NCBI RefSeq assembly: GCF_014191255.1
Contig: NZ_JACHWH010000002.1
Span: forward strand, 930,001 to 994,000
DNA from: Amycolatopsis bartoniae
Lineage (GTDB): Bacteria > Actinomycetota > Actinomycetes > Mycobacteriales > Pseudonocardiaceae
Length of the DNA: 64,000 bases
Direction: 5' to 3'
The notes under the pieces were generated by a model. The model did no database searches and was not told the origin of the DNA. It saw only the letters and a program-made list of their open reading frames with translations. A program made the translations under genes and the position numbers. This document shows, piece by piece, positions 1 to 64,000 of this stretch (the stretch's first letter is position 1; the number at the start of each line of letters is the position of its first letter).

Positions 1-1182
1 CCGTGGCGTGCTCCACGCGACCAGCGCCACCGCCAGCACGCACAGCACCCCGCCGCTCACCAGGGCCGCCGTGCCGGAAGTCGCGCTCGCCACCAGGCCC
101 GCGCGCAGGTTGCCGACGTCCGGGCCCGCCTGCCCGACCATCTGCTCCGCCGCCGCGGCGCGTCCCATCAGCGCGTCCGGGGTGCGCAGCTGGATCACCG
201 TGCTGCGCGAGACCACCGACACCGTGTCCGCGGCCCCCGCGAGGACCAGACAACCGAGACCGAGCCACGGGTTCGGCGCCAGCCCGAACAGCGTCAGCGA
301 CACGCCCCAGCCGACTGATCCCACGACCATCACCAGACCGGGCCGTGGCAGCCGCGTGAAGGTGCCCGAGAACACCGAAGCCACCACTCCCCCGACGGCG
401 ATCGCGCTCAGGAACAGGCCCAGCGTGCGCGGGTTGTCGCCGAAGCGCTCCGCGTTGACCAGCGGGAACAGGCTCACCGGCATGGACAGGACCATCGAGG
501 CGAGATCCGTCAGCAACGCGCCGCGCACCCCCGGCTCCCGCACGAGGAACGCCAGCCCGTCCGCCACCCCGCGCAGGCCCGGCCGCGAACCCTCCGCCCG
601 CACGCGCGGCAACCCGAGAACACCGTGGAACGCCAGCAGGAAGGTGGCTGCGTCCAGCGCGTAGCAGCCGCCGAGCCCGAGCCAGCCCAGCGCCACCCCG
701 GCCAGCGCGGGACCGAGCAACATGGCTCCCTGGAAGGAAATCCGGTTCAGCGCGAGACCCGCGGCGAGCTGCTCCGCGGGCAGCAGGTGGGGGACGAACG
801 TGCGCGCCGCCGGCCCGCTTCCCGCGCCGAAAGTGGACTGCACGGCCAGCACCGCCAGCAGGACGGGCATCGGCAAACCGCCCAGGAACCCTTGCACCGC
901 AAGGACAATCGAGCACACCGCCTGGCCGGTGATGGTCCACAGGTAGAACCTCCGCCGCTCCACGCGGTCCACCAGCGCTCCGGCGAACAGTCCGAACGCG
1001 AGGATCGGCAACGCCTGCGCCAGCGCCGCCGCGCCCGTCCACACCGTGCTGCCCGTGGCCCCCCAGACCTGGAACAGCACCGCCACGAGCGTCAGCTGCC
1101 CGCCGAACGCGGAGCACGTCCGGCCCGTCCACCAACGTCGGAAGGCGGGCGAAGTGCGCAACGGCGTGAGGTCCAACAGCAC
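1..1182 (-). CDS. MFS transporter, C-terminus cut off by the window edge
   Basis: This is an integral membrane exporter of the major facilitator superfamily, most like the EntS/macrolide-efflux (MFS_3) type. The reverse strand stays open for 394 codons from a GTG at 1182 to the left edge. The product begins VLLDLTPLRTSPAFRRWWTG and has the usual run of hydrophobic segments. A loop reading AGALVDRVERRR lies after the second membrane segment and corresponds to the conserved cytoplasmic loop 2-3. The GTG start was chosen because AGGGTGA lies just upstream. About 10-12 helices are visible, so little of the C-terminus should be missing. The gene is divergent from NAD kinase, with 63 bp between the starts. 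Substrate is unknown: siderophores or drugs are possible from the family, but nothing nearby identifies it. Confidence 0.82.
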   Translation of the reverse strand, partial: MLLDLTPLRTSPAFRRWWTGRTCSAFGGQLTLVAVLFQVWGATGSTVWTGAAALAQALPILAFGLFAGALVDRVERRRFYLWTITGQAVCSIVLAVQGFLGGLPMPVLLAVLAVQSTFGAGSGPAARTFVPHLLPAEQLAAGLALNRISFQGAMLLGPALAGVALGWLGLGGCYALDAATFLLAFHGVLGLPRVRAEGSRPGLRGVADGLAFLVREPGVRGALLTDLASMVLSMPVSLFPLVNAERFGDNPRTLGLFLSAIAVGGVVASVFSGTFTRLPRPGLVMVVGSVGWGVSLTLFGLAPNPWLGLGCLVLAGAADTVSVVSRSTVIQLRTPDALMGRAAAAEQMVGQAGPDVGNLRAGLVASATSGTAALVSGGVLCVLAVALVAWSTPR

Positions 1183-1232
1183 CGCGTCACCCTGCCAGCA
1201 CGTGCGCGCCGACGCGAAGCGGTTTTCCTGCC

Positions 1233-1238
1233 TATAGT
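1233..1238 (+). promoter_or_regulatory. -10 element (TATAGT) for a probably leaderless NAD kinase mRNA
   Basis: TATAGT ends seven bases before the GTG start of the NAD kinase gene. That places the expected transcription start at or next to the start codon, and no Shine-Dalgarno sequence is present. No clear -35 hexamer was found. The leaderless reading is inference from spacing. Confidence 0.55.
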
Positions 1239-1245
1239 CGGCCCC

Positions 1246-2133
1246 GTGGGGATCGGAAACATCGGGCTCGTCGTGCACCCGAGCAAACCCGTCGACTCGT
1301 CCGTGCGCACGATCCTCGACTTCGCCGCCGGCCACCGGTGCCGGGTGCTCGTGCGCAAGTCCCAGGCCGCGCGGGTGCCGGAGGCCGAAACGGTGCCCGA
1401 CGAGGAGTTCGCCGGGCAGGTGGACGGCATCCTCAGCCTCGGCGGGGACGGCACGATGCTCGGCGCGCTGCGGCTCGTCGTCGGCACCTCCGTGCCCGTG
1501 CTCGGCGTCAACCACGGCAACCTCGGCTTCCTCGTCGAGGTCCAGCCGCACCAGCTCGAAATGGCGCTGGAGCAGCTGGTGCGCGAGGACTTCACGGTCG
1601 AACCACACAGCTGCCTGACCACCGGGGAGCACACGGCGTTCAACGACCTCGTGCTCACCCGGCTCGGCCGCGGCGCCGTGTCGGTCGATCTGACGGTCAA
1701 CGGCCAGCAGTTCGGCTACTACCGCTGCGATGCGCTGGTGGTCGCGACGCCCACCGGCTCGACCGCCTACAACTACGCCGCCGGCGGGCCGGTCGTCTCG
1801 CCGTCCGCGCCCGCGCTCGTGGTCACGCCCGTCGCGCCGATGGCCGGGGTCAGCCGCCCGGTCGTGCTCGGGCCCAGCGACGAGATCCGCCTGCACCTCG
1901 CGCCCGACAGCGCGCCCGTCGGGCTGGAGGTCGACGGCACCGAGGCGGAGCACCTGGCACCGGACGGGGTGGTCACCGCCCGCCTGCTCCTGGACGCCGC
2001 GAAGGTGGTGCGCCTGTCCGCCGGTACCCACGCGAGCCGCAGCCGCGTCAAACTGAGCCTGCTGGACCTGCCGCTGCGACCGGACCAGCTGCTCGACCTC
2101 GTTCCCGAACACGTCCGGAAGCGACTGGGTTGA
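1246..2133 (+). CDS. nadK: NAD kinase
   Basis: This cytosolic enzyme phosphorylates NAD (often NADH too) to NADP(H), using ATP or polyphosphate. The 295-residue product has the family's diagnostic GGDGTML motif (residues ~66-72, with the catalytic Asp). It also has FNDLVLTR (~131-138) and the nucleotide-binding segment TPTGSTAYNYAAGGP (~170). The length is normal. The reading frame is open further upstream into the divergent exporter, but the GTG at 1246 is preferred: homology begins at GNIGLVVHPSK and a TATAGT -10 sits seven bases upstream. Pseudonocardiales usually carry another NAD kinase near recN, so this may be a paralogue; that cannot be tested here. The next gene follows after 29 bp. 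Confidence 0.9.
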   Translation: MGIGNIGLVVHPSKPVDSSVRTILDFAAGHRCRVLVRKSQAARVPEAETVPDEEFAGQVDGILSLGGDGTMLGALRLVVGTSVPVLGVNHGNLGFLVEVQPHQLEMALEQLVREDFTVEPHSCLTTGEHTAFNDLVLTRLGRGAVSVDLTVNGQQFGYYRCDALVVATPTGSTAYNYAAGGPVVSPSAPALVVTPVAPMAGVSRPVVLGPSDEIRLHLAPDSAPVGLEVDGTEAEHLAPDGVVTARLLLDAAKVVRLSAGTHASRSRVKLSLLDLPLRPDQLLDLVPEHVRKRLG

Positions 2134-2162
2134 GGCCCTCGCCGCCGGGGAAAAGAGGCGAC

Positions 2163-2750
2163 ATGACGACCCCACGCGAGACGTACCGGCCCTTCGGGCT
2201 CCCCACCGACCTCGGCGAGCAGGTCCGCCGCGTGACCGGGCGCTGGTGGCTGGTCACGCTGCTGGGCCTCGCGACCGCGGTGCTGGGCGTCCTGCTGCTC
2301 GCGAACCTCGCCACCGCGGTCGGCGTGCTGGCGACACTCGTCGCGATCGCGCTCATCGTGGAGGGTGTCAACCAGCTCGTCACCGCCGACCGGCAGCACC
2401 GGCGCTGGCCCGCCTACGCGCTCGGCGTGGTGTGGGTCGTCGTCGGCGTGATCGCGCTGGCCTGGCCCGGGATCACGCTGCTCGCGCTCGCCGCGACCGT
2501 CGGTGTCGGTCTCGTCGTCGGCGGGGTCATCGAAGCGGCCGGTGCGATCGCGGCACGCCGGGCCCTGCCGATGTGGGGCCTGTGGCTCACGCTCGGCGTG
2601 CTGACGCTGGTCATCGGGATCATCGCGCTCGCCTGGCCCGGGCTGACGATCCTGACGCTGGCCATCTGGCTCGGCATCACACTCGTCGTCCGTGGCGTCA
2701 GCGCGATCGCGTTCGGCTTGTTGCTCAGGAGGGCGCACCGGTCCGTCTAG
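2163..2750 (+). CDS. HdeD/DUF308-family membrane protein
   Basis: This is a 195-residue polytopic membrane protein of the HdeD (DUF308) family. After a ~27-residue polar N-terminus there are six short hydrophobic segments. They form an internal repeat in which the motif ALAWPGIT/ALAWPGLT recurs (around residues 99 and 160), as is typical of the family. In enterobacteria HdeD is linked to acid resistance; in actinobacteria the role is unknown. The ATG follows AAAAGAGGCGAC, a usable ribosome site. It lies 29 bp downstream of the NAD kinase gene and may be co-transcribed with it. Confidence 0.8.
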   Translation: MTTPRETYRPFGLPTDLGEQVRRVTGRWWLVTLLGLATAVLGVLLLANLATAVGVLATLVAIALIVEGVNQLVTADRQHRRWPAYALGVVWVVVGVIALAWPGITLLALAATVGVGLVVGGVIEAAGAIAARRALPMWGLWLTLGVLTLVIGIIALAWPGLTILTLAIWLGITLVVRGVSAIAFGLLLRRAHRSV

Positions 2751-2820
2751 CCGGGCGGTGAGTTTCGAGCCTCCGCGGGGTCTGCACCGATCGACAGACA
2801 CAGCGGAGAGAGGAACCACC

Positions 2821-3426
2821 GTGGGCAAGCTGATCGTGGACGAGTTCATGACCCTCGACGGAGTGGCGCAGTCGCCGGGACAGCCCGACGAGGACCGGGA
2901 CGGCGGCTTCCGCCACGGCGGGTGGCACGCGTCGTTCCTGGACCCCGAGGCGGGCAAGGCCGGGTTCGAAAGAGCCCAGTCGATGGACGCCCTGCTGCTC
3001 GGCCGCCGGACCTACGACGTGTTCGCCGGCTTCTGGCCGACCGCTCCCGAGGAGATGCCGTTCACCGGCCTGCTCAACGGCGTGCCCAAGTACGTCGCGA
3101 GCCGGACGCTCACCGAACCGTCCTGGCAGGGCACGACGCTGCTGGCCCAGCCCGTCGAGGAGAGCGTCGCCGCGCTGAAGGAGCGCCACGAGGAGGTGCA
3201 CGTCATCGGCAGCCTCAACCTGGTGCAGCAGCTGCTGCGCGCCGGCCTCGTCGACCGGCTGGACCTGCTGGTCGACCCGCTCGTGCTCGGCACCGGCAAG
3301 AAGGTGTTCGGCGACGGGATGCCGCCCACCGCGCTGCGGCTGGTCGACTCGACGGCCTACGCCAACGGCATGCTCCACCTGGCTTACGAACCCACCGGCG
3401 CACCGACCTACGGCACCATCGGCTAG
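2821..3426 (+). CDS. Dihydrofolate-reductase-fold protein (RibD C-terminal family)
   Basis: This 201-residue cytosolic protein has the RibD C-terminal/DHFR-like fold found in many stand-alone actinobacterial reductases. It begins GKLIVDEFMTLDGV and contains LLGRRTYDVFAGFW (~60) and EVHVIGSLNLVQQLL (~127). It ends with a conserved LDLLVDPLVLGTGKKVF segment (~145-160). It is expected to bind NADPH, but the substrate is not known and folate reduction should not be assumed. The GTG start follows GGAGAGAGG. Its stop codon shares the four bases CTAG (3423-3426) with the stop of the convergent amylase-like gene. Confidence 0.82.
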   Translation: MGKLIVDEFMTLDGVAQSPGQPDEDRDGGFRHGGWHASFLDPEAGKAGFERAQSMDALLLGRRTYDVFAGFWPTAPEEMPFTGLLNGVPKYVASRTLTEPSWQGTTLLAQPVEESVAALKERHEEVHVIGSLNLVQQLLRAGLVDRLDLLVDPLVLGTGKKVFGDGMPPTALRLVDSTAYANGMLHLAYEPTGAPTYGTIG

Positions 3427-4682
3427 GCGTACTTGGCCAGCACGAGCCAGCCGTGCCCCGGCACGGTGCTGCCGGGGCGGTCGCCGGGTGACGCGGTGGC
3501 GATCACCGAGAAACCGGTGACGTCCAACGGGAACCGGTAGGGCTCATCCCCGATGTTCAGCAGCGTCAGCACCTCGCCCTCGGCCGCGAGGGACCGCAGC
3601 GCGACCGCGCGGTTGGTGAGGTGCTCGACCGACGTGTGCGCCCGCACCAGCCACGGGTGCCGCCGGCGCATGCCGATCAGCCGCTGGTGCAGGCGGTAGG
3701 TGGGCCAGCCGAACGGCGCCAGCTCGCCGGGCTCACGCGGGAACGCGGGGCGGATCGCGTCGTCGCCGCCCTCGCGTTCCTCCTTGAGGCCGCGGAACGC
3801 CTGCTCGTCGCCGTAGTAGATGCTCGGCACCCCGGCGAGGGTCGTGAGCAGCACGAGCGCGTGCGCGAAGTGGCGTTCGTCGGTCAGCCGCGAGGCCAGG
3901 CGCGTGACGTCGTGGTTGCCGACGAACGTCTGCGGCACGAACACGTCGAGCAGCGCCACGTGCCGCTTCAGCGCCCAGGCCAGCTCGAAGAAGTTCCCGT
4001 CGTTGAGCGAGCTCCAGATCGCCTTCCACAGCTCGTACTGCGTGACCGAGTCGAGCCCGCTGCGCTCGACGTAGGCCGTGTAGTCGCCGTGCAGGACCTC
4101 GCCGACGAGCCACGCGTCGGGATGCCGTTCCCGCACCGCGGGCAGGACGCGCTGCCAGAACTCCGGGGGCACCGCGTACGCCGCGTCGAGCCGCCAGCCC
4201 GACACTCCCCGGTCGAGCCAGTGGTTGAGCACGCGTGTCACGTACTCGGCCACGGCGGGCTTGGCGTGGTCGAGCGCGACGAGATGGTGGTGCCCCTCGA
4301 AGACGTCGTACGCCCCGTCCGGGCGGCGGCGGAACCAGTCCCGTCCCTGCGCGAACCTGGCGCTGACGTGGTTGAACACCCCGTCGAGCACCACTCGCAG
4401 GCCCCGCTCCCCCGCCGCGGCGACCAGCCGGTCGAAGTCCTGCTCGTCGCCGAGCCGCGGGTCGATGCGGAAGTGGTCGACCGTGTCGTAGCCGTGGGTC
4501 TCGGAGGCGAACACCGGGCCGAGCAGCAGGCCCGAGCAGCCGAGCTCGACGGCGTAGTCCAGCCAGTCGGCGAGCCGGCGGAGCCGGTGCTGGCCCGGGC
4601 TCTCCGCGGCGGCCCGCGGCGCCCCGGTGAACCCCAGGGGGTAGACGTGCCAGAAGATCGCGTGCTCCGCCCAGCGGACCAT
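3423..4682 (-). CDS. GH13 alpha-amylase-family glycosidase
   Basis: This 419-residue intracellular (no signal peptide) GH13 enzyme is expected to cleave or rearrange alpha-1,4-glucans. The family regions are visible in order. Region I is VLDGVFNH (~125). Region II is GWRLDAAY (~190, nucleophile Asp). Region III is WLVGEVLHG (~220, acid/base Glu). Region IV is FVGNHDVTR (~275, third carboxylate Asp). The ATG at 4682 was chosen because GACGAGGAGCAC precedes it and the homology starts at once. The protein is shorter than secreted amylases and lacks a starch-binding domain, matching cytosolic maltodextrin-acting enzymes. It is divergent from malQ, 62 bp away, so the two probably share a control region. 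Exact specificity cannot be assigned. Confidence 0.85.
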   Translation of the reverse strand: MVRWAEHAIFWHVYPLGFTGAPRAAAESPGQHRLRRLADWLDYAVELGCSGLLLGPVFASETHGYDTVDHFRIDPRLGDEQDFDRLVAAAGERGLRVVLDGVFNHVSARFAQGRDWFRRRPDGAYDVFEGHHHLVALDHAKPAVAEYVTRVLNHWLDRGVSGWRLDAAYAVPPEFWQRVLPAVRERHPDAWLVGEVLHGDYTAYVERSGLDSVTQYELWKAIWSSLNDGNFFELAWALKRHVALLDVFVPQTFVGNHDVTRLASRLTDERHFAHALVLLTTLAGVPSIYYGDEQAFRGLKEEREGGDDAIRPAFPREPGELAPFGWPTYRLHQRLIGMRRRHPWLVRAHTSVEHLTNRAVALRSLAAEGEVLTLLNIGDEPYRFPLDVTGFSVIATASPGDRPGSTVPGHGWLVLAKYA

Positions 4683-4744
4683 CCGTGCTCCTCGTCTCAT
4701 GCCTATCGGTAGCGCCTGCCGCCGCCGACCGCGATGCTTTACGG

Positions 4745-6691
4745 GTGGATCAGGACCTCTCGGACCTCTCGGCACTCGCTGCCGCGTACGGCGTGGCTAC
4801 CCGCTACGAAAACTCCGAACAACGCGAGGTCGTCGTCGACGATGACGTCGTGGTCGCCGTGCTCGCCCAGTTCGGGGTCGACGCGTCGAGCCCCGCAAGC
4901 ATCCGGCGCGAACTCGCCGCCGTCCGCGAGACACGAGAACGTACCGCCCTCCCCCCGACCCTCGTGCTCCGGGCCGGTACCGGGCACGACGCGGGCGGCC
5001 CGGCCGTGCTCCATCTGGAGGACGGCACGCGCCGCGAGATCGACGGCACCATTCCCGCCGACCTGCCGCTGGGCTGGCACCGCGTGGTGACCGGCGAGCA
5101 GGAGGTCGTGCTGGCGGTGGTGCCGGACCGGCTGCCCGACGTGCCGCCCGCGTGGGGCTGGATGCTCCAGCTGTACGGGCTGCGCTCGGCCGAGTCGTGG
5201 GGCGCGGGCGACTACGGCGATCTCGCCGAGGTGGCCCGGCGGTCGGCCGAGGAGCTGGGCGCGGGCGTGCTGCTGGTCAACCCCGTGCAGGCGATCAGCC
5301 CGACGCACCCCATCGAGCGCTCGCCGTACTCCCCGGCGAGCCGCCGCTTCGCGAACCCGCTCTACCTGCGGGTCACGGCCACGAAAGCGTTTGCGGACGC
5401 CGACGAGGCCACGCGCCGACGGATCCTCGCGCTCAAGCCCGACCCGGACACCGAGCTGATCGACTACGACGCGGTGTGGGACGCGAAGCTGGCCGCGCTG
5501 GAGCTGTTGTGGCCGCAGGACATCGCGGAACCGGACCCGGCGCTGCGGGACTTCGCGACGTTCAGCGCCCTCGCCGAGCGGCACGGCCCGGACTGGCGCG
5601 AGTGGCCCGAGCCGCTGCGCGACCGCGACAGCGCCGAGGTCGCCGCGGCGCGGGAGGAGCTGGCCGACCGGATCTCGTTCCACGCCTGGCTGCAGCACCT
5701 GTGCCGCGAACAGCTCGACGCCGCGCGGCAGGCGGCGCACGACGCCGGGATGCCGGTCGGGATCGTGCACGACATGCCCGTGGGTGTGCACCCCGGCGGC
5801 GCCGACACGTGGGCGCTCGGCGACGCGTTCGCCGCGAAGGTGACCGTCGGCGCGCCGCCGGACGCGTTCAGCCAGCAGGGGCAGGACTGGAACCTTCCGC
5901 CGTGGCGGCCGGACCGGCTCGCCGAGCTCGGCTACGCGCCGTTCCGCGACGTGCTGCGCGGCGTGCTCCAGTATGCCGACGGGGTGCGCATCGACCACGT
6001 CGCCGGACTGTGGCGGCTGTGGTGGATCCCGCCGGGCGAGCCGCCGTCACGCGGCACGTACGTGCACTACGACGCCGAAGCGATGATGGGCATCCTCGCG
6101 CTGGAAGCGCACCGCGCGAACGCGGTCGTCGTCGGCGAGGACCTCGGCACCGTCGAGCCCGAAGTGACCGAGACGATGCACGAGCGCGGGATGCTCTCCT
6201 CGGCCGTGCTGTGGTTCCAGCGCGACTACGACACACCCGGACATCCGTTTGTCCCGCCGGGAAAGTGGGATTCTGAGTCCATGGCGAGCATCACCACGCA
6301 CGACCTCCCGACGGTGGCCGGCTGGCTCACCTCGGAGCACGTGCGGGTGCGCGCCGAGCTGGGCCTGCTCGACGGACCGGCCGAGCGGGAGTACGAAAGC
6401 GCCGCGGAGGAACGGGAGGCACTGACTAACTTCCTTGCAGAGCAAGGGATTCCGCACGAAGACATGGTGGCGGCGCTGCACACGCTGCTCGCCTCCGCCG
6501 CGTCCCGCCTGCTGCTGACCGCACCCGCCGACGTCGTCGGCGAACGCCGCCAGCCCAACCTGCCGGGCACGGTCGACCAGTACCCGAACTGGCGGCTACC
6601 CTTGCCCGTCACCGTCGACGAGTTCTTCGCCGACCCCGGCGTGAGCCGTCTGGTCGCCACCCTGCGGGCCGCGCGCCCGCTGAACCGCTGA
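4745..6691 (+). CDS. malQ: 4-alpha-glucanotransferase (amylomaltase)
   Basis: This GH77 disproportionating enzyme transfers maltodextrin segments between chains and releases glucose. It would recycle short glucans left by GlgX debranching. The 648-residue product has the ~100-residue N-terminal extension typical of actinobacterial MalQ. The catalytic core begins at [20 protein letters not shown] (~138). Catalytic residues lie in [17 protein letters not shown] (nucleophile Asp, ~415), VVGEDLGT (acid/base Glu, ~460) and [11 protein letters not shown] (~520). The GTG start has no ribosome site. GATGCT six bases upstream could be a -10 for a leaderless message. The next gene starts 10 bp downstream, so malQ heads the malQ-glgX-treY-treZ run. 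A CGAAAGCGTTTGCG palindrome-like site at 5382-5395 lies within the coding sequence. Confidence 0.92.
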
Positions 6692-6701
6692 GGAGACCAC
6701 G

Positions 6702-8827
<2,126 letters not shown>

Positions 8828-8831
<4 letters not shown>

Positions 8832-11083
8832 CGCCGCCGAGCTCGACCTACCGCCTGCAGCTGCGCCCCGAGTTCACCTTCGCCGACGCCGAAGCGCAGG
8901 TCGACTACCTGCGCCGGCTCGGCGTGGGCGCGCTGTACGCCTCGCCGGTCCTGGACGCGACGCCCGGGTCCACGCACGGCTACGACGTGGTCGACCCGAC
9001 GCGGGCGCGGCCCGAACTGGGCGGCGAGGAGGCCCGGAAAGCGCTTTCCGCCAAGCTGCGGGAGGCCGGGCTGGGGTTCGTCGTCGACATCGTGCCCAAC
9101 CACATGGCGGTCGAGGTCGCGAAGGCCAACCCGTGGTGGTGGGACGTGCTGCGTCACGGCCGGGATTCGGCGTACGCGGGGCACTTCGACATCGACTGGA
9201 GCCGCGGCCGGATCCTGCTGCCGGTGCTGGGCGACGACGACGCCGTCGCGGAGCTCAAGGTCGAGGACTCCCCCGACGGCCACGAGCTGGTCTACTACGA
9301 CCACCGCTTCCCGATCGCGCCCGGTACCGAGGGCGGCTCGCCGCAGGAGGTGCACGCGCGGCAGCACTACGAGCTGGTCGGCTGGCGGCGCGGCAACGCG
9401 GAGCTGAACTACCGCCGGTTCTTCGACATCACCACGCTCGCCGCGGTGCGCGTCGAGGTGCCGGAGGTGTTCGCCGACACGCACGGCGAGGTGCTGCGCT
9501 GGGTCGCCGACGGCGAGGTCACCGGCCTGCGCGTGGACCACCCGGACGGCCTCGCCGACCCGGGCGGGTACATGCGACGGCTGCGCGAGGGCGCGCCCGG
9601 GGCGTGGCTCGTGGTGGAGAAGATCCTGCATCCGGGCGAGGACCTGCCGCAGAGCTGGCCTGTCGACGGCACCACCGGCTACGACGCATTGCGGGAGATC
9701 TCCGGCCTGTTCGTCGATCCGGCGGGCGCACCGCGGTTCTCGCTGCTGGCCGGTTCGCCGGACTACGCGGCGGTCGAGGAGGAGGCCCGCCGGCTGGTCA
9801 CGGACTCGATCCTGGTCGCGGAGATGCGCCGGATCGGGGCGCTGGTGGGTGCGCCGGACGCGCCCGCCGCCGTGGCCGAGCTGATGATCGCGTTCCCGGT
9901 GTACCGGTCGTACCTGCCCGAGGGCGAGCCGCACTGGGCGCAGGCCGTCCAGCGGGCCAAGGAAAAGCGGCCCGAACTGGCGTCCACTGTGGACGAAATC
10001 GACCGGCGCGTGCGGGCCGAGCCGCACGGGGAGCTGGCCACGCGCATTCAGCAGACCTCCGGCATGGTCGTCGCGAAGGGCACCGAGGACACCACGTTCT
10101 ACCGCTACACCCGCTTCGCGGCGCTCAACGAGGTCGGCGGCTCGCCCGCGGACTTCGGCACGAGCGTCGCGGAGTTCCACGAGTCGGCCGCGGCCCGTGA
10201 GGCGGGCTGGCCGACGGCGATGACCACGCTGACCACCCACGACACCAAGCGGTCCGAGGACGTGCGGGCACGCCTGGCCGTGCTGTCGGAAATACCGGAC
10301 GAGTTCGCCGACGCGGTGGAGCGGTGGACGGCGACGCACGGCATCGACGAGCCGTCGCTGAACCTGCTGGCGTGGCAGACACTCGTCGGCGCTTGGCCGA
10401 TTTCGGCCGACCGGCTGCGCGGCTACCTCGACAAGGCCGCCAAGGAAGCCAAGATCCGCACCACCTGGACCGACCACGACGAGGCGTTCGAGCAGGAGGT
10501 CGCCGAGTGGCCGGACCGCGTGCTCGGCGCTACGGAGCTGGGCGTCGAGGAGTTCGTCGAGCGGATCAAGGGGCCGGGCTGGTCGAACGCGCTGGGCCAG
10601 AAGCTGGTCCAGCTCACCGCGCCCGGGGTGCCCGACGTGTACCAGGGCACCGAGCTGTGGGACCTGTCGCTGGTCGACCCGGACAACCGGCGGCCGGTGG
10701 ACTACGGCGTGCGCCGGCAGATCCTCGACCGGATCGAGGCGGGCGAGCTGCCGGAGGTCGACGACACGGGCGCGGCGAAGCTGCTCGTCGTGCACCGGAC
10801 GCTGACCCTGCGTCGTGACCACCCCGAGCTGTTCCGCGGCTACAAGCGGCTGCACGCCGAAGGTCCCGCGGCCGAGCACGCGCTCGCGTTCGAGCGCAAC
10901 GGGCTGGTCGTCGTCGCGACGCGGCTGCCGGTCGGGCTCGCGAACGGCGGTGGCTGGCGGAACACCGTGCTGCCGTTGCCGCCGGGCGAGTGGACCGACG
11001 TCTTCACGGGTACCTCCGCGGCCGGGGAGTTGTCCCGTCTGCTGTCGCGGTATCCCGTGGCACTGCTGGTGCGAGGAGATTGA
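8828..11083 (+). CDS. treY: Maltooligosyltrehalose synthase
   Basis: This cytosolic GH13 enzyme converts the reducing-end maltose unit of a maltodextrin into an alpha,alpha-1,1 trehalosyl end, the first step of the TreY/TreZ route. The 751-residue product begins [17 protein letters not shown] and has [19 protein letters not shown] (~38-56), as in other TreY proteins. Catalytic signatures are [17 protein letters not shown] (~236), [15 protein letters not shown] (~262) and [18 protein letters not shown] (~468). Its start overlaps the glgX stop (ATGA) and its stop overlaps the treZ start (TGATG), so the three are translationally coupled. A perfect 16-bp palindrome at 9035-9050 lies inside the gene and is written with codons rare for this region. 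Confidence 0.93.
9035..9050. promoter_or_regulatory. Perfect 16-bp palindrome inside treY, LacI-operator-like
   Basis: CGGAAAGCGCTTTCCG is a perfect inverted repeat. It fits the GNAANCGNTTNC pattern of LacI/CcpA-family operators. It encodes RKALS using AAA, CTT and TCC, where the surrounding gene prefers AAG, CTG and TCG/AGC. Related sites occur in malQ (5383-5394), treZ (11862-11873), the GH92 gene (25437-25448) and at 60349-60360. A regulatory role is inference. Confidence 0.35.
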
Positions 11084-12798
11084 TGGCTTTCACGGTGTGG
11101 GCGCCGGGGCAGGACCGTGTCCGGGTGCGGGTCGACGGCGCCGACCACGACATGACCCTGCGCGACGGCGACTGGTGGTACTCCGACGCGACGGGCACGG
11201 ACTACGCGTTCCTGCTGGGCGAGGACGAGGAGCCGTTGCCGGATCCGCGTTCGCGGTGGCAGCCCGAGGGCGTGCACGGGCCTTCGCGGGTGTACGACCA
11301 CGGCGCGTTCTCCTGGACCGACCAGTCGTGGACGGGCCGGGCCCTGCCGGGCGGGGTGCTGTACGAGCTGCACGTCGGCACGTTCACCGAGGGCGGCACG
11401 TTCGACTCGGCGATCGAGCGCCTCGACCACCTCGTCGACCTCGGGATCACGTTCGTCGAGGTGCTGCCGGTGAACTCGTTCGACGGCACCGCGGGCTGGG
11501 GTTACGACGGGGTGCTGTGGGGCGCGGTGCACGAGCCGTACGGCGGGCCCGACGGGTTCAAGCGGTTCGTCGACGCCTGCCACGCGCGCGGGCTGGCCGT
11601 GGTGCTCGACGTGGTCTACAACCACCTGGGCCCGTCGGGCGCGTACCTCGACCGGTTCGGGCCGTACTTCGCGGGGCAGAACGACTGGGGCCCGGGGCTC
11701 AACCTGGACGGCGAGGGCTCCGACGAGGTCCGCCGGTACGTGATCGACAACGCGCTGGGCTGGCTGCGGGACTTCCACGTCGACGCGCTGCGGCTGGACG
11801 CGGTGCACGCGTTGAGCGACCGCCGGGCCACGCACCTGCTGGAGGAGCTGGCACGGGAGGTGGAAGCGCTTTCCGCCGCCGTGTGCCGTCCGCTGACGCT
11901 GATCGCCGAGTCGGACCTCAACGACCCGAAGCTGGTGCTGTCGCGGGAGGCCCACGGGTACGGGCTGCACGCGCAGTGGTCGGACGACCTGCACCACGCG
12001 CTGCACGTGGCGTTGTCGGGCGAGACGAGCGGGTACTACGCGGACTTCGCGGCGCCGGGCGCGCTGGCCCGGACGCTCAAGGAGGTCTTCTTCCACGCCG
12101 GCACGTGGTCGTCCTTCCGCGGCCGCACGCACGGGCGGCCGGTGGACACGCGGACGGTGCCGGGGCACCGGTTCCTGGCGTACCTGCAGAACCACGACCA
12201 GATCGGCAACCGCGCGACGGGCGACCGCCTGTCGGCGACGGTGTCCCCCGGCCTGCTCGCGTGCGGGGCGGCGATCGTGTTCTGCTCGCCGTACACGCCG
12301 ATGATCTTCATGGGCGAGGAGTGGGCGGCGAGCACGCCGTGGCAGTTCTTCGCGTCGTTCCCCGATCCCGAGCTGGCGGAGGCGGTGCGGACGGGCCGGC
12401 GGCGGGAGTTCTCGCGGCACGGGTGGGGCGAGTCGGAGGTGCCGGACCCGATCGACCCGGCGACGGTGGAGCGGTCGCGGCTGCGCTGGGTGGAGGTGGC
12501 CGAGCCGGGGCACCGGGAGGTGCTGGAGCTGTACCGGTCGCTGATCCGGCTGCGGCGGGAGTGGCCGGCGCTGGCGGACCCGCACCTGGACCGCCTGGAG
12601 GTCCGCGCGGAGGGCTCGTGGCTGCTGCTGTACCGCGGCTCCCTGCGGCTGGCGTGCAACCTCGGCCCGGAACCGGTGACCATCCCGTTGGACGGCGAGG
12701 CCGCGCAGGTACTGCTGTCGTGGGGCGAGGCGACGGCGACGGGCGCGACGGCGACGCTGCCCCCGGAGTCCTTCGCGCTGGTGGAGCTGCTCGATTGA
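11083..12798 (+). CDS. treZ: Maltooligosyltrehalose trehalohydrolase
   Basis: This enzyme releases free trehalose from the maltooligosyl-trehalose made by TreY. The 571-residue product has a small N-terminal beta-sandwich (CBM48/E-set, ~1-90) that starts directly at [18 protein letters not shown]13 barrel follows, with VVLDVVYNHLGPSG (~175), VDALRLDAVHAL (~230, nucleophile), LIAESDLNDPKL (~268) and LQNHDQIGNRATGDRLS (~368). These residues match TreZ rather than GlgB. The ATG lies within the treY stop (TGATG) and GGAGATTG provides the ribosome site. The gene is slightly shorter than many TreZ. The 68-bp gap to the second glgX is relatively A/T-rich around 12806-12815 and could hold a fresh promoter. 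Confidence 0.93.
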   Translation: MAFTVWAPGQDRVRVRVDGADHDMTLRDGDWWYSDATGTDYAFLLGEDEEPLPDPRSRWQPEGVHGPSRVYDHGAFSWTDQSWTGRALPGGVLYELHVGTFTEGGTFDSAIERLDHLVDLGITFVEVLPVNSFDGTAGWGYDGVLWGAVHEPYGGPDGFKRFVDACHARGLAVVLDVVYNHLGPSGAYLDRFGPYFAGQNDWGPGLNLDGEGSDEVRRYVIDNALGWLRDFHVDALRLDAVHALSDRRATHLLEELAREVEALSAAVCRPLTLIAESDLNDPKLVLSREAHGYGLHAQWSDDLHHALHVALSGETSGYYADFAAPGALARTLKEVFFHAGTWSSFRGRTHGRPVDTRTVPGHRFLAYLQNHDQIGNRATGDRLSATVSPGLLACGAAIVFCSPYTPMIFMGEEWAASTPWQFFASFPDPELAEAVRTGRRREFSRHGWGESEVPDPIDPATVERSRLRWVEVAEPGHREVLELYRSLIRLRREWPALADPHLDRLEVRAEGSWLLLYRGSLRLACNLGPEPVTIPLDGEAAQVLLSWGEATATGATATLPPESFALVELLD

Positions 12799-12866
12799 GC
12801 ATCTCCAAAAATAACTCCTGAGCTGCGGATGTGCGAAATGTCGGGGGAGGCTGGGAAGATCGGAAG

Positions 12867-14993
12867 ATGGCCATCCCACCGTCAGCAGCCGACACCGCAG
12901 TCCTCGCCGGCCGCCCCTTCCCGCTGGGCGCGCACCCCGAAGGGGGTGGCGTCCGCTTCGCCGTGACCTCGAACGTCGCGGAGGCGGTGGAGGTGTGCCT
13001 GATCTCCGACGACGGCTCCGAGCGCCGCGTGGAGCTGACCGAGCGCACCTTCGGCGTGTGGCACGGCCTGGTCCCCGGCGTCACCTCCGGCCAGAAGTAC
13101 GGCTACCGCGTCCACGGCCCGTACGCGCCGCAGCGCGGGCTGCGCTGCAACCCCGCGAAGCTCCTCGTCGACCCGTACGCCACGCACATCACCGGCGCGC
13201 TCACCGACCTCGACGCCGCGCTCGGGTACGTCGGCGACCCGATGCACGGCAAAATCTCCAAAGTGGACTCGCTCGGCAGCGTCCCGCTGTCGGTCGTCGG
13301 CTCGCACGGCGGGCCCGACACCGGCGTCAAGCCGGAGGTGCCGTTCGAGGAGTCGGTGATCTACGAGCTGCACGTCAAGGGCTACACGCAACAGCACCCG
13401 TTCGTCCCGGAGCACCTGCGCGGCACGTACCTCGGCATCGCGCACCCGGTGGTGATCGAGCACCTGGTGCGCCTCGGCGTCACCGCCGTCGAACTGCTGC
13501 CCGTGCACTGGTTCACCGAGGAGCCGTACCTCGTGCGCACCGGCCGCCGCAACTACTGGGGCTACTCCCCGCTCGGCTACTTCGCCCCGCACGCCGGGTA
13601 CGCGAGCGAACCGGGCCGCGAGGTCGAGGAGTTCCGCACCATGGTCGCCGCGCTGCACGCGGTGAACATCGAGGTGATCATGGACGTCGTCTTCAACCAC
13701 ACGTGCGAAGGCGGCTTCGAAGGCCCCACCCTGAGTTTCCGCGGCCTCGACGCGCCCGCCTACTACCTGCACGGCCCCCGCGGCGGCGGCTTCGACCTCA
13801 CCGGCTGCGGCAACACCCTCGAAGCCGGCTCCCCCACCGTGATCAGGCTGGTCACCGACTCGCTGCGCTACTGGGCCACCGAGATGGGTGTCGACGGCTT
13901 CCGCTTCGACCTCGCCAGCACGCTCGGCCGCCCGCACGGCGGCGCGTTCGACCGCGACTCGGCGATGCTCACGGCCATCACCACCGACCCGGTCCTGTCG
14001 CGCTGCAAGCTGATCGCCGAACCGTGGGACGTCACGGGCGAGGGCTACCGCGTCGGCGACTTCGGCGCGCAGTGGGCCGAGTGGAACGGCCGCTACCGCG
14101 ACACCGTGCGCGACTTCTGGCGCGGCGCGGTCCGGGTCGACGACCTCGCGTTCCGGCTGTCCGGCTCGTCCGACCTCTACGACCACAACCTGCGCCGCCC
14201 GTGGCAGTCGATCAACTTCGTCACCGCCCACGACGGTTTCACGCTGCGGGACCTGGTGTCGTACAACGGCAAGCACAACGAGGCCAACGGCGAGGACAAC
14301 CGGGACGGCAGCAACGACAACCGCTCCTGGAACCACGGCGTCGAGGGCCCGACGGACGACCCGGACATCACCGCGCTGCGTGCCCGCCAGGCCCGCAACA
14401 TCCTCGCCACGCTCCTGCTGTCCACCGGCACCCCGATGATCGTCGCGGGCGACGACCTGTGGCGCACCCAGCACGGCAACAACAACGCCTACTGCCTCGA
14501 CGACGAGACGTCCTGGCTCGACTGGGCGGGCGGCGAGGACGCCGAGGCGATGCTCGCGTTCGCCCGCCGCGTGATCCACCTGCGTGCGGACAGCCCGGCG
14601 CTGCGCCAGCCGCAGTTCTTCGAGGGCCGCAAGACGCCCACGGGCAAACCGGACCTGATCTGGCTGCGTCCCGACGGGACGGAGATGACCGAGAAGGACT
14701 GGTTCGACGACGACCGCCGGACGCTCGGCATGTGGATCGACGGTTCCAACAGCCAGTCCCGCACCCGGGCGGGCGAGCTGATCCCGGACCACTCCTGGTT
14801 GCTGTGGCTGCATTCCGGCGACGAACCGGTGGAGATCACGCTGCCCGCGGAGGAGTACGGGCCGTCGTTCAAGCCGACGCTCGACACCAGCTGCCCCGAC
14901 GGCGACCCGGCGCGCGTCGAGCCGCTCAAGCCCGGCGACACCCTCACCCTCACCTCGCGGTCCCTGCTGCTGTTGCGCGCACCGCGCCGGTGA
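12867..14993 (+). CDS. glgX: Glycogen debranching enzyme GlgX (second copy)
   Basis: This second isoamylase-type debranching enzyme has 708 residues. The architecture is as in the first copy: N-terminal CBM48-like region, then GH13 signatures IEVIMDVVFNHTCEG (~269), [14 protein letters not shown] (~345), [19 protein letters not shown] (~384) and [20 protein letters not shown] (~450). The two proteins share the family motifs but differ widely elsewhere, so this is an old paralogue and not a recent duplication. The ATG at 12867 is chosen because homology begins at GRPFPLGAHP; an in-frame ATG at 12831 is less likely. It lies between treZ (68 bp) and glgE (192 bp). Its job may be tuned to GlgE-made glucan; this is inference from position. 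Confidence 0.9.
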   Translation: MAIPPSAADTAVLAGRPFPLGAHPEGGGVRFAVTSNVAEAVEVCLISDDGSERRVELTERTFGVWHGLVPGVTSGQKYGYRVHGPYAPQRGLRCNPAKLLVDPYATHITGALTDLDAALGYVGDPMHGKISKVDSLGSVPLSVVGSHGGPDTGVKPEVPFEESVIYELHVKGYTQQHPFVPEHLRGTYLGIAHPVVIEHLVRLGVTAVELLPVHWFTEEPYLVRTGRRNYWGYSPLGYFAPHAGYASEPGREVEEFRTMVAALHAVNIEVIMDVVFNHTCEGGFEGPTLSFRGLDAPAYYLHGPRGGGFDLTGCGNTLEAGSPTVIRLVTDSLRYWATEMGVDGFRFDLASTLGRPHGGAFDRDSAMLTAITTDPVLSRCKLIAEPWDVTGEGYRVGDFGAQWAEWNGRYRDTVRDFWRGAVRVDDLAFRLSGSSDLYDHNLRRPWQSINFVTAHDGFTLRDLVSYNGKHNEANGEDNRDGSNDNRSWNHGVEGPTDDPDITALRARQARNILATLLLSTGTPMIVAGDDLWRTQHGNNNAYCLDDETSWLDWAGGEDAEAMLAFARRVIHLRADSPALRQPQFFEGRKTPTGKPDLIWLRPDGTEMTEKDWFDDDRRTLGMWIDGSNSQSRTRAGELIPDHSWLLWLHSGDEPVEITLPAEEYGPSFKPTLDTSCPDGDPARVEPLKPGDTLTLTSRSLLLLRAPRR

Positions 14994-15185
14994 CGCCTGG
15001 GTTACCAGTCGGCGCGGGCACTGGACAGGAGTCGCCCGGCGTCCCAAAGTGGCAACCGATAGGTTTGCGCTTGTCCGCAGCCGGGTACCACCTGCCGAGG
15101 ACCTGTTCCCGGTCTTGAAAATCTTCACCCACAGGCTGCGGCTTCCGCGCATCACACACGCACATCAAGGGAAGGGGCGCTGCCG

Positions 15186-17165
<1,980 letters not shown>

Positions 17166-17191
17166 CACGGAACGAGCAGGAGGGCACCCCC

Positions 17192-17257
17192 GTGCCGGCG
17201 AGGCGCACGGGGGTGGCGGGGACGTACCCGGATTTCAGGTGGGACGAGGTGGAGTGA
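17192..17257 (+). CDS. 21-codon mini-ORF between glgE and treS
   Basis: A GTG at 17192 with a strong ribosome site (AGGAGGG, about eight bases upstream) opens a 21-residue frame that ends FRWDEVE and stops at 17255-17257. The stop TGA overlaps the ATG of the next mini-ORF (TGATG). No homology is recognised. It may be a coupling or leader peptide. Whether it is translated is unproven, but the ribosome site and the perfect stop/start overlap are visible. Confidence 0.4.
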   Translation: MPARRTGVAGTYPDFRWDEVE

Positions 17258-17402
17258 TGGTTGAAGAACCCCGGCCCGACGCGGCACTCGGGCTGCATCG
17301 AAGCGAGCCCTCACACCGGCGAGCAACGCACCACAGCAACAACAGTCGGGACGAGGTGGAGTGATGGTTGAAGAACCCCGGCCCGACGCGGCACTCGGGC
17401 TG
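17241..17402 (+). repeat. 55-bp perfect direct repeat covering the treS ribosome site and start
   Basis: Positions 17241-17295 and 17348-17402 are identical over 55 bp. Each copy contains GAGGTGGAG, an ATG (17257 and 17364) and the first 13 codons of treS. The spacing is 107 bp. Weaker similarity continues past the end of each copy (CCTCACACCGGCGAG versus CCTCATACCGGTGAG), so the ancestral duplicated unit was longer. Confidence 0.95.
17257..17364 (+). CDS. 35-codon mini-ORF, decayed duplicate of the treS N-terminus
   Basis: This ORF starts in the first copy of a 55-bp repeat, so its first 13 residues ([13 protein letters not shown]) are identical to those of TreS. It then diverges and ends RDEVE, stopping at 17362-17364. 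The stop TGA shares its last base with the treS ATG (TGATG). The copies are offset by 107 bp, which is not a multiple of three. The first copy therefore cannot read through into treS and acts instead as a coupled upstream ORF. Traces of the treS sequence PHTGE persist in another frame of this copy. Confidence 0.45.
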
Positions 17403-19175
17403 GACGGGGTGCCTCATACCGGTGAGGCGATGACCGAAGAAGGCATGCTGGTCGAACCCCAGGCCGACGACTTCCAGTCGGCGAAACAGGCTCCCAGCAA
17501 CCCCATGTGGTACAAGGGCGCCGTCTTCTACGAGGTGCTGGTGCGCGCCTTCACCGACTCCAACGGTGACGGCACCGGCGACCTGCGGGGCCTGGCCGGG
17601 CGGCTGGACTACCTCGAATGGCTCGGGGTGGACTGCCTGTGGCTGCCCCCGTTCTACGCCTCGCCGCTGCGCGACGGCGGCTACGACATCTCCGACTTCC
17701 GCGCGGTGCTGCCCGAGTTCGGCACCGTGGAGGACTTCGTCTACCTGCTGGACGAGGCGCACAAGCGGGGCATCAGGGTGATCACCGACCTGGTGCTCAA
17801 CCACACCTCGGACATGCACCCGTGGTTCCAGCAGTCCCGCACCGATCCCGACGGGCCGTACGGCGACTTCTACGTGTGGAGCGACGACGACTCCCGCTAC
17901 GCCGACGCCCGCATCATCTTCGTCGACACCGAGACCTCCAACTGGACCTACGACCCGGTGCGCGGCCAGTTCTACTGGCACCGGTTCTTCAGCCACCAGC
18001 CCGACCTCAACTACGAGAACCCCGCCGTGCAGGAGGCGATGATCGACGTCCTGCGGTTCTGGCTGAACCTGGGCATCGACGGATTCCGCCTGGACGCCGT
18101 GCCGTACCTGTTCGAGCAGGAGGGCACCAACTGCGAGAACCTGCCGCGCACGCACGAGTTCCTCAAACGCTGCCGCAAGGTGGTCGACGACGAGTACCCG
18201 GGCCGCGTGCTGCTGGCCGAGGCGAACCAGTGGCCCTCCGACGTCGTGGAGTACTTCGGCGACCCGGCCACCGGCGGCGACGAGTGCCACATGGCGTTCC
18301 ACTTCCCGCTGATGCCACGCATCTTCATGGCGGTGCGCCGGGAGTCCCGCTTCCCGATCTCCGAGATCCTCGCCCAGACCCCGAAGATCCCCGACAACAG
18401 CCAGTGGGGCATCTTCCTGCGCAACCACGACGAGCTGACGCTCGAAATGGTCAGCGACGAAGAGCGCGACTACATGTACTCGGAGTACGCCAAGGACCCG
18501 CGGATGAAGGCCAACATCGGCATCCGCCGGCGCCTGGCCCCGCTGCTGGAGAACGACCGGAACCAGCTCGAACTGTTCACGGCCATGCTGCTGTCCCTCC
18601 CGGGCTCGCCCGTCCTGTACTACGGTGACGAGATCGGCATGGGCGACAACATCTGGCTGGGTGACCGCGACGCGGTGCGCACACCCATGCAGTGGACCCC
18701 GGACCGGAACGCGGGCTTCTCCTCGTGCGACCCGGGCCGGATCTACCTGCCGGTCATCATGGACCCCATCTACGGCTACCAGGCCATCAACGTGGAGGCG
18801 CAACGCGACAGCGCTTCCTCGCTGCTCAACTGGACCCGGCGGATGATCGAGGTGCGCAAGCAGCACCACGCGTTCGCCGAGGGCGAGTTCGTCGAGCTCG
18901 GCGGGTCCAACCCGAGCGTGCTGGCGTACAAGCGCACGTGGACGAGGCCCGACGGACGGCAGGACGTGGTCCTGTGCGTGAACAACCTGTCCCGGTTCCC
19001 GCAGCCGGTGGAGCTGAACCTGGCCGAGCACGAGGGCTGCACGCCGATGGAGCTCACCGGAGGCGTGCTGTTCCCCGACATCGGGGAGCTGCCGTACCTG
19101 CTCACCCTGCCCGGCCACGGGTTCTACTGGTTCCAGCTGCTGGACGAGGACGCGAAGGCGAGGCGAGGTGACTGA
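17364..19175 (+). CDS. treS: Trehalose synthase / maltose alpha-D-glucosyltransferase
   Basis: TreS interconverts trehalose and maltose; with maltokinase it feeds maltose-1-phosphate to GlgE. The 603-residue product has a polar ~45-residue N-terminus and then [22 protein letters not shown]13_16 signatures follow: [12 protein letters not shown] (~137), [18 protein letters not shown] (~235, nucleophile), [19 protein letters not shown] (~278, acid/base) and [12 protein letters not shown] (~351). Similarity to mycobacterial TreS is very high. The ATG at 17364 lies in the second copy of the 55-bp repeat, behind GAGGTGGAG. Maltokinase starts two bases after the stop, as in the usual TreS-Pep2 arrangement in which the two enzymes form a complex. 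Confidence 0.95.
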
Positions 19176-19177
19176 CG

Positions 19178-20566
19178 GTGAGCGACCCGGCTGAACTGAT
19201 CGACCCCCTGGTGAGCGAACTTCCGAAATGGCTGCCCACCCAACGGTGGTTCGGTGGGAAGGACCGGCCGATCACCTCGGTCCGGCCGCTGGGCACGACG
19301 GTGCTGCAGGAGGGCGACCCGCTGCTGCTGCACATGATCGTCGAGGTGTACCAGGGCGACCGCATGGCGCCCTACCAGCTGGTGGTCGCCAGCCGGGACC
19401 AGCTCCCGGAGTACCTGGGATCCAGCTGGATCGGCACCGAGCGCGGCCGCCCCTGTTACGAGGCCACCGGCGACGCCGACGTCACCGGCCGGCTGCTGGA
19501 CCTCATCGCGGAGGGCGCGGACGTCGGCTCGCTGAAGTTCCGGCACGAGCCGGGCGCCGAGGTGAAGGGCGGCCTGCGTGGCCGTCCCATCACCTCCGAG
19601 CAGAGCAACACCTCGCTCGTCTACGGCAACTCCTACATCCTCAAGCTGTTCCGCAAGCTGTCGCCGGGTGAGAACCCGGACCTGCTGCTGCACCGCGCGC
19701 TGCAGGAGCAGGGGTGCGAGCACATCGCGCCGCTGCTGGGCAGCATCACCGGCGACCTGTACGGCGAGCCGGCCACGGTCGGGATGCTGCAGCAGTTCAT
19801 CACCGACGCGGTGGACGGCTGGGCCATGGCCACCACGAGCGTGCGCGATCTGATGGCCGACCCGGAGCTGCCGCCGGACCAGGTGGGCGGCGACTTCGCG
19901 GGCGAGTCCCAGCGGCTCGGCCAGGCCGTCGCGAAGGTGCACAACGACCTGCGGCGGGCGCTCGGCGAGCAGGTGGCCGAGGCCGAGCACCTCGACGAGG
20001 TCGTGAAGATCATGCAGGCGCGGCTCGACTCGGTGGCGCAGGTCGTGCCGGAGCTCGCCGAGTACGCGCCCGCGCTGCGGGCGGCGTTCGAGAAGCTGCG
20101 CGAGCTCTCCGGTCCGGTCCCCATGCAGTACATCCACGGCGACCTTCACCTGGGGCAGGTCCTGCGGACGGTCACCGGCTGGCTGCTGCTGGACTTCGAG
20201 GGCGAACCGGCGGCGCCGCTCGCCGAGCGGTCCGCGCTGCGCTCGCCGCTGCGAGACGTGGCGGGCATGTTGCGCTCGTTCGACTACGCGGCGCACCAGA
20301 TGCTGATCGGGCAGCCGGAAGACCCGAAGCTCACCGAACGGGCACTGGAGTGGTCGAGGCGCAACCGGGACGCGTTCTGCGACGGGTACGCCAAGGCCGC
20401 GCCGGAGTCCATCGGAGACCCCCGCTCGCAGGTGCACCTGCTGCGGGCACTGGAACTGGACAAGGCGGTCTACGAGGTCGCCTACGAACACGCGAACCGG
20501 CCGGAGTGGCTCGGCGTGCCGCTCGCGTCGATCGCCCGGATCGCCGAGGAGGCGAGCAACCCGTGA
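19178..20566 (+). CDS. mak: Maltokinase
   Basis: This enzyme phosphorylates maltose with ATP to give maltose-1-phosphate for GlgE. The 462-residue product has the maltokinase N-terminal cap ([18 protein letters not shown], ~16-33). The aminoglycoside-kinase-like C-lobe carries [10 protein letters not shown] (~313, catalytic Asp) and LLDFEGEP (~333, metal-binding Asp). Length and motifs match the M. tuberculosis enzyme, also called Pep2. The GTG start is two bases after treS, and the stop overlaps the glgB GTG (GTGA), so treS-mak-glgB are tightly coupled. No frameshift or missing residue was noted. Confidence 0.93.
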
Positions 20567-22734
20567 CCGAACTGCCCGACGGCGCCCCGGCCCCAGCGGA
20601 CATCGACCGGCTGCTGGACGGGTCGCACCACGATCCGCACTCGGTGCTCGGCGTGCACACCGTCTCCGACCAGGTGGTGGTCCGCGCCTTCCAGCCGCAC
20701 GCCCGGTCTGTCACCGTGGTGGCCGCAGACCACAAGTTCGAGCTGACGCGCGTGGTGGACGGCCTGTTCTCCGGCACGGTGCCCGAGAACCCCGGCGACT
20801 ACCGGCTCGAAGTGGACTTCGACGGGCACGTCGTGGAGGTCGACGACCCGTACCGGTGGCTGCCGACGGTCGGTGAGCTGGACCGGCACCTGATCGGCGA
20901 GGGCAGGCACGAGCGGCTGTGGGACGTGCTGGGCGCGCACGTGCGCCGGTACGACACGCCGCACGGCGTCGTGCGTGGCGTGTCGTTCGCGGTCTGGGCG
21001 CCGACGGCGCGGGGCGTGCGCGTGATCGGCGACTTCAACGGCTGGGACGGGCGGTCGCACATGATGCGCTCGCTCGGCTCCTCGGGCGTGTGGGAGATCT
21101 TCATTCCCGGGCTCGACGCGGGGACCGTCTACAAGTACCGGATCCTCGGCGCGGACGGGCACTGGCACGAGAAGGCCGACCCGCTGGCGTTCGCGACGGA
21201 ACGGCCACCCAAGACGGCGTCGGTGGTCACCGAGTCGTCGTACGAGTGGGGCGACGACGCGTGGCTCGCGCAGCGCGCCGCCACCAACTGGGTCAATGCG
21301 CCGATGAGCATCTACGAGGTGCACCTCGGCTCGTGGCGGCCGGGGCTGGGCTACCGGGAGCTGGCCGACGAGCTGGCGGACTACCTGGAGGAGACGGGCT
21401 TCACGCACGTCGAGCTGCTGCCGGTCGCCGAGCACCCGTTCGGCGGTTCGTGGGGCTACCAGGTGACGTCGTACTACGCGCCGACGTCGCGGTTCGGTTC
21501 GCCGGACGACTTCCGGTACTTCGTGGACCGCCTGCACGAGCGCGGCATCGGCGTGCTGGTGGACTGGGTGCCCGCGCACTTCCCGAAGGACAGCTGGGCG
21601 CTGGCCCGGTTCGACGGGACGCCGTTGTACGAGCACGCGGACCCGCGGCGCGGCGAGCAGCCGGACTGGGGCACGTACGTGTTCGACTTCGGGCGCAACG
21701 AGGTGCGGAACTTCCTGGTGGCCAACGCGCTGTACTGGCTGGAGGAGTTCCACCTGGACGGGCTGCGCGTGGACGCGGTGGCGTCGATGCTGTACCTGGA
21801 CTACTCGCGGCCCGACGGCCAGTGGGTGCCCAACGAGTACGGCGGCCGCGAGAACCTCGACGCGGTGCGGTTCCTGCAGGAGCTGAACGCGACCGTCTAC
21901 AAGCGACACCCGGGTGTCCTGATGGTGGCCGAGGAGTCCACGGCGTGGCCCGGGGTCTCCCGCCCGACCCACCTCGGCGGGCTGGGCTTCGGCTTCAAGT
22001 GGAACATGGGCTGGATGCACGACACGCTGCACTACCTGGCGCACGACCCGGTGCACCGGATGTACCACCACAACGAGATGACGTTCTCGCTGGTGTACGC
22101 GTGGAGCGAGAACTTCGTGCTGCCCCTGTCGCACGACGAAGTGGTGCACGGCAAGGGTTCGCTGTGGGCGCGGATGCCGGGTGACGACTGGAACAAGGCC
22201 GCCGGGGTGCGGTCGTTGCTGGCGTTCATGTGGGCGCACCCTGGCAAGCAGCTGCTGTTCATGGGCGGGGAGTTCGCGCAGGAGCAGGAGTGGTCGGAGG
22301 AGCGTTCGCTGGACTGGCACCTGCTGGAGCAGCCGCTGCACGCCGGCGTGCGCCGGCTGATGGCGGACCTGAACCGGGTGTACAAGGCGTCTCCGGCGTT
22401 GTACAGCGCGGATTCCCGGCCCGAGGGTTTCCAGTGGATCGACGCGAACGACGCGAACAACAACGTGGTGAGCTTCCTGCGCATCGGCGAGGACGGTTCG
22501 CGGCTGGCGTGCGTGGCCAACTTCGCCGGCGGGCCGCATCACAACTACCGGATCGGCCTGCCGGTGGCGGGCCGCTGGCGCGAGGCGGTCAACACGGACG
22601 CGACCGGCTACGGCGGTTCGGGCGTGGGGAACCTCGGCGTGGTGGAGGCGGTGGCCGAGCCCTGGCACGGGATGCCGGCGTCCGCGGTGCTCCAGCTGCC
22701 CCCGGCCGGGGTGCTGTGGCTGGTGCCCGAGTAA
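20563..22734 (+). CDS. glgB: 1,4-alpha-glucan branching enzyme
   Basis: GlgB introduces alpha-1,6 branches into the glucan built by GlgE. The 723-residue product has two N-terminal beta-sandwich domains (N1 ~10-105 and CBM48 ~110-225, [23 protein letters not shown]). Catalytic signatures are [13 protein letters not shown] (~330), [17 protein letters not shown] (~400, nucleophile Asp), [14 protein letters not shown] (~452) and [14 protein letters not shown] (~522). The GTG at 20563 overlaps the maltokinase stop by four bases; the frame is open far upstream but that extension lies inside mak. A strong hairpin 30 bp after the stop probably ends the operon. Confidence 0.95.
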
Positions 22735-22764
22735 CCGGGCGTCGTCGGGCGGAATTTCCGGTCC

Positions 22765-22799
22765 CGGCTCGGCACGACGGGGGTCGTCGTGCCGAGCCG
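22765..22799 (+). terminator. Strong hairpin terminator after glgB
   Basis: A perfect 14-bp stem (CGGCTCGGCACGAC and its complement) encloses a 7-base loop, starting 30 bp after the glgB stop. There is no U-tract, as is common for actinobacterial intrinsic terminators. It would end the glgE-treS-mak-glgB transcript. Confidence 0.8.
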
Positions 22800-22857
22800 C
22801 CGGTTCCCGGGTGAGACTGGTGGCGCAAACGATCTCCACCGGCGAAGGGCACTCCCC

Positions 22858-23625
22858 ATGGACCTCCACCTCCGCGACAAGCGTGCGCTCGTCACCGGCG
22901 CCTCGCAGGGCATCGGCGCGGCGACCGCCGAAGTGCTCGCCGAGGAAGGGTGCACACTGCATCTGGCCGCCCGCAGTGGATCCACATTGGACGCGTTGGC
23001 CGAGCGCCTGCGCGCGGCCCACGGCGTGGCGGTCCACGTGCACGTGGTGGACCTGCGCGACTCCGACGACCTGCACGGCCTGGCCGACGCCGTGCCTGAG
23101 CCGGACATCCTGGTCAACAACGCGGGTGACATCCCCGGCGGGCGGCTGGCGGACGTCGACGAGGGAACCTGGCGCCACGCCTGGGAACTGAAGGTGTTCG
23201 GCTACATCGACCTCACCCGGCTCGTCTACGCGCGCATGAAGGAACGCGGGCAGGGCGTGATCGTCAACAACATCGGTGCGGCCGGTGAGCGGTTCGACGG
23301 CGGCTACATCGCGGGCAGCAGCGGGAACGCGGCGTTGATGGCCTTCACCCGCGCGCTCGGCGGCCGCAGCCTGCACGAGGGCGTCCGCGTCGTCGGCGTG
23401 AACCCCGGGCCGGTGGAGACCGAACGCATCGTCAAGCTCATGAAGTCCAGGGCCCGCACCGAGTTCGGCGACGAGAACCGCTACCGGGAGCTGATGTCGG
23501 CGTTCCCGCTCGGGCGTCCCGCGAAGCCACGGGAGATCGCGGACCTGATCGCGTTTCTCGCTTCGGACCGTTCCGCCTACACCACCGGAACGATCGTCAC
23601 CGTGGACGGCGGCCACGCGGCCTAA
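22858..23625 (+). CDS. SDR-fold protein lacking the catalytic Lys of YxxxK
   Basis: This 255-residue protein has a classical SDR fold. It has the dinucleotide motif TGASQGIG (~14-21), NNAG (~86-89) and a C-terminal GTIVTVDGGHAA. The expected Ser...YxxxK active site is altered. The segment reads NNIGAAGERFDGGYIAGSSGNAAL, in which the Tyr is followed four residues later by Ser, and no Ser occupies the usual position before it. Related proteins with the YIAGS variant are known as a subgroup, so it may catalyse a different reaction or bind a cofactor without SDR chemistry. The ATG at 22858 is preceded by GAAGGGCACTCCCC. It converges on the kinase gene with a four-base overlap of the ends. Confidence 0.82.
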   Translation: MDLHLRDKRALVTGASQGIGAATAEVLAEEGCTLHLAARSGSTLDALAERLRAAHGVAVHVHVVDLRDSDDLHGLADAVPEPDILVNNAGDIPGGRLADVDEGTWRHAWELKVFGYIDLTRLVYARMKERGQGVIVNNIGAAGERFDGGYIAGSSGNAALMAFTRALGGRSLHEGVRVVGVNPGPVETERIVKLMKSRARTEFGDENRYRELMSAFPLGRPAKPREIADLIAFLASDRSAYTTGTIVTVDGGHAA

Positions 23626-24959
23626 GGGCTGCAGGTGACCGCGGGCTGCACCGGGTCGCTTCCCGTGGTGGCCGCGGTGAAGCCGAACGACGTCGTGCCG
23701 CCGGGGGCGATCACGGCGTTGTAGCTCGCGTTCGTCACCGTCACCGCGGCGCCGTTCCGGGCGAGGGTGCCGTTCCAGAGGCCGTTGATCGCGTCTCCGG
23801 CGCGCAACTGCCAGCGGACGGTCCAGCCAGTCAGGCCCCGTCCTTCGTTGTCGCGCACGGTGACCTCGACCTGGTAGCCGTTCGGCCAGGAGTTGACGAT
23901 CCGGTAGTCCGCCACGCACTCCGGTTCCGGGGCCGGGGCGCTGCTGGAGGTCGTCGCTGAAGGGCTGGACACCGGCGCGGCGGTCGACGGAGTGTCCGCG
24001 CCGCCGTGCACCAGGCTGCCGATGAGCACCCCGACCGCCAGCAACGCCACCGCCCCCACTCCGGCGAAAACCAGGCGGCGCGGCGGTTTCCGGCGGGCGG
24101 GCAGCAGCAACGTCGGCTCCCGTGGCGGCGGCACCGGCCTGCCCTGCGCCACCGCGTCCAGCGCCTCCTGCACCTCCGCCATCCGCGGCCGTTCGAGCGG
24201 CTCCGGCCGCAGCATCCGCGTCAGCACCTCGGTCAGCGGCCCCGCCTGACGCGGCGGCACGACCTCACCCCGCGCGACCCGCTGCAACAGCGCGTACGGG
24301 TTCTCGTCCCGCCCGAACGGCGGCGCCCCTTCGACCGCCGCGTACAACGTGGCGCCGAGCGAGAAGACGTCGGACGCGAAGGACGCTTCTTCCCCGCCCG
24401 CCACCTCCGGTGCCAGGAACGCGGGCGTTCCCGCGATCACCCCGCCGTCCGTCACGGTTCCCTCGCCGAGCGCGCGGGAAATGCCGAAGTCGGCGAGCTT
24501 CGCCGTCCCGTCGGCCGCGATGAGCACGTTGCCGGGCGTCACGTCCCGGTGCACGATGCCCTCGACGTGCGCCGCGGCCAGCGCCGACGCCACCTGGCTG
24601 CCGATCCCCGCGACGTACGCCGGCGGCAGCGGTCCCCGCTCGGCCGTGAGCGCGGCGAGGCTCTGCGACGGCAGGAACTCCAGGATCAGGCACGGCTTGC
24701 CGTCGTGCTCGACCACGTCGTGCACCGTGATGGCGTGCGGATGCTTCAGTTTGGCGGCGACGCGCCCTTCCCTGATCGCGCGCCGGACCGCCTGCTGGGC
24801 CGCTTCCTCGCCCGCGGTCTCGTCGAGCACGAGCTGCTTCACGGCGACGGTCCGGCCCAGGCGCTCGTCCCGCGCCTGCCAGACCACGCCCATCGAGCCG
24901 CGGCCGATCCGGGACACCAGCCGGTACCGTCCTGCGATCAGCTCGCCTTCGGCGGTCAC
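23622..24959 (-). CDS. Membrane Ser/Thr protein kinase with extracellular CBM2-like domain
   Basis: This 445-residue receptor-type kinase has a Hanks-type domain at ~11-270. It shows GRGSMG (19-24), the ATP-binding AVK (Lys41), HRDVTPGN (137-144) and DFG (157-159). A Pro-rich juxtamembrane stretch and one membrane helix (~296-315) follow, then a Ser/Thr/Ala/Pro linker and a C-terminal ~97-residue domain. That domain has the CBM2 (cellulose-binding) pattern: terminal Cys348 and Cys443, NSWPNGYQVEVTV, GWTVRW, GLWNG and NASYNAVIAPG. This replaces the PASTA repeats of PknB-type kinases. The usual Lys of HRDxK is Thr141. The GTG at 24959 is chosen for GGAGGGAAC directly upstream. A TAGAAT -10-like hexamer is at 24991-24996. 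It likely senses a wall or environmental polysaccharide; this is inference. Confidence 0.88.
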   Translation of the reverse strand: MTAEGELIAGRYRLVSRIGRGSMGVVWQARDERLGRTVAVKQLVLDETAGEEAAQQAVRRAIREGRVAAKLKHPHAITVHDVVEHDGKPCLILEFLPSQSLAALTAERGPLPPAYVAGIGSQVASALAAAHVEGIVHRDVTPGNVLIAADGTAKLADFGISRALGEGTVTDGGVIAGTPAFLAPEVAGGEEASFASDVFSLGATLYAAVEGAPPFGRDENPYALLQRVARGEVVPPRQAGPLTEVLTRMLRPEPLERPRMAEVQEALDAVAQGRPVPPPREPTLLLPARRKPPRRLVFAGVGAVALLAVGVLIGSLVHGGADTPSTAAPVSSPSATTSSSAPAPEPECVADYRIVNSWPNGYQVEVTVRDNEGRGLTGWTVRWQLRAGDAINGLWNGTLARNGAAVTVTNASYNAVIAPGGTTSFGFTAATTGSDPVQPAVTCSP

Positions 24960-25033
24960 GTTCCCTCCGGTCCCGAGGTCCTGGACGGCCATTCTAGGTA
25001 CCACGGGTGCGGCGGCTGTGAACCGCGAACGCG

Positions 25034-27997
25034 TCAGCCGCGCGTCGTGAGCGCGAAGACCTTCAGGTTCGGTACGGCGGTGGTGGTGAACGACGTGAGG
25101 GTGCGGGTGGGGTCGGCCGGCAGGCTGACGTGCCAGATCCGCACGGTGCGGCCGTCCGCGGTGCCGTTGACGTTGTAACGCGTCGAAGCCGTCAGGGCGG
25201 TCTCCTCACCGAAGTGGGCGGCCGTGGCCGCCCAGTCGGTGATCGCGAGGTGCGCCGTGCTCGTGGTGCCGTCGCTGTAGGTGAAGGTCACGTCGGTCTG
25301 CTGGTCGCCGTTGACCGCGGTCGCCAGCAGCTCGACGGACCGGTACTTCCCCGGCGTGACGTAGTCGCGTTGGCCACGCAGGCTGGAGAAGTTCCCCGCC
25401 GTGCCCGTGGTCGGCGGAACCAGGTACGGCACCGACGCAAGCGTTTGCACACCCGACGGGGGCAGCTGCTCGGCCGGGAAGCTCCAGCCCTTGCCGTCGA
25501 GGTTGCCCTGCGCCTTGGCGTCCGCCGTCGCGATGCCGTCGATGTCGTACTGCGGGTTCTGCAGGCAGTCGGCACCCGCCGGGGTGCAGGCGGCGGGCAG
25601 GTTCGGCACCGCGGGTGCGGGCTGGACGTGATCCACCGGCGGCGTGCCCCACGTGCTCGGCGTCGAGCCCAGCGTGAACGTGACCTCGCCGCCGGAGTTC
25701 ACGACCGACTCCGGCAGCCACGACTCCGCGTGGGCACGCCCGTCGAGCCGCACGTTCTGCACGTAGATGTTCGACGCGGAAGCGCCGGGGGCGTTGATGG
25801 TGATCGTCGGGCCGCCGCCGTCGCGCTTGACCCACGCCTTCGGGAACATCGGGCTGGACAACAACATTTCCGCGCGGCTCGGCGTCTGCGGGTACAGGCC
25901 GAGCGCGGCGAAGACGTACCACGCGGACATCGTGCCCAGGTCGTCGTTGCCGGGCAGCCCGCCGGGACCGGTCTTGTACACCAGAGACGCCATCGCGCGG
26001 ACCGTCTCCTGCGTCTTCCACGGCTGCCCGAGCGCGTTGTACAGCCACGGCGTGTGGATGCCGGGCTCGTTGGTCGGGTCGTAGCGGAAGCCGTCGCCGC
26101 CGGTGGCCCAGGAACCGTCGGGGCGGTGGAAGAACGCGTCAAGTCGTTGTGCCGCAACGTCTTTCCCACCCATGGCCGCGGCGAGACCGGACACGTCGTG
26201 CTGGACCATCCAGGTGTAGGTCGCGCTCGTGCCCTGCGCGAACCCGAGGTCGGAGGTCGAGGAGAACGGCCACACCCACGTGCCGTCGGAGTCGCGGGCC
26301 TGCTGGTAGCCACCCTCCGGCCCGGCAGACGGGTTGAACGTGTTCCGCCACCAGCTCGCCCGCGGCAGCATCTCGCGGTAGACCTTGCGGTTGCCCAGGC
26401 GCTGCGCCCAGTCGGCGAGCGCGAAGTCCGCCGCGGAGTCCTCCAGCGTCTCGGCCGCGCCACCCCAGCAGTGGCAGACGTCCTGCGGTGCGTAGCCGAG
26501 CTTCAGGTACTCCGCGAGGTTCGGTCGCTGGCCTTCGCACTGCCCGGGACAGCCGGCGTCGGACAGCCCGGCCGGGTTCGGCACGGTCGCCTGTCGGTAC
26601 AGGGAGTCGAAGGCGCCGCGGACGTCGAAGTTGCGCACGCCCATCGCGTAGAACCCGGCCAGCGTGGGCGCGGACGGGTCGCCCGTCATGACGTGCGTCG
26701 GCCCGTTGACGTGGATCCAGCGGTCCCACACGCCGCCGTTCTGCTGCGCCAGGTTGTACAGCGACTGCGCGAAGTCCCCGGCGATCCCGGGTTCCAGCAG
26801 CGCGAGCAGCTGCGTGTGCGCGCGGTACTCGTCCCAGCCGGAGAAGTTGCCGTACTGCGCCCGCTGTCCCGGCGCGAGCCGGTGCACCTGCTGGTCGCTG
26901 CCGAGGTACGTGCCGCCGACGTCGCTGGCGACGTTCGGCTCCAGGAACGAGTGGTACAGCGCGGTGTAGAAGGTGGTGAGCTGGTCGGCGCTGCCGCCGG
27001 CGACCTCGATCGAGCGCAGCTGCCGGTTCCACTCCTGCCGCGCGTCGGCCGCGACGGAGGCGACGGTGTCTCTGGGCTTCACCTCGGCGGCGAGGTTGCC
27101 GCGGGCCGCGTCGAGGCTCGTGTAGGAGATGCCGACCTTCATTTGCACGTCGGTGGCGTCGAAGCTGACGTAACCGCCGGAGCCCTTGCCCGCGCGGGCG
27201 GCGCCGGTGAGGTAACCCTCGCCGCCGTGCGCGGTGGTCGAACCGGGCTGCAGCTGGTCGTTCACCCACGTGCCCGTGCCGGAGAACGCCTTGTCGAACG
27301 ATGCGACGAAGTACAGCCGGTAGTAGGTCTTGCGGTTGTTATCGCCGCCGTTGGCGCGGCGGCCGCAGAACGCGCCCGTGAGAACGGAACCGGTGACCGT
27401 GCGGGTGGCCGGGTCGATGGTGATCTCGGCGTCCTCGCTGCCATTGAGCGAGTTGGACACGCGGAAGAGCAGGTTCGCCGGGGAGCCCGCGGGGAAGGTG
27501 AACTCGCCGACACCCGCACGCGTGGTGACGGACAGGTCGGCCTTCACCCCGGAGTCCAGCGTGACCGTGTATCGGCCGGGCTGCGCGTTTTCGTTGTCGT
27601 GGCTGAAGTTGCTCGCGTACACCGCGTCCGTGGTGTCGGCGGTCGGCGACGACGTGACCGCACCGGCGAACGGCAGGATCGGCACGTCACCGGCGGCGCC
27701 CGGGTGGCAGCCGGCGCCGTTGACGTGCGTCAGCGCGAAGCCGCGGGTGCGGGGCGTGGCGTAGGAGTACCCGTTGGCGCCCGCCGCGTTGGTCTGGTCC
27801 CCCGCGGTGTTGGTGGGGCTCCACGAGATCATGCCGAACGGCCGCACCGCGCCGGGATAGGTGTTGCCGCCGTTGGCAGAACCGATGAGCGGATCGGCGT
27901 AGCGGACCGGATCGGTGACCTTGGCGGCCGCGGCTTCGGCCGGCACGGCGGGGAGCAGCGCGCCCACCAGGGCGACCGCGAGCAGGGATCGAATCAC
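25034..27997 (-). CDS. Secreted GH92 alpha-mannosidase
   Basis: This exported glycosidase of family GH92, a calcium-dependent exo-alpha-mannosidase family, is expected to trim mannose from glycans outside the cell. From the GTG at 27997 the 987-residue product begins VIRSLLAVALVGALLPAVPAEA, a clear signal peptide. Then come YADPLIGSANGGNTYPGAVRPFGM (~30) and GFALTHVNGAGCHPGAAGDVP (~85). The family signature GNDDLGTMSAWYVFAALGLYP lies near ~695. A further ~200-residue C-terminal beta-rich region may be a carbohydrate-binding or linker domain. The frame is open 54 codons upstream, but those have no signal-peptide logic. It lies 29 bp upstream of the kinase's TAGAAT motif in the same orientation. 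The linkage cleaved (1,2; 1,3; 1,6) cannot be read from sequence. Confidence 0.9.
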   Translation of the reverse strand: MIRSLLAVALVGALLPAVPAEAAAAKVTDPVRYADPLIGSANGGNTYPGAVRPFGMISWSPTNTAGDQTNAAGANGYSYATPRTRGFALTHVNGAGCHPGAAGDVPILPFAGAVTSSPTADTTDAVYASNFSHDNENAQPGRYTVTLDSGVKADLSVTTRAGVGEFTFPAGSPANLLFRVSNSLNGSEDAEITIDPATRTVTGSVLTGAFCGRRANGGDNNRKTYYRLYFVASFDKAFSGTGTWVNDQLQPGSTTAHGGEGYLTGAARAGKGSGGYVSFDATDVQMKVGISYTSLDAARGNLAAEVKPRDTVASVAADARQEWNRQLRSIEVAGGSADQLTTFYTALYHSFLEPNVASDVGGTYLGSDQQVHRLAPGQRAQYGNFSGWDEYRAHTQLLALLEPGIAGDFAQSLYNLAQQNGGVWDRWIHVNGPTHVMTGDPSAPTLAGFYAMGVRNFDVRGAFDSLYRQATVPNPAGLSDAGCPGQCEGQRPNLAEYLKLGYAPQDVCHCWGGAAETLEDSAADFALADWAQRLGNRKVYREMLPRASWWRNTFNPSAGPEGGYQQARDSDGTWVWPFSSTSDLGFAQGTSATYTWMVQHDVSGLAAAMGGKDVAAQRLDAFFHRPDGSWATGGDGFRYDPTNEPGIHTPWLYNALGQPWKTQETVRAMASLVYKTGPGGLPGNDDLGTMSAWYVFAALGLYPQTPSRAEMLLSSPMFPKAWVKRDGGGPTITINAPGASASNIYVQNVRLDGRAHAESWLPESVVNSGGEVTFTLGSTPSTWGTPPVDHVQPAPAVPNLPAACTPAGADCLQNPQYDIDGIATADAKAQGNLDGKGWSFPAEQLPPSGVQTLASVPYLVPPTTGTAGNFSSLRGQRDYVTPGKYRSVELLATAVNGDQQTDVTFTYSDGTTSTAHLAITDWAATAAHFGEETALTASTRYNVNGTADGRTVRIWHVSLPADPTRTLTSFTTTAVPNLKVFALTTRG

Positions 27998-28076
27998 CCG
28001 CCGATCCCAGCCGTCCGGTTCGACCGGAACGTGAACTCCGGCGGACGACCAGGGGTCGGCGAGGTCAACTTCGCTT

Positions 28077-28304
28077 TCATCGAGCGACAGGATGCCACTC
28101 CGCGCGGGGCAGGGGTACCCGCCGTTCGGCTGCCGCGGGCGCGGACGGCGACCCGCCACGGAGATCGGCCGCTATTCGTTCCACGTCGCGGTTTTCGTGT
28201 GGTGTGCTGCCGTTCATCCGCGGCGGCCGCTGCCGCCGGTGGTTGCGCTCGATGAGGTAGCCGAGCAGGACCAGGACCGCGAGGAAGAGGATCAGGTTCG
28301 TCAT
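28077..28304 (-). CDS. Small single-pass membrane protein, unknown function
   Basis: This 75-residue ORF begins MTNLILFLAVLVLLGYLIERNHRRQR, one N-terminal membrane helix followed by a basic, polar tail. No family is recognised. It is divergent from the GlxA-type regulator, and the 71-bp gap between the starts contains an inverted repeat, which supports a regulated gene. The ribosome site is poor. It could be translated from a leaderless message or be spurious. Confidence 0.5.
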   Translation of the reverse strand: MTNLILFLAVLVLLGYLIERNHRRQRPPRMNGSTPHENRDVERIAADLRGGSPSAPAAAERRVPLPRAEWHPVAR

Positions 28305-28331
28305 GGCACCAACTGTCCGCGCAGCCAGATC

Positions 28332-28347
28332 CTGCCAACAGTGGCAG
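28332..28347. promoter_or_regulatory. Inverted repeat between divergent genes, candidate operator
   Basis: CTGCCA-ACAG-TGGCAG is a perfect 6-bp inverted repeat that extends outward into a near-symmetric AGATC/GATCT flank. It lies about 16 bp upstream of the regulator's -10 element, close to the expected -35 position. Autoregulation by the adjacent GlxA-type protein, and control of the small membrane protein, are plausible but unproven. Confidence 0.45.
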
Positions 28348-28363
28348 ATCTGACGACCTGCGC

Positions 28364-28369
28364 TAAAAT
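28364..28369 (+). promoter_or_regulatory. -10 element (TAAAAT) of the GlxA-type regulator
   Basis: TAAAAT ends six bases before the ATG at 28376, and no Shine-Dalgarno sequence lies between them. This is the spacing of a leaderless promoter. Confidence 0.55.
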
Positions 28370-28375
28370 TCCGCC

Positions 28376-29329
28376 ATGCTGAAAACCGTCGCCGTGGTGG
28401 TGATCGAGGACGTGGCCCCGTTCGAGTTCGGGGTGATCTGCGAGGTGTTCGGCATCGACCGCAGCGACGACGGCGGGCCGAAGTTCGAGTTCCGCGTGTG
28501 CGGCGAACGCCCCGGCGAGCCGGTGCCCACGTCGATCCCCGGCGTCGCCCTGACCCCGGCGTACGGGCTGGACGGCCTCGAAGACGCGGACCTCGTCGCC
28601 GTGCCCGCCGTCGCGATCCGCGACGAGTACCCGTCCGCCGTCGTCGCCGCGGTCCAGGCCGCGGCGGCCCGGGGCGCGACGCTGCTGTCCGTCTGCAGCG
28701 GCGCGTTCCTGCTCGGCGCCGCCGGGCTGCTCGACGACCGGCACTGCACCACGCACTGGCACCACATCGGCGAGTTCCAGGAGCGCTTCCCCGACGCGAA
28801 GGTCGATCCGGACGTGCTGTTCGTCGACGAGGGCGACATCATCACCAGCGCGGGCACCGCCGCGGGCATCGACGCGTGCCTGCACCTGGTCCGCCGGGAG
28901 CTGGGGTCGGCCGTGGCCACCGTCATCGCGCGGCGGATGGTCGTGCCGCCGCAGCGGGACGGCGGGCAGCGGCAGTTCGTGGAGACCCCGGTGCCCGAGT
29001 GCACGGCCGACAGCCTGCAGCCGATCCTGTTGTGGCTGCAGGAGAACCTCGCCGAGGAGCACACCGTCGCCACGCTCGCGCGCCGCGCGCAGATGTCGGA
29101 GCGCACCTTCGCCCGCCGGTTCGTCGCCGAGACCGGTACGACACCGCACAAATGGCTGTCCGCGCAACGGGTTCTGCACGCGCGCACGCTGCTGGAGGAG
29201 ACGCGGCTGGGCATCGAGGAGATCGCGCGCGAGTGCGGGTTCGGCACGGCCGCCCTGCTGCGCCACCACTTCCACCGCGTGGTGGGGGTCTCACCGCACG
29301 ACTACCGGCGGACTTTCGCGCACGCTTGA
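28376..29329 (+). CDS. GlxA-family AraC-type transcription regulator
   Basis: This 317-residue regulator fuses an N-terminal DJ-1/PfpI-like domain (~1-175) to a C-terminal AraC helix-turn-helix pair (~215-315). The first domain includes ATLLSVCSGAFLLGAAGLLDDRHCTTHW, with the Cys in the nucleophile-elbow position. The second contains TVATLARRAQMSERTFARRF and EIARECGFGTAALLRHHF. These proteins usually sense a small metabolite; enzymatic activity is not expected. The downstream cysteine-desulfurase-like gene starts three bases after the stop, so the two form an operon and the regulator probably controls both. The start is leaderless-looking, with TAAAAT six bases upstream. Confidence 0.9.
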   Translation: MLKTVAVVVIEDVAPFEFGVICEVFGIDRSDDGGPKFEFRVCGERPGEPVPTSIPGVALTPAYGLDGLEDADLVAVPAVAIRDEYPSAVVAAVQAAAARGATLLSVCSGAFLLGAAGLLDDRHCTTHWHHIGEFQERFPDAKVDPDVLFVDEGDIITSAGTAAGIDACLHLVRRELGSAVATVIARRMVVPPQRDGGQRQFVETPVPECTADSLQPILLWLQENLAEEHTVATLARRAQMSERTFARRFVAETGTTPHKWLSAQRVLHARTLLEETRLGIEEIARECGFGTAALLRHHFHRVVGVSPHDYRRTFAHA

Positions 29330-29332
29330 GGC

Positions 29333-30538
29333 ATGCTGGCTGCCGTGGCTTATGACGTGGACGCGGTACGCAGGCACTTCCCCGCGCTCGGTGAGGGCGC
29401 CGCGCACTTCGACGGGCCGGGTGGCTCGCAGGTGCCGGACGTCGTCGGCGAGGCCGTCGCGGCGACGCTCACCGCCGCGATCGCCAACCGAGGTAGCGTG
29501 ACCGCCGCCGAGCGCCGTGCGGAGCAGGTGGTGCGGGACGCGCGCCAGGCCGCGGCGGACCTCGTGGGCGGGCGGGCGGAGGGCGTCGTGTTCGGGCGCA
29601 GCATGACGCAGCTGACCTACGACTTCTCCCGTGCGCTGGCGAAGACGTGGCAGCCCGGCGACGAGGTCGTGGTGACCCGGCTCGACCACGACGCCAACAT
29701 CCGCCCGTGGGTGCAGGCCGCCGAGGCGCGCGGGGTGACGGTCCGCTGGGCCGACTTCGACCCGGCGACCGGGGAGCTGCCGGCGGACGCGATTCCGGTG
29801 ACCGAGCGGACGAAGCTGGTCGCCGTCACGGGGGCGTCGAACCTGCTCGGCACCCGGCCGGATCTGCCCGCGATCGCCGAGCGCGTGCACGAGGTGGGCG
29901 CACTGTGCTATGTGGACGGTGTGCACCTGACGCCACACGCGCCCGTTGATCTGGCGTCGCTGGGCGCGGACTTCTACGTCTGCTCGCCGTACAAGTTCCT
30001 CGGCCCGCACCTGGGTTTCGTGGCCGCGGCGCCGGAGCTGCTGGAGACGCTGCACCCGGACAAGCTCGCGCCCTCCACCGATGCGGTGCCCGAGCGCTTC
30101 GAGCTGGGCACCCTCCCCTACGAGCTGCTCGCGGGCGCCACGGCGGCGATCGACTTCCTCGCCGGGCTCGTCCCCGGCACCGGCTCCCGGCGCGAACGCC
30201 TGCTCGCGTCGATGCGCGCGCTGGAGGAGTACGAGAACGCGCTGCTGCTCCGCTTGGACGAGGGCCTCGCCGGAATCGACGAAGTCACCCGCTACGGCTC
30301 CCCCACCCGCCACCGCACGCCGACGGTACTGTTCACAGTGGACGGTGTGCCACCCGACGAGGTTTATCGCCGTCTGGCCGATCGAGGCGTGAACGCACCG
30401 GCGGGGAGCTTCTACGCTCTCGAGTGCTCCCGACATCTCGGCCTGGGGGACGCGGGCGCGGTACGGGCGGGAATCGCGCCCTACACGAACGAGTCCGATG
30501 TGGACCGTCTGTTGGCAGCGGTCGAGGGCTTGAGGTAG
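29333..30538 (+). CDS. Cysteine-desulfurase-like PLP enzyme
   Basis: This 401-residue fold-type I PLP enzyme resembles the cysteine desulfurase-like group (class V aminotransferase superfamily). It begins VRRHFPALGEGAAHFDGPGGSQVPD. The PLP-site segments are CYVDGVHLTPHAPVDL (~196) and the Schiff-base lysine in VCSPYKFLGPHLG (~218). No C-terminal active-site loop Cys like that of SufS was evident, so true sulfur transfer is uncertain; selenocysteine-lyase, kynureninase-like or other beta-lyase activity are alternatives. It follows the GlxA-type regulator by three bases. Its last ~58 bp overlap, on the other strand, the remnant of an S9 peptidase gene. Confidence 0.85.
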   Translation: MLAAVAYDVDAVRRHFPALGEGAAHFDGPGGSQVPDVVGEAVAATLTAAIANRGSVTAAERRAEQVVRDARQAAADLVGGRAEGVVFGRSMTQLTYDFSRALAKTWQPGDEVVVTRLDHDANIRPWVQAAEARGVTVRWADFDPATGELPADAIPVTERTKLVAVTGASNLLGTRPDLPAIAERVHEVGALCYVDGVHLTPHAPVDLASLGADFYVCSPYKFLGPHLGFVAAAPELLETLHPDKLAPSTDAVPERFELGTLPYELLAGATAAIDFLAGLVPGTGSRRERLLASMRALEEYENALLLRLDEGLAGIDEVTRYGSPTRHRTPTVLFTVDGVPPDEVYRRLADRGVNAPAGSFYALECSRHLGLGDAGAVRAGIAPYTNESDVDRLLAAVEGLR

Positions 30539-30636
30539 CGGTCGAACCAGTCGCGGGTCCGGTGCAGCAGGTCGAGCTGGTGGCCGCGTTCGAGGATGGC
30601 GTGGTTCTCCCGCGGGTAGACGACTCCGCGCCACCG
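30481..30636 (-). pseudogene. C-terminal remnant of an S9-family peptidase
   Basis: Read on the minus strand, this stretch encodes WRGVVYPRENHAILERG, then HQLDLLHRTRDWFDRYLK, and stops at 30481-30483. This is the typical extreme C-terminus of prolyl-oligopeptidase-family (S9) enzymes, with the catalytic His in ENHAI. Everything upstream of it is missing: the sequence changes at about 30636-30650 into an IS110-type transposase end. The gene was therefore truncated by an insertion/deletion event, and no start or ribosome site remains. Confidence 0.7.
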
Positions 30637-30639
30637 GAA

Positions 30640-30745
30640 TGCCCGACGCGCGCTGACCTGGCTGGTTCACCGCCGCTGCGACGTCCTCTACGCCATGCTC
30701 CGCAACCACACTCACTACCACCCACCCGGTTCTGCCGCGGCTTGA
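30640..30745 (+). mobile_element. IS110-family transposase C-terminal relic
   Basis: The plus strand encodes ALTWLVHRRCDVLYAMLRNH, then THYHPPGSAAA, and stops at 30743-30745. This matches the C-terminal end of IS110-family transposases. The following bases (CTTGACAGCCACATGGGGAC) resemble the usual sequence just downstream of such genes. Only about 35 codons survive. It abuts the truncated S9 peptidase and marks the left border of the 30.8-40.1 kb island. Confidence 0.65.
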
Positions 30746-30780
30746 CAGCCACATGGGGACGCCCGGGAAAGCGATTCTGC

Positions 30781-31941
30781 TCACCGGTTTCGCTTGGCGA
30801 GCAGTCGCGCGCGGATGGACTGGGACTGAGCCACTTCGGCGATGGTGAGTGCCATTGCCAGGCCGGCGTCGTGGACGAACCGGTCGCCTTCGGGGCCACC
30901 CGCGGCGGCGGCGAAGGCGGCGGTGTGGTTGCCGTCTTCGGGCGGGAGGTCGTAGGAGAGCATCGGGTGGATCGCGGGGATGCGCAGCGAGACGTTGCCC
31001 ATGTCGGTCGAGCCGAACATCTTGTCGGGGTAGTCGGGGAACGTCCGCCCGATGACTTTGGCGTTCTTCTCGAACACCGAAGCGAGGTCGGGGTCGTGGC
31101 GGAACTCGCGGTAGATGGAGGGCAGCGAGGTGTACTCCACACTGGTGCCGGTGGCGACGGCGCCGGCGTCGAAGCAGCGCCGGACCCGTTCCCACACCTG
31201 GTCGACTTCGTCGATGGTGTCGCAGCGGATCATGCAGTCGACGACCGCCCGATCGGCGATGACGTTGACCGCCGACCCGGCTTCCTTGACGATGTGGTGC
31301 ACCCTGATGCCGTCGCGCAACTGCTGCCTCAGCAGACCGATGGCGGTCTGGGCGACGACGGTCGCGTCGGCGGCGTTGAGCGCGTTCCAGGGGCGCGACG
31401 CGTGCCCGCCACGACCCGTGTACATCACCTGCCAGGACCGCGAAGCACGCAACTGCGGGATGACGACGTCCTTGAGCGACGGGTGGACCATCATGGCCGC
31501 GTGGGTGCCGTCGAACACGCCGCGGTTGACCATGATCTCCTTGCCGGTCCCCTTTTCCTCCGCGGGAGTGCCGAAGACCCGTACCGTCAGCCCGAGCTCG
31601 TCGGCGTGGGGCGCCAGCGCCAGGGCGGCACCCATCGCCGCGGCCGCGATCGTGTTGTGGCCGCAACCGTGCCCGATGCCGGGGAGCGCGTCCATTTCCG
31701 CGCAGAGACCCATCACCAGGTCGCCGGATCCCGTTGAGGCCACGAATGCCGTCGGCAGGTCGGCCACACCCTTCTCCACCGAGAACCGCCCACCCTCTCC
31801 GAGGACCGCGATGAGCGCCGCCGACGTTTCGTGCTCTTCGAAGGCCAGTTCGGGATTGGCGTTGATCCGGTGCGACAGCTCCAGGACCGAGTCCAGGTTC
31901 TGCTCGAACACGCGCTCGATGCGCTCCTTGATGCCGGTCAT
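30781..31941 (-). CDS. M20-family amidohydrolase
   Basis: This 386-residue metal-dependent amidohydrolase belongs to the M20D/aminobenzoyl-glutamate-hydrolase-like group. It would hydrolyse an amide or N-acyl amino acid in the cytosol. Metal-binding and catalytic segments are LCAEMDALPGIGHGCGHNT (~82-100), GTPAEEKGTGKE (~125, catalytic Glu) and the dimerisation-domain motif GRGGHASRPWNALNAADA (~172). The ATG at 31941 overlaps the stop of the upstream imidase-like gene by four bases (ATGA), so the two are coupled and likely act in sequence. The substrate is unknown. A half-amide produced by the upstream enzyme is an attractive inference. Confidence 0.85.
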   Translation of the reverse strand: MTGIKERIERVFEQNLDSVLELSHRINANPELAFEEHETSAALIAVLGEGGRFSVEKGVADLPTAFVASTGSGDLVMGLCAEMDALPGIGHGCGHNTIAAAAMGAALALAPHADELGLTVRVFGTPAEEKGTGKEIMVNRGVFDGTHAAMMVHPSLKDVVIPQLRASRSWQVMYTGRGGHASRPWNALNAADATVVAQTAIGLLRQQLRDGIRVHHIVKEAGSAVNVIADRAVVDCMIRCDTIDEVDQVWERVRRCFDAGAVATGTSVEYTSLPSIYREFRHDPDLASVFEKNAKVIGRTFPDYPDKMFGSTDMGNVSLRIPAIHPMLSYDLPPEDGNHTAAFAAAAGGPEGDRFVHDAGLAMALTIAEVAQSQSIRARLLAKRNR

Positions 31942-32837
31942 CGGGACGAGTCCTTTCCGGTGAGTACGTAGTCGGCGATCTGGGCGTGCGTGGCGAACCA
32001 GACGCCCTCGTGCGAGGCGATGTGCTCGAGCAGCTCGGTGAGGATGGTGATGCGGGAACGGTGACCGATGCAGTGGGGGTGCAGGGTGAGCTGGAAGATC
32101 CCGTGCTCGGCGTAGGCGACGTCGAACTCGTCGCGCCAGATCGACAGCACCCCGCGTGGGGTGGTGTAGGGGCGCAGGTAGGTGAACCGGTCCATCATGA
32201 AGTACGGCATGTCGTCGCGGATCCACTCGACCGGCAGTTCGACAATGCCGGTGGGCTCACCGTCGGCGAGGACTTCGTAGCAGTCGTCGTCGGCCATCAG
32301 TGACGAGTCGTACGTCAAGCCCAGCTCGCGCACGATCCGCAACGAGTGGGGGGAAAGGTCCCACGACGGGGTGCGGATGCCCACCGGGCGCGTTCCGACG
32401 AGGCGCTCCAGCGTGTCCGCGGCCCGGAACGCCAGGTCGCGTTCCGCTTCGGGCGACAGCTGGGTGTTGCGTTCGTGGATCCAGCCGTGCAACGCCACCT
32501 CGTGCCCCTCGTCCACATAGGACTTCGCCTCGCCGTCGTGGAGCAGCGCGGACACGGCGGGCATGAAGAACGTCGCCGGCGCCTCGAAGCGCCTCAGTAG
32601 CTCCATGATCCGGGGCACCCCGACCCGGGCACCGTACTCGCCCTGCGACAACTTGCCCGGCAGCACTTCGCCGTCCCGTAGCGCGGGCGTTTCGTGGTCG
32701 GAGTCGAACGACAACGCCACAGCGACTCTCGCCCCACCAGGCCAGGACTCCGGGCGCAGCGGACGCCCGGCGCGCACCCGCTCGACGTGCCCGCGCCAGG
32801 TTCGCTCATCCCACTGCCACGGCTGCTGCTCGGTCAT
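31938..32837 (-). CDS. NodB-fold hydrolase, cyclic imidase / PuuE-like
   Basis: This 299-residue cytosolic protein has the polysaccharide-deacetylase (NodB) fold, of the group that includes cyclic imide hydrolases, PuuE allantoinases and HP0310-like enzymes. There is no signal peptide, which argues against a true wall-polysaccharide deacetylase. Visible motifs are VALSFDSDHETP (~40, metal-binding Asp), EVALHGWIHERN (~113, two His), GIRTPSWDLSPHS (~152) and FQLTLHPHCIGHRSR (~248). Ring opening of a cyclic imide or amide is the most likely chemistry by family, but the substrate is not proven. It is coupled to the M20 amidohydrolase (ATGA). Upstream lies a broken capA gene. Confidence 0.8.
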   Translation of the reverse strand: MTEQQPWQWDERTWRGHVERVRAGRPLRPESWPGGARVAVALSFDSDHETPALRDGEVLPGKLSQGEYGARVGVPRIMELLRRFEAPATFFMPAVSALLHDGEAKSYVDEGHEVALHGWIHERNTQLSPEAERDLAFRAADTLERLVGTRPVGIRTPSWDLSPHSLRIVRELGLTYDSSLMADDDCYEVLADGEPTGIVELPVEWIRDDMPYFMMDRFTYLRPYTTPRGVLSIWRDEFDVAYAEHGIFQLTLHPHCIGHRSRITILTELLEHIASHEGVWFATHAQIADYVLTGKDSSR

Positions 32838-32909
32838 GCTTCCTCCAGAACGTCATGGTTCGTCGAAGTGCGCCGGACAAGCCCGTCCTCCTCGACCGAG
32901 GTGGACGGA

Positions 32910-33364
32910 TCAAGCTCTTGTGAACACCGCGGGCCGGGCCTCCCCGGGCCACACGCGGAACACTGCGCTCCAGCGCCAGGGCTCCGCCGGCAACGCGGCT
33001 TTGCGGGGGAGGCGCCTCGGCGAGGTTTCACCGAACGCGGCGTTCCGTACCCCGGCGGCGTCCAGCGCCCGTACCGTGTCGCGCGTGCCCTCGGCGCCGT
33101 AGTCCAGCGCGTGGTTCATGGTCAGGGACACCAGGTCGAAACCGAATGCGCGAGCTCTCCCGCGCCGAGGCCGGCGCACGCACGCATCGTGACCAGTTTC
33201 CCGGCGCGCTGCCCGGATTCGGTGAGCGGAACCTCCAGGTCCCCGATTGTCAGGTCGCCGCCCTGGAGAAGCCCGAACGCCGGATCGCCAGGGCCGCCGG
33301 GCTCCGCGACCGGCCGCGGGGGCCGCCCCGAGACCACCAAGTCTCCCATGATCGTCAGATCCAT
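32910..33364 (-). pseudogene. Frameshifted, truncated capA-like metallophosphatase gene
   Basis: Two minus-strand frames together rebuild the start of a CapA/PgsA-type protein. The first frame (ATG at 33364) encodes MDLTIMGDLVVSG, then GDLTIGDLEVPLTESGQ, up to ELAHS. Near 33144 the reading shifts, and the second frame continues GFDLVSLTMNHALDYGAEG, then TRDTVRALDAAGV. The metal-binding GD and NHALDYG motifs are recognisable. Similarity fades after about 110 codons and the frame stops at 32910, so about two thirds of a normal ~350-residue protein is gone. The gene is dead by both frameshift and truncation. Confidence 0.7.
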
Positions 33365-33400
33365 CTCGCTCCGTTCCGCAATGCGATATGGCGTGCTACA

Positions 33401-33411
33401 TCGTAATACGA
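33401..33411. promoter_or_regulatory. TCGTAATACGA palindrome, putative GntR/FadR-type operator
   Basis: TCGTAATACGA is a perfect 5+1+5 inverted repeat between the capA relic and the IclR gene. It fits the FadR-subfamily consensus TNGTNNNACNA and shares its GTAATAC core with three other sites in this island. Confidence 0.55.
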
Positions 33412-33479
33412 GAGATGAGCCCGGTAAAGCGTGCCGTCATGAGAAATGGCGGTGCGCAAGTTGGTACGCTCCCCTCCTC

Positions 33480-34295
33480 ATGCGGGACCCAGAGGATGAC
33501 GATGACCTCGCCGGACAGGGCAAGCCGGGCAGCGGCGTCCGGTCGATGAACAGCGTGCTCAGTACGCTGCGCGTGTTCGAAGAGGTCGCCCTGCGGCAGC
33601 CGATCGGCGTTTCGGAACTGGCCCGCACTACGGAGATCCCGAAGAGTTCCGTGCAACGGTGCCTGGTGACGCTCCAGCAGGCAGGATGGCTGAAGATCGT
33701 GGACCCCGAGCGCGCGCGCTGGGGCGTGACGATGAAGGCGCTGACCCTCGGGCTGCGCAGCGCCGGCGAACAAGACCTCCGAGAAGTGGCGGGTCCCATC
33801 ATCAAGCGTCTCGCCGCCGACACCGATGAGACGGTGCTCCTCGGCGTGCGCGACGGCGAAGACTACGTCATCGTCGCCCGGGAGGACACCACGCAGGTCG
33901 TCCGCGTCGTCCAGGAGGTCGGTTCGCGGGTGCCGCTGCGTGCGACGTCCGCAGGATGGGCGATCATGGCGCACCTCGGCGAGGCCGAGGTGAACGAACT
34001 GCTGCGGCGTGAGCTCAGGGAGGTCGAGCAGGCGCCGGTGCCGGACGCCGACGAGCTCCGCGAGGAGATCGCGCGGACCAGGGAACGCGGGTACGCCCTC
34101 AACGGCTCGTCGTCGTGGTACCGGCCCCAGGTGGCTTCGATCGGCGTGGCTATCACGGACCCGGCCGGGCAGCCCATCGCGGGACTGACGCTGTCCGTGC
34201 CGGCGATGCGCTTCGACCGTGCGCACGCGAAGGTCTGGGCACCATTGGTGATCGCGGCGGCGGACGAGATCGGCCGACTGCTTTCGTCCGTCTGA
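33480..34295 (+). CDS. IclR-family transcription regulator
   Basis: This 271-residue regulator has an acidic ~20-residue lead, then the IclR winged helix-turn-helix (~22-85: VLSTLRVFEEVALRQPIGVSELARTTEIPKSSVQRCLVTL). The effector domain (~100-270) includes ETVLLGVRDGEDYVIVARED and a C-terminal QVASIGVAITDP segment. It likely responds to an aromatic or organic acid, as IclR proteins often do. No ribosome site precedes the ATG at 33480. TACGCT at 33465-33470 may be the -10 of a near-leaderless message. The GTAATAC palindrome at 33401-33411 lies in its promoter region. It converges on the MHS transporter gene. Confidence 0.85.
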   Translation: MRDPEDDDDLAGQGKPGSGVRSMNSVLSTLRVFEEVALRQPIGVSELARTTEIPKSSVQRCLVTLQQAGWLKIVDPERARWGVTMKALTLGLRSAGEQDLREVAGPIIKRLAADTDETVLLGVRDGEDYVIVAREDTTQVVRVVQEVGSRVPLRATSAGWAIMAHLGEAEVNELLRRELREVEQAPVPDADELREEIARTRERGYALNGSSSWYRPQVASIGVAITDPAGQPIAGLTLSVPAMRFDRAHAKVWAPLVIAAADEIGRLLSSV

Positions 34296-34456
34296 TCGCG
34301 TCGCCACCAGGCGCGGTGCCGGTCCATCACCCGTCCTCTTTCGTGCCACATGGCGAACCGGCGTGCTGAGTTGTAGCATAACCGTTGCGTCCAGCATCTG
34401 CGCAGACAGCGGACCGCGAAGGAGTCCGGATGCCGGTGAACCTTTCCCCGGATGGA

Positions 34457-35785
34457 TCAGTCGAGTGCCCGCTTCTTCGCACCGTCGGGCATCGTCATGA
34501 TCGTGACCACGCCGACGGCCACCGAGGCGACGACGTAGATCCAGATTTTGTCCTGCTGTCCGATGCTGGCCAGCCAGGTGGTGAAGTAGGGCGCGGTGCC
34601 CCCGAACACGGCCACCGCCGCCGCATAGGGGATTCCGGTGCCGCTCGTGCGCACCGGGGTCGGGAACAGCTCGGCGTAGATGGCGGCCACGTTCGCCGAA
34701 TTGCCCACGAGCAGGATCACGCCGACAAGCTCGACCAGCAGCAGCGTCCAGAACCCGCCGCCGTCGAGCAGGTGGTAGGCCGGCCACGCGAACACCGCGA
34801 AACCGACCAGGAAGAACATGAAGGTGGAGCGCCGGCCCAGACGGTCCGACACCAGTCCGCCGAGCGGGAGCAGCAGCATGAAGACAACGACCGCGAGGGA
34901 GTTCGCGAGAAGTGCCTTGTCCAGGCTGAGACCGGTCGTAGTGCTGGCGTAGCCAGGCATGTTGGTGATCCACAGGTAGTAGAGGATCGTGCCGGGAACC
35001 GTGATCCCGACGACGCGGAGCAGGCCCAGCTTGTGTTCGGCGAACAGCGTCTTCACCGGCCCGTGCGGTTTGCCGGACAGTTCTGCGTTGCCGAAGTGCT
35101 CGGTCTCCTGTGTACGGGACCGCAACCACAGGACGATCAGCCCAAGGGCGGCGACGACCGCGAAAGCTATCCGCCAGCCGAACGCGTGCATCTGCGCCTC
35201 GTTCAGAGCCGAGGTCACGACGAGCCCGAGCAACGAGGCGAGCAGCACGCCGGCCGCTGTCGACACCTGCTGGAAAGACCCCGCGAACGCGCGCCTCCGC
35301 GGCGGCGCACTCTCCACTATGTACGACACCGCGCTGGGCCATTCGCCACCGGCGGAGAAGCCCTGCACGAGCCTGGCCACCAGCAGCACCACGGGTGCGA
35401 GCACCCCGATGCGCTCGTAGGTCGGACACACCGCGATGATGAAACCACCGGCCGACATCAAGGTCACGGTCAGCGCCAGTGCCCTTTTGCGACCGTACCG
35501 GTCGGCGTAGGCGCCCAGGACGACGGCGCCGACCGGGCGCACGAAGAATCCCACCGCGAAGATCGCCAGTGTGGACAGAAACGCGGTGACGGTATTGCCT
35601 GACGGAAAGAACTGGCCTGCGAAGACCGGCGCCAGGGCGGAGTAGACCCCCCAGTCCAGGAACTCGATCGCGTTCCCGAGCGCCCCGGCGAAGATCGCCT
35701 TCCGGCCTTTGCGGGTGATCCTGGTCGGGCGCACGACGCCGCCGACGGTGTCGACCGCGGCGACGATGTTTTCTTCTGCTGGCAT
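34457..35785 (-). CDS. MHS-family (metabolite:H+ symporter) MFS transporter
   Basis: This 442-residue importer of the metabolite:proton symporter group has twelve predicted helices. It has the N-terminal signature GNAIEFLDWGVYSALAPVFA (~37-56), the loop motif GAYADRYGRKRAL (~91) and GLVSDRLGRRS in the second half (~305). Members carry small carboxylates or zwitterions (alpha-ketoglutarate, citrate, shikimate, proline). Here it is presumably the uptake system for the island's substrate. The ATG follows AAGGAAAAGCCC. It is divergent from the old yellow enzyme gene, and a long palindrome (35883-35903) sits between the two. Confidence 0.88.
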   Translation of the reverse strand: MPAEENIVAAVDTVGGVVRPTRITRKGRKAIFAGALGNAIEFLDWGVYSALAPVFAGQFFPSGNTVTAFLSTLAIFAVGFFVRPVGAVVLGAYADRYGRKRALALTVTLMSAGGFIIAVCPTYERIGVLAPVVLLVARLVQGFSAGGEWPSAVSYIVESAPPRRRAFAGSFQQVSTAAGVLLASLLGLVVTSALNEAQMHAFGWRIAFAVVAALGLIVLWLRSRTQETEHFGNAELSGKPHGPVKTLFAEHKLGLLRVVGITVPGTILYYLWITNMPGYASTTTGLSLDKALLANSLAVVVFMLLLPLGGLVSDRLGRRSTFMFFLVGFAVFAWPAYHLLDGGGFWTLLLVELVGVILLVGNSANVAAIYAELFPTPVRTSGTGIPYAAAVAVFGGTAPYFTTWLASIGQQDKIWIYVVASVAVGVVTIMTMPDGAKKRALD

Positions 35786-35882
35786 GGGCTTTTCCTTGGG
35801 ATCACAGCGGAGAAACGGGGGCAGGGTGTGCTTCGCCGAGGGCGCCCGGCGGGTGTAGCGACGGACACCCTCGCTTAGATCG

Positions 35883-35903
35883 GATTAGCGTATTACGCTA
35901 ATC
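35883..35903. promoter_or_regulatory. Perfect 21-bp palindrome with GTATTAC core, operator
   Basis: The arms GATTAGCGTA (35883-35892) and TACGCTAATC (35894-35903) are perfect reverse complements around one central base. The centre reads CGTATTACG, the same core (on the opposite strand) as the site at 33402-33410. It lies between the divergent MHS transporter and old yellow enzyme genes, so it could control both. Confidence 0.75.
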
Positions 35904-35963
35904 TTGTATGTCAAGATCTGGCGCTACCGCCGGATGCGAAGTTGTGAGGGAGTGAGTTCAGCT

Positions 35964-37052
35964 GTGCCCAGCACAGAATCCAGCGGCCCCGTGATGAGCC
36001 CATTACGACTGCGCGAAGTCACGGTGCCCAACCGCTTGTGGATGTCTCCCATGGCCCAGTACTCGGCGGGCCCCGACGGGAAGCCGACCGACTGGCACCT
36101 CGTGCACTACGGTGCACGAGCGGTGGGCGGGGCCGGCCTGATCATGGTCGAATCCGCGGCCGTCGGACCACTGCACCGCACCACCTCGGCGGATCTCGGG
36201 ATCTGGAACGAGGACCAGGCCGCCGCACACCGCCGCCTGACGTCGTTTCTGTCTGGACAGGGCACGGTTCCCGGGATCCAGCTGCTGGCCGCGGGCCGGA
36301 AGGGGTCGCACCAGGTGCCCTGGGTGGGCGAGGGGCAAAACGGCCCGGTGAGCATGGACGACGGCGGCTGGGAGCTGATCGCGCCGTCACCGATCCCGTT
36401 CGGCGACCTGTCCGTGCCCCGGGAAGCCGGTCACGCCGACCTCGACGAGGTCGTGTCGGCCTTCGCCAACGCGGCGAGGATGGCGCACCTGGCGGGGTAC
36501 GAGGTCGCCGAGCTCCACGCCGCGCACGGGTACATCCTGCATCAGTTCCTGTCCCCGCTGTCCAACCACCGGACGGACGAGTACGGCGGCAGCCTGCAGA
36601 ACCGGATGCGCCTCCCACTGCGCGTGGCCCGCGCCGTCCGGGAAGCGTTCCCCGCCGGAAAGCCCGTCTTCGTGCGCATTACCGCCACGGACTGGGTCGA
36701 GGGCGGCATCTCCGTCGAGGAGGCGGCCACGTTCGCCAAGGAACTTGCGGCCGTGGGCATCGACCTCCTCGACGTCACCTCCGGGGTGCTGGTGCGGGAC
36801 CGGGAGGCCAGGCCACCGGCCAGGGACGGCGTCAACGTCGAGTTCGCGAGCGCGCTCAAGAAGGCATCGGGACTCGCCGTCGCCCCGGTCGGGCAGATCG
36901 GCGACCTCTCACTGGCCGGCGAGGTCGTGGCCGGTGGCCAGGCCGACGCCGTGCTGATCGGGCGCCCGTTGCTTCGCGACCCGTACCTCGCGCTGCGCAA
37001 CTGGCCCAGCGACAAGACGGCGTGGCCGAGCCAGTATCACCGCGCGTTGTGA
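35964..37052 (+). CDS. Old yellow enzyme, NADPH-dependent (YqjM-like)
   Basis: This 362-residue FMN-dependent ene-reductase would reduce an activated C=C bond. It starts near [26 protein letters not shown], which includes the FMN-contacting MSPMAQYSA. The active-site strand [35 protein letters not shown] is typical of the YqjM/thermophilic-like class. [18 protein letters not shown] follows, and a C-terminal phosphate-binding [18 protein letters not shown]. The start is uncertain: the GTG at 35964 is used because GGGAG lies upstream, while in-frame ATGs at 35934 and 35994 are alternatives. It lies just downstream of the 35883-35903 palindrome. The hydrolase gene follows after 31 bp. Confidence 0.87.
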
Positions 37053-37083
37053 GACCGGACGTGGAAGAGGAAAGGAAACTCGC

Positions 37084-37884
37084 ATGACCGTGCCCAAAAG
37101 GACAACCACGAACCGCGAGGTCCAGCGGCCGCACGACACGACGATCCGGTACACGATCAGCGGACCGGCCGAGGGCCCGACCCTGGCCTTCATCCACGGA
37201 TGGGGCTGCAACCGCAGGGATTTCGACGCTGTGATCGGCTTCCTACCCGCGCACTACCGCGTCCTCGCGATCGACCTCGCCGAACACGGCGAGTCCCGGT
37301 CCACGCGCGAGGTCTGGACGATGGAGGAGTTCGCCCGTGACGTCGCGGCCGTGCTGGCAGCCGAGGCAGTGGTCAGCTGTGCGGTGGTCGGGCACTCATT
37401 GGGCGGAGCGGTGGCCGTGGAGACCGGCCGGATCCTGCCTGAGGTCGTCTCGCACGTGATCGCGCTCGACGCCCTGCACTACCTCTCCCTGTTTCCCGCA
37501 CAGGACGAGCAGCAGGCCCACGCGGTGCTGCAGCCATTCCGGGAGGACTTCGCCGCGGCGATGCGGGGCATGGTCGAGGCGGGTTCGCCGGAAGGCACCG
37601 ATCCGGCGCTGAACGACGCCTACTTCGCGAAGATGGTGACGGTGCGGCAGCCTGCGGGCCTGCGCTCGCTGGAAGGGCTCGTGCACTGGGACATGGACGC
37701 CGCGCTGCGCGAGGTCACGCGGCCGGTCACGCTGTTCGCGGTGCGTTCGATCCTCAGCCAGGAAGCCATCGAACGATACGGCGACCGCATCCACATCGTG
37801 CCCGTGGACCTCGGAACGCACCACTTTCACGTCGAGTCGCCCGAGGGCACGGCCGAGCTGCTGGTCGACACTTTGTCCGAATAG
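37084..37884 (+). CDS. Alpha/beta hydrolase
   Basis: This 266-residue cytosolic alpha/beta-hydrolase has the oxyanion-hole strand LAFIHGWGCNRRDF (~37), the nucleophile elbow VVGHSLGGAV (~100, Ser) and a C-terminal THHFHVESPEG (~242) that supplies the catalytic His. The acid residue is less clear: the usual Asp after strand 6 is in the region VTLFAVRSILSQEA, which lacks Asp, so the charge relay may use a different residue. The ATG follows GGAAAGGAAACTCGC. It is 31 bp after the old yellow enzyme gene, in one operon. The likely role is ester, lactone or C-C bond hydrolysis in the island's pathway. Confidence 0.85.
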   Translation: MTVPKRTTTNREVQRPHDTTIRYTISGPAEGPTLAFIHGWGCNRRDFDAVIGFLPAHYRVLAIDLAEHGESRSTREVWTMEEFARDVAAVLAAEAVVSCAVVGHSLGGAVAVETGRILPEVVSHVIALDALHYLSLFPAQDEQQAHAVLQPFREDFAAAMRGMVEAGSPEGTDPALNDAYFAKMVTVRQPAGLRSLEGLVHWDMDAALREVTRPVTLFAVRSILSQEAIERYGDRIHIVPVDLGTHHFHVESPEGTAELLVDTLSE

Positions 37885-37939
37885 GACGGTGAAGCACCCC
37901 GGACCGCCACCGCCCTCACCCGACGGAGCGGGCCGGGGC

Positions 37940-38638
37940 TCAGCCGGCGTCGGGCTCCTGGTCCTCGCGCTGACGCGCGGCGAGTTCGCGTAGTGCGGCG
38001 GCCCCCGCGTTGCGGACGTGGAGCTCACACGCCGCACGAGCGGCGTCAGCGTCAGCGCGCACAGCCGCGGCGTCGTGGATCGCTTCCAGTTCGCGGACCG
38101 TCTCCGGCGCACGCCCGTCAGCCTGCAGGGACAGCCCGCGCAACATCTGGACGCGGGCGTGGATACCGCGGAGGGTCGATTCGATGACCGGATTCACCGC
38201 CCCGGCGATAAGAACGTCGTAGAACTCGTCCTTCATCGCCAGCCGCTCGGCCAGGTCGGCCTTGCGGTAAGTGCGGGCGAACCGCCGCACCACCTTGCCC
38301 AGCTGCTCACGCTGCCCGGCCGTGGCCCGTTCGGCGAACAACGCCCCGGCCAAGCCCTCCAGCGCGCCCCGCACCTCGAACAGCGCCTTGGCGTCGAAGG
38401 CCGTCAGCTCGGTGACGACCGGCCCGCGGTTGGGCACCGTGGTCACCAGTCCTTCGGACTCCAACTGCCGCAAGACCTCGCGGATCACCGTCCGGGAGAC
38501 CTCGTACCGCGCACACAGCCGCGCCTCGACCAGCCGCTCCCCCGGTTTGAACTCCGCTGCCAGAATGTCCTGACGGAGCACTTCGAGTACTTGGGACCGC
38601 AGCGGCGCGGCGACGCGCTGCACCCGTTGCCCTGCCAC
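37940..38638 (-). CDS. GntR-family regulator (FCD/FadR subfamily)
   Basis: This 232-residue regulator has an N-terminal GntR winged helix (~10-75: LEVLRQDILAAEFKPGERLVEARLCARYEVSRTVIREVLRQLESEGLV). An FCD all-helical effector domain follows (~85-220), with the metal-site residues expected in MKDEFYDVLIAGA and HARVQMLR. The GTG start has a strong ribosome site (GGAAGGAGGCCGC). A GTAATAC site at 38672-38678 lies 34 bp upstream, consistent with autoregulation. FadR-subfamily proteins bind GTN3AC cores, so it is the best candidate reader of all four GTAATAC sites. The effector is probably an organic acid of the pathway. Confidence 0.88.
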   Translation of the reverse strand: MAGQRVQRVAAPLRSQVLEVLRQDILAAEFKPGERLVEARLCARYEVSRTVIREVLRQLESEGLVTTVPNRGPVVTELTAFDAKALFEVRGALEGLAGALFAERATAGQREQLGKVVRRFARTYRKADLAERLAMKDEFYDVLIAGAVNPVIESTLRGIHARVQMLRGLSLQADGRAPETVRELEAIHDAAAVRADADAARAACELHVRNAGAAALRELAARQREDQEPDAG

Positions 38639-38671
38639 GCGGCCTCCTTCCGTCGCCAGTACGCTATCACT

Positions 38672-38678
38672 GTAATAC
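38672..38678. promoter_or_regulatory. GTAATAC site upstream of the GntR gene
   Basis: ACTGTAATACCGG in the GntR promoter shares CTGTAATAC with the palindrome at 40081-40095. Symmetry outside the core is weak, so this looks like a lower-affinity autoregulatory site. Confidence 0.4.
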
Positions 38679-38711
38679 CGGCATCGCGGGGCGGCGACAG
38701 GGCGTGCGCCG

Positions 38712-39614
38712 TCACCGGGTCAGGTTGACCCCGGTCACCTTCGCGAGGTAACGCGCGATCTCGGACTGATCCGGGTTCGCTTCGCCGAGGCCGGCGAGCG
38801 CGGCCTGGCAAAACCGGACACAGGCTCGCGACACCTCGGGCGACAACCCCAGTGAGGTCGCCAAATCCAGTGCGGTGGTGATGTCCTTGACGGTCAACGG
38901 AAGCGAGAACCCGACCTGAAACCGCCCGTCCAGCACCTCCGGCCCGATCTTGACCTCGGTCGACTGGTTGCGGCCGGTGGAGGAGTTGATGACGTCGAGC
39001 ATGGTCCGGGGATCCAGACCGAACTTGGTTCCCACGACGAGCACCTCGAGCGCGCCGACCAGGCCGATGGCGGACAGCAGGTTGTTGAGCGCCTTCAGCG
39101 CGTGCGCCGAGCCCGCGGGGCCGACGTGCGTCACCGAGCTGCCCATCGCGCGCAGCAAGGGAAGCGCCCGCTCGTAGTCCCCGGCCTCGCCGCCGGCCAT
39201 GATCGTCAGTTCGGCGGTCGCGGCCTTGCGCGGGCCACCGGAGACCGGCGCGTCGACCATCGCCACGCCGCGCTCCCGGAGCCGCTTCGCCAGCTCCTGG
39301 GTCGTCCTGGGCACCGACGAGCCCATGTCGACGACGAGCGCGCCCGGACGCAAGCGGCCGGCGAAGCTCCCGGGGTCTGCCGGATCGCCGAGCACCTGCT
39401 CGACGACCGAGCTGCTGGGCAGCATGAGGATCACTACGTCGGCGCCGGCGCCGTCGTCGAGACGGGTCAACGCCCTGACACCGGGGTTGCCGGCGGCGGC
39501 GTCGGCCGCGTCGGGGTTGGCGTCGAAGGCCGCTACCGGTAGGGATCGCGCGAGATTGCGAACCATGGGCTGCCCCATGGTGCCCAAGCCGATGAAGGTG
39601 ACAGCGTCAGTCAT
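38712..39614 (-). CDS. 3-hydroxyisobutyrate-dehydrogenase-family oxidoreductase
   Basis: This 300-residue beta-hydroxyacid dehydrogenase has the N-terminal Rossmann motif VTFIGLGTMGQPMVRNLA (~5-22), VILMLPSSSVVEQV (~61) and the substrate-binding VDAPVSGGPRKAA (~118). The catalytic lysine lies in SAHALKALNNLLSA (~168). The family includes tartronate semialdehyde reductase and 3-hydroxyisobutyrate dehydrogenase; which acid is used here is unknown. The ATG overlaps the stop of the upstream carboxymuconolactone-decarboxylase-fold gene (ATGA), so the two are coupled. It lies between the GntR gene and that partner. Confidence 0.87.
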   Translation of the reverse strand: MTDAVTFIGLGTMGQPMVRNLARSLPVAAFDANPDAADAAAGNPGVRALTRLDDGAGADVVILMLPSSSVVEQVLGDPADPGSFAGRLRPGALVVDMGSSVPRTTQELAKRLRERGVAMVDAPVSGGPRKAATAELTIMAGGEAGDYERALPLLRAMGSSVTHVGPAGSAHALKALNNLLSAIGLVGALEVLVVGTKFGLDPRTMLDVINSSTGRNQSTEVKIGPEVLDGRFQVGFSLPLTVKDITTALDLATSLGLSPEVSRACVRFCQAALAGLGEANPDQSEIARYLAKVTGVNLTR

Positions 39615-40057
39615 GACCGTCCTGCCTTCCCGTCACGCGTGGCGGTGCCCGAACCCGCGTGGAAAACCTCCACGGTCGGCTCCAGGCCGTCTGCGCCCAC
39701 GACCTCGCACCAGGCATCGAAGCCGGCCTGGAAGGCCACGATGCCGGCCTCGGGCAGGCTGATCTCGATCGCCTCGAGGATCTCCCGCGGGGTGAGGCCG
39801 AGATCGAGCGCGACCTTGATGTGGCTCTGGATGTGCCCCTTCGAAGCGCGCATCACGGTGAGGCTGACGATGAAGATGAGCTCCTTCGTCCTGCGGTCGA
39901 GCGCCCGCTGGTCGAGGTACGCCGCGCCGACGAGACCGTTGGCCGCCTCCAGCACGCCGAAATCCTGCTTGGCCATCACCTTGTGGTAGTCGAGGACGTA
40001 GCCCCGCTCGCGGGCCATGTCGTCGATGTAGCGCTGCGGATCCCGCACAGCCGCCAT
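39611..40057 (-). CDS. Carboxymuconolactone-decarboxylase-fold protein
   Basis: This small 148-residue all-helical protein belongs to the CMD/AhpD-like superfamily. The core motif reads LDRRTKELIFIVSLTVMRASKGHIQSHIKVALDLGLTPREILEAI (~50-95). The redox CxxC pair of AhpD is absent; the region carries KGHIQSH, nearer to true CMD-type proteins. It could be a decarboxylase/lactonase or a structural homologue. The ATG at 40057 is preceded by GAAGGGAGTCATC. The palindrome TACTGTAATACAGTA lies 24 bp upstream, so this gene and the coupled dehydrogenase are probably repressed or activated by the local GntR protein. Confidence 0.82.
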   Translation of the reverse strand: MAAVRDPQRYIDDMARERGYVLDYHKVMAKQDFGVLEAANGLVGAAYLDQRALDRRTKELIFIVSLTVMRASKGHIQSHIKVALDLGLTPREILEAIEISLPEAGIVAFQAGFDAWCEVVGADGLEPTVEVFHAGSGTATRDGKAGRS

Positions 40058-40080
40058 GATGACTCCCTTCGTCAAGGCAG

Positions 40081-40095
40081 TACTGTAATACAGTA
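40081..40095. promoter_or_regulatory. TACTGTAATACAGTA palindrome, operator of the CMD operon
   Basis: This perfect 7+1+7 inverted repeat lies 23 bp before the start codon of the carboxymuconolactone-decarboxylase-fold gene. It carries the same GTAATAC core as 33401, 35883 (opposite strand) and 38672. Confidence 0.7.
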
Positions 40096-40214
40096 ATATA
40101 GGCTGATCAACCCGCCTGGCGCACGGAGGCAAGAACCGGATCGACAGCTCGATCCCACGCGCCGGGTCGGAATGCACGAGAACCCATTTGTCTGAGGGAC
40201 GAGCATCTGGCGTC

Positions 40215-40640
40215 TTGGAGTCGTGTCGGCCCGGCGTTCGTGGCGCAGGGCGAGGTGGCGGTAGCCGGTCAGCCAGGCATCGATCGATGATCCATCGGTA
40301 GCGGCCGGGACGTTCCTTGGATTCGATGCCTTCACACGACAGACGAGGTTGGATTCCTTCGTTGTTGCCCGCGGAAATGCCGGTCGTGATTGGCGGGCCG
40401 GTGGTGGATTTCCGACGGGGTTTGCCGCGATCGATCGGGCTCCGGCCGCCCTTTTGGGCCCGCACGTGGGCCGCGCTTCCGTGCTCCAGCCACCGCGAGC
40501 CGCCCGAGCGCGTAATCAGGCGGCTCGCTGCGCAGATGCGGGTAATCCGCCCCAGCCCCCCGTGGAGCGGGTGATGGTGCTCGCTGCACCGAACACCGCC
40601 GGAACATCACGCCACGCGACCCCACACCGGTACGCCCTCT
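40215..40640 (-). mobile_element. IS5-family transposase relic
   Basis: Fragments of an IS5-type DDE transposase lie in order on the minus strand but in different frames. YRCGVAWRDVPAVFGA (~40590-40636) comes from the N-terminal domain. VRAQKGGRSPIDRGKPRRK, then TTGISAGN, are from the middle. CEGIESKERPGRYRWIIDR follows, and after a frameshift AWLTGYRHLALRHERRAD from the C-terminal domain. Large internal deletions and the frameshift make it non-functional. It marks the right border of the 30.8-40.1 kb island and truncates the gene at 40685-41000. Terminal inverted repeats were not found. Confidence 0.65.
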
Positions 40641-40684
40641 GATCTCCGAGAGCAATCGAAAACCGCGACACACGGCAGCAACCC

Positions 40685-41000
40685 AGCAAACAACCGGCAA
40701 CTGTGCCAGACCCGCCCTCGTCGGCGGGGTCTTCGCCAGGTAGACCAGCCGCCAGCCGGTGCCGGTCTGCCGCCAGGTGACCCGTACCGCCGGGCCGAGG
40801 TTGCGCACGGTGCCGTCCGGGTCCAGCAGGGGCAGCTCGGGCTCCTGCACGCCGGGATCGAGCGTGTCCTCGGTCCAGGTGAGCACGGGCCGCGGCACCA
40901 CCTCCGCGACGTGCCGGTCGCCGAAGTGGGCAGGTGGCGAGAGCCGCACCTCGCGCGGTGTCTTCCCGTCCACGACCAGCTCCGCCGTCAGTTCCGTCAT
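40685..41000 (-). pseudogene. Hypothetical gene truncated by the IS5 relic
   Basis: An ATG at 41000 opens MTELTAELVVDGKTPREVRL and about 95 residues that look like a real protein, ending near GTGWRLVYLAKTP. The frame then runs into sequence belonging to the IS5 relic and only stops at 40332. No family is recognised. The start lacks a ribosome site, but CACAGT six bases upstream could be a -10. It is divergent from the methyltransferase gene. Confidence 0.5.
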
Positions 41001-41044
41001 GAATTCACTGTGCCAGGGCGCGGGCTGCCGTTACCGTCAGCGGC

Positions 41045-41749
41045 GTGCCCGACGACCTCTTCGCCAACCCCCGCCTCGCGGGGATCTACGACCTGCTCGA
41101 AGGCGACCGCGACGATCTCGGCCCCTACCTGGCCTTGGCTGAGGACCTCGGCGCGCAGCACGTCCTCGACATCGGTTGCGGGACCGGGACCTTCGCGTTG
41201 CTGCTGGCCTCTCGCGGGTTCGACGTCACCGGTGTCGAACCCGCCGCCGCGTCGCTCGACGTTGCTCGTGCCAAGCCTGGTGCGGAGGAAGTGCGCTGGA
41301 TTCACGGGGACGCCACCACCCTGCCCCCGATGCGGGCCGATCTCGCGACCATGACCGCGAACGTCGCTCAGGCCATCGTCGAGCCCGAGGCGTGGCGGGG
41401 CACGCTCCGCGGGGTACACGACGCGTTGCGGCCTGGCGGCCACCTGGTCTTCGAGAGCCGCGACCCCGCCTACCGCGCCTGGGAGGGCTGGAACCGCGCC
41501 GCTTCGCACCACGTCACCGGCGACGTGGAGAGCTGGGTCGAGCTACTCGACGTGAGCCTGCCGCTGGTGACGTTCCGCTGGACGTACGTCTTCCCCGACG
41601 GCGAAACCCTCACGTCCGACTCCACGCTCCGCTTCCGCACCCGGGACGAGATCGAAGCCGACCTCCTCGCCGCGGGCTACGGGGTCGACGACGTCCGCGA
41701 CGCGCCCGACCGGCCCGGCCGCGAGTTCGTGTTCGTCGCCTCCCGCTGA
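41045..41749 (+). CDS. Class I SAM-dependent methyltransferase
   Basis: This 234-residue cytosolic methyltransferase has motif I HVLDIGCGTGTFALLLA (~39-55), the acidic residue after strand 2 in VTGVEPA (~61) and post-I IHGDATTLP (~85). LRPGGHLVFESRDP (~128) follows. The Rossmann fold core is complete; the acceptor is unknown. The GTG at 41045 has no ribosome site, but TACCGT ends seven bases upstream, so a leaderless message is likely. Its last 73 bp overlap the 3' end of the convergent MarR gene on the other strand. Confidence 0.87.
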   Translation: MPDDLFANPRLAGIYDLLEGDRDDLGPYLALAEDLGAQHVLDIGCGTGTFALLLASRGFDVTGVEPAAASLDVARAKPGAEEVRWIHGDATTLPPMRADLATMTANVAQAIVEPEAWRGTLRGVHDALRPGGHLVFESRDPAYRAWEGWNRAASHHVTGDVESWVELLDVSLPLVTFRWTYVFPDGETLTSDSTLRFRTRDEIEADLLAAGYGVDDVRDAPDRPGREFVFVASR

Positions 41750-42177
41750 CGCAGCCGGTCGAGAATTCCGTCCAGGGCAAGGAGATCCTCCGGCGGCAGG
41801 GACAGCAGCGCCGCCGGCGGCGCCGACAGGATCCTCGACGCCGTGGCCGCCGCGGCGTGCCCCGCCGGGGTGGGCTCGACGAGCTTCGAGCGCCGGTCCT
41901 CCGGGCGCACCCTGCGCTCCACCAGCCCGCGCTGCTCCAGATCGTCCACCAGCACCGTGGCGTACGGCCGGTCGATCAGCAGCTCCTCGGCCAGCTCCCC
42001 GAGCGTCATCGGGCGCACCGCGAGCCGCCGCAGGGCCTTGGCCTTGACGAAGCTCAGCCCCAGCTCGTCGACGACCTGCTTGCGGCGGTCGTACCGGTCG
42101 ACCACCAGCTCCCGCATCCGCTCCCACACCCGCCCGGCCAGCGTGGTGCCCGATGGTTCGCTCGCAAGCTCGCTCAC
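41677..42177 (-). CDS. MarR-family transcription regulator
   Basis: This 166-residue regulator has a MarR-type winged helix. Visible parts are GLSFVKAKALRRLAVRPMTLGELAEELLIDRPYATVLVDDLEQRGLVERRVRPEDRRSKLVEPTPAG (~40-105), which includes the DRR wing. The GTG at 42177 overlaps the stop of the upstream DHA2 transporter gene (GTGA), so transporter and regulator are one operon. It probably represses that operon through the inverted repeats at 43611-43643. The C-terminal ~24 codons lie antisense to the methyltransferase gene. The tail (EATNTNSRPGRSG) looks unconserved. Confidence 0.85.
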   Translation of the reverse strand: MSELASEPSGTTLAGRVWERMRELVVDRYDRRKQVVDELGLSFVKAKALRRLAVRPMTLGELAEELLIDRPYATVLVDDLEQRGLVERRVRPEDRRSKLVEPTPAGHAAAATASRILSAPPAALLSLPPEDLLALDGILDRLRQREATNTNSRPGRSGASRTSSTP

Positions 42178-43601
42178 GCGGCGACCCTCTCCTCCTCGAC
42201 GAAGTGCTGCGCCGTGCGGCGCGCCCACGTGCCCGTGGTGACGAAACCGAGCACGAGCACCACGACGCCGCAACCGACCATGATCCACCAGGCCGGTGCG
42301 CTCGCCGCCGCGAACCCGGCCTCGATCGGCCCCCGCACGCGCGACGTCACCACCGCGCCGAGCACCGCGACACCCAGCGCACCGCCGACGACCCGGCTCG
42401 TCGAGGCGACCGCCGCCGCGACACCCGCCTGCTCCCGCGGCATCCCCGACACCGCCGCGTTCGTGATGGGCGGATTGACCATACCGAAACCGATCCCGAA
42501 CACCAGGTACGTCACGACCAGCAGGAGCAGCGGCGAATGCGCGGTGAGCGTGGTGAGCAGCAGCCCCGACACGAAGATCCCCGCCCCGCCGGCCACGAGC
42601 GGCACCCGCGCGCCCCGGCTGCCCACGATCCGGCCCGACACCGGGGCCAGCACGAGGATCATCGCCGCGGTGGGCAATGTCAACAATCCGGCGTGCAGAG
42701 GAGAGTACCCGCGGACAGTCTGCAAGTAGATCGCGTTGAGGAACAGAAAACCGCCCATGCACGCGAAGCCGGAGATCGCGATGACCGTCGCACCGGAGAA
42801 CGGCGCGCTGGTGAAGAACCGCGGGTCGATCAACGGTTCCGCGCGCCGCTTCTCGTACGGCACCAGGCACAGCACGGCGGCCGCGGCGAGCACGAAACAG
42901 CCGATCGTCTGCGCCGAACCCCAGCCCGCGTGCGGCGCCTCGATGATGCCGTAGGTCAGGCTGCCCAGGATCACGAACACCAGCAGCTGCCCCACCGGGT
43001 CCACGCGACGGGCCCGCGCGGCGCGCGACTCCGGCACGAACAGCGCGGCGAGCACGAACGCGACGACGCCGATCGGCACGTTGATCCAGAAGATCGACCG
43101 CCAGCCGACCGCGTCCACCAGCGCCCCGCCGACCACCGGCCCGAGCGCCATGCTGATCCCGAACACCCCGCCCCAGACGCCGATCGCGCGCGCCCGCTCC
43201 CGCGGGTCGGTGAAGGTGTTGGTGACGATCGACATCGCGACCGGGTTGAGCATCGAGCCGCCGACGGCCTGCACCATCCGGAACACGACGAGCAGCCCGA
43301 CGTTCGGCGCCAGGCTGCACAGCAGCGAGCCGATCGTGAACACCGCCAGCCCGGTCTGGAACGTGCGGCGCCTGCCCAGCCGGTCCGCGGTCGACCCGGA
43401 CAGCATCAGCAGGCTCGCGAGCACGAGCGAGTACGCGTCCACGGTCCACTGCAGGCTCGAGACGCCGGTGGCGAAGTCGTGCTGGATCGACGGCAGCGCG
43501 AGGTTGACGATCGTGTTGTCCATCGAGACGACGAACAGGCTCAGGCAGCAGATGGCCAGCACGAGCCAGCGGCGGCGGTAGGTCAGCTCCGGCAAGAGCA
43601 C
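42174..43601 (-). CDS. DHA2-family drug efflux transporter (14 TM)
   Basis: This 475-residue proton-driven exporter of the DHA2 (EmrB/QacA-like) family has about fourteen hydrophobic segments. Signatures include SMDNTIVNLALPSIQHDF (~26, motif D1), STADRLGRRRTFQTGL (motif A, ~69) and GVFGISMALGPVVGGALV (motif C, ~147). The GTG start follows CCTGGA. Its start region lies next to an 8-bp inverted repeat pair (43611-43643), fitting repression by the co-transcribed MarR protein. The substrate is unknown; an antibiotic or lipophilic toxin is usual for the family. Confidence 0.9.
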   Translation of the reverse strand: MLLPELTYRRRWLVLAICCLSLFVVSMDNTIVNLALPSIQHDFATGVSSLQWTVDAYSLVLASLLMLSGSTADRLGRRRTFQTGLAVFTIGSLLCSLAPNVGLLVVFRMVQAVGGSMLNPVAMSIVTNTFTDPRERARAIGVWGGVFGISMALGPVVGGALVDAVGWRSIFWINVPIGVVAFVLAALFVPESRAARARRVDPVGQLLVFVILGSLTYGIIEAPHAGWGSAQTIGCFVLAAAAVLCLVPYEKRRAEPLIDPRFFTSAPFSGATVIAISGFACMGGFLFLNAIYLQTVRGYSPLHAGLLTLPTAAMILVLAPVSGRIVGSRGARVPLVAGGAGIFVSGLLLTTLTAHSPLLLLVVTYLVFGIGFGMVNPPITNAAVSGMPREQAGVAAAVASTSRVVGGALGVAVLGAVVTSRVRGPIEAGFAAASAPAWWIMVGCGVVVLVLGFVTTGTWARRTAQHFVEEERVAA

Positions 43602-43610
43602 TCCAGGATA

Positions 43611-43643
43611 GTTGTAGATCTATAACAGTTAACACTCTACAAC
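43611..43643. promoter_or_regulatory. Inverted repeats upstream of the MarR/DHA2 operon
   Basis: GTTGTAGA (43611-43618) and TCTACAAC (43636-43643) are perfect complements separated by 17 bp. The first arm also forms a near-palindrome with the adjacent TCTATAAC. The A/T-rich patch is unusual for this DNA and lies immediately upstream of the transporter start, as expected for a MarR operator. Confidence 0.6.
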
Positions 43644-43716
43644 TTTTGGCTCTGGACGGGATTCATCTAATGATTTAACGTTTGTGGTCGGTGCCTTCGA
43701 TGGAGAGGAACTGGTC

Positions 43717-45441
43717 GTGACGGGTGAGCGGCGGAGTGCGGCGTGGTTCGGGGCGTCCGGCCGGGCCGGGATGATCTACCGGTCGTGGATGCGCAACCAG
43801 GGCTTCGGGCCGGAGGTGTTCGACGGACGGCCGGTGATCGGCATCGCGACGAGCGCGTCGGAACTGGCTCCCTGCAACGCGCACCTGCACCGGGTGGCCG
43901 AGGCGGTCAAGCGCGGGGTGTGGCAGGCGGGCGGGTTCCCGCTGGAGTTCCCGACGATGGCCACCGGCGAGACGCTCATGCGGCCCACCGCGATGCTCTA
44001 CCGCAACCTCATGGCGATGGAGGTCGAGGAGCTCATCCGCGCCAACCCGCTGGACGGCGTCGTGCTGCTTTCGGGCTGCGACAAGACGACCCCGGCGATG
44101 CTGATGGCCGCGGCGAGCGTCGACCTGCCCGCCGTGATGGTCACCGGCGGGCCGATGCTCAACGGCAAGTACCGGGGCACGGACGTCGGGTCCGGCACGC
44201 ATGTCTGGAAGTTCGAGGAGGAGCTCAAGGCCGGGCGGATGACGCAGGAGGAGTGCTTCTTCGCCGAGGGCTGCATGGCCCGCTCCAACGGGCACTGCAT
44301 GACCATGGGCACCGCCTCCACGATGGCGTGCCTGGCCGAGGCGCTCGGCATGCAGCTGCCCGGTTCGGCGGCCTGGCCCGCGGTGGACGCGCGCCGGTTC
44401 GAGATCGGGCAGGCCGCGGGGCAGCGGATCGTGGGAATGGTCGAGGAGGACCTGCGCCCCTCGCAGATCCTGACCCGGCAGGCGTTCGAGAACGCGATCC
44501 GCGTCAACGCGGCCATCGGCGGGTCGACGAACGCGCTGGTGCACCTGATGGCGATCGCCGGCCGCGCGGAGGTGCCGCTCGCGCTCGACGACTTCGACGT
44601 GCTGGCCCGCGCGGTACCGACGCTGGTGAACCTCATGCCGTCCGGGAAGTTCCTGATGGAGGACTTCTGCTACGCCGGTGGCCTGCCGGTGGTGATGCGC
44701 GAGCTGCTGGAGCACGGGCTGCTGCACGGCGAGTGCGTGACCGTGACGGGCAAGAGCGTCGCGGACACGGTGAGCGGGGCGGAGAACTACGGGCCCGAGG
44801 TGATCACCAGCGTGGCCGAGCCGTTCCAGCCCGCGGGCACCGGAACCGCTGTGCTGCGCGGAAACCTGGCGCCGAACGGGGCGGTGCTCAAGCAGTCGGC
44901 CGCGTCCCCGGAGCTGCTGACCCACACCGGCCCGGCGCTCGCGTTCGACACGGTGGAGGACTACCACGCCGTCGCGGACGACCCCGACCTCGACGTCACC
45001 CCCGACACGATCCTGGTGATCCGCGGGGCGGGGCCGAAGGGCTATCCGGGGATGCCTGAGGTGTCCAACGTGGCGCTGCCCGCGAAGCTGCTCAAGGCGG
45101 GGATCACCGACATGGTGCGGATCTGCGACGGGCGCATGTCGGGCACCGGGTACGGCACGGTCGTGCTGCACGTCGCGCCGGAGTCCGCCGTGGGCGGCCC
45201 GCTCGCGCTCGTGCGCAGCGGCGACCGGATCACGCTCGACGTGCCGAACCGGTCGCTGACCCTGCACGTGGACGACGAGGAGCTCGCCGCCCGCCGCGCC
45301 GCGTGGCAGCCGCCGGAGTCCACCATCACGAGCGGATACGCCTGGCTGTACACGCAGCACGTCGGGCAGGCCGACACGGGAGCCGACTTCGACTTCCTCC
45401 GCGGCCGCCGGGGCCACACCGTGCCCCGGGACTCGCACTGA
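43717..45441 (+). CDS. IlvD/Edd-family dehydratase, sugar-acid type
   Basis: This 574-residue Fe-S dehydratase removes water from a polyhydroxy acid to give a 2-keto-3-deoxy acid. Cluster-ligand cysteines are seen in APCNAHLHR (~50), [11 protein letters not shown] (~119) and [12 protein letters not shown] (~185). The magnesium-binding Lys/Asp region [18 protein letters not shown] and [18 protein letters not shown] (~268) fit the L-arabonate/gluconate-like branch rather than biosynthetic dihydroxyacid dehydratase. The GTG at 43717 is preferred because GGAGAGGAACTG precedes it; an in-frame GTG at 43684 is possible. It is alone on its strand, so the pathway it serves cannot be fixed from context. 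Confidence 0.85.
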
Positions 45442-45445
45442 CTGC

Positions 45446-46396
45446 TCACCTGAACTCGGGCAGGACCTTGCTGGACCACGCCTCGAAGAACTTGTCGTGG
45501 TCCGAACCGATCTGCTGGACGTACACCTCGTCGAACCCGGCGTCGGCGAACTTGCGCACCTGCTGCACGTACTTGTCCGGGTCCGGGCCACACGGGATCG
45601 ACTCCCCCACCGCCTCCTCGGTCACCAGCGTCGAGGCGGCGGCGAACTCGCTCGGGATCGGCAGGTTCCGCGGGAGGTTGCCGGGCAGCAGGTCGTTCGG
45701 CCACTTGCGGTGCGCGGTCTTGCGGCCCTGCTCCTCCGACTCGGCCCAGCACGCCTTGAACCCGCCCTGGATCGGGCCCCGGCCGCCCTCGTCGCGGTAG
45801 CGCTTCACGAGCTCCGCGTCCGGCATCACCGTGCACAGCCCGTCCGCGGTCTTCGCCGCGTGGCTGATCGCCTTCGGGCCGAACGCCGACACGTAGATCG
45901 GCACCGGCTCCTCGGGCAGCGTGTAGATCCGTGCCTGCTCCACCGTGTAGTGCTTCCCGCGGTGGTTGACGAGCTTGCCGGTGTGCAGCTCGCGGATCAC
46001 GTCGATGGCCTCGTCGAGCATCTCCAGCCGCTCGTCCGGCGGCGGCCAGTGGTCGCCGAGCACGTGCTCGTTCAGCGCCTCGCCACTGCCCACGCCAAGC
46101 GTGAACCCGCCGCGGCATTGCACCGCCGCAGTCGCCGCGGCCTGGGCGACGATCGCCGGGTGGATGCGGATCGTCGGGCACGTCACCGCCGTGGTGATCG
46201 GCAGCGAGGTCACCTGCGACAGCGCACCGATGACCGACCACACGAACGGGCTCTGCCCCTGCTCGTCCAGCCACGGGTGGAAGTGGTCGGAGATCCACAG
46301 CCGTTCGAACCCGGCCTGCTCCGCCTGCTTCGCCTGCTCGACGAGCTCCTGCGGACCGAACTCCTCGCACGAAAGGAAATAGCCGATGCTCACCAT
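45446..46396 (-). CDS. F420-dependent LLM-class oxidoreductase
   Basis: This 316-residue luciferase-like TIM-barrel enzyme resembles the F420-dependent glucose-6-phosphate dehydrogenase/FGD-like group. It begins VSIGYFLSCEEFGPQELVEQAKQAE and has FERLWISDHFHPWLDEQGQSPFVWSVIGAL (~29-58). GGFTLGVGSGEALNEHVLG (~106) holds the F420-contacting segment, with EALNE as in FGD proteins. VNHRGKHYTVEQARIYTLPE follows. The substrate is unknown: some members use sugar phosphates, others alcohols or hydroxymycolate-like lipids. It converges on the IlvD gene with a four-base gap. Presence of such an enzyme implies the cell makes F420. Confidence 0.85.
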   Translation of the reverse strand: MVSIGYFLSCEEFGPQELVEQAKQAEQAGFERLWISDHFHPWLDEQGQSPFVWSVIGALSQVTSLPITTAVTCPTIRIHPAIVAQAAATAAVQCRGGFTLGVGSGEALNEHVLGDHWPPPDERLEMLDEAIDVIRELHTGKLVNHRGKHYTVEQARIYTLPEEPVPIYVSAFGPKAISHAAKTADGLCTVMPDAELVKRYRDEGGRGPIQGGFKACWAESEEQGRKTAHRKWPNDLLPGNLPRNLPIPSEFAAASTLVTEEAVGESIPCGPDPDKYVQQVRKFADAGFDEVYVQQIGSDHDKFFEAWSSKVLPEFR

Positions 46397-46424
46397 GTGG
46401 TGCGACTACCCCGCACCACCGCGC

Positions 46425-46757
46425 TCAACCGCGCGCGCGCTCCGTGAGGACCCGCGCCACGGGCTCCAGCCCGGACATCTCCACGACGCGCCGCACCGGG
46501 GAGCTCGGCGGCACCACCAGGTCCAGCTTCATCTGCAGCACCCGCAGCCGTTCGGCGAGGGTGAACAGGATGCGCAGCCCGGCGCTGTCGAGGTACTCCA
46601 GCTTCGCCAGGTCGAGCACGACCGTCGTGACGTCGTTGGTGACCGCGTCGTTGATCTGCTGCTGCACCTCGCTCGCGTTCGCGAGGTCGATCTCGCCCAC
46701 TATCCGCACGAGGACCGCGTCCCCGTCGACTTCCTTGGTGATCTCAGCCGCAGTCAT
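46425..46757 (-). CDS. Anti-sigma factor antagonist (STAS domain)
   Basis: This 110-residue single-domain STAS protein belongs to the RsbV/SpoIIAA type. The phospho-acceptor region reads LAKLEYLDSAGLRILFTL, with the serine in DSAG (~58). When unphosphorylated it binds an anti-sigma kinase and frees a sigma factor. It overlaps the upstream GAF-SpoIIE-HATPase gene by four bases (ATGA), so kinase/phosphatase and substrate are co-translated. GGAGGCGAAGGC provides the ribosome site. No sigma factor gene lies nearby, so the target is elsewhere. Confidence 0.9.
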   Translation of the reverse strand: MTAAEITKEVDGDAVLVRIVGEIDLANASEVQQQINDAVTNDVTTVVLDLAKLEYLDSAGLRILFTLAERLRVLQMKLDLVVPPSSPVRRVVEMSGLEPVARVLTERARG

Positions 46758-48352
46758 GCCTTCGCCTCCGGCTCGAGACGTCGCCGGATCATGACTGTCG
46801 TCCCTTCTTCGGTCCTGTTCACCTGGACGTCGTCGCCGCACTTCTGCATCAGCGTCAGTCCTCGTCCGCGGTTCTTGCCCCGCGCGGCGCGCCACCGGCC
46901 GTCGTCCCGCACGGTGACGACCAGTTCGTCGTCACGCAGTTCGATCCGCAGGTGGACATCTCCCCCGGCGGGGCCGTACGCGTGCTCCACGGAGTTCGTG
47001 CACGCCTCGCCGACCGCGAGCAGCAGGTCACCGGTGACGTCTCCGGCGACGCCGACCGCCGACAGCCAGCGCCGCATCGCCGCGCGGATGTCCTTGAGCG
47101 ACTCGGGGATCGCGGGCACGGTCACTTCGAGCGGGCCGACCTCGTCCGGCCCCTGCCGCCGGAACGCCAGCAGCGCGACGTCGTCCTCCGGCACGTACTC
47201 GCCGATGAGCTTCGCCATCACGTGCGCGCACACCTTGTCGGACGGCTCGATGTCGACCGCCGCGCGCAACGCCTCCAGCCCCTGGTCCAGCGGCGCGTGC
47301 CGGCGTTCCACCAGGCCGTCGGTGTAGAAGCAGGTGATGGTGCCCGGCGGCAGGTCGACCACCGTGGTCTGCCTGCGGGCCTCCCGCACGGCGCCGATCG
47401 GTGGGTCGGTGGGCAGCTTCGCGAACTCGGCGGGCGCGCCGGGGCGGGCCAGCACCGGGGCGAGGTGCCCCGCCGACGACAGGTACAGCTTGTCGAAGTT
47501 GGGTTCGAGGGTGCCGTAGAGGACGGTCGCCATCATGCCGGGCTCGAAGTGCTGCGCCTTGCGGTCGAGGCGGGTGAGCACGTCGGCCGGGTCGGTGGTC
47601 TCCAGCGAGTAGGCGCGCAACGCGCTGCGCAGCCGGCCCATGACCACCGCGGCGGGCAGGTCGTGCCCGACGACGTCGCCGATCACGATGCCCATCCAGC
47701 CGTTCGGCAGGGTGAACACGTCGTACCAGTCGCCGGCGACGATCGAGCGGCCGCCGGGCACGTACCGGGCCGCGAAGTCGAGCGAGAGCACGTGCGGCAG
47801 CTGGGCGGGCAGCAGGCTGCGCTGCAGCTTGGCCGCGGCGGCCCGCGCGGACTGGGCCTGCTGCGCGTCGACGGTCAGCGCCACCCGGTCGGCGGCCGCC
47901 TGCAGGAACTCGACGTCGTCGTCGGTGAAGCGGCGCGACGTGAGGCTACCGACGTGCAGCACGCCGATCACCTGTCCGCCGATCAGCAGCGGCACGCCGA
48001 GGAGGGTCTGGATGCCCCGCTCCCACAGCAACTGGTTCACGACCGTGGTGCTGTCGACCCGGTCGAGCATGACCGGGTGCTTCTCGGCGGCGACCTTCCC
48101 GGCGAAGCCCTGGCCCAGCGGCACCCGCACGCCCTGGCGCACCTCGGTCTCGATGCCCTTCGTGGCGGTGGCTATCAGCTCGGTGCCACCGGGTTCGAGG
48201 AGCAGGACGGCGACAGTGTCGGCGCTGAGCCCCTGGCAGATGCGTTCGAGCAGCTCCGTGAGGATGTCGTCGCTGTCCATGTGCGCGAGCGCGCGGTCGC
48301 TGACCGATCCCATCCGGCGGAGCCTGTCTTCCGCGCTCGCCGCTGCTGCCAT
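46754..48352 (-). CDS. GAF - SpoIIE phosphatase - RsbW-like kinase fusion
   Basis: This 532-residue three-domain signalling protein controls a partner-switch. An N-terminal GAF domain (~20-165) senses an unknown signal. A SpoIIE-type PP2C phosphatase (~170-385) carries the metal-binding AGDWYDVF, IGDVVGHD and PEDDVALLAF. A C-terminal GHKL ATPase (~395-525) shows GEACTNSVEHAYG (N box), VRDDGRW and GRGLTLMQ. It thus combines RsbU-like phosphatase and RsbW-like serine kinase in one chain. Both activities would act on the co-transcribed STAS protein. No membrane segment is present. No ribosome site was obvious before the ATG at 48352. Confidence 0.9.
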   Translation of the reverse strand: MAAAASAEDRLRRMGSVSDRALAHMDSDDILTELLERICQGLSADTVAVLLLEPGGTELIATATKGIETEVRQGVRVPLGQGFAGKVAAEKHPVMLDRVDSTTVVNQLLWERGIQTLLGVPLLIGGQVIGVLHVGSLTSRRFTDDDVEFLQAAADRVALTVDAQQAQSARAAAAKLQRSLLPAQLPHVLSLDFAARYVPGGRSIVAGDWYDVFTLPNGWMGIVIGDVVGHDLPAAVVMGRLRSALRAYSLETTDPADVLTRLDRKAQHFEPGMMATVLYGTLEPNFDKLYLSSAGHLAPVLARPGAPAEFAKLPTDPPIGAVREARRQTTVVDLPPGTITCFYTDGLVERRHAPLDQGLEALRAAVDIEPSDKVCAHVMAKLIGEYVPEDDVALLAFRRQGPDEVGPLEVTVPAIPESLKDIRAAMRRWLSAVGVAGDVTGDLLLAVGEACTNSVEHAYGPAGGDVHLRIELRDDELVVTVRDDGRWRAARGKNRGRGLTLMQKCGDDVQVNRTEEGTTVMIRRRLEPEAKA

Positions 48353-48546
48353 GATCGGTAGTTAACCAGCCCTCGGGAGAAGAAAACGACGGTACTTACT
48401 CCGGACACGGTAACCCCCGCTCGTTCCGCCCGCCACCGAGCCTCGGGTTCGTCACGGTGGGTACCACTGCGGTGACCAAAAGCGGCGAAACCGGAGGTAG
48501 AGGCGGCGATGGGGGCCGCTGAGCGGAACACCTCGCGTCCGGTACA

Positions 48547-48575
48547 GCCGGGGCCGGACACCGGCCGGCCCCGGC
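48547..48575 (-). terminator. Hairpin terminator after parC
   Basis: A perfect 11-bp stem (GCCGGGGCCGG with its complement) and a 7-base loop lie 7 bp beyond the parC stop codon (minus strand). No U-tract is present. Confidence 0.7.
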
Positions 48576-48581
48576 ATCACC

Positions 48582-51500
48582 TCAGCCGCGCTCGATCAGA
48601 TGCCCCACGTGATCGGGGCCCGGGTGCGCCGCGCCGGAGCCGTCGCGGCGGTCGACCGGTTCTGGCAGCTCCACCGGGTCTCCGTTGCGGGAGACACCGG
48701 CGGGACGCGGCCCGACCCACGCCAGGGTCAGCTCCTCCTCGCCCTTGAGGAACCGGTGGGCACGCACCCCGCCCGTCGCGCGGCCCTTGGCCGGGTACTC
48801 GGTGAACGGCGTGACCTTCACCGTCTGCCCGGTCGCCGTGACCACCAGCGGCACGCCGCGTTCCGGATCGTCCGTCCGCACCGCGCCGAAGAACACCACG
48901 TGGGCGTCGTCGGCGAGCTTGATGCCCGCCATGCCACCGCTCTTGAGGCCCTGCGGCCGCACCAGCGACACCGACAACCGCAGCAGCGACGCGTCCGACG
49001 CGACGAAGGCGAGCGTCTCGTTCCGGTTGGTCAGCCAGCTGGCGCCGACCACCTCGTCGCCGTCCTTGAGGGAGATGACCTCGAACTCGTCGGCCCGCAC
49101 GGGCCACTCCGGCGCGCACACCTTGACGATCCCGTGCCGCGTGCCGAGCGCGAGCCCCGGCGACTCCGCGGCCTGCTCGCCGAGCGGCGCGAGGCCGATG
49201 ACCCGCTCGCCCTTCTCCAGCGGCACCAGCTCCCGCGCGGCCATCCCGCCGCGCAACGACACCGTGCCCGCGCCTTCGGGCAGCACCGGCAGCGGCAGCA
49301 CGTCCGTCTTGAACGCGCGGCCCCGGCTGGTGACCAGCAGAACCTGGCCCCGCGCCGTCGAGTGCACCAGCGCCGCCACCGCGTCGTGCTTCACGCGCCC
49401 GTTGCGGCGGCGGCCTTCCTGCGCCTCCTCGGACTCCGCCGCGGTGCGGGCGACCAGGCCCGTCGCGGAGAGGATCACCTGGCACGGGTCGTCCGCGACC
49501 TCGCGCGGGCCCGCGGGCTGGGACGCCGCGAGCACCTCCTTGAGGTCACCGTCGATCAGCGCGGTGCGCCGCTCGGTGCGGAAGTCCTTGGCGATCTTGG
49601 CCAGCTCGTTGGAGACGACCTTCTTCAGCTCGCGCTCGTCCTCCAGGATCGTGGTGAGCTCCGCGATCTCCGCGCGCAGCCGCTCCTGCTCGTCCTCCAG
49701 TTCCAGCTTGTCGTACTTGGTGAGCCGCCGCAGCGGCGTGTCCAGGATGTACGTCGCCTGGATCTCCGAGAGCTTGAACCGCTTCATCAGGCCGTCCTTG
49801 GCCTCGGCGGCGTTCTCGCTGTTGCGGATCAGCCGGATCACCTTGTCGATGTCCAGCAGCGCGATCAGCAGGCCCTCGACCAGGTGCAGTCGTTCCTCGC
49901 GCTTACGGCGGCGGTAACGGGTGCGCCGGGTGACCACGTCGTAGCGGTGCTGCAGGAACACGTCCAGCAGCTGCTTGAGCCCCAGCGTCTGCGGCTGCCC
50001 GTCGACGAGCACGAGGTTGTTGATGCCGAACGACTGCTCCAGCGGCGTGAGCCGGTAGAGGTCGGCCAGCAGCGGCTGCGGGTTGACGCCCACCTTGCAC
50101 TCGATGACCAGCCGGGTGCCGTTCTCGCGGTCGGTCAGGTCCTTCACGTCCGCGATGCCGGTGAGCCGCTTGGACTTGTTGACCTCGTCGGTGATCTTCT
50201 CGATCACCTTCTCCGGCCCGACGCCGTACGGCAGCTCGGTGACGGTGATGGCCTGCCGCCCGCGGCTGCCCTCCAGCGGCCCGGTCTCGACCTTCGCGCG
50301 CATGCGCACCACGCCGCGGCCGGTCTCGTACGCCTTGCGGACCTCGTCGAGCCCGAGCAGCAGCCCGCCGGTGGGCAGGTCCGGGCCGGGCACGAACTCC
50401 ATGAGCTTGTCGAGCGACGCGTTGGGGTGGTTGATGAGCCACCGCGCGGCGGCGATGATCTCGCCCATGTTGTGCGGGATCATGTTGGTGGCCATGCCGA
50501 CCGCGATGCCCGACGTGCCGTTGACCAGCAGGTTCGGGTAGGCCGCCGGCAGCACCGTCGGCTCGGACAGCGAGCCGTCGTAGTTCGGCCGGAAGTCGAC
50601 CGTCTCCTCCCCCAGCTCACCGACGAGGAGCATCGCCTCGGGCGACATACGGGCCTCGGTGTTGTGGTTGACGAAGCCACCGGCGAGGAACGAGTGGTCC
50701 TCGGAGTCCACCCGGACCGAGTAGACCTCCGCCGGCTCGGCCACGGCGACCTCGGTGATCTCCTCGAACCGGTAGCCGGAGTCCAGTACCGGCAGGACCG
50801 TGGCCAGCACCTCGGTGTCCTCGACGCGGTCGAGGAGCTCCTGCCGGTCCCCCGGCTCGAAGCCGAGGTACTCCGCGACGAACGGGACCTGCTCGCCGAG
50901 GTCCTGGGAAACTTCCAGACGGCGACCGGAACGCCGCGCGACGACGCCCAGCTCGGCGAGCAGCTCCTGCACCTCGGCGGCCAGGCGCTCGCTGTCGCAG
51001 GAGATCGTGGCGCCGCCTCCAGACAGGGCCGTCACGAACGCCCGCTTGACGCCCCAGCCACCGGTCCAGACCTCTTCCGGCACCGACCCGTGTGCTTCCG
51101 CGGCGGCGCGGGCCCCGAGCTCCGCCTCGCGAGCCGTCGGAGTCACCTGCTGCCAGGCGTTGCGCGCGATGGCGACGACCGCGCCGGGCCGCAGCTCGTC
51201 GAGCCGCCGCCACTGGAACAGCGGCACACCCATCGGCGCTTCCAGGCACAGGACCAGGTGGTTCTCGCTGCCCCGCAACGAAAAGCCCGACTCGGTGGCG
51301 ATGCGGATCGTCGGGTGGACGCCCGAGTTGAAGACCTTCGAGACCCGGACCGCCTTGCCGTCCTTGTCCAGGACCTCGAAGTCGGCGTCGGCCTCGCTGT
51401 CGGCGGGCAGGCTCACCACGTCGGCGATGCGAGGGCTCGACCCGTCCGCGAGGCGGATCCGGGTGTCCCCGACGACGCAGTACCGCGAGGCCGCCGGGCC

Positions 51501-51887
51501 GTCGTCCGGGCTGCCGAAGTTGCCGTGCCCGTCGATCAGCGGCGCGTTCATCGAGAAGTCCTGCGCCAGGCGGACCATCGCGTCGTAGATCGCCGTGTCG
51601 CCGTGCGGGTGGTAGCGGCCCATCACGTCACCGACGACGCGGGACGACTTGACGTACGCGTGGTTCGGCCGGTAGCCCGCCTCGTTCATCGCGAACAGGA
51701 TCCGGCGGTGCACCGGCTTCAGGCCGTCCCGCGCGTCGGGCAGCGCGCGGGAGTGGATGACCGAGTACGCGTACTCCAGGTACGAGTCCTCGATCTCCGT
51801 CTTGACCGGGTTCTCGAAGACCTGCGCGCCGGCCTGGTCGAAGGCCGCCGGGTCGACCCTGGTGGTGGGGGTTTTGCGCCGTGCCAT
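48582..51887 (-). CDS. parC: DNA topoisomerase IV subunit A (ParC/GyrA-like) with intein
   Basis: This 1101-residue precursor is predicted to splice to an ~828-residue type IIA topoisomerase A subunit that cuts and religates DNA. The N-terminal extein has DGLKPVHRRILFAM (~54-67) and GRYHPHGDTAIYDAMVRLAQDF (~90-111), and ends SPDDGPAASRY with the catalytic Tyr136. The intein occupies residues 137-409. The C-extein resumes TEARMSPEAMLLVGEL and contains TYILDTPLRRLTKYD and a C-terminal beta-pinwheel. The pinwheel lacks an obvious GyrA box (QRRGGKG), and the partner lies 20 bp upstream, so topoisomerase IV is more likely than gyrase; actinobacteria with such a second pair are known. AGGAGAAG precedes the ATG. 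Without splicing the active-site Tyr would be followed by foreign sequence and the enzyme would be dead. Confidence 0.9.
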   Translation of the reverse strand: MARRKTPTTRVDPAAFDQAGAQVFENPVKTEIEDSYLEYAYSVIHSRALPDARDGLKPVHRRILFAMNEAGYRPNHAYVKSSRVVGDVMGRYHPHGDTAIYDAMVRLAQDFSMNAPLIDGHGNFGSPDDGPAASRYCVVGDTRIRLADGSSPRIADVVSLPADSEADADFEVLDKDGKAVRVSKVFNSGVHPTIRIATESGFSLRGSENHLVLCLEAPMGVPLFQWRRLDELRPGAVVAIARNAWQQVTPTAREAELGARAAAEAHGSVPEEVWTGGWGVKRAFVTALSGGGATISCDSERLAAEVQELLAELGVVARRSGRRLEVSQDLGEQVPFVAEYLGFEPGDRQELLDRVEDTEVLATVLPVLDSGYRFEEITEVAVAEPAEVYSVRVDSEDHSFLAGGFVNHNTEARMSPEAMLLVGELGEETVDFRPNYDGSLSEPTVLPAAYPNLLVNGTSGIAVGMATNMIPHNMGEIIAAARWLINHPNASLDKLMEFVPGPDLPTGGLLLGLDEVRKAYETGRGVVRMRAKVETGPLEGSRGRQAITVTELPYGVGPEKVIEKITDEVNKSKRLTGIADVKDLTDRENGTRLVIECKVGVNPQPLLADLYRLTPLEQSFGINNLVLVDGQPQTLGLKQLLDVFLQHRYDVVTRRTRYRRRKREERLHLVEGLLIALLDIDKVIRLIRNSENAAEAKDGLMKRFKLSEIQATYILDTPLRRLTKYDKLELEDEQERLRAEIAELTTILEDERELKKVVSNELAKIAKDFRTERRTALIDGDLKEVLAASQPAGPREVADDPCQVILSATGLVARTAAESEEAQEGRRRNGRVKHDAVAALVHSTARGQVLLVTSRGRAFKTDVLPLPVLPEGAGTVSLRGGMAARELVPLEKGERVIGLAPLGEQAAESPGLALGTRHGIVKVCAPEWPVRADEFEVISLKDGDEVVGASWLTNRNETLAFVASDASLLRLSVSLVRPQGLKSGGMAGIKLADDAHVVFFGAVRTDDPERGVPLVVTATGQTVKVTPFTEYPAKGRATGGVRAHRFLKGEEELTLAWVGPRPAGVSRNGDPVELPEPVDRRDGSGAAHPGPDHVGHLIERG
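50661..51479 (-). other. 273-residue intein inside parC, decayed homing endonuclease
   Basis: The intein starts at Cys137 (CVVGDTRIRLADGSSPRIAD, block A) and ends HN before Thr410 (FLAGGFVNHN, blocks F/G). Terminal Cys, penultimate His, terminal Asn and +1 Thr are all intact, so splicing is expected. Block B reads GSENH, with Ser in place of the usual Thr of TxxH. The insertion point, directly after the catalytic Tyr of RY/TEARM, is the same as in mycobacterial GyrA inteins, whose ends it closely resembles. The middle (~intein residues 107-240) contains ISCDSERLAAEVQELLAELGV, typical of the second half of a LAGLIDADG endonuclease. The catalytic DG motifs are missing (FVTALSGGGA where FLRGLFDADG is usual). 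It looks like an endonuclease-dead, shrinking intein. Confidence 0.9.
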
Positions 51888-51907
51888 GGCTCAGCTTCTC
51901 CTGGTGC

Positions 51908-53965
51908 TCAGATGTCGATGGCGGCCTGGTCCACCCGGCCGGAGGACTCGATCAGCCAGTTGCGCCGCGGCTCCACCTTCTCGCCCATCAACAGGTCGAG
52001 TGCGGCCTCCGCGGCTTCCGCGTCGTCGAGGGTGATCCGGCGGACCGACCGGGTCGCCGGGTTCATCGTGGTCTCCCACAGCTCGTCGGCGTCCATCTCG
52101 CCGAGGCCCTTGAACCGCGGCACCGGCGTGACGACCGTCTTGCCCGCCCTCTCCAGCTCCGCGACCTTCGCCTCCATCTCGCGCTGGGTGAAGGTGAAGT
52201 GCGTCTCGGGGTTGCGGCCCTTGGTCATGACCTTGTGCAGCGGCGGCATCGCCGCGTACAGCCGCCCGTCCTCGATCACCGGGCGCATGTAGCGCGCGAA
52301 CAACGTGATCAGCAGCGTGCGGATGTGCGAACCGTCGACGTCCGCGTCGGCCATCAGGATCACGCGGCCGTAGCGCATCGTCGACAGGTCGAACGTACGC
52401 CCGCTGCCCGCGCCGAGCACCTGCACGATGGACGCGATCTCGGCGTTCTTCAGCGTGTCGCCGAGCGACGCCTTCTGCACGTTGAGGATCTTGCCCCGCA
52501 ACGGCAGCAGCGCCTGGTACTCCGACACACGGGCCATGCGCGCCGAGCCGAGTGCGCTGTCGCCCTCGACGAGGAACAGCTCGCTGCGCGAGATGCCCGT
52601 GGTGCGGCAGTCGACGAGCTTCGGCGGCATCGCCGCGCCTTCGAGCGCGGTCTTGCGGCGCGCCGCGTCCTTCTGCTGCTTCTGGGTCAGCCGCACGCGC
52701 GCCGCGTCGACCACCTTCTGCAGCACGATCTTGGCCTCGGACTTGGTCTTGCGGTCCTCGGTCCACGCCTTGAGCTGCTTCTCGACCACGCCCTGGATCA
52801 CCCGCGTGATGCCCGCCGTGGACAGCTCGTCCTTGGTCTGCGAGGTGAACTGCGGCTCGGGGATGCGCACGTGGATCACGGCCGTCATGCCCTCCAGCAC
52901 GTCCTCGGCCGTCGGCAGGTCCTCCTTGGGCTTGAGCAGCCCGCGGGTCTTGGAGATGGCCTCCTGCAAGGCTTTCAGCGCCCCGCGGTCGAACCCGCGG
53001 CGGTGGGTGCCGCCGTGCACGTTGCGGATGGTGTTGGTGAAGCACTCGACCGTGCGCTCGTAGCCGGTGCTCCACCGCAGCGCCACCTCGATCTCGGCGC
53101 GACGCTCCACATTGGACTTCATCACGCCGTTCTCGTCGGCGGCGTTCTCCTTGTACGTGCCCTCGCCGGTGATCATGATGATGCCCGACACCGGCTTGTC
53201 GCCGCTGGGCGTCAGGAACTCCACCATGTCCCGCAGGCCGTGGGGGTAGGAGAACGTCTCCTCGCCGATCGAGCCCTCGGTGGCGTCCCGCAGCACGTAC
53301 GTGACCCCGGGCACGAGGAACGCGGTGTTGCGCAGCTTGGCGCGCACCGCCTCGGTGTCGAGCTTCGCGCCCGTCTCGAAGTAGCGGGAGTCGTACCAGT
53401 AGCGGATCGAGGTGCCGGTGCGCTCGCCGCGCTTCATCTTCCCCACCACGCGCAGCCCCGGCTGCGGGGTGAACTTCGCCTTCGGGCCCGGCCCGTCGAA
53501 CACGCCGGGCACGCCGTGCGCGAACGACATCTCGTGCACCTTGCCGTCGTTCCTCACGGTGACGTCGAAGCGGTGTGACAGCGCGTTGACCGCCGACGCG
53601 CCCACCCCGTGCAGCCCGCCGGAGGTCTTGTAGCCGGAACCGCCGAACTTGCCGCCCGCGTGCAGCCGCGTGAGCACCAGTTCGACGCCGGAAAGGCCGG
53701 ATTTCGCGTGTTTCCCGGTGGGGATGCCGCGGCCGTCGTCGTCGACCTGGACGCTGCCGTCCGCGTGCAGGGTGACCACGACCCGGGTGGCGTGACCGGC
53801 GACACCCTCGTCGGTCGAGTTGTCCACGATCTCGGTGAACAGGTGGTTGATCCCGCGGCTGTCGGTGGACCCGATGTACATGCCGGGCCGCTTGCGGACA
53901 GCTTCCAGCCCCTCGAGGTGCGTCAGGTCGTCGGCCCCGTAGAGGGGCTCAGCAGAGGCGGTCAC
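51908..53965 (-). CDS. parE: DNA topoisomerase IV subunit B (ParE/GyrB-like)
   Basis: This 685-residue ATPase subunit partners the downstream ParC. The GHKL ATPase domain shows EAVRKRPGMYIGSTDSRG (~19-36), EIVDNSTDEGVAGHA (~43, catalytic Glu), VDDDGRGIPTGKH (~71) and a Gly-rich lid around GGSGYKTSGGLHGVGASAVNAL (~105). The Toprim domain has FLVEGDSALGSA (~460) and MADADVDGSHIRTLL (~543), with the acidic metal site. PRFKGLGEMDADELWETTMNP is near the C-terminus. The GTG at 53965 is chosen because homology begins right after it and GGGAGAAAG precedes it. The parC start lies 20 bp downstream, so they form an operon. Length and motifs are normal. Confidence 0.92.
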   Translation of the reverse strand: MTASAEPLYGADDLTHLEGLEAVRKRPGMYIGSTDSRGINHLFTEIVDNSTDEGVAGHATRVVVTLHADGSVQVDDDGRGIPTGKHAKSGLSGVELVLTRLHAGGKFGGSGYKTSGGLHGVGASAVNALSHRFDVTVRNDGKVHEMSFAHGVPGVFDGPGPKAKFTPQPGLRVVGKMKRGERTGTSIRYWYDSRYFETGAKLDTEAVRAKLRNTAFLVPGVTYVLRDATEGSIGEETFSYPHGLRDMVEFLTPSGDKPVSGIIMITGEGTYKENAADENGVMKSNVERRAEIEVALRWSTGYERTVECFTNTIRNVHGGTHRRGFDRGALKALQEAISKTRGLLKPKEDLPTAEDVLEGMTAVIHVRIPEPQFTSQTKDELSTAGITRVIQGVVEKQLKAWTEDRKTKSEAKIVLQKVVDAARVRLTQKQQKDAARRKTALEGAAMPPKLVDCRTTGISRSELFLVEGDSALGSARMARVSEYQALLPLRGKILNVQKASLGDTLKNAEIASIVQVLGAGSGRTFDLSTMRYGRVILMADADVDGSHIRTLLITLFARYMRPVIEDGRLYAAMPPLHKVMTKGRNPETHFTFTQREMEAKVAELERAGKTVVTPVPRFKGLGEMDADELWETTMNPATRSVRRITLDDAEAAEAALDLLMGEKVEPRRNWLIESSGRVDQAAIDI

Positions 53966-54084
53966 AGGGTCTTTCTCCCAGGTCGTGGCGGAATGTGGCG
54001 TCGAACCGGCGACCCACGGTAGGACAGGGTATCGGACCGGTCCGACAAAACCGCGTTCCTCGAGGCGTGCCGTACCCTCGGGAC

Positions 54085-55017
54085 GTGACAAAACGGCCCG
54101 AACCACCGCTGCCTCAGCGGCACGGTCTGGACCCGGCGCGGATGAAACTGCCCGCCGAGGGCCCATGGGCGACGGTGCGGGACCACCTCGTCGAACGCAT
54201 CCCGCGGCTGCCACCGGGGCGCCTCGACGAGATGCTCGCGGAGGGCCGGATCGTCGGGCTCGACGGGCCGGTGACGCGGGAAACGCCGTTCAAGGCGGGG
54301 GCGTACATCTGGTTCCACCGCGACCTGCCGGAGGAGACGCCGGTTCCGTTCCGGATCGACGTCGTGCACGCCGACGAGCACCTCGTCGTGGTGGACAAGC
54401 CGCACTTCCTGGCCACGATCCCGCGCGGGCAGCACGTGCTGGAGACGGCGCTGGTGCGGTTGCGGCGCGACCTGGAGCTGCCCGAGCTGAGCCCCGCCCA
54501 CCGGCTGGACCGCGTCACCGCCGGGCTGCTGATGTTCGTGCGGCGGCGGGAGCACCGCGGCGCGTACCAGACGTTGTTCCGCGATCGCCGCGTCCGCAAG
54601 GAGTACGAGGCGATCGCGCCCCACGACCCCGCGCTCGAACTGCCGCGCACAGTGGTCAGCCGGATCGTGAAGGAGCGCGGAACCATTACGGCGGAAGAGG
54701 TTCCGGGCCCGCCGAACGCCGAGACCCGCGTCGAGCTGCTGGAGCACTCGGGCGGGCTGGGCCGTTACCGGCTGGTGCCCGCGACGGGCCGCACGCACCA
54801 GCTGCGGGTGCACATGAACTCGCTGGGCGTGCCGATCCTCGGCGACCGGTTCTACCCGGTGGTGCGGGAGACGCCGCTGCACGACTTCCGCCGCCCGCTG
54901 CAGCTGCTGGCCAAGACGCTGGAGTTCCGCGACCCGCTGACGGGGGAAGAACGGCGGTTCGAGAGCCGCCGGGCGTTGCAGGCGTGGAGTTCCTACGCGG
55001 ATTGGGAATCCGCCTAG
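54085..55017 (+). CDS. RluA-family RNA pseudouridine synthase
   Basis: This 310-residue enzyme isomerises uridine to pseudouridine in rRNA or tRNA. The catalytic Asp lies in SPAHRLDRVTAGLLMFV (~138-154). Other family motifs are HLVVVDKPHFLATIP (~98), RVRKEYEAIAP (~174) and RYRLVPATGRTHQLRVHMNSLGVPILGD (~232-259). The N-terminal ~75 residues resemble the S4-like part of actinobacterial homologues. The GTG at 54085 has TACCCT six bases upstream and no ribosome site, so it is probably leaderless. The target nucleotide is not predictable. It converges on the G3E GTPase gene, four bases apart. Confidence 0.87.
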   Translation: MTKRPEPPLPQRHGLDPARMKLPAEGPWATVRDHLVERIPRLPPGRLDEMLAEGRIVGLDGPVTRETPFKAGAYIWFHRDLPEETPVPFRIDVVHADEHLVVVDKPHFLATIPRGQHVLETALVRLRRDLELPELSPAHRLDRVTAGLLMFVRRREHRGAYQTLFRDRRVRKEYEAIAPHDPALELPRTVVSRIVKERGTITAEEVPGPPNAETRVELLEHSGGLGRYRLVPATGRTHQLRVHMNSLGVPILGDRFYPVVRETPLHDFRRPLQLLAKTLEFRDPLTGEERRFESRRALQAWSSYADWESA

Positions 55018-55021
55018 CCGG

Positions 55022-56005
55022 TCAGGAAGAGTGGTGCAGCACGCGGAGCATCGCGTTGTCGTCGATCGACTCCGGGTCCGGTTCGACGCACGCGGCCAGG
55101 CCCGCCCGCAGCGCCTCCTCGTCGAGGCCCGTGCCGATGAGCACCAGCTGCGTCCGCGGCTCGCCCGGCCACTCGCCCCGCTCGAAACGCAGGTAGCGGC
55201 CGACGGTGTGCAGCGTGTAGCGCTCCCGCACTCCGAAGTGGACAGTGCCCTTCGCGCGGTACAGGCCCTCCGGGCGTTCGTCGAGCAACCGCAGGAACTT
55301 GCGCGGGTGCAACACTTCCGGCGTCTCGAACGACACCGTCTGGTACTCCGCGTGCAGGTGCCCGTCGTGATCGAGCAGCTCGTCGAACGACAGCTGCTCG
55401 ACGGCCGGGCGCGGGCGCTCGACGGGATCCAGCAGCAGGCGCAGGTCGATCCGCCCGTACGCGACCGGCAGCACCGGCCGTCCACCGCTCAGTTTCCCCG
55501 CCAGCTCACGAATCCGCGTCACCTGCTCCGCGGACACGCGGTCGATCTTGTTGAGCACCACCAGATCCGCGAACGCGAGATGCCGCTCCAGCTCGGGATG
55601 CCGGTCGCACGTGGACTCGAACTCCGCGGCGTCGACCACCTCGACCAGACCGCCGTACTCGATTTCCTCGTGTGTGGCCGACAACACGAGCTGCACCAGC
55701 TCGCGCGGCTCCGCCAGCCCGCTCGCCTCGATGACGATCAGGTCCAGCTCCGCCTGCGTGAGCCGCTCCAGCATGCGGTCGAGACCACTCGCGTCCACCG
55801 CGCAGCACAGGCAGCCGTTGCCCAGCGAAACCGACGCGTCGACCTGACCCGCGACCGTGAGCGCGTCCACGTTGATCGCGCCGAAGTCGTTGACCAGCAC
55901 GCCTATCCGCACGCCCTGGTCGTTGTGTAGCAGGTGGTTGAGCAGCGTCGTCTTGCCCGCGCCCAGGAAACCCGCGAGCACGAGAACGGGGATCCGCGGC
56001 TGCAT
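55022..56005 (-). CDS. G3E-family GTPase (CobW/COG0523-like metal chaperone)
   Basis: This 327-residue P-loop GTPase probably delivers or handles a metal ion. It has VLVLAGFLGAGKTTLLNHLL (Walker A, ~7-26) and the metal-binding GNGCLCCAVDASGLDRML (CxCC, ~62). IVIEASGLAEP (Walker B, ~88) and VVLNKIDRVSAEQ (guanine motif, ~148) follow, with a C-terminal CobW_C domain (VHFGVRERYTLHTVGRYLRF). The ATG at 56005 is used because TATGGT ends seven bases before it. Codons at 56017 and 56041 are alternatives, the former overlapping that -10. A zinc role is common for this clade, but no Zur box was recognised. Confidence 0.85.
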   Translation of the reverse strand: MQPRIPVLVLAGFLGAGKTTLLNHLLHNDQGVRIGVLVNDFGAINVDALTVAGQVDASVSLGNGCLCCAVDASGLDRMLERLTQAELDLIVIEASGLAEPRELVQLVLSATHEEIEYGGLVEVVDAAEFESTCDRHPELERHLAFADLVVLNKIDRVSAEQVTRIRELAGKLSGGRPVLPVAYGRIDLRLLLDPVERPRPAVEQLSFDELLDHDGHLHAEYQTVSFETPEVLHPRKFLRLLDERPEGLYRAKGTVHFGVRERYTLHTVGRYLRFERGEWPGEPRTQLVLIGTGLDEEALRAGLAACVEPDPESIDDNAMLRVLHHSS

Positions 56006-56070
56006 AATCTGCACCATAGCGGGTAGTAGGGGGTGTTTCACGTCGACGGGCGCTGGGCATACTGCGGACC

Positions 56071-57471
56071 GTGCACAATGGAAAGCTGCAGCTCGAAGAC
56101 GTGACCATCGCGGACCGTTCCGTGGTCCGCAGAGCCGTGGGTGCCGCCGCTGTCGGCAACATCACGGAGTGGTACGACTTCGGGGTCTACGGATACCTCG
56201 CGACGACCATCACCAAGGTCTTCTTCTCGGGGCTGCCGCCCGCCATGGGCACCATCGCCACGTTCGGACTGTTCGCCGTGTCGTTCCTGATCCGTCCCTT
56301 CGGCAGCCTGTTCTTCGGCCCGCTGGGCGACCGGATCGGGCGCAAGAAGGTGCTGTCGCTCACCGTCATCCTGATGGCCGCGGGCACCTTCGTGATCGGG
56401 GTGGTGCCCAGCTACGCGCAGATCGGCATCGCCGCGCCGCTGCTGGTGCTGCTCGCCCGCCTGTTGCAGGGCGTGTCGACCGGCGGCGAGTACGGCAACG
56501 CGATGACGTTCATCGCCGAGTACGCCCCGGACCGGCGGCGCGGCTTCCTGGGCAGCTGGCTCGAGTTCGGCACGCTGACCGGGTACGCGTTCGGCGCGAC
56601 CATCGCCACCGTGCTGACCGCGGTGCTCACCCCCGACCAGCTGCTGAGCTGGGGCTGGCGGCTGCCGTTCCTGCTCGCGCTGCCGCTCGGCGCGGTGGGG
56701 CTGTACCTGCGGCTGAAGCTGGAGGAGACGCCGGCGTTCGCGGACCTGATGGAGCAGTCGAAGGCCGCGAACAAGCCGCCGGAGAAGTCGGAGCTCCGCC
56801 GCGTGTTCGTCGACCACTGGCGCGCGATGCTGCTGTGCGCGGGGCTGGTGCTGGCCTGGAACGTGACGAACTACATGCTCACCAGCTACGTCCCCACCTA
56901 CCTCACCGAGACGCTGCCCGGCCACGGCCACACCGGCACCGGCCAGACCGCGTCCGAGGTGCTGCAGATCGTGACGCTGGTCGTGCTGATGGTCGTCATC
57001 ACGTTCCTCGGCAGGCTGTCGGACCGGATCGGGCGGCGGAAGGTGGTGCTCGCGGGCTGCGTGGCGCTGGTGGTGCTGTCGCTGCCGTCGGTGCTGCTGC
57101 TGCGCGCGGGCGGTGACGTGCGGACGCTGCTGGGGCTGCTGATCATGGGGCTGACCCTGATCTGCTTCTCGGCGGTGCTGCCGTCCACGCTCCCGGCGAT
57201 GTTCCCGACGCGGATCCGCGCGGGCGGGCTGTCCATCTCGTTCAACATCGCGGTGTCGCTGTTCGGCGGCACGACCTCGACGGTGATGAGCGCGCTGGTC
57301 GCGGGCACCGGGGACCTGAACTGGCCCGCCTACTACCTCATGGCGGCCGGGGTCATCGGGGCGATCAGCATCGTGCTCACGCGGGAGACGGCACAGCGGC
57401 CGCTCGCCGGGTCGCCGCCGATCGTGGAGAGCAGGCAGGAAGCCCGCGAGGTCGTCGACGCCCAGCACTGA
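56071..57471 (+). CDS. MHS-family transporter, ProP-like
   Basis: This 466-residue twelve-helix metabolite:proton symporter resembles proline/betaine or carboxylate importers. Signatures are GNITEWYDFGVYGYLATTITKVFF (~30-53), GPLGDRIGRKKVLSL (~90) and QGVSTGGEYGNAMTFIAEYAP (~138). A second GRLSDRIGRRKVVLAGC follows in the C-half (~313). The GTG start has no ribosome site, but CATACT lies seven bases upstream, so a leaderless message is likely. It is divergent from the G3E GTPase gene with only 65 bp between starts. The substrate is unknown; there is no linked catabolic gene. Confidence 0.88.
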   Translation: MHNGKLQLEDVTIADRSVVRRAVGAAAVGNITEWYDFGVYGYLATTITKVFFSGLPPAMGTIATFGLFAVSFLIRPFGSLFFGPLGDRIGRKKVLSLTVILMAAGTFVIGVVPSYAQIGIAAPLLVLLARLLQGVSTGGEYGNAMTFIAEYAPDRRRGFLGSWLEFGTLTGYAFGATIATVLTAVLTPDQLLSWGWRLPFLLALPLGAVGLYLRLKLEETPAFADLMEQSKAANKPPEKSELRRVFVDHWRAMLLCAGLVLAWNVTNYMLTSYVPTYLTETLPGHGHTGTGQTASEVLQIVTLVVLMVVITFLGRLSDRIGRRKVVLAGCVALVVLSLPSVLLLRAGGDVRTLLGLLIMGLTLICFSAVLPSTLPAMFPTRIRAGGLSISFNIAVSLFGGTTSTVMSALVAGTGDLNWPAYYLMAAGVIGAISIVLTRETAQRPLAGSPPIVESRQEAREVVDAQH

Positions 57472-57480
57472 GCGGACCGG

Positions 57481-58326
57481 TCAGAGGGTCAGCGACTGGG
57501 TGCCCAGTACGACGGCCAGCGCCAGGCGGTCGGCGTCCTCCGTGCCGGGCTCGGCGGTGTAGACGGAGACGCGCAGGTCGTCCAGTGCGACGAGCAGCGT
57601 GTCGCAGTCGAGGGTGATCCGGCCGACCGCCGGGTGGTCGACGGTCTTGCGCCGGGACGGGTCGGGCAGCGACGTCGGGGTGTCGGCGTCCCAGAGCTCG
57701 GCGAAGCGCGGGCTGCCGGCGGTCAGGTCGGCGATCAGGCGCCGCAGGGCGTGGTCGGCCGGGTAACGCGAGGCCGTCAGGCGCAGGTCGGCCACGAGGC
57801 GGGCCTCGTGCTCGGCCTGCTCCTGCGCGGTGTGCACCACCCGCGAGGGCAGGCCGGTCACGTTGCGCCAGACGGCGTTCCGTGCCAGGCCACGCCAGGC
57901 GGTCGTGTCACCCATCAGCGCGTCGTAGGGCGCGTTGGCCAGCACCAGCGTCCAGCTCGCGTCGTACACCACCACCGGCGTGTTCGACAGCCGGTCGAGC
58001 AGTCGTTGCACGCTCGGCGGAATCCGCGACGGCACGACGTCCGGGCCGGGTGCGGCGTGCCCGGCCAGCCGGAAGAGCAGGTCGCGTTCGGTGTCGGACA
58101 GGCGCAGCGCCCGGGCCAGCGACTCCACCACCTGCGCCGACGGCGCGGTCGCGCGCCCCTGCTCCAGGCGGGTCAGGTAGTCGGCCGAGATGCCGGCGAG
58201 CCCGGCCAGCTCCTCGCGGCGCAACCCGCTGGCCCGGCGCCGGCGGCCCGCCGGCACGCCGACGGCCTCGGGCGCCACCCGGTCACGCCAGCGGCGCACC
58301 GTCCGGCCGAACTCCCACGCTTCCAC
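57481..58326 (-). CDS. XRE-type helix-turn-helix regulator (MmyB-like)
   Basis: This 281-residue regulator has an N-terminal helix-turn-helix (~28-85: RRASGLRREELAGLAGISADYLTRLEQGRATAPSAQVVESLARAL). A C-terminal MmyB-like PAS-related ligand domain (~110-280) includes NTPVVVYDASWTLVLANAPYDALMGD. Members often bind a fatty acid or antibiotic-related ligand and control the adjacent oxidoreductase. It is divergent from an SDR gene whose start is 102 bp away. An inverted repeat (58369-58397) lies between them, the usual arrangement for such pairs. GAGACT seven bases before the GTG could be a leaderless -10. Confidence 0.86.
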   Translation of the reverse strand: MEAWEFGRTVRRWRDRVAPEAVGVPAGRRRRASGLRREELAGLAGISADYLTRLEQGRATAPSAQVVESLARALRLSDTERDLLFRLAGHAAPGPDVVPSRIPPSVQRLLDRLSNTPVVVYDASWTLVLANAPYDALMGDTTAWRGLARNAVWRNVTGLPSRVVHTAQEQAEHEARLVADLRLTASRYPADHALRRLIADLTAGSPRFAELWDADTPTSLPDPSRRKTVDHPAVGRITLDCDTLLVALDDLRVSVYTAEPGTEDADRLALAVVLGTQSLTL

Positions 58327-58368
58327 GAATCCCAGTCTCCGCCGGTCGCACCGGGTTGTCCTGGCCCT

Positions 58369-58397
58369 GGCAGTCCTACGAAAACCGGACGACTGCC
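58369..58397. promoter_or_regulatory. Inverted repeat between XRE regulator and SDR
   Basis: GGCAGTC (58369-58375) and GACTGCC (58391-58397) are perfect complements spaced by 15 bp, midway between the divergent starts. It is a candidate operator of the XRE-family protein. Confidence 0.45.
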
Positions 58398-58428
58398 TGC
58401 GGCCCGGCCGGGCGCGCAACCTGGGGCC

Positions 58429-59367
58429 ATGACCGAACCCGGAACTGTGCTGATCACCGGCCCGACCCGCAACCTGGGCCGCCACGCCACCCTCGCCTTG
58501 GCCGAGCGCCCACCGGGGCAACGGCCCGACCTGCTGCTGGTCGGCCGCGCCGGACGGGACCTGACCGCGGTGGCCGACGAGGCCAGGGCGCGCGGCGCCA
58601 ACGTCCGCGAGATCGGCTGCGACCTCTCACGCCTGGCCGACGTGCGTGCCGCCGCGGCCACCGTGCGGGACCTGCTCACCGCCGGTGCCGTCCGGCCGCT
58701 GCGCGCGCTGGTCGCCAACGCGGGCACCATGTCGCCCGACACCCGGCGGGCCTCGGCCGACGGCTACGAGCTGACCTTCGCCGTCAACTACCTCGCCCAC
58801 GCCCAGCTCATCGGCGATCTGCTCGGCTCGTTCACCGCCCCGGCGCGGATCGTGCTGGTCGGCTCGAACACCTACGCCGCCAACTTCTGGCGCAAGCTGC
58901 TGCACGTGCCCCCGGCCGAGTGGGCCGACCCCGTCGAGCTGGCCCGCCCTGCTCCCGCCGAACAGGCCCCGGGCATGACCCCGTCCGGCGTCGCCTACTC
59001 CAACGCGAAGCTGGCGATCCTGTACTACGCCCACGAACTGCAGCGCCACGCCGGTGACGGGATCACCGTGTCGGTGTTCGAGCCGGGCTGGATGCCCAGC
59101 ACCGCGTTGAGCCGGGACGCGCCCGCGGCGTTCCAGGCGATGGGCCGGGCCCTGGCCCGGATCCCCGGTGTGTCGACACCGCAGCGCTCGGGGCCGCTGC
59201 TGGCCGCGCTGGCCCTCGACGAGAAGTGGGCGCACCTGCGCGACGGCGCGTTCGTGGTGAAGACCAGGCCGACCGCGGTGCGGCCGGTCGCCCACGATCG
59301 CGCCCGGGAACGGCGCCTGTGGGAGGCGACCGCCGAGCTGCTGGCCCGGGCGGGCGCGCCGCGTTAG
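58429..59367 (+). CDS. SDR-family oxidoreductase (extended-like)
   Basis: This 312-residue NAD(P)-binding Rossmann protein has TGPTRNLGRHATLAL (~11-25, cofactor motif), LVANAGTMSP (~97) and the catalytic YSNAK (~187, YxxxK intact) with IVLVGSNTYAANF (~142) before it. The group is often annotated as SDR or protochlorophyllide-reductase-like. The ATG follows CTGGGGCC. It is divergent from the XRE-family regulator, which probably controls it through the repeat at 58369-58397. The gene ends one base before the stop of the next, convergent SDR gene. The substrate is unknown. Confidence 0.85.
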   Translation: MTEPGTVLITGPTRNLGRHATLALAERPPGQRPDLLLVGRAGRDLTAVADEARARGANVREIGCDLSRLADVRAAAATVRDLLTAGAVRPLRALVANAGTMSPDTRRASADGYELTFAVNYLAHAQLIGDLLGSFTAPARIVLVGSNTYAANFWRKLLHVPPAEWADPVELARPAPAEQAPGMTPSGVAYSNAKLAILYYAHELQRHAGDGITVSVFEPGWMPSTALSRDAPAAFQAMGRALARIPGVSTPQRSGPLLAALALDEKWAHLRDGAFVVKTRPTAVRPVAHDRARERRLWEATAELLARAGAPR

Positions 59368-59368
59368 C

Positions 59369-60160
59369 TCACTTCGCGCCGCCCGGCTCGGACATCTTGG
59401 CCGCCAGCTTGGTGTTCAGGGTGTCCGGGCTGTGCTGCGCCACGTTGGCCTGCACCTTGTTGCGGGCGCCGGTGATCACGTGGTCCTTGCCCGCCATCAG
59501 TGCCTCGAAGCCCGCCTTGGCGACCTCGGCCGCGTCGTCCTTCGGGCCGCTGCCGATCTTCGTGTCCTCCATTCCCGCGCGGGTGAAGAACTCGGTGTCG
59601 GTCGGGCCGGGCATCAGCGCGGTGACCGTGACGCCGCTGTCCTTCAGCTCCTCCCGCAGCGCCTGCGCGAACGAGCCGACGAACGCCTTCGACGCGTGGT
59701 AGACCGACTGGTACGGGCCGGGCATGCTCGCCGCGATCGAGGACGTGAACAGCACGCGGCCGCCGCCGCTGGCCGCCATCCCGGGGATCACCCGCTTGGC
59801 CAGGTGGACGGTGGACCGGACGTTGAGGTCGACGACCCGCAGCTGGTCCGCCAGGTCCCCGCCGTCGGTGAAGGACCCGCCCACGCCGACGCCCGCGTTG
59901 AGGGCCAGCGCCGCCACCGGCTTCCCGCCGAGGTGCCGCACGAGCTCCTCGACGCCCTCGGGTTCGGCGAGGTCGACGCGCACGGCCTCCACCCGCGCGC
60001 CCAGCCGCGCGATCTCCTCCCGTGCCTCGTCGAGCTCCGGGTTCTCCGCCGCGATGAGCAGGTCGTACCCGTGTTGCGCGAACTGCTTCGCCAGCTCCCG
60101 GCCGATCCCCGTGGACGCGCCGGTCACTACCGCCAGTGGTTTGCTCGTGGTGTCCGTCAT
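59369..60160 (-). CDS. SDR-family oxidoreductase (classical)
   Basis: This 263-residue classical short-chain dehydrogenase has VVTGASTGIGRELA (~11-24), LALNAGVGVG (~86) and LFTSSIAASMPGPYQSVYHASKAFV (~136-160, with Ser, Tyr and Lys all present), then LMPGPTDTEFF (~188). The last ~60 residues (AKAGFEALMAGKDHVITGARNKVQANV) match the DltE/YqjQ-like branch used for general carbonyl reduction. The ATG at 60160 is supported by the start of homology. Its promoter should lie in 60161-60486, where TTGACC is seen at 60188-60193 (minus strand). Confidence 0.87.
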   Translation of the reverse strand: MTDTTSKPLAVVTGASTGIGRELAKQFAQHGYDLLIAAENPELDEAREEIARLGARVEAVRVDLAEPEGVEELVRHLGGKPVAALALNAGVGVGGSFTDGGDLADQLRVVDLNVRSTVHLAKRVIPGMAASGGGRVLFTSSIAASMPGPYQSVYHASKAFVGSFAQALREELKDSGVTVTALMPGPTDTEFFTRAGMEDTKIGSGPKDDAAEVAKAGFEALMAGKDHVITGARNKVQANVAQHSPDTLNTKLAAKMSEPGGAK

Positions 60161-60348
60161 GCCGGGATGGATACCCGGCGGGTGGCGGTCAAACGTGCAC
60201 CCGATCCGTCTACAGCGCGTGACGATCCCACCAGCCCCGTCTGACGCTGCGTGTTCGTCCGTTCGATCAGCGCAGGTCGGCCCGTTGTGGCGGGGATTCG
60301 CTGTGCGCGCCGGGAAAACGCCCCTACACTGGTCCCGGAGCAGAGCGT

Positions 60349-60360
60349 GAAAGCGCTTTC
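60349..60360. promoter_or_regulatory. GAAAGCGCTTTC palindrome, LacI-type operator candidate
   Basis: This perfect 12-bp inverted repeat lies in the 326-bp space 60161-60486 upstream of the classical SDR gene. It is identical to the centre of the palindrome inside treY. The rest of this space holds the terminator at 60415-60454 and nothing else recognised. Confidence 0.4.
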
Positions 60361-60414
60361 TCAGCTGGACCCGCCCAGCGCCCAACCTCCCCCCTCGGGG
60401 CGCTGTGGCGCAGA

Positions 60415-60454
60415 GTGGTCCCTGGCGGGCTCCCCCTGCCCCGCCGGGGACCAC
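60415..60454 (-). terminator. Long hairpin terminator after the isochorismatase-fold gene
   Basis: A 15-bp stem (GTGGTCCCTGGCGGG paired with CCCGCCGGGGACCAC, one G-U pair) and a 10-base loop lie 33 bp beyond the stop of the minus-strand isochorismatase-fold gene. The stem is strong on either strand, so it may act in both directions. Confidence 0.75.
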
Positions 60455-60486
60455 CCCAGCGAAGTCCTCTGTGGACACTCGGATGC

Positions 60487-61074
60487 TCAGGTGAGCGCGT
60501 CCGGCGCCGCGAGGCAGCCCGCCGTGGTCAGCTCCAGGTTCGCGAGCGAAGCGGCGTGCGTCGTCTCGTCGGCCGCGGCGACGCAATCGCTCACGACGTG
60601 CACGGTGAAGCCGAGGTCCGTCGCGTGGCGCGCGGTCTGCTCCACCGTCAGGTTCGTCGCCACCCCGGTGATCAGCAGGGTGCCCACATCGTTGGCCCGC
60701 AGCCACTCCGCCAGGTCGTTCCCGGCAAGCCCGGACAGCTTCTGGTTGTCCACCACGGCGTCCGCGAGCCCCGCCACCTCCGGAATCAGCTGCGCACCAG
60801 GCGCGTCCGGCCGGAACGCCTCCTGCGCCTCCCCCACGGCACGCATGAAACCCGTGTTGCGCACCAGTTCGCCCTCGCCCTCCGGGATGGTGAAGCGCGT
60901 GCAGATCACCGGCATCCCGGCCGCCCGCGCGGCCTGGTGGAACCGGGCCGCGCGGCCCACCACGCCGCTGCGCGCCACCGGCCCGGCCAGCAGCCCGCCG
61001 AAGAACCCCTGCGGCGAGATCACGTTCACCTGCCAGTGCAGCGCCAGCACCGCCCTGCCCCGTTCATCGGCCAT
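60487..61074 (-). CDS. Isochorismatase-fold protein lacking two catalytic residues
   Basis: This 195-residue protein has the cysteine-hydrolase (isochorismatase) fold. Canonical members use an Asp-Lys-Cys triad. Here the first strand reads AVLALHWQVNVISPQG, with His where DMQ normally supplies Asp. The Lys is present (VVDNQKLSGLAGNDL, ~110). The Cys position in GVATNLTVEQTARHATDLGF (~140) is Thr. Amide hydrolysis by the standard route is therefore unlikely. Similar WQ-type relatives without the triad occur in actinobacteria, with unknown function. The ATG at 61074 was chosen because homology begins at once; the frame is open further upstream. Confidence 0.8.
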   Translation of the reverse strand: MADERGRAVLALHWQVNVISPQGFFGGLLAGPVARSGVVGRAARFHQAARAAGMPVICTRFTIPEGEGELVRNTGFMRAVGEAQEAFRPDAPGAQLIPEVAGLADAVVDNQKLSGLAGNDLAEWLRANDVGTLLITGVATNLTVEQTARHATDLGFTVHVVSDCVAAADETTHAASLANLELTTAGCLAAPDALT

Positions 61075-61452
61075 GTCGCGATCATCCCACCTCCCCGGAG
61101 AGGTGGAGAAAAAACAACTGCCGGCCCTTTCCGGAAAATCCGCCGCACTGGTCCGGTCGCCGGAATGCACACACCCGTCGGGAGGCCCGGAAATCGAATT
61201 CCGGACGAGTACGGCCGGTGGCCGAGATAGCGCTTTCCGTAGATCCGGCCGAGGCGGGTGGCACTGCTGGTTGATCACCCGTCACGCACCGCAGTGAACC
61301 AGGTCAAGGGCATGTTCCGATTAATCGGACATCAGCTTGAACACTTGACAAGGCCCGGCCCGGTGGGGTTGTCTCCTACGCGCTTCGCTGCACACTGGTG
61401 GGAACTTTTTCGAAATTGCTGATCAACGCGTGAGAATCGGGCGGCCCCGTAA
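61075..61452. promoter_or_regulatory. 378-bp intergenic control region upstream of the conservon
   Basis: No gene was seen here. It contains GATAGCGCTTTC (61226-61237, one mismatch to the LacI-like pattern) and the perfect palindrome CCGATTAATCGG (61317-61328). A promoter-like TTGACA (61345-61350) is followed 18 bp later by TTGTCT (61369-61374). The palindrome directly upstream of that -35 suggests activator or repressor control of the operon starting at 61453. Confidence 0.45.
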
Positions 61453-63774
61453 ATGGAACGAACCGAGCCGGGCCGGGCGGCCTGGCCACCCAGTGGCTGG
61501 AGTCTCCGGACCAAGATCTCCGTCGTCCTGCTGCTGCCCGTGATCGTCGCGCTGACACTGGCTGGCACGCGCATCGAGAGCGAGCTGACCCGGGCGACCG
61601 ACTTCAGCACCGTGCGCGACCAGCTGCCGGTGCTGCGCGACATCACCGATCTCGCCGACCTCGTCAACCAGGAATCCGTCGCGACGGTGACCGCGGGCCG
61701 CGCCGGGCTGCCCACCGCGCAGATCGACGCCGTCGACGCCAAGGCCGCGGAGCTCCAGCGCGACGCCGACTTCGGCAGCCTGTCCCCGGAAACCAGCCGC
61801 GTGCTCAACACCGCCATCGGCAGGCTCGGCGTGCTGCGCAACGTGAACAGCAACCGCGACCCGGTCGGCACCACGGCGGGCTACCGCGACATCGTGTTCG
61901 CACTGGCCAACACCGTGCCCGCGTTCACCACCCCCACCGCCGACAGCGAGCTCGACCGGCTGGCCTTCACCGGCCGCAACCTCCTGCAGCTGCGCGGGTC
62001 GCTCGCCGTGCAGGAGGGGTTGCTGCGCTCGATCGGGCCGGGCACCGACCAGGCCGTGATCACCTCCGCCGCGCAAGCCGCCGCGGAGGAGTCGGCGCTG
62101 CGCAACCAGGTGCAGGCGTCGCTGACCGGCGACCAGCAGGCCCGCTTCGCCACGGCGACCGCGTCCTCGGCCGACCGCCAGGCCGCGCTGCAGTCCGCGC
62201 TCGCCACCGACCGCACCACCGAGCTCAGCTCACTGCTGCTGCCCATCGCGGCGGAGAGCGCCGGGCTGGGCGACGTGCTGACCGAGCTGATCACGGGTCT
62301 TTCGACGGCGATCTCCGACCAGACCGACGACGCGCGCTCGACCGCGTTGCGCGACGCCTCGCTCGTCATCGGCGCGCTGCTCGCCGCGCTCGCCATCGCG
62401 CTGTTCATGGCGCGCTCGGTGGTCTCGCCGATGCGGCGGCTGCACGCGGCGGCACTGTCCGCGGCGCACGAGCAGCTGCCCAGGACGATCGAACGGGTGC
62501 GCAGCGGCGACGAGGTGTCGTGGCAGTCGGTCGAACCGGTCGGCATCACGACCGGCGAGGAGATCGGCCAGCTCGCGCACGCCTTCGACGAGATGCACCA
62601 GCAGGCGGTCCGGCTCGCCGGCGAGCAGGCGGAGCTGCGCAAGCAGGTCAGCGAGATGTTCATGACGCTGGCCCGGCGCAGCCAGTCCATGGTCGAACTG
62701 CAGCTGACGGTGCTGGAGGGGCTCGAGTCCAACGAGCGGGACCCGCAGCGGCTCGACGAGCTGTTCCGGCTCGACCACCTGGCCACCCGCCTGCGCCGCA
62801 ACGGCGAGAACCTGCAGGTGCTCGCCGGCGGCAGCCCGGCGCGGCGCGACACCGGCCCGGTGTCGATGGTCGAGCTGCTGCGCGGCGCCACGTCCGAGGT
62901 CAAGGACTACCGGCGGGTCTCGCTCGTCAACGTGCCCAACGGGGCGGTGCGTTCGGAAGCGGCCGCGGACGTCGTGCACATCCTCGCCGAGCTGCTGGAG
63001 AACGCGACCCGCTTCTCCCCGCCGGAGGAGAAGGTGTACCTGACGGCGGACCGCGGCAGCGACGGCGGCCTGCTCGTCGAGGTGGTGGACAACGGGCTCG
63101 GCATGACCACCGAGGACCTCGCCGCCGCCAACCAGCGGCTCGCCTCGGGCGACACGGTCAGCCCGGAAACCGCCCGCCGCATGGGGTTGTTCGTGGTAGG
63201 GCGGCTCGCCGCCCGGCACGGCGTCACCGTCCGGCTGCGCGGCACGATGACCAGGGCGGGCCGCACCGGTGTCACCGCGAGCGTGCACCTGCCGGGCGAG
63301 CTGATCATCACCGACGGCACGTCCGCCCGCACCCCGGCCCTCGCCGCGGCCAGTGCCGTCAACGGCGCCGTCAACGGCCACGCCCACCCCGCGCCCGCGC
63401 CGTCCATCCCGCCGCAGCTGCCCGCCCGGACACCGATCTTCGACCGCGTGGTGTCGAACTGGTTCACCGAGCACACGGCGGACGAGAGCTCCGAGACGGC
63501 GCCACCGTCGCGGAACTGGGTCACGCCGGCCGACGAAGCCCGCCGCAAGGCCGAAGCCGCCGTCGAGCAGTCCGCGACGGCCGTGCTCAACCCCGCCGGG
63601 CTGCCGACGCGCAAGCCCGGCGCCCAGCTCGCACCCGGCGCGGCGCTGCCCCGCACCAAGGGCGAAGGCCCCCGAGACTTCCGTGATCCAGCAGCGGTCC
63701 GGAACAACCTGTCCAGGCACTACAACGGATTGCGGGCGGCGCGGCAGCGCACCGCGAACGAGGAGAGATCGTGA
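61453..63774 (+). CDS. cvnA: Sensor histidine-kinase-like protein, conservon A component
   Basis: This 773-residue membrane sensor of the actinobacterial conservon type is cut as follows. A short cytoplasmic lead is followed by a first membrane helix ([16 protein letters not shown], ~24-40). An extracellular nitrate/nitrite-sensing (NIT)-like helical domain spans ~45-300. The second helix ([17 protein letters not shown], ~302-318) leads into HAMP, then a dimerisation segment with the conserved [18 protein letters not shown] (~438). The GHKL ATPase domain has [15 protein letters not shown] (~512), VVDNGLGMT (~542) and [15 protein letters not shown] (~577). A ~150-residue disordered Pro/Ala-rich tail ends the protein. 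The next gene overlaps by four bases (GTGA) and encodes the roadblock component. Confidence 0.9.
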
Positions 63775-64000
63775 CCCACTCATCCACCGCGCCCTCGCCG
63801 AGCTGGCTCGTCTCCGAGTTCAGCGAGGAGGTCGCCGGGGTCGCCCACGCCGCGCTCGTCTCCGCCGACGGGCTGCTGGTGGCGGCGTCGAAGAAGCTGC
63901 CGCGCGACCGGGCCGACCAGCTGTCCGCGATCGCGTCCGGTCTGTCGAGCCTCGCGCTGGGCACCGCCGAGCTGTTCACCGCGGGCCGCGTCGTGCAGTC
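63771..64000 (+). CDS. cvnB: Roadblock/LC7-domain protein, conservon B component (cut by window edge)
   Basis: A GTG at 63771, overlapping the cvnA stop, opens a frame that continues to the right edge. The visible 76 residues include [20 protein letters not shown], then [20 protein letters not shown] and [19 protein letters not shown]. This is the usual start of a Roadblock/LC7 (MglB-like) protein that acts with the conservon small GTPase. A DUF742 protein and a GTPase gene are expected next, outside the window. Confidence 0.88.

Follow-up and report, generated by a model that had tools for sequence, protein, structure and literature searches.

The Mxe GyrA intein (PDB 1am2), which was the nearest match to the predicted HINT fold of the element that we describe here, is a mini-intein that is not known to contain a homing endonuclease (HEN). 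Inteins are described as passing through a homing cycle in which they invade, spread, lose the endonuclease, and vanish (PMC8966425, in the part available), and it has been proposed that some HEN domains now benefit the HINT domain (PMC8966425 and PMC6801210, likewise in part). The titles and the openings of abstracts in the literature that we searched, which included few subscription papers, contained no mention of a ParC intein, and the word ParC was absent from the available text of the intein papers that we word-searched.

We describe an intein in a parC gene of Amycolatopsis bartoniae. All coordinates refer to the window, which is the whole 64,000-nucleotide stretch of DNA that was analyzed, and all of the features given are on its minus strand. 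By translation, the intein (50661-51479) is a stop-free run of 273 codons inside an open reading frame of 1101 codons (48582-51887). The ParC precursor has 1101 amino acids, or 828 if it is spliced. The match to PF00521 is split into profile positions 1-92 and 92-431, and the gap is exactly the 273 codons of the insert. The N-extein (51480-51887) finishes with AASRY, where profile positions 1-92 end; its last residue, the tyrosine, is presumably the active-site tyrosine of ParC (by homology). Cys1 of the insert follows right after AASRY, the last residues are HN (Asn273), and the next residue is the threonine of TEARM. This is the start of the C-extein (48582-50660), which contains PF00521 positions 92-431 and DNA_gyraseA_C, has no GyrA box, and runs to the stop. 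The reading frame and the split of PF00521 thus agree with the earlier note, which had proposed an insert of 273 residues with Cys after SRY and HN before TEARM.

The resemblance to inteins is not due to chance, because the insert is above the cut-off for NCBIfam's intein_Nterm (34.1 bits versus 24.5), and because it matches the GyrA_w_intein model (E = 5e-47, which is far below that model's whole-protein cut-off) and the Mxe GyrA intein (E = 1.8e-26). Intein_Cterm gave 15.6 bits on the precursor (the cut-off is 15.6) and 15.3 bits on the insert alone, and Pfam's Intein_splicing gave 27.9 bits, below its cut-off of 35.8. The GC content is 0.70-0.73 around the insert and 0.66-0.75 across the 7 kb that we profiled, and the insert does not stand out.

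The GyrA box marks GyrA. The genome (7.76 Mb in 23 contigs) has one other PF00521 gene, which is gyrA: its GyrA box (QKRGGKG) is present, and its homologous site is uninterrupted (AAAMRYTESRL), which settles the earlier note's question of whether gyrA also carries an intein. TIGR01445 found no other inteins in this genome. Because gyrA is a separate gene with this box, the interrupted gene has no such box, and the interrupted gene adjoins a GyrB/ParE-like gene upstream, we identify the host as ParC, a subunit of topoisomerase IV. The upstream gene (51908-54214) encodes a ParE-like type II topoisomerase subunit B, with matches to GyrB/ParE families of which none is above the cut-off, and its true start is probably inside this open reading frame. 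Among topoisomerase models, the ParC precursor was above the cut-off only for the general PRK05561 subfamily, not for the parC or gyrA equivalogs. Downstream of parC, 46754-48352 encodes a regulator-like protein; its matches to models of anti-sigma factors (RsbW/RsbA) and response regulators are weak, and none reaches the cut-off.

By alignment, the insert has the residues of a class 1 intein (Cys1, His74 in block B, and the C-terminal HN followed by threonine), so the claim of intact splicing residues stands. The N-terminal HINT splicing half (residues 1-110; 51150-51479), as delimited by alignment to the A. sacchari intein, is strand-rich in our AF2 model and includes block B, GSENH, with His74 present (residues 70-74; 51258-51272). 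The C-terminal HINT splicing half (residues 217-273; 50661-50831) contains blocks F and G and ends with HN. The HINT fold is predicted from the model (pLDDT 86.6, and below 50 only at residues 265-273) and from its Foldseek and VIA matches.

The serine of block B had been read as a departure from the intact state, with threonine expected, but it turned out to be the family state. Across the 57 unique ParC inteins in our merged set, all of which have Cys1, as the window intein does, block B is GSENH in 52, GSHNH in three, GSQNH in one, and GTENH in one. (Four duplicate inteins, and further duplicates between sources, were removed before counting, and L112 was retained although its extein branch is abnormally long.) Because 56 of the 57 have serine, the serine is a mark of the ParC intein family and no sign of decay, and we rejected decay of splicing as read from this residue. 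All of the 20 gyrA inteins that we fetched have GT. The lengths of the unique ParC inteins are 188, 273 (the window), 318, 321, 322, 333, 334, 335, 348, 352 (two), 373, 381, 425, 428 (two), and 429 (41) residues.

The nearest relative of the window intein is the ParC intein of A. sacchari (L079, identical to L058). It is in the same gene and at the same site, but it has 429 residues and both LAGLIDADG motifs, as against 273 residues in the window. In its structural model (pLDDT 90), helix 116-130 contains motif 1 and helix 219-234 contains motif 2, and after each of them come the strands and helices of one half; the Foldseek matches were TliVMA, PI-PfuI, and, lower down, I-DmoI. Typical full-length ParC inteins have LGVLAGAWVSEG as motif 1 and KRAFLMAAFEGDGG as motif 2, and FEGDGG is present in all 44 of the full-length forms.

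In the window intein, alignment to full-length inteins and a modeled helix at residues 116-128 identify a remnant of the first LAGLIDADG helix (residues 116-127; 51099-51134) whose acidic end is lost. Directly after it, reference residues 128-205 (about 78) are missing. Next comes what is left of the second HEN half (residues 133-205; 50865-51083), with helices and strands in the model, which is identical to A. sacchari (reference 206-345) at 42 of 78 positions. It includes, by alignment, a remnant of the second LAGLIDADG helix, GVKRAFVTALSGGG (residues 143-156; 51012-51053), which has lost the acid of FEGDGG: motif 2 reads KRAFVTALSGGG, and the helix ends with LSGGG. Reference residues 290-323 are deleted, and the intein also lacks five shorter stretches of at least four residues. 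Neither of the motif remnants, REAELGARAAA and GVKRAFVTALSGGG, retains a catalytic acid. This is not an intact LAGLIDADG endonuclease, as helix 1 is short, helix 2 ends with LSGGG, and the two-half alpha-beta fold is incomplete; nor is it a HEN-free mini-intein, as it still has about 73 residues from the second half. We infer that the endonuclease is dead and no longer cuts. The earlier note had proposed a decaying HEN without its acidic motifs, between a full intein and a mini-intein, and with both catalytic acids and the first half gone, this description holds. Its LAGLIDADG-like stretch, ISCDSERLAAEVQELLAELGV, was misplaced: its counterpart in the alignment is not the motif but the strand and helix that come after the second LAGLIDADG helix. 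The note had also suggested a search for a partial LAGLIDADG fold by structure prediction, and in the model the retained HINT fold is indeed accompanied by helix 2, a stump of helix 1, and a portion of the second half.

Outside of the remnant, the window intein is very similar to that of A. sacchari (108 of 115 identical over residues 1-115 and 50 of 57 in the C-terminal splicing half). Of the rows compared, A. sacchari has the most similar ParC exteins (97%, with an SH-aLRT of 95 for the fork in a quick tree) and likewise the most similar splicing domain (92%; the fork, at 92/69, is not starred, so it is not strongly supported). In the gyrA tree, it is the nearest to the window strain by path, with a weak fork (55/33). 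Because A. sacchari has the full 429-residue intein, the simplest reading of these sequences is that the first HEN half was lost once the two lineages had separated, and the loss looks recent. Across the genus, 7 of 19 genomes have the ParC intein and the other 12 (including G010) have a complete parC with an empty site. Four or more changes are needed to explain this pattern on the extein and gyrA trees, and starred branches force three of these, which fits an element that was gained and lost within the genus. Four of the genus genomes (G004, G009, G011, and G013) have inteins that are identical to those in records named as A. alkalitolerans, A. pithecellobii, A. sacchari, and A. taiwanensis.

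Between the window and A. sacchari, the NG86 estimates of dN and dS were 0.018 and 0.31 for the exteins, 0.043 and 0.37 and 0.057 and 0.31 for the two splicing halves, and 0.341 and 0.55 for the HEN remnant. For the same part of the HEN, the full-length pair L054-L058 gave 0.068 and 0.54. With GC-rich codons, dS is near saturation in several pairs, and single dN/dS values are rough. (The NG86 run covered 17 of 20 pairs; a second method was used for L090-L154 and L085-L099, and L100-L106 was left out.) In a four-taxon codon model of the remnant, the ratio was 0.267 on the window branch versus 0.032 on the others, which is about eight times higher and is below 1 (2dlnL = 12.8 for two ratios and 6.2 against a ratio of 1). 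Two other reduced clades gave ratios of 0.255 and 0.181, and two controls of full-length inteins showed no rise. For the splicing segments, the N-terminal ratio rose too on the window branch (0.104 versus 0.014; 2dlnL = 7.0) and was not clearly below 1 (2dlnL = 3.0), and the C-terminal one, at 12.2, has no meaning because the branch length is close to zero, so relaxed selection on the window branch may not be confined to the remnant.

We also fitted ratios to 15 pairs. In the five pairs with both inteins reduced, the ratio for the remnant was 0.40 (L141-L143) and 0.12 (L072-L136) in ParC, and 0.16 (L175-L177), 0.15 (L176-L177), and 0.04 (L178-L179, 0.043, in which the Asp of the second half is intact) in gyrA; all five are below 1, each with 2dlnL of at least 9.0. 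The equivalent part of nine full-length pairs gave 0.02-0.10, and the window-A. sacchari pair gave 0.18. Constraint on the HEN remnant is thus relaxed but not gone. A neutral remnant is rejected by the codon models, with the caveat of saturation.

The earlier note had presented ParC as an unusual location compared with gyrase, and this did not hold up. At E = 1e-6, 91 of 390 family genomes had intein matches, and we read a ParC intein in 46 of the 390 (the seven from the genus, window included, and 39 that were fetched), all 46 of them with AASRY as the host flank. The family also has gyrA inteins: all 20 of the lower-identity matches that we fetched were in gyrA at the homologous site, as expected from the note's equation of the two sites. 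At least nine genomes (G025, G034, G037, G039, G060, G096, G227, G249, and G253) have both. A recent jump between gyrA and parC was not seen, as all 20 of the gyrA inteins fall into a single clade (100/100). A scan of named genomes gave 41 loci, and all 41 have RY, then Cys to His-Asn, then TE. By title, 40 of these are in genera that we take to belong to the Pseudonocardiaceae and Micromonosporaceae, and the other is from an Acidimicrobiia MAG. This last locus (L112, 3374-4648) has a 425-residue ParC-type intein that is 69% identical over residues 1-127, in a host protein so divergent that we do not name it with confidence; a spread between classes is possible. A search of the order, in which 79 of 397 genomes had a match at E = 1e-10, served only to choose further loci. 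The 16 chosen, mostly for short frames, are not a sample of frequencies, and one of them (L206) gave no intein by pattern. A scan of viral_contigs for a phage source gave 83 pattern matches and no relative.

Thirteen of the 46 ParC inteins in the family genomes are reduced. In 12 of these, retention is 0-57% for reference residues 131-207 and 70% or more for 235-290; the other, of 188 amino acids, has lost both HEN halves. Among seven reduced gyrA inteins in our set, six have the same half-HEN pattern and one (378 amino acids) has lost only the part after the second half. Another gyrA form, L211 (367 amino acids), has the half-HEN layout by eye, and two genomes have half-HEN inteins in both parC and gyrA (L142 and L176 in G034; L139 and L177 in G037). 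Reduced and full ParC forms are intermixed on the trees. The extein tree has seven changes between full and reduced (eight for the reduced label if empty sites are counted, with six forced by starred branches), and the intein tree has nine, of which three are forced. Among these changes is the 188-residue form. These trees suggest roughly six to eight separate losses of the first HEN half among ParC inteins. We chose five well-separated cases and placed the largest deletion at random within 116-372; all five then fell in the first half in 0.00011 of draws. In a set of ten that included four gyrA forms and the 188-residue form, 8 of 10 were in the first half (0.000005 of draws). These fractions are a guide only, as the gaps are from one alignment.

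The acid of motif 2 is present in all 44 full-length ParC inteins, and that of motif 1 is missing from six of them (L081, L088, L093, L098, L149, and L156, with SGG, TGG, SQG, or SAG), which keep FEGDGG, so that here too the first half is the earlier to be damaged; these six enzymes might nick instead of cutting. Half of the 12 reduced ParC inteins that retain the second half keep its Asp. HEN-free gyrA inteins are also present, eight of 165-194 amino acids (fetched for their short frames) and one of 215. These and the 188-residue ParC form weaken the idea of a strict need for the second half. The 188-residue mini-intein (L145) is from G227, whose gyrA intein has 420 residues and both motifs. 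The 215-residue gyrA intein (L205, from G064) is identical to the 420-residue L185 (from G069) at 105 of its first 105 residues and 58 of its last 60, which suggests that nearly the whole HEN was lost in a single step, in contrast to the half-HEN route. As a tentative scenario, the acid of motif 1 may be lost first, the first half may then be excised repeatedly at nearly the same boundaries in two paralogous genes, and the catalytically dead second half may be kept under weaker but real selection as an aid to splicing or folding. If so, the half-HEN form is a stable stage of the homing cycle with its own job, not a passing ruin.

We are confident that the window element is a class 1 ParC intein with a dead HEN, late in the homing cycle, and by all sequence signs it is very probably still competent to splice. 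Cys1 would attack the Tyr-Cys bond, the chain would move to Thr+1, and cyclization of Asn273 would leave the exteins joined as an 828-residue ParC with its catalytic tyrosine in place. It is improbable that the intein has stopped splicing and that parC is a failing gene while gyrase decatenates. Streptomyces with linear chromosomes are reported to partition without topoisomerase IV (PMC3905888, available in part), but all of the splicing residues are present, the reading frame is open throughout, and the low dN of the exteins relative to dS indicates strong purifying selection. Retention of the intein as a regulatory switch for topoisomerase IV, by analogy with the conditional splicing reported for mycobacterial DnaB inteins (PMC7360933 and PMC8557812, in the parts available), is slightly less improbable, but 12 of 19 genomes in the genus do without a ParC intein.

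Single-motif LAGLIDADG enzymes work as homodimers. The remaining half could be an active nuclease of this kind, and the reduced ParC inteins that keep the second-half Asp, together with the low ratio (0.043) of the reduced gyrA pair with an intact Asp, are in keeping with this; but the window intein has lost the acid (LSGGG) as well as reference residues 290-323, which makes it highly improbable here. We also consider it unlikely, if the least so of these alternatives, that the intein arrived already short from another lineage by recombination, with no deletion in its own. Reduced inteins with similar end points do occur in several genera, but the splicing halves are closest to those of A. sacchari, and the remnant is about equally far from everything compared (53-60% identical to five full-length ParC forms and 53-58% to the reduced L055, L057, L136, and L142), as expected of one fast branch. 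We therefore return to in-place decay of a splicing intein: an in-frame deletion would have removed the first HEN half, most simply once the lineage had diverged from A. sacchari, and several loops and the catalytic acid would have disappeared from the second half. The intein would persist only because ParC needs splicing. The second half tends to outlast the first; the probable reason is that it is joined to the C-terminal splicing half and assists folding, or that it at least does no harm. It is from the sequence, anatomy, relationships, and rates that we infer splicing, the loss of cutting, and this reason for retention.

What is new here is the combination of a full-length near relative, a clear shift in rate, and the repeated loss of the same HEN half, and we consider the recurrent half-HEN stage to be the most interesting result. 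One insertion site in one bacterial family has many stages: empty, full with both motifs, full with one acid lost, half-HEN, and HEN-free. The window intein records the wearing down of a selfish element of which a relative keeps the intact version, and the two forms are a natural pair for asking whether a dead half-HEN helps splicing.

Compared with the Mxe GyrA intein, the window intein is in ParC rather than GyrA, keeps about 73 HEN residues, and has Ser instead of Thr in block B. The gyrA inteins of the family (L175-L194) have the homologous site and the same domain layout, are 39-50% identical over the matched parts, and also occur in the half-HEN form, but they are a separate clade (100/100) with GT in block B where the ParC inteins have GS. 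In the PhoVMA intein (PDB 7qst; PMC8966425, as far as that source was available), as in the window intein, the catalytic acids of both motifs are lost and the HEN scaffold is partly kept, and the window model matches this structure by Foldseek (E = 1.5e-10). According to the same part of that source, the HEN architecture of PhoVMA is preserved, with block E partially truncated, whereas the window intein lacks the first half.
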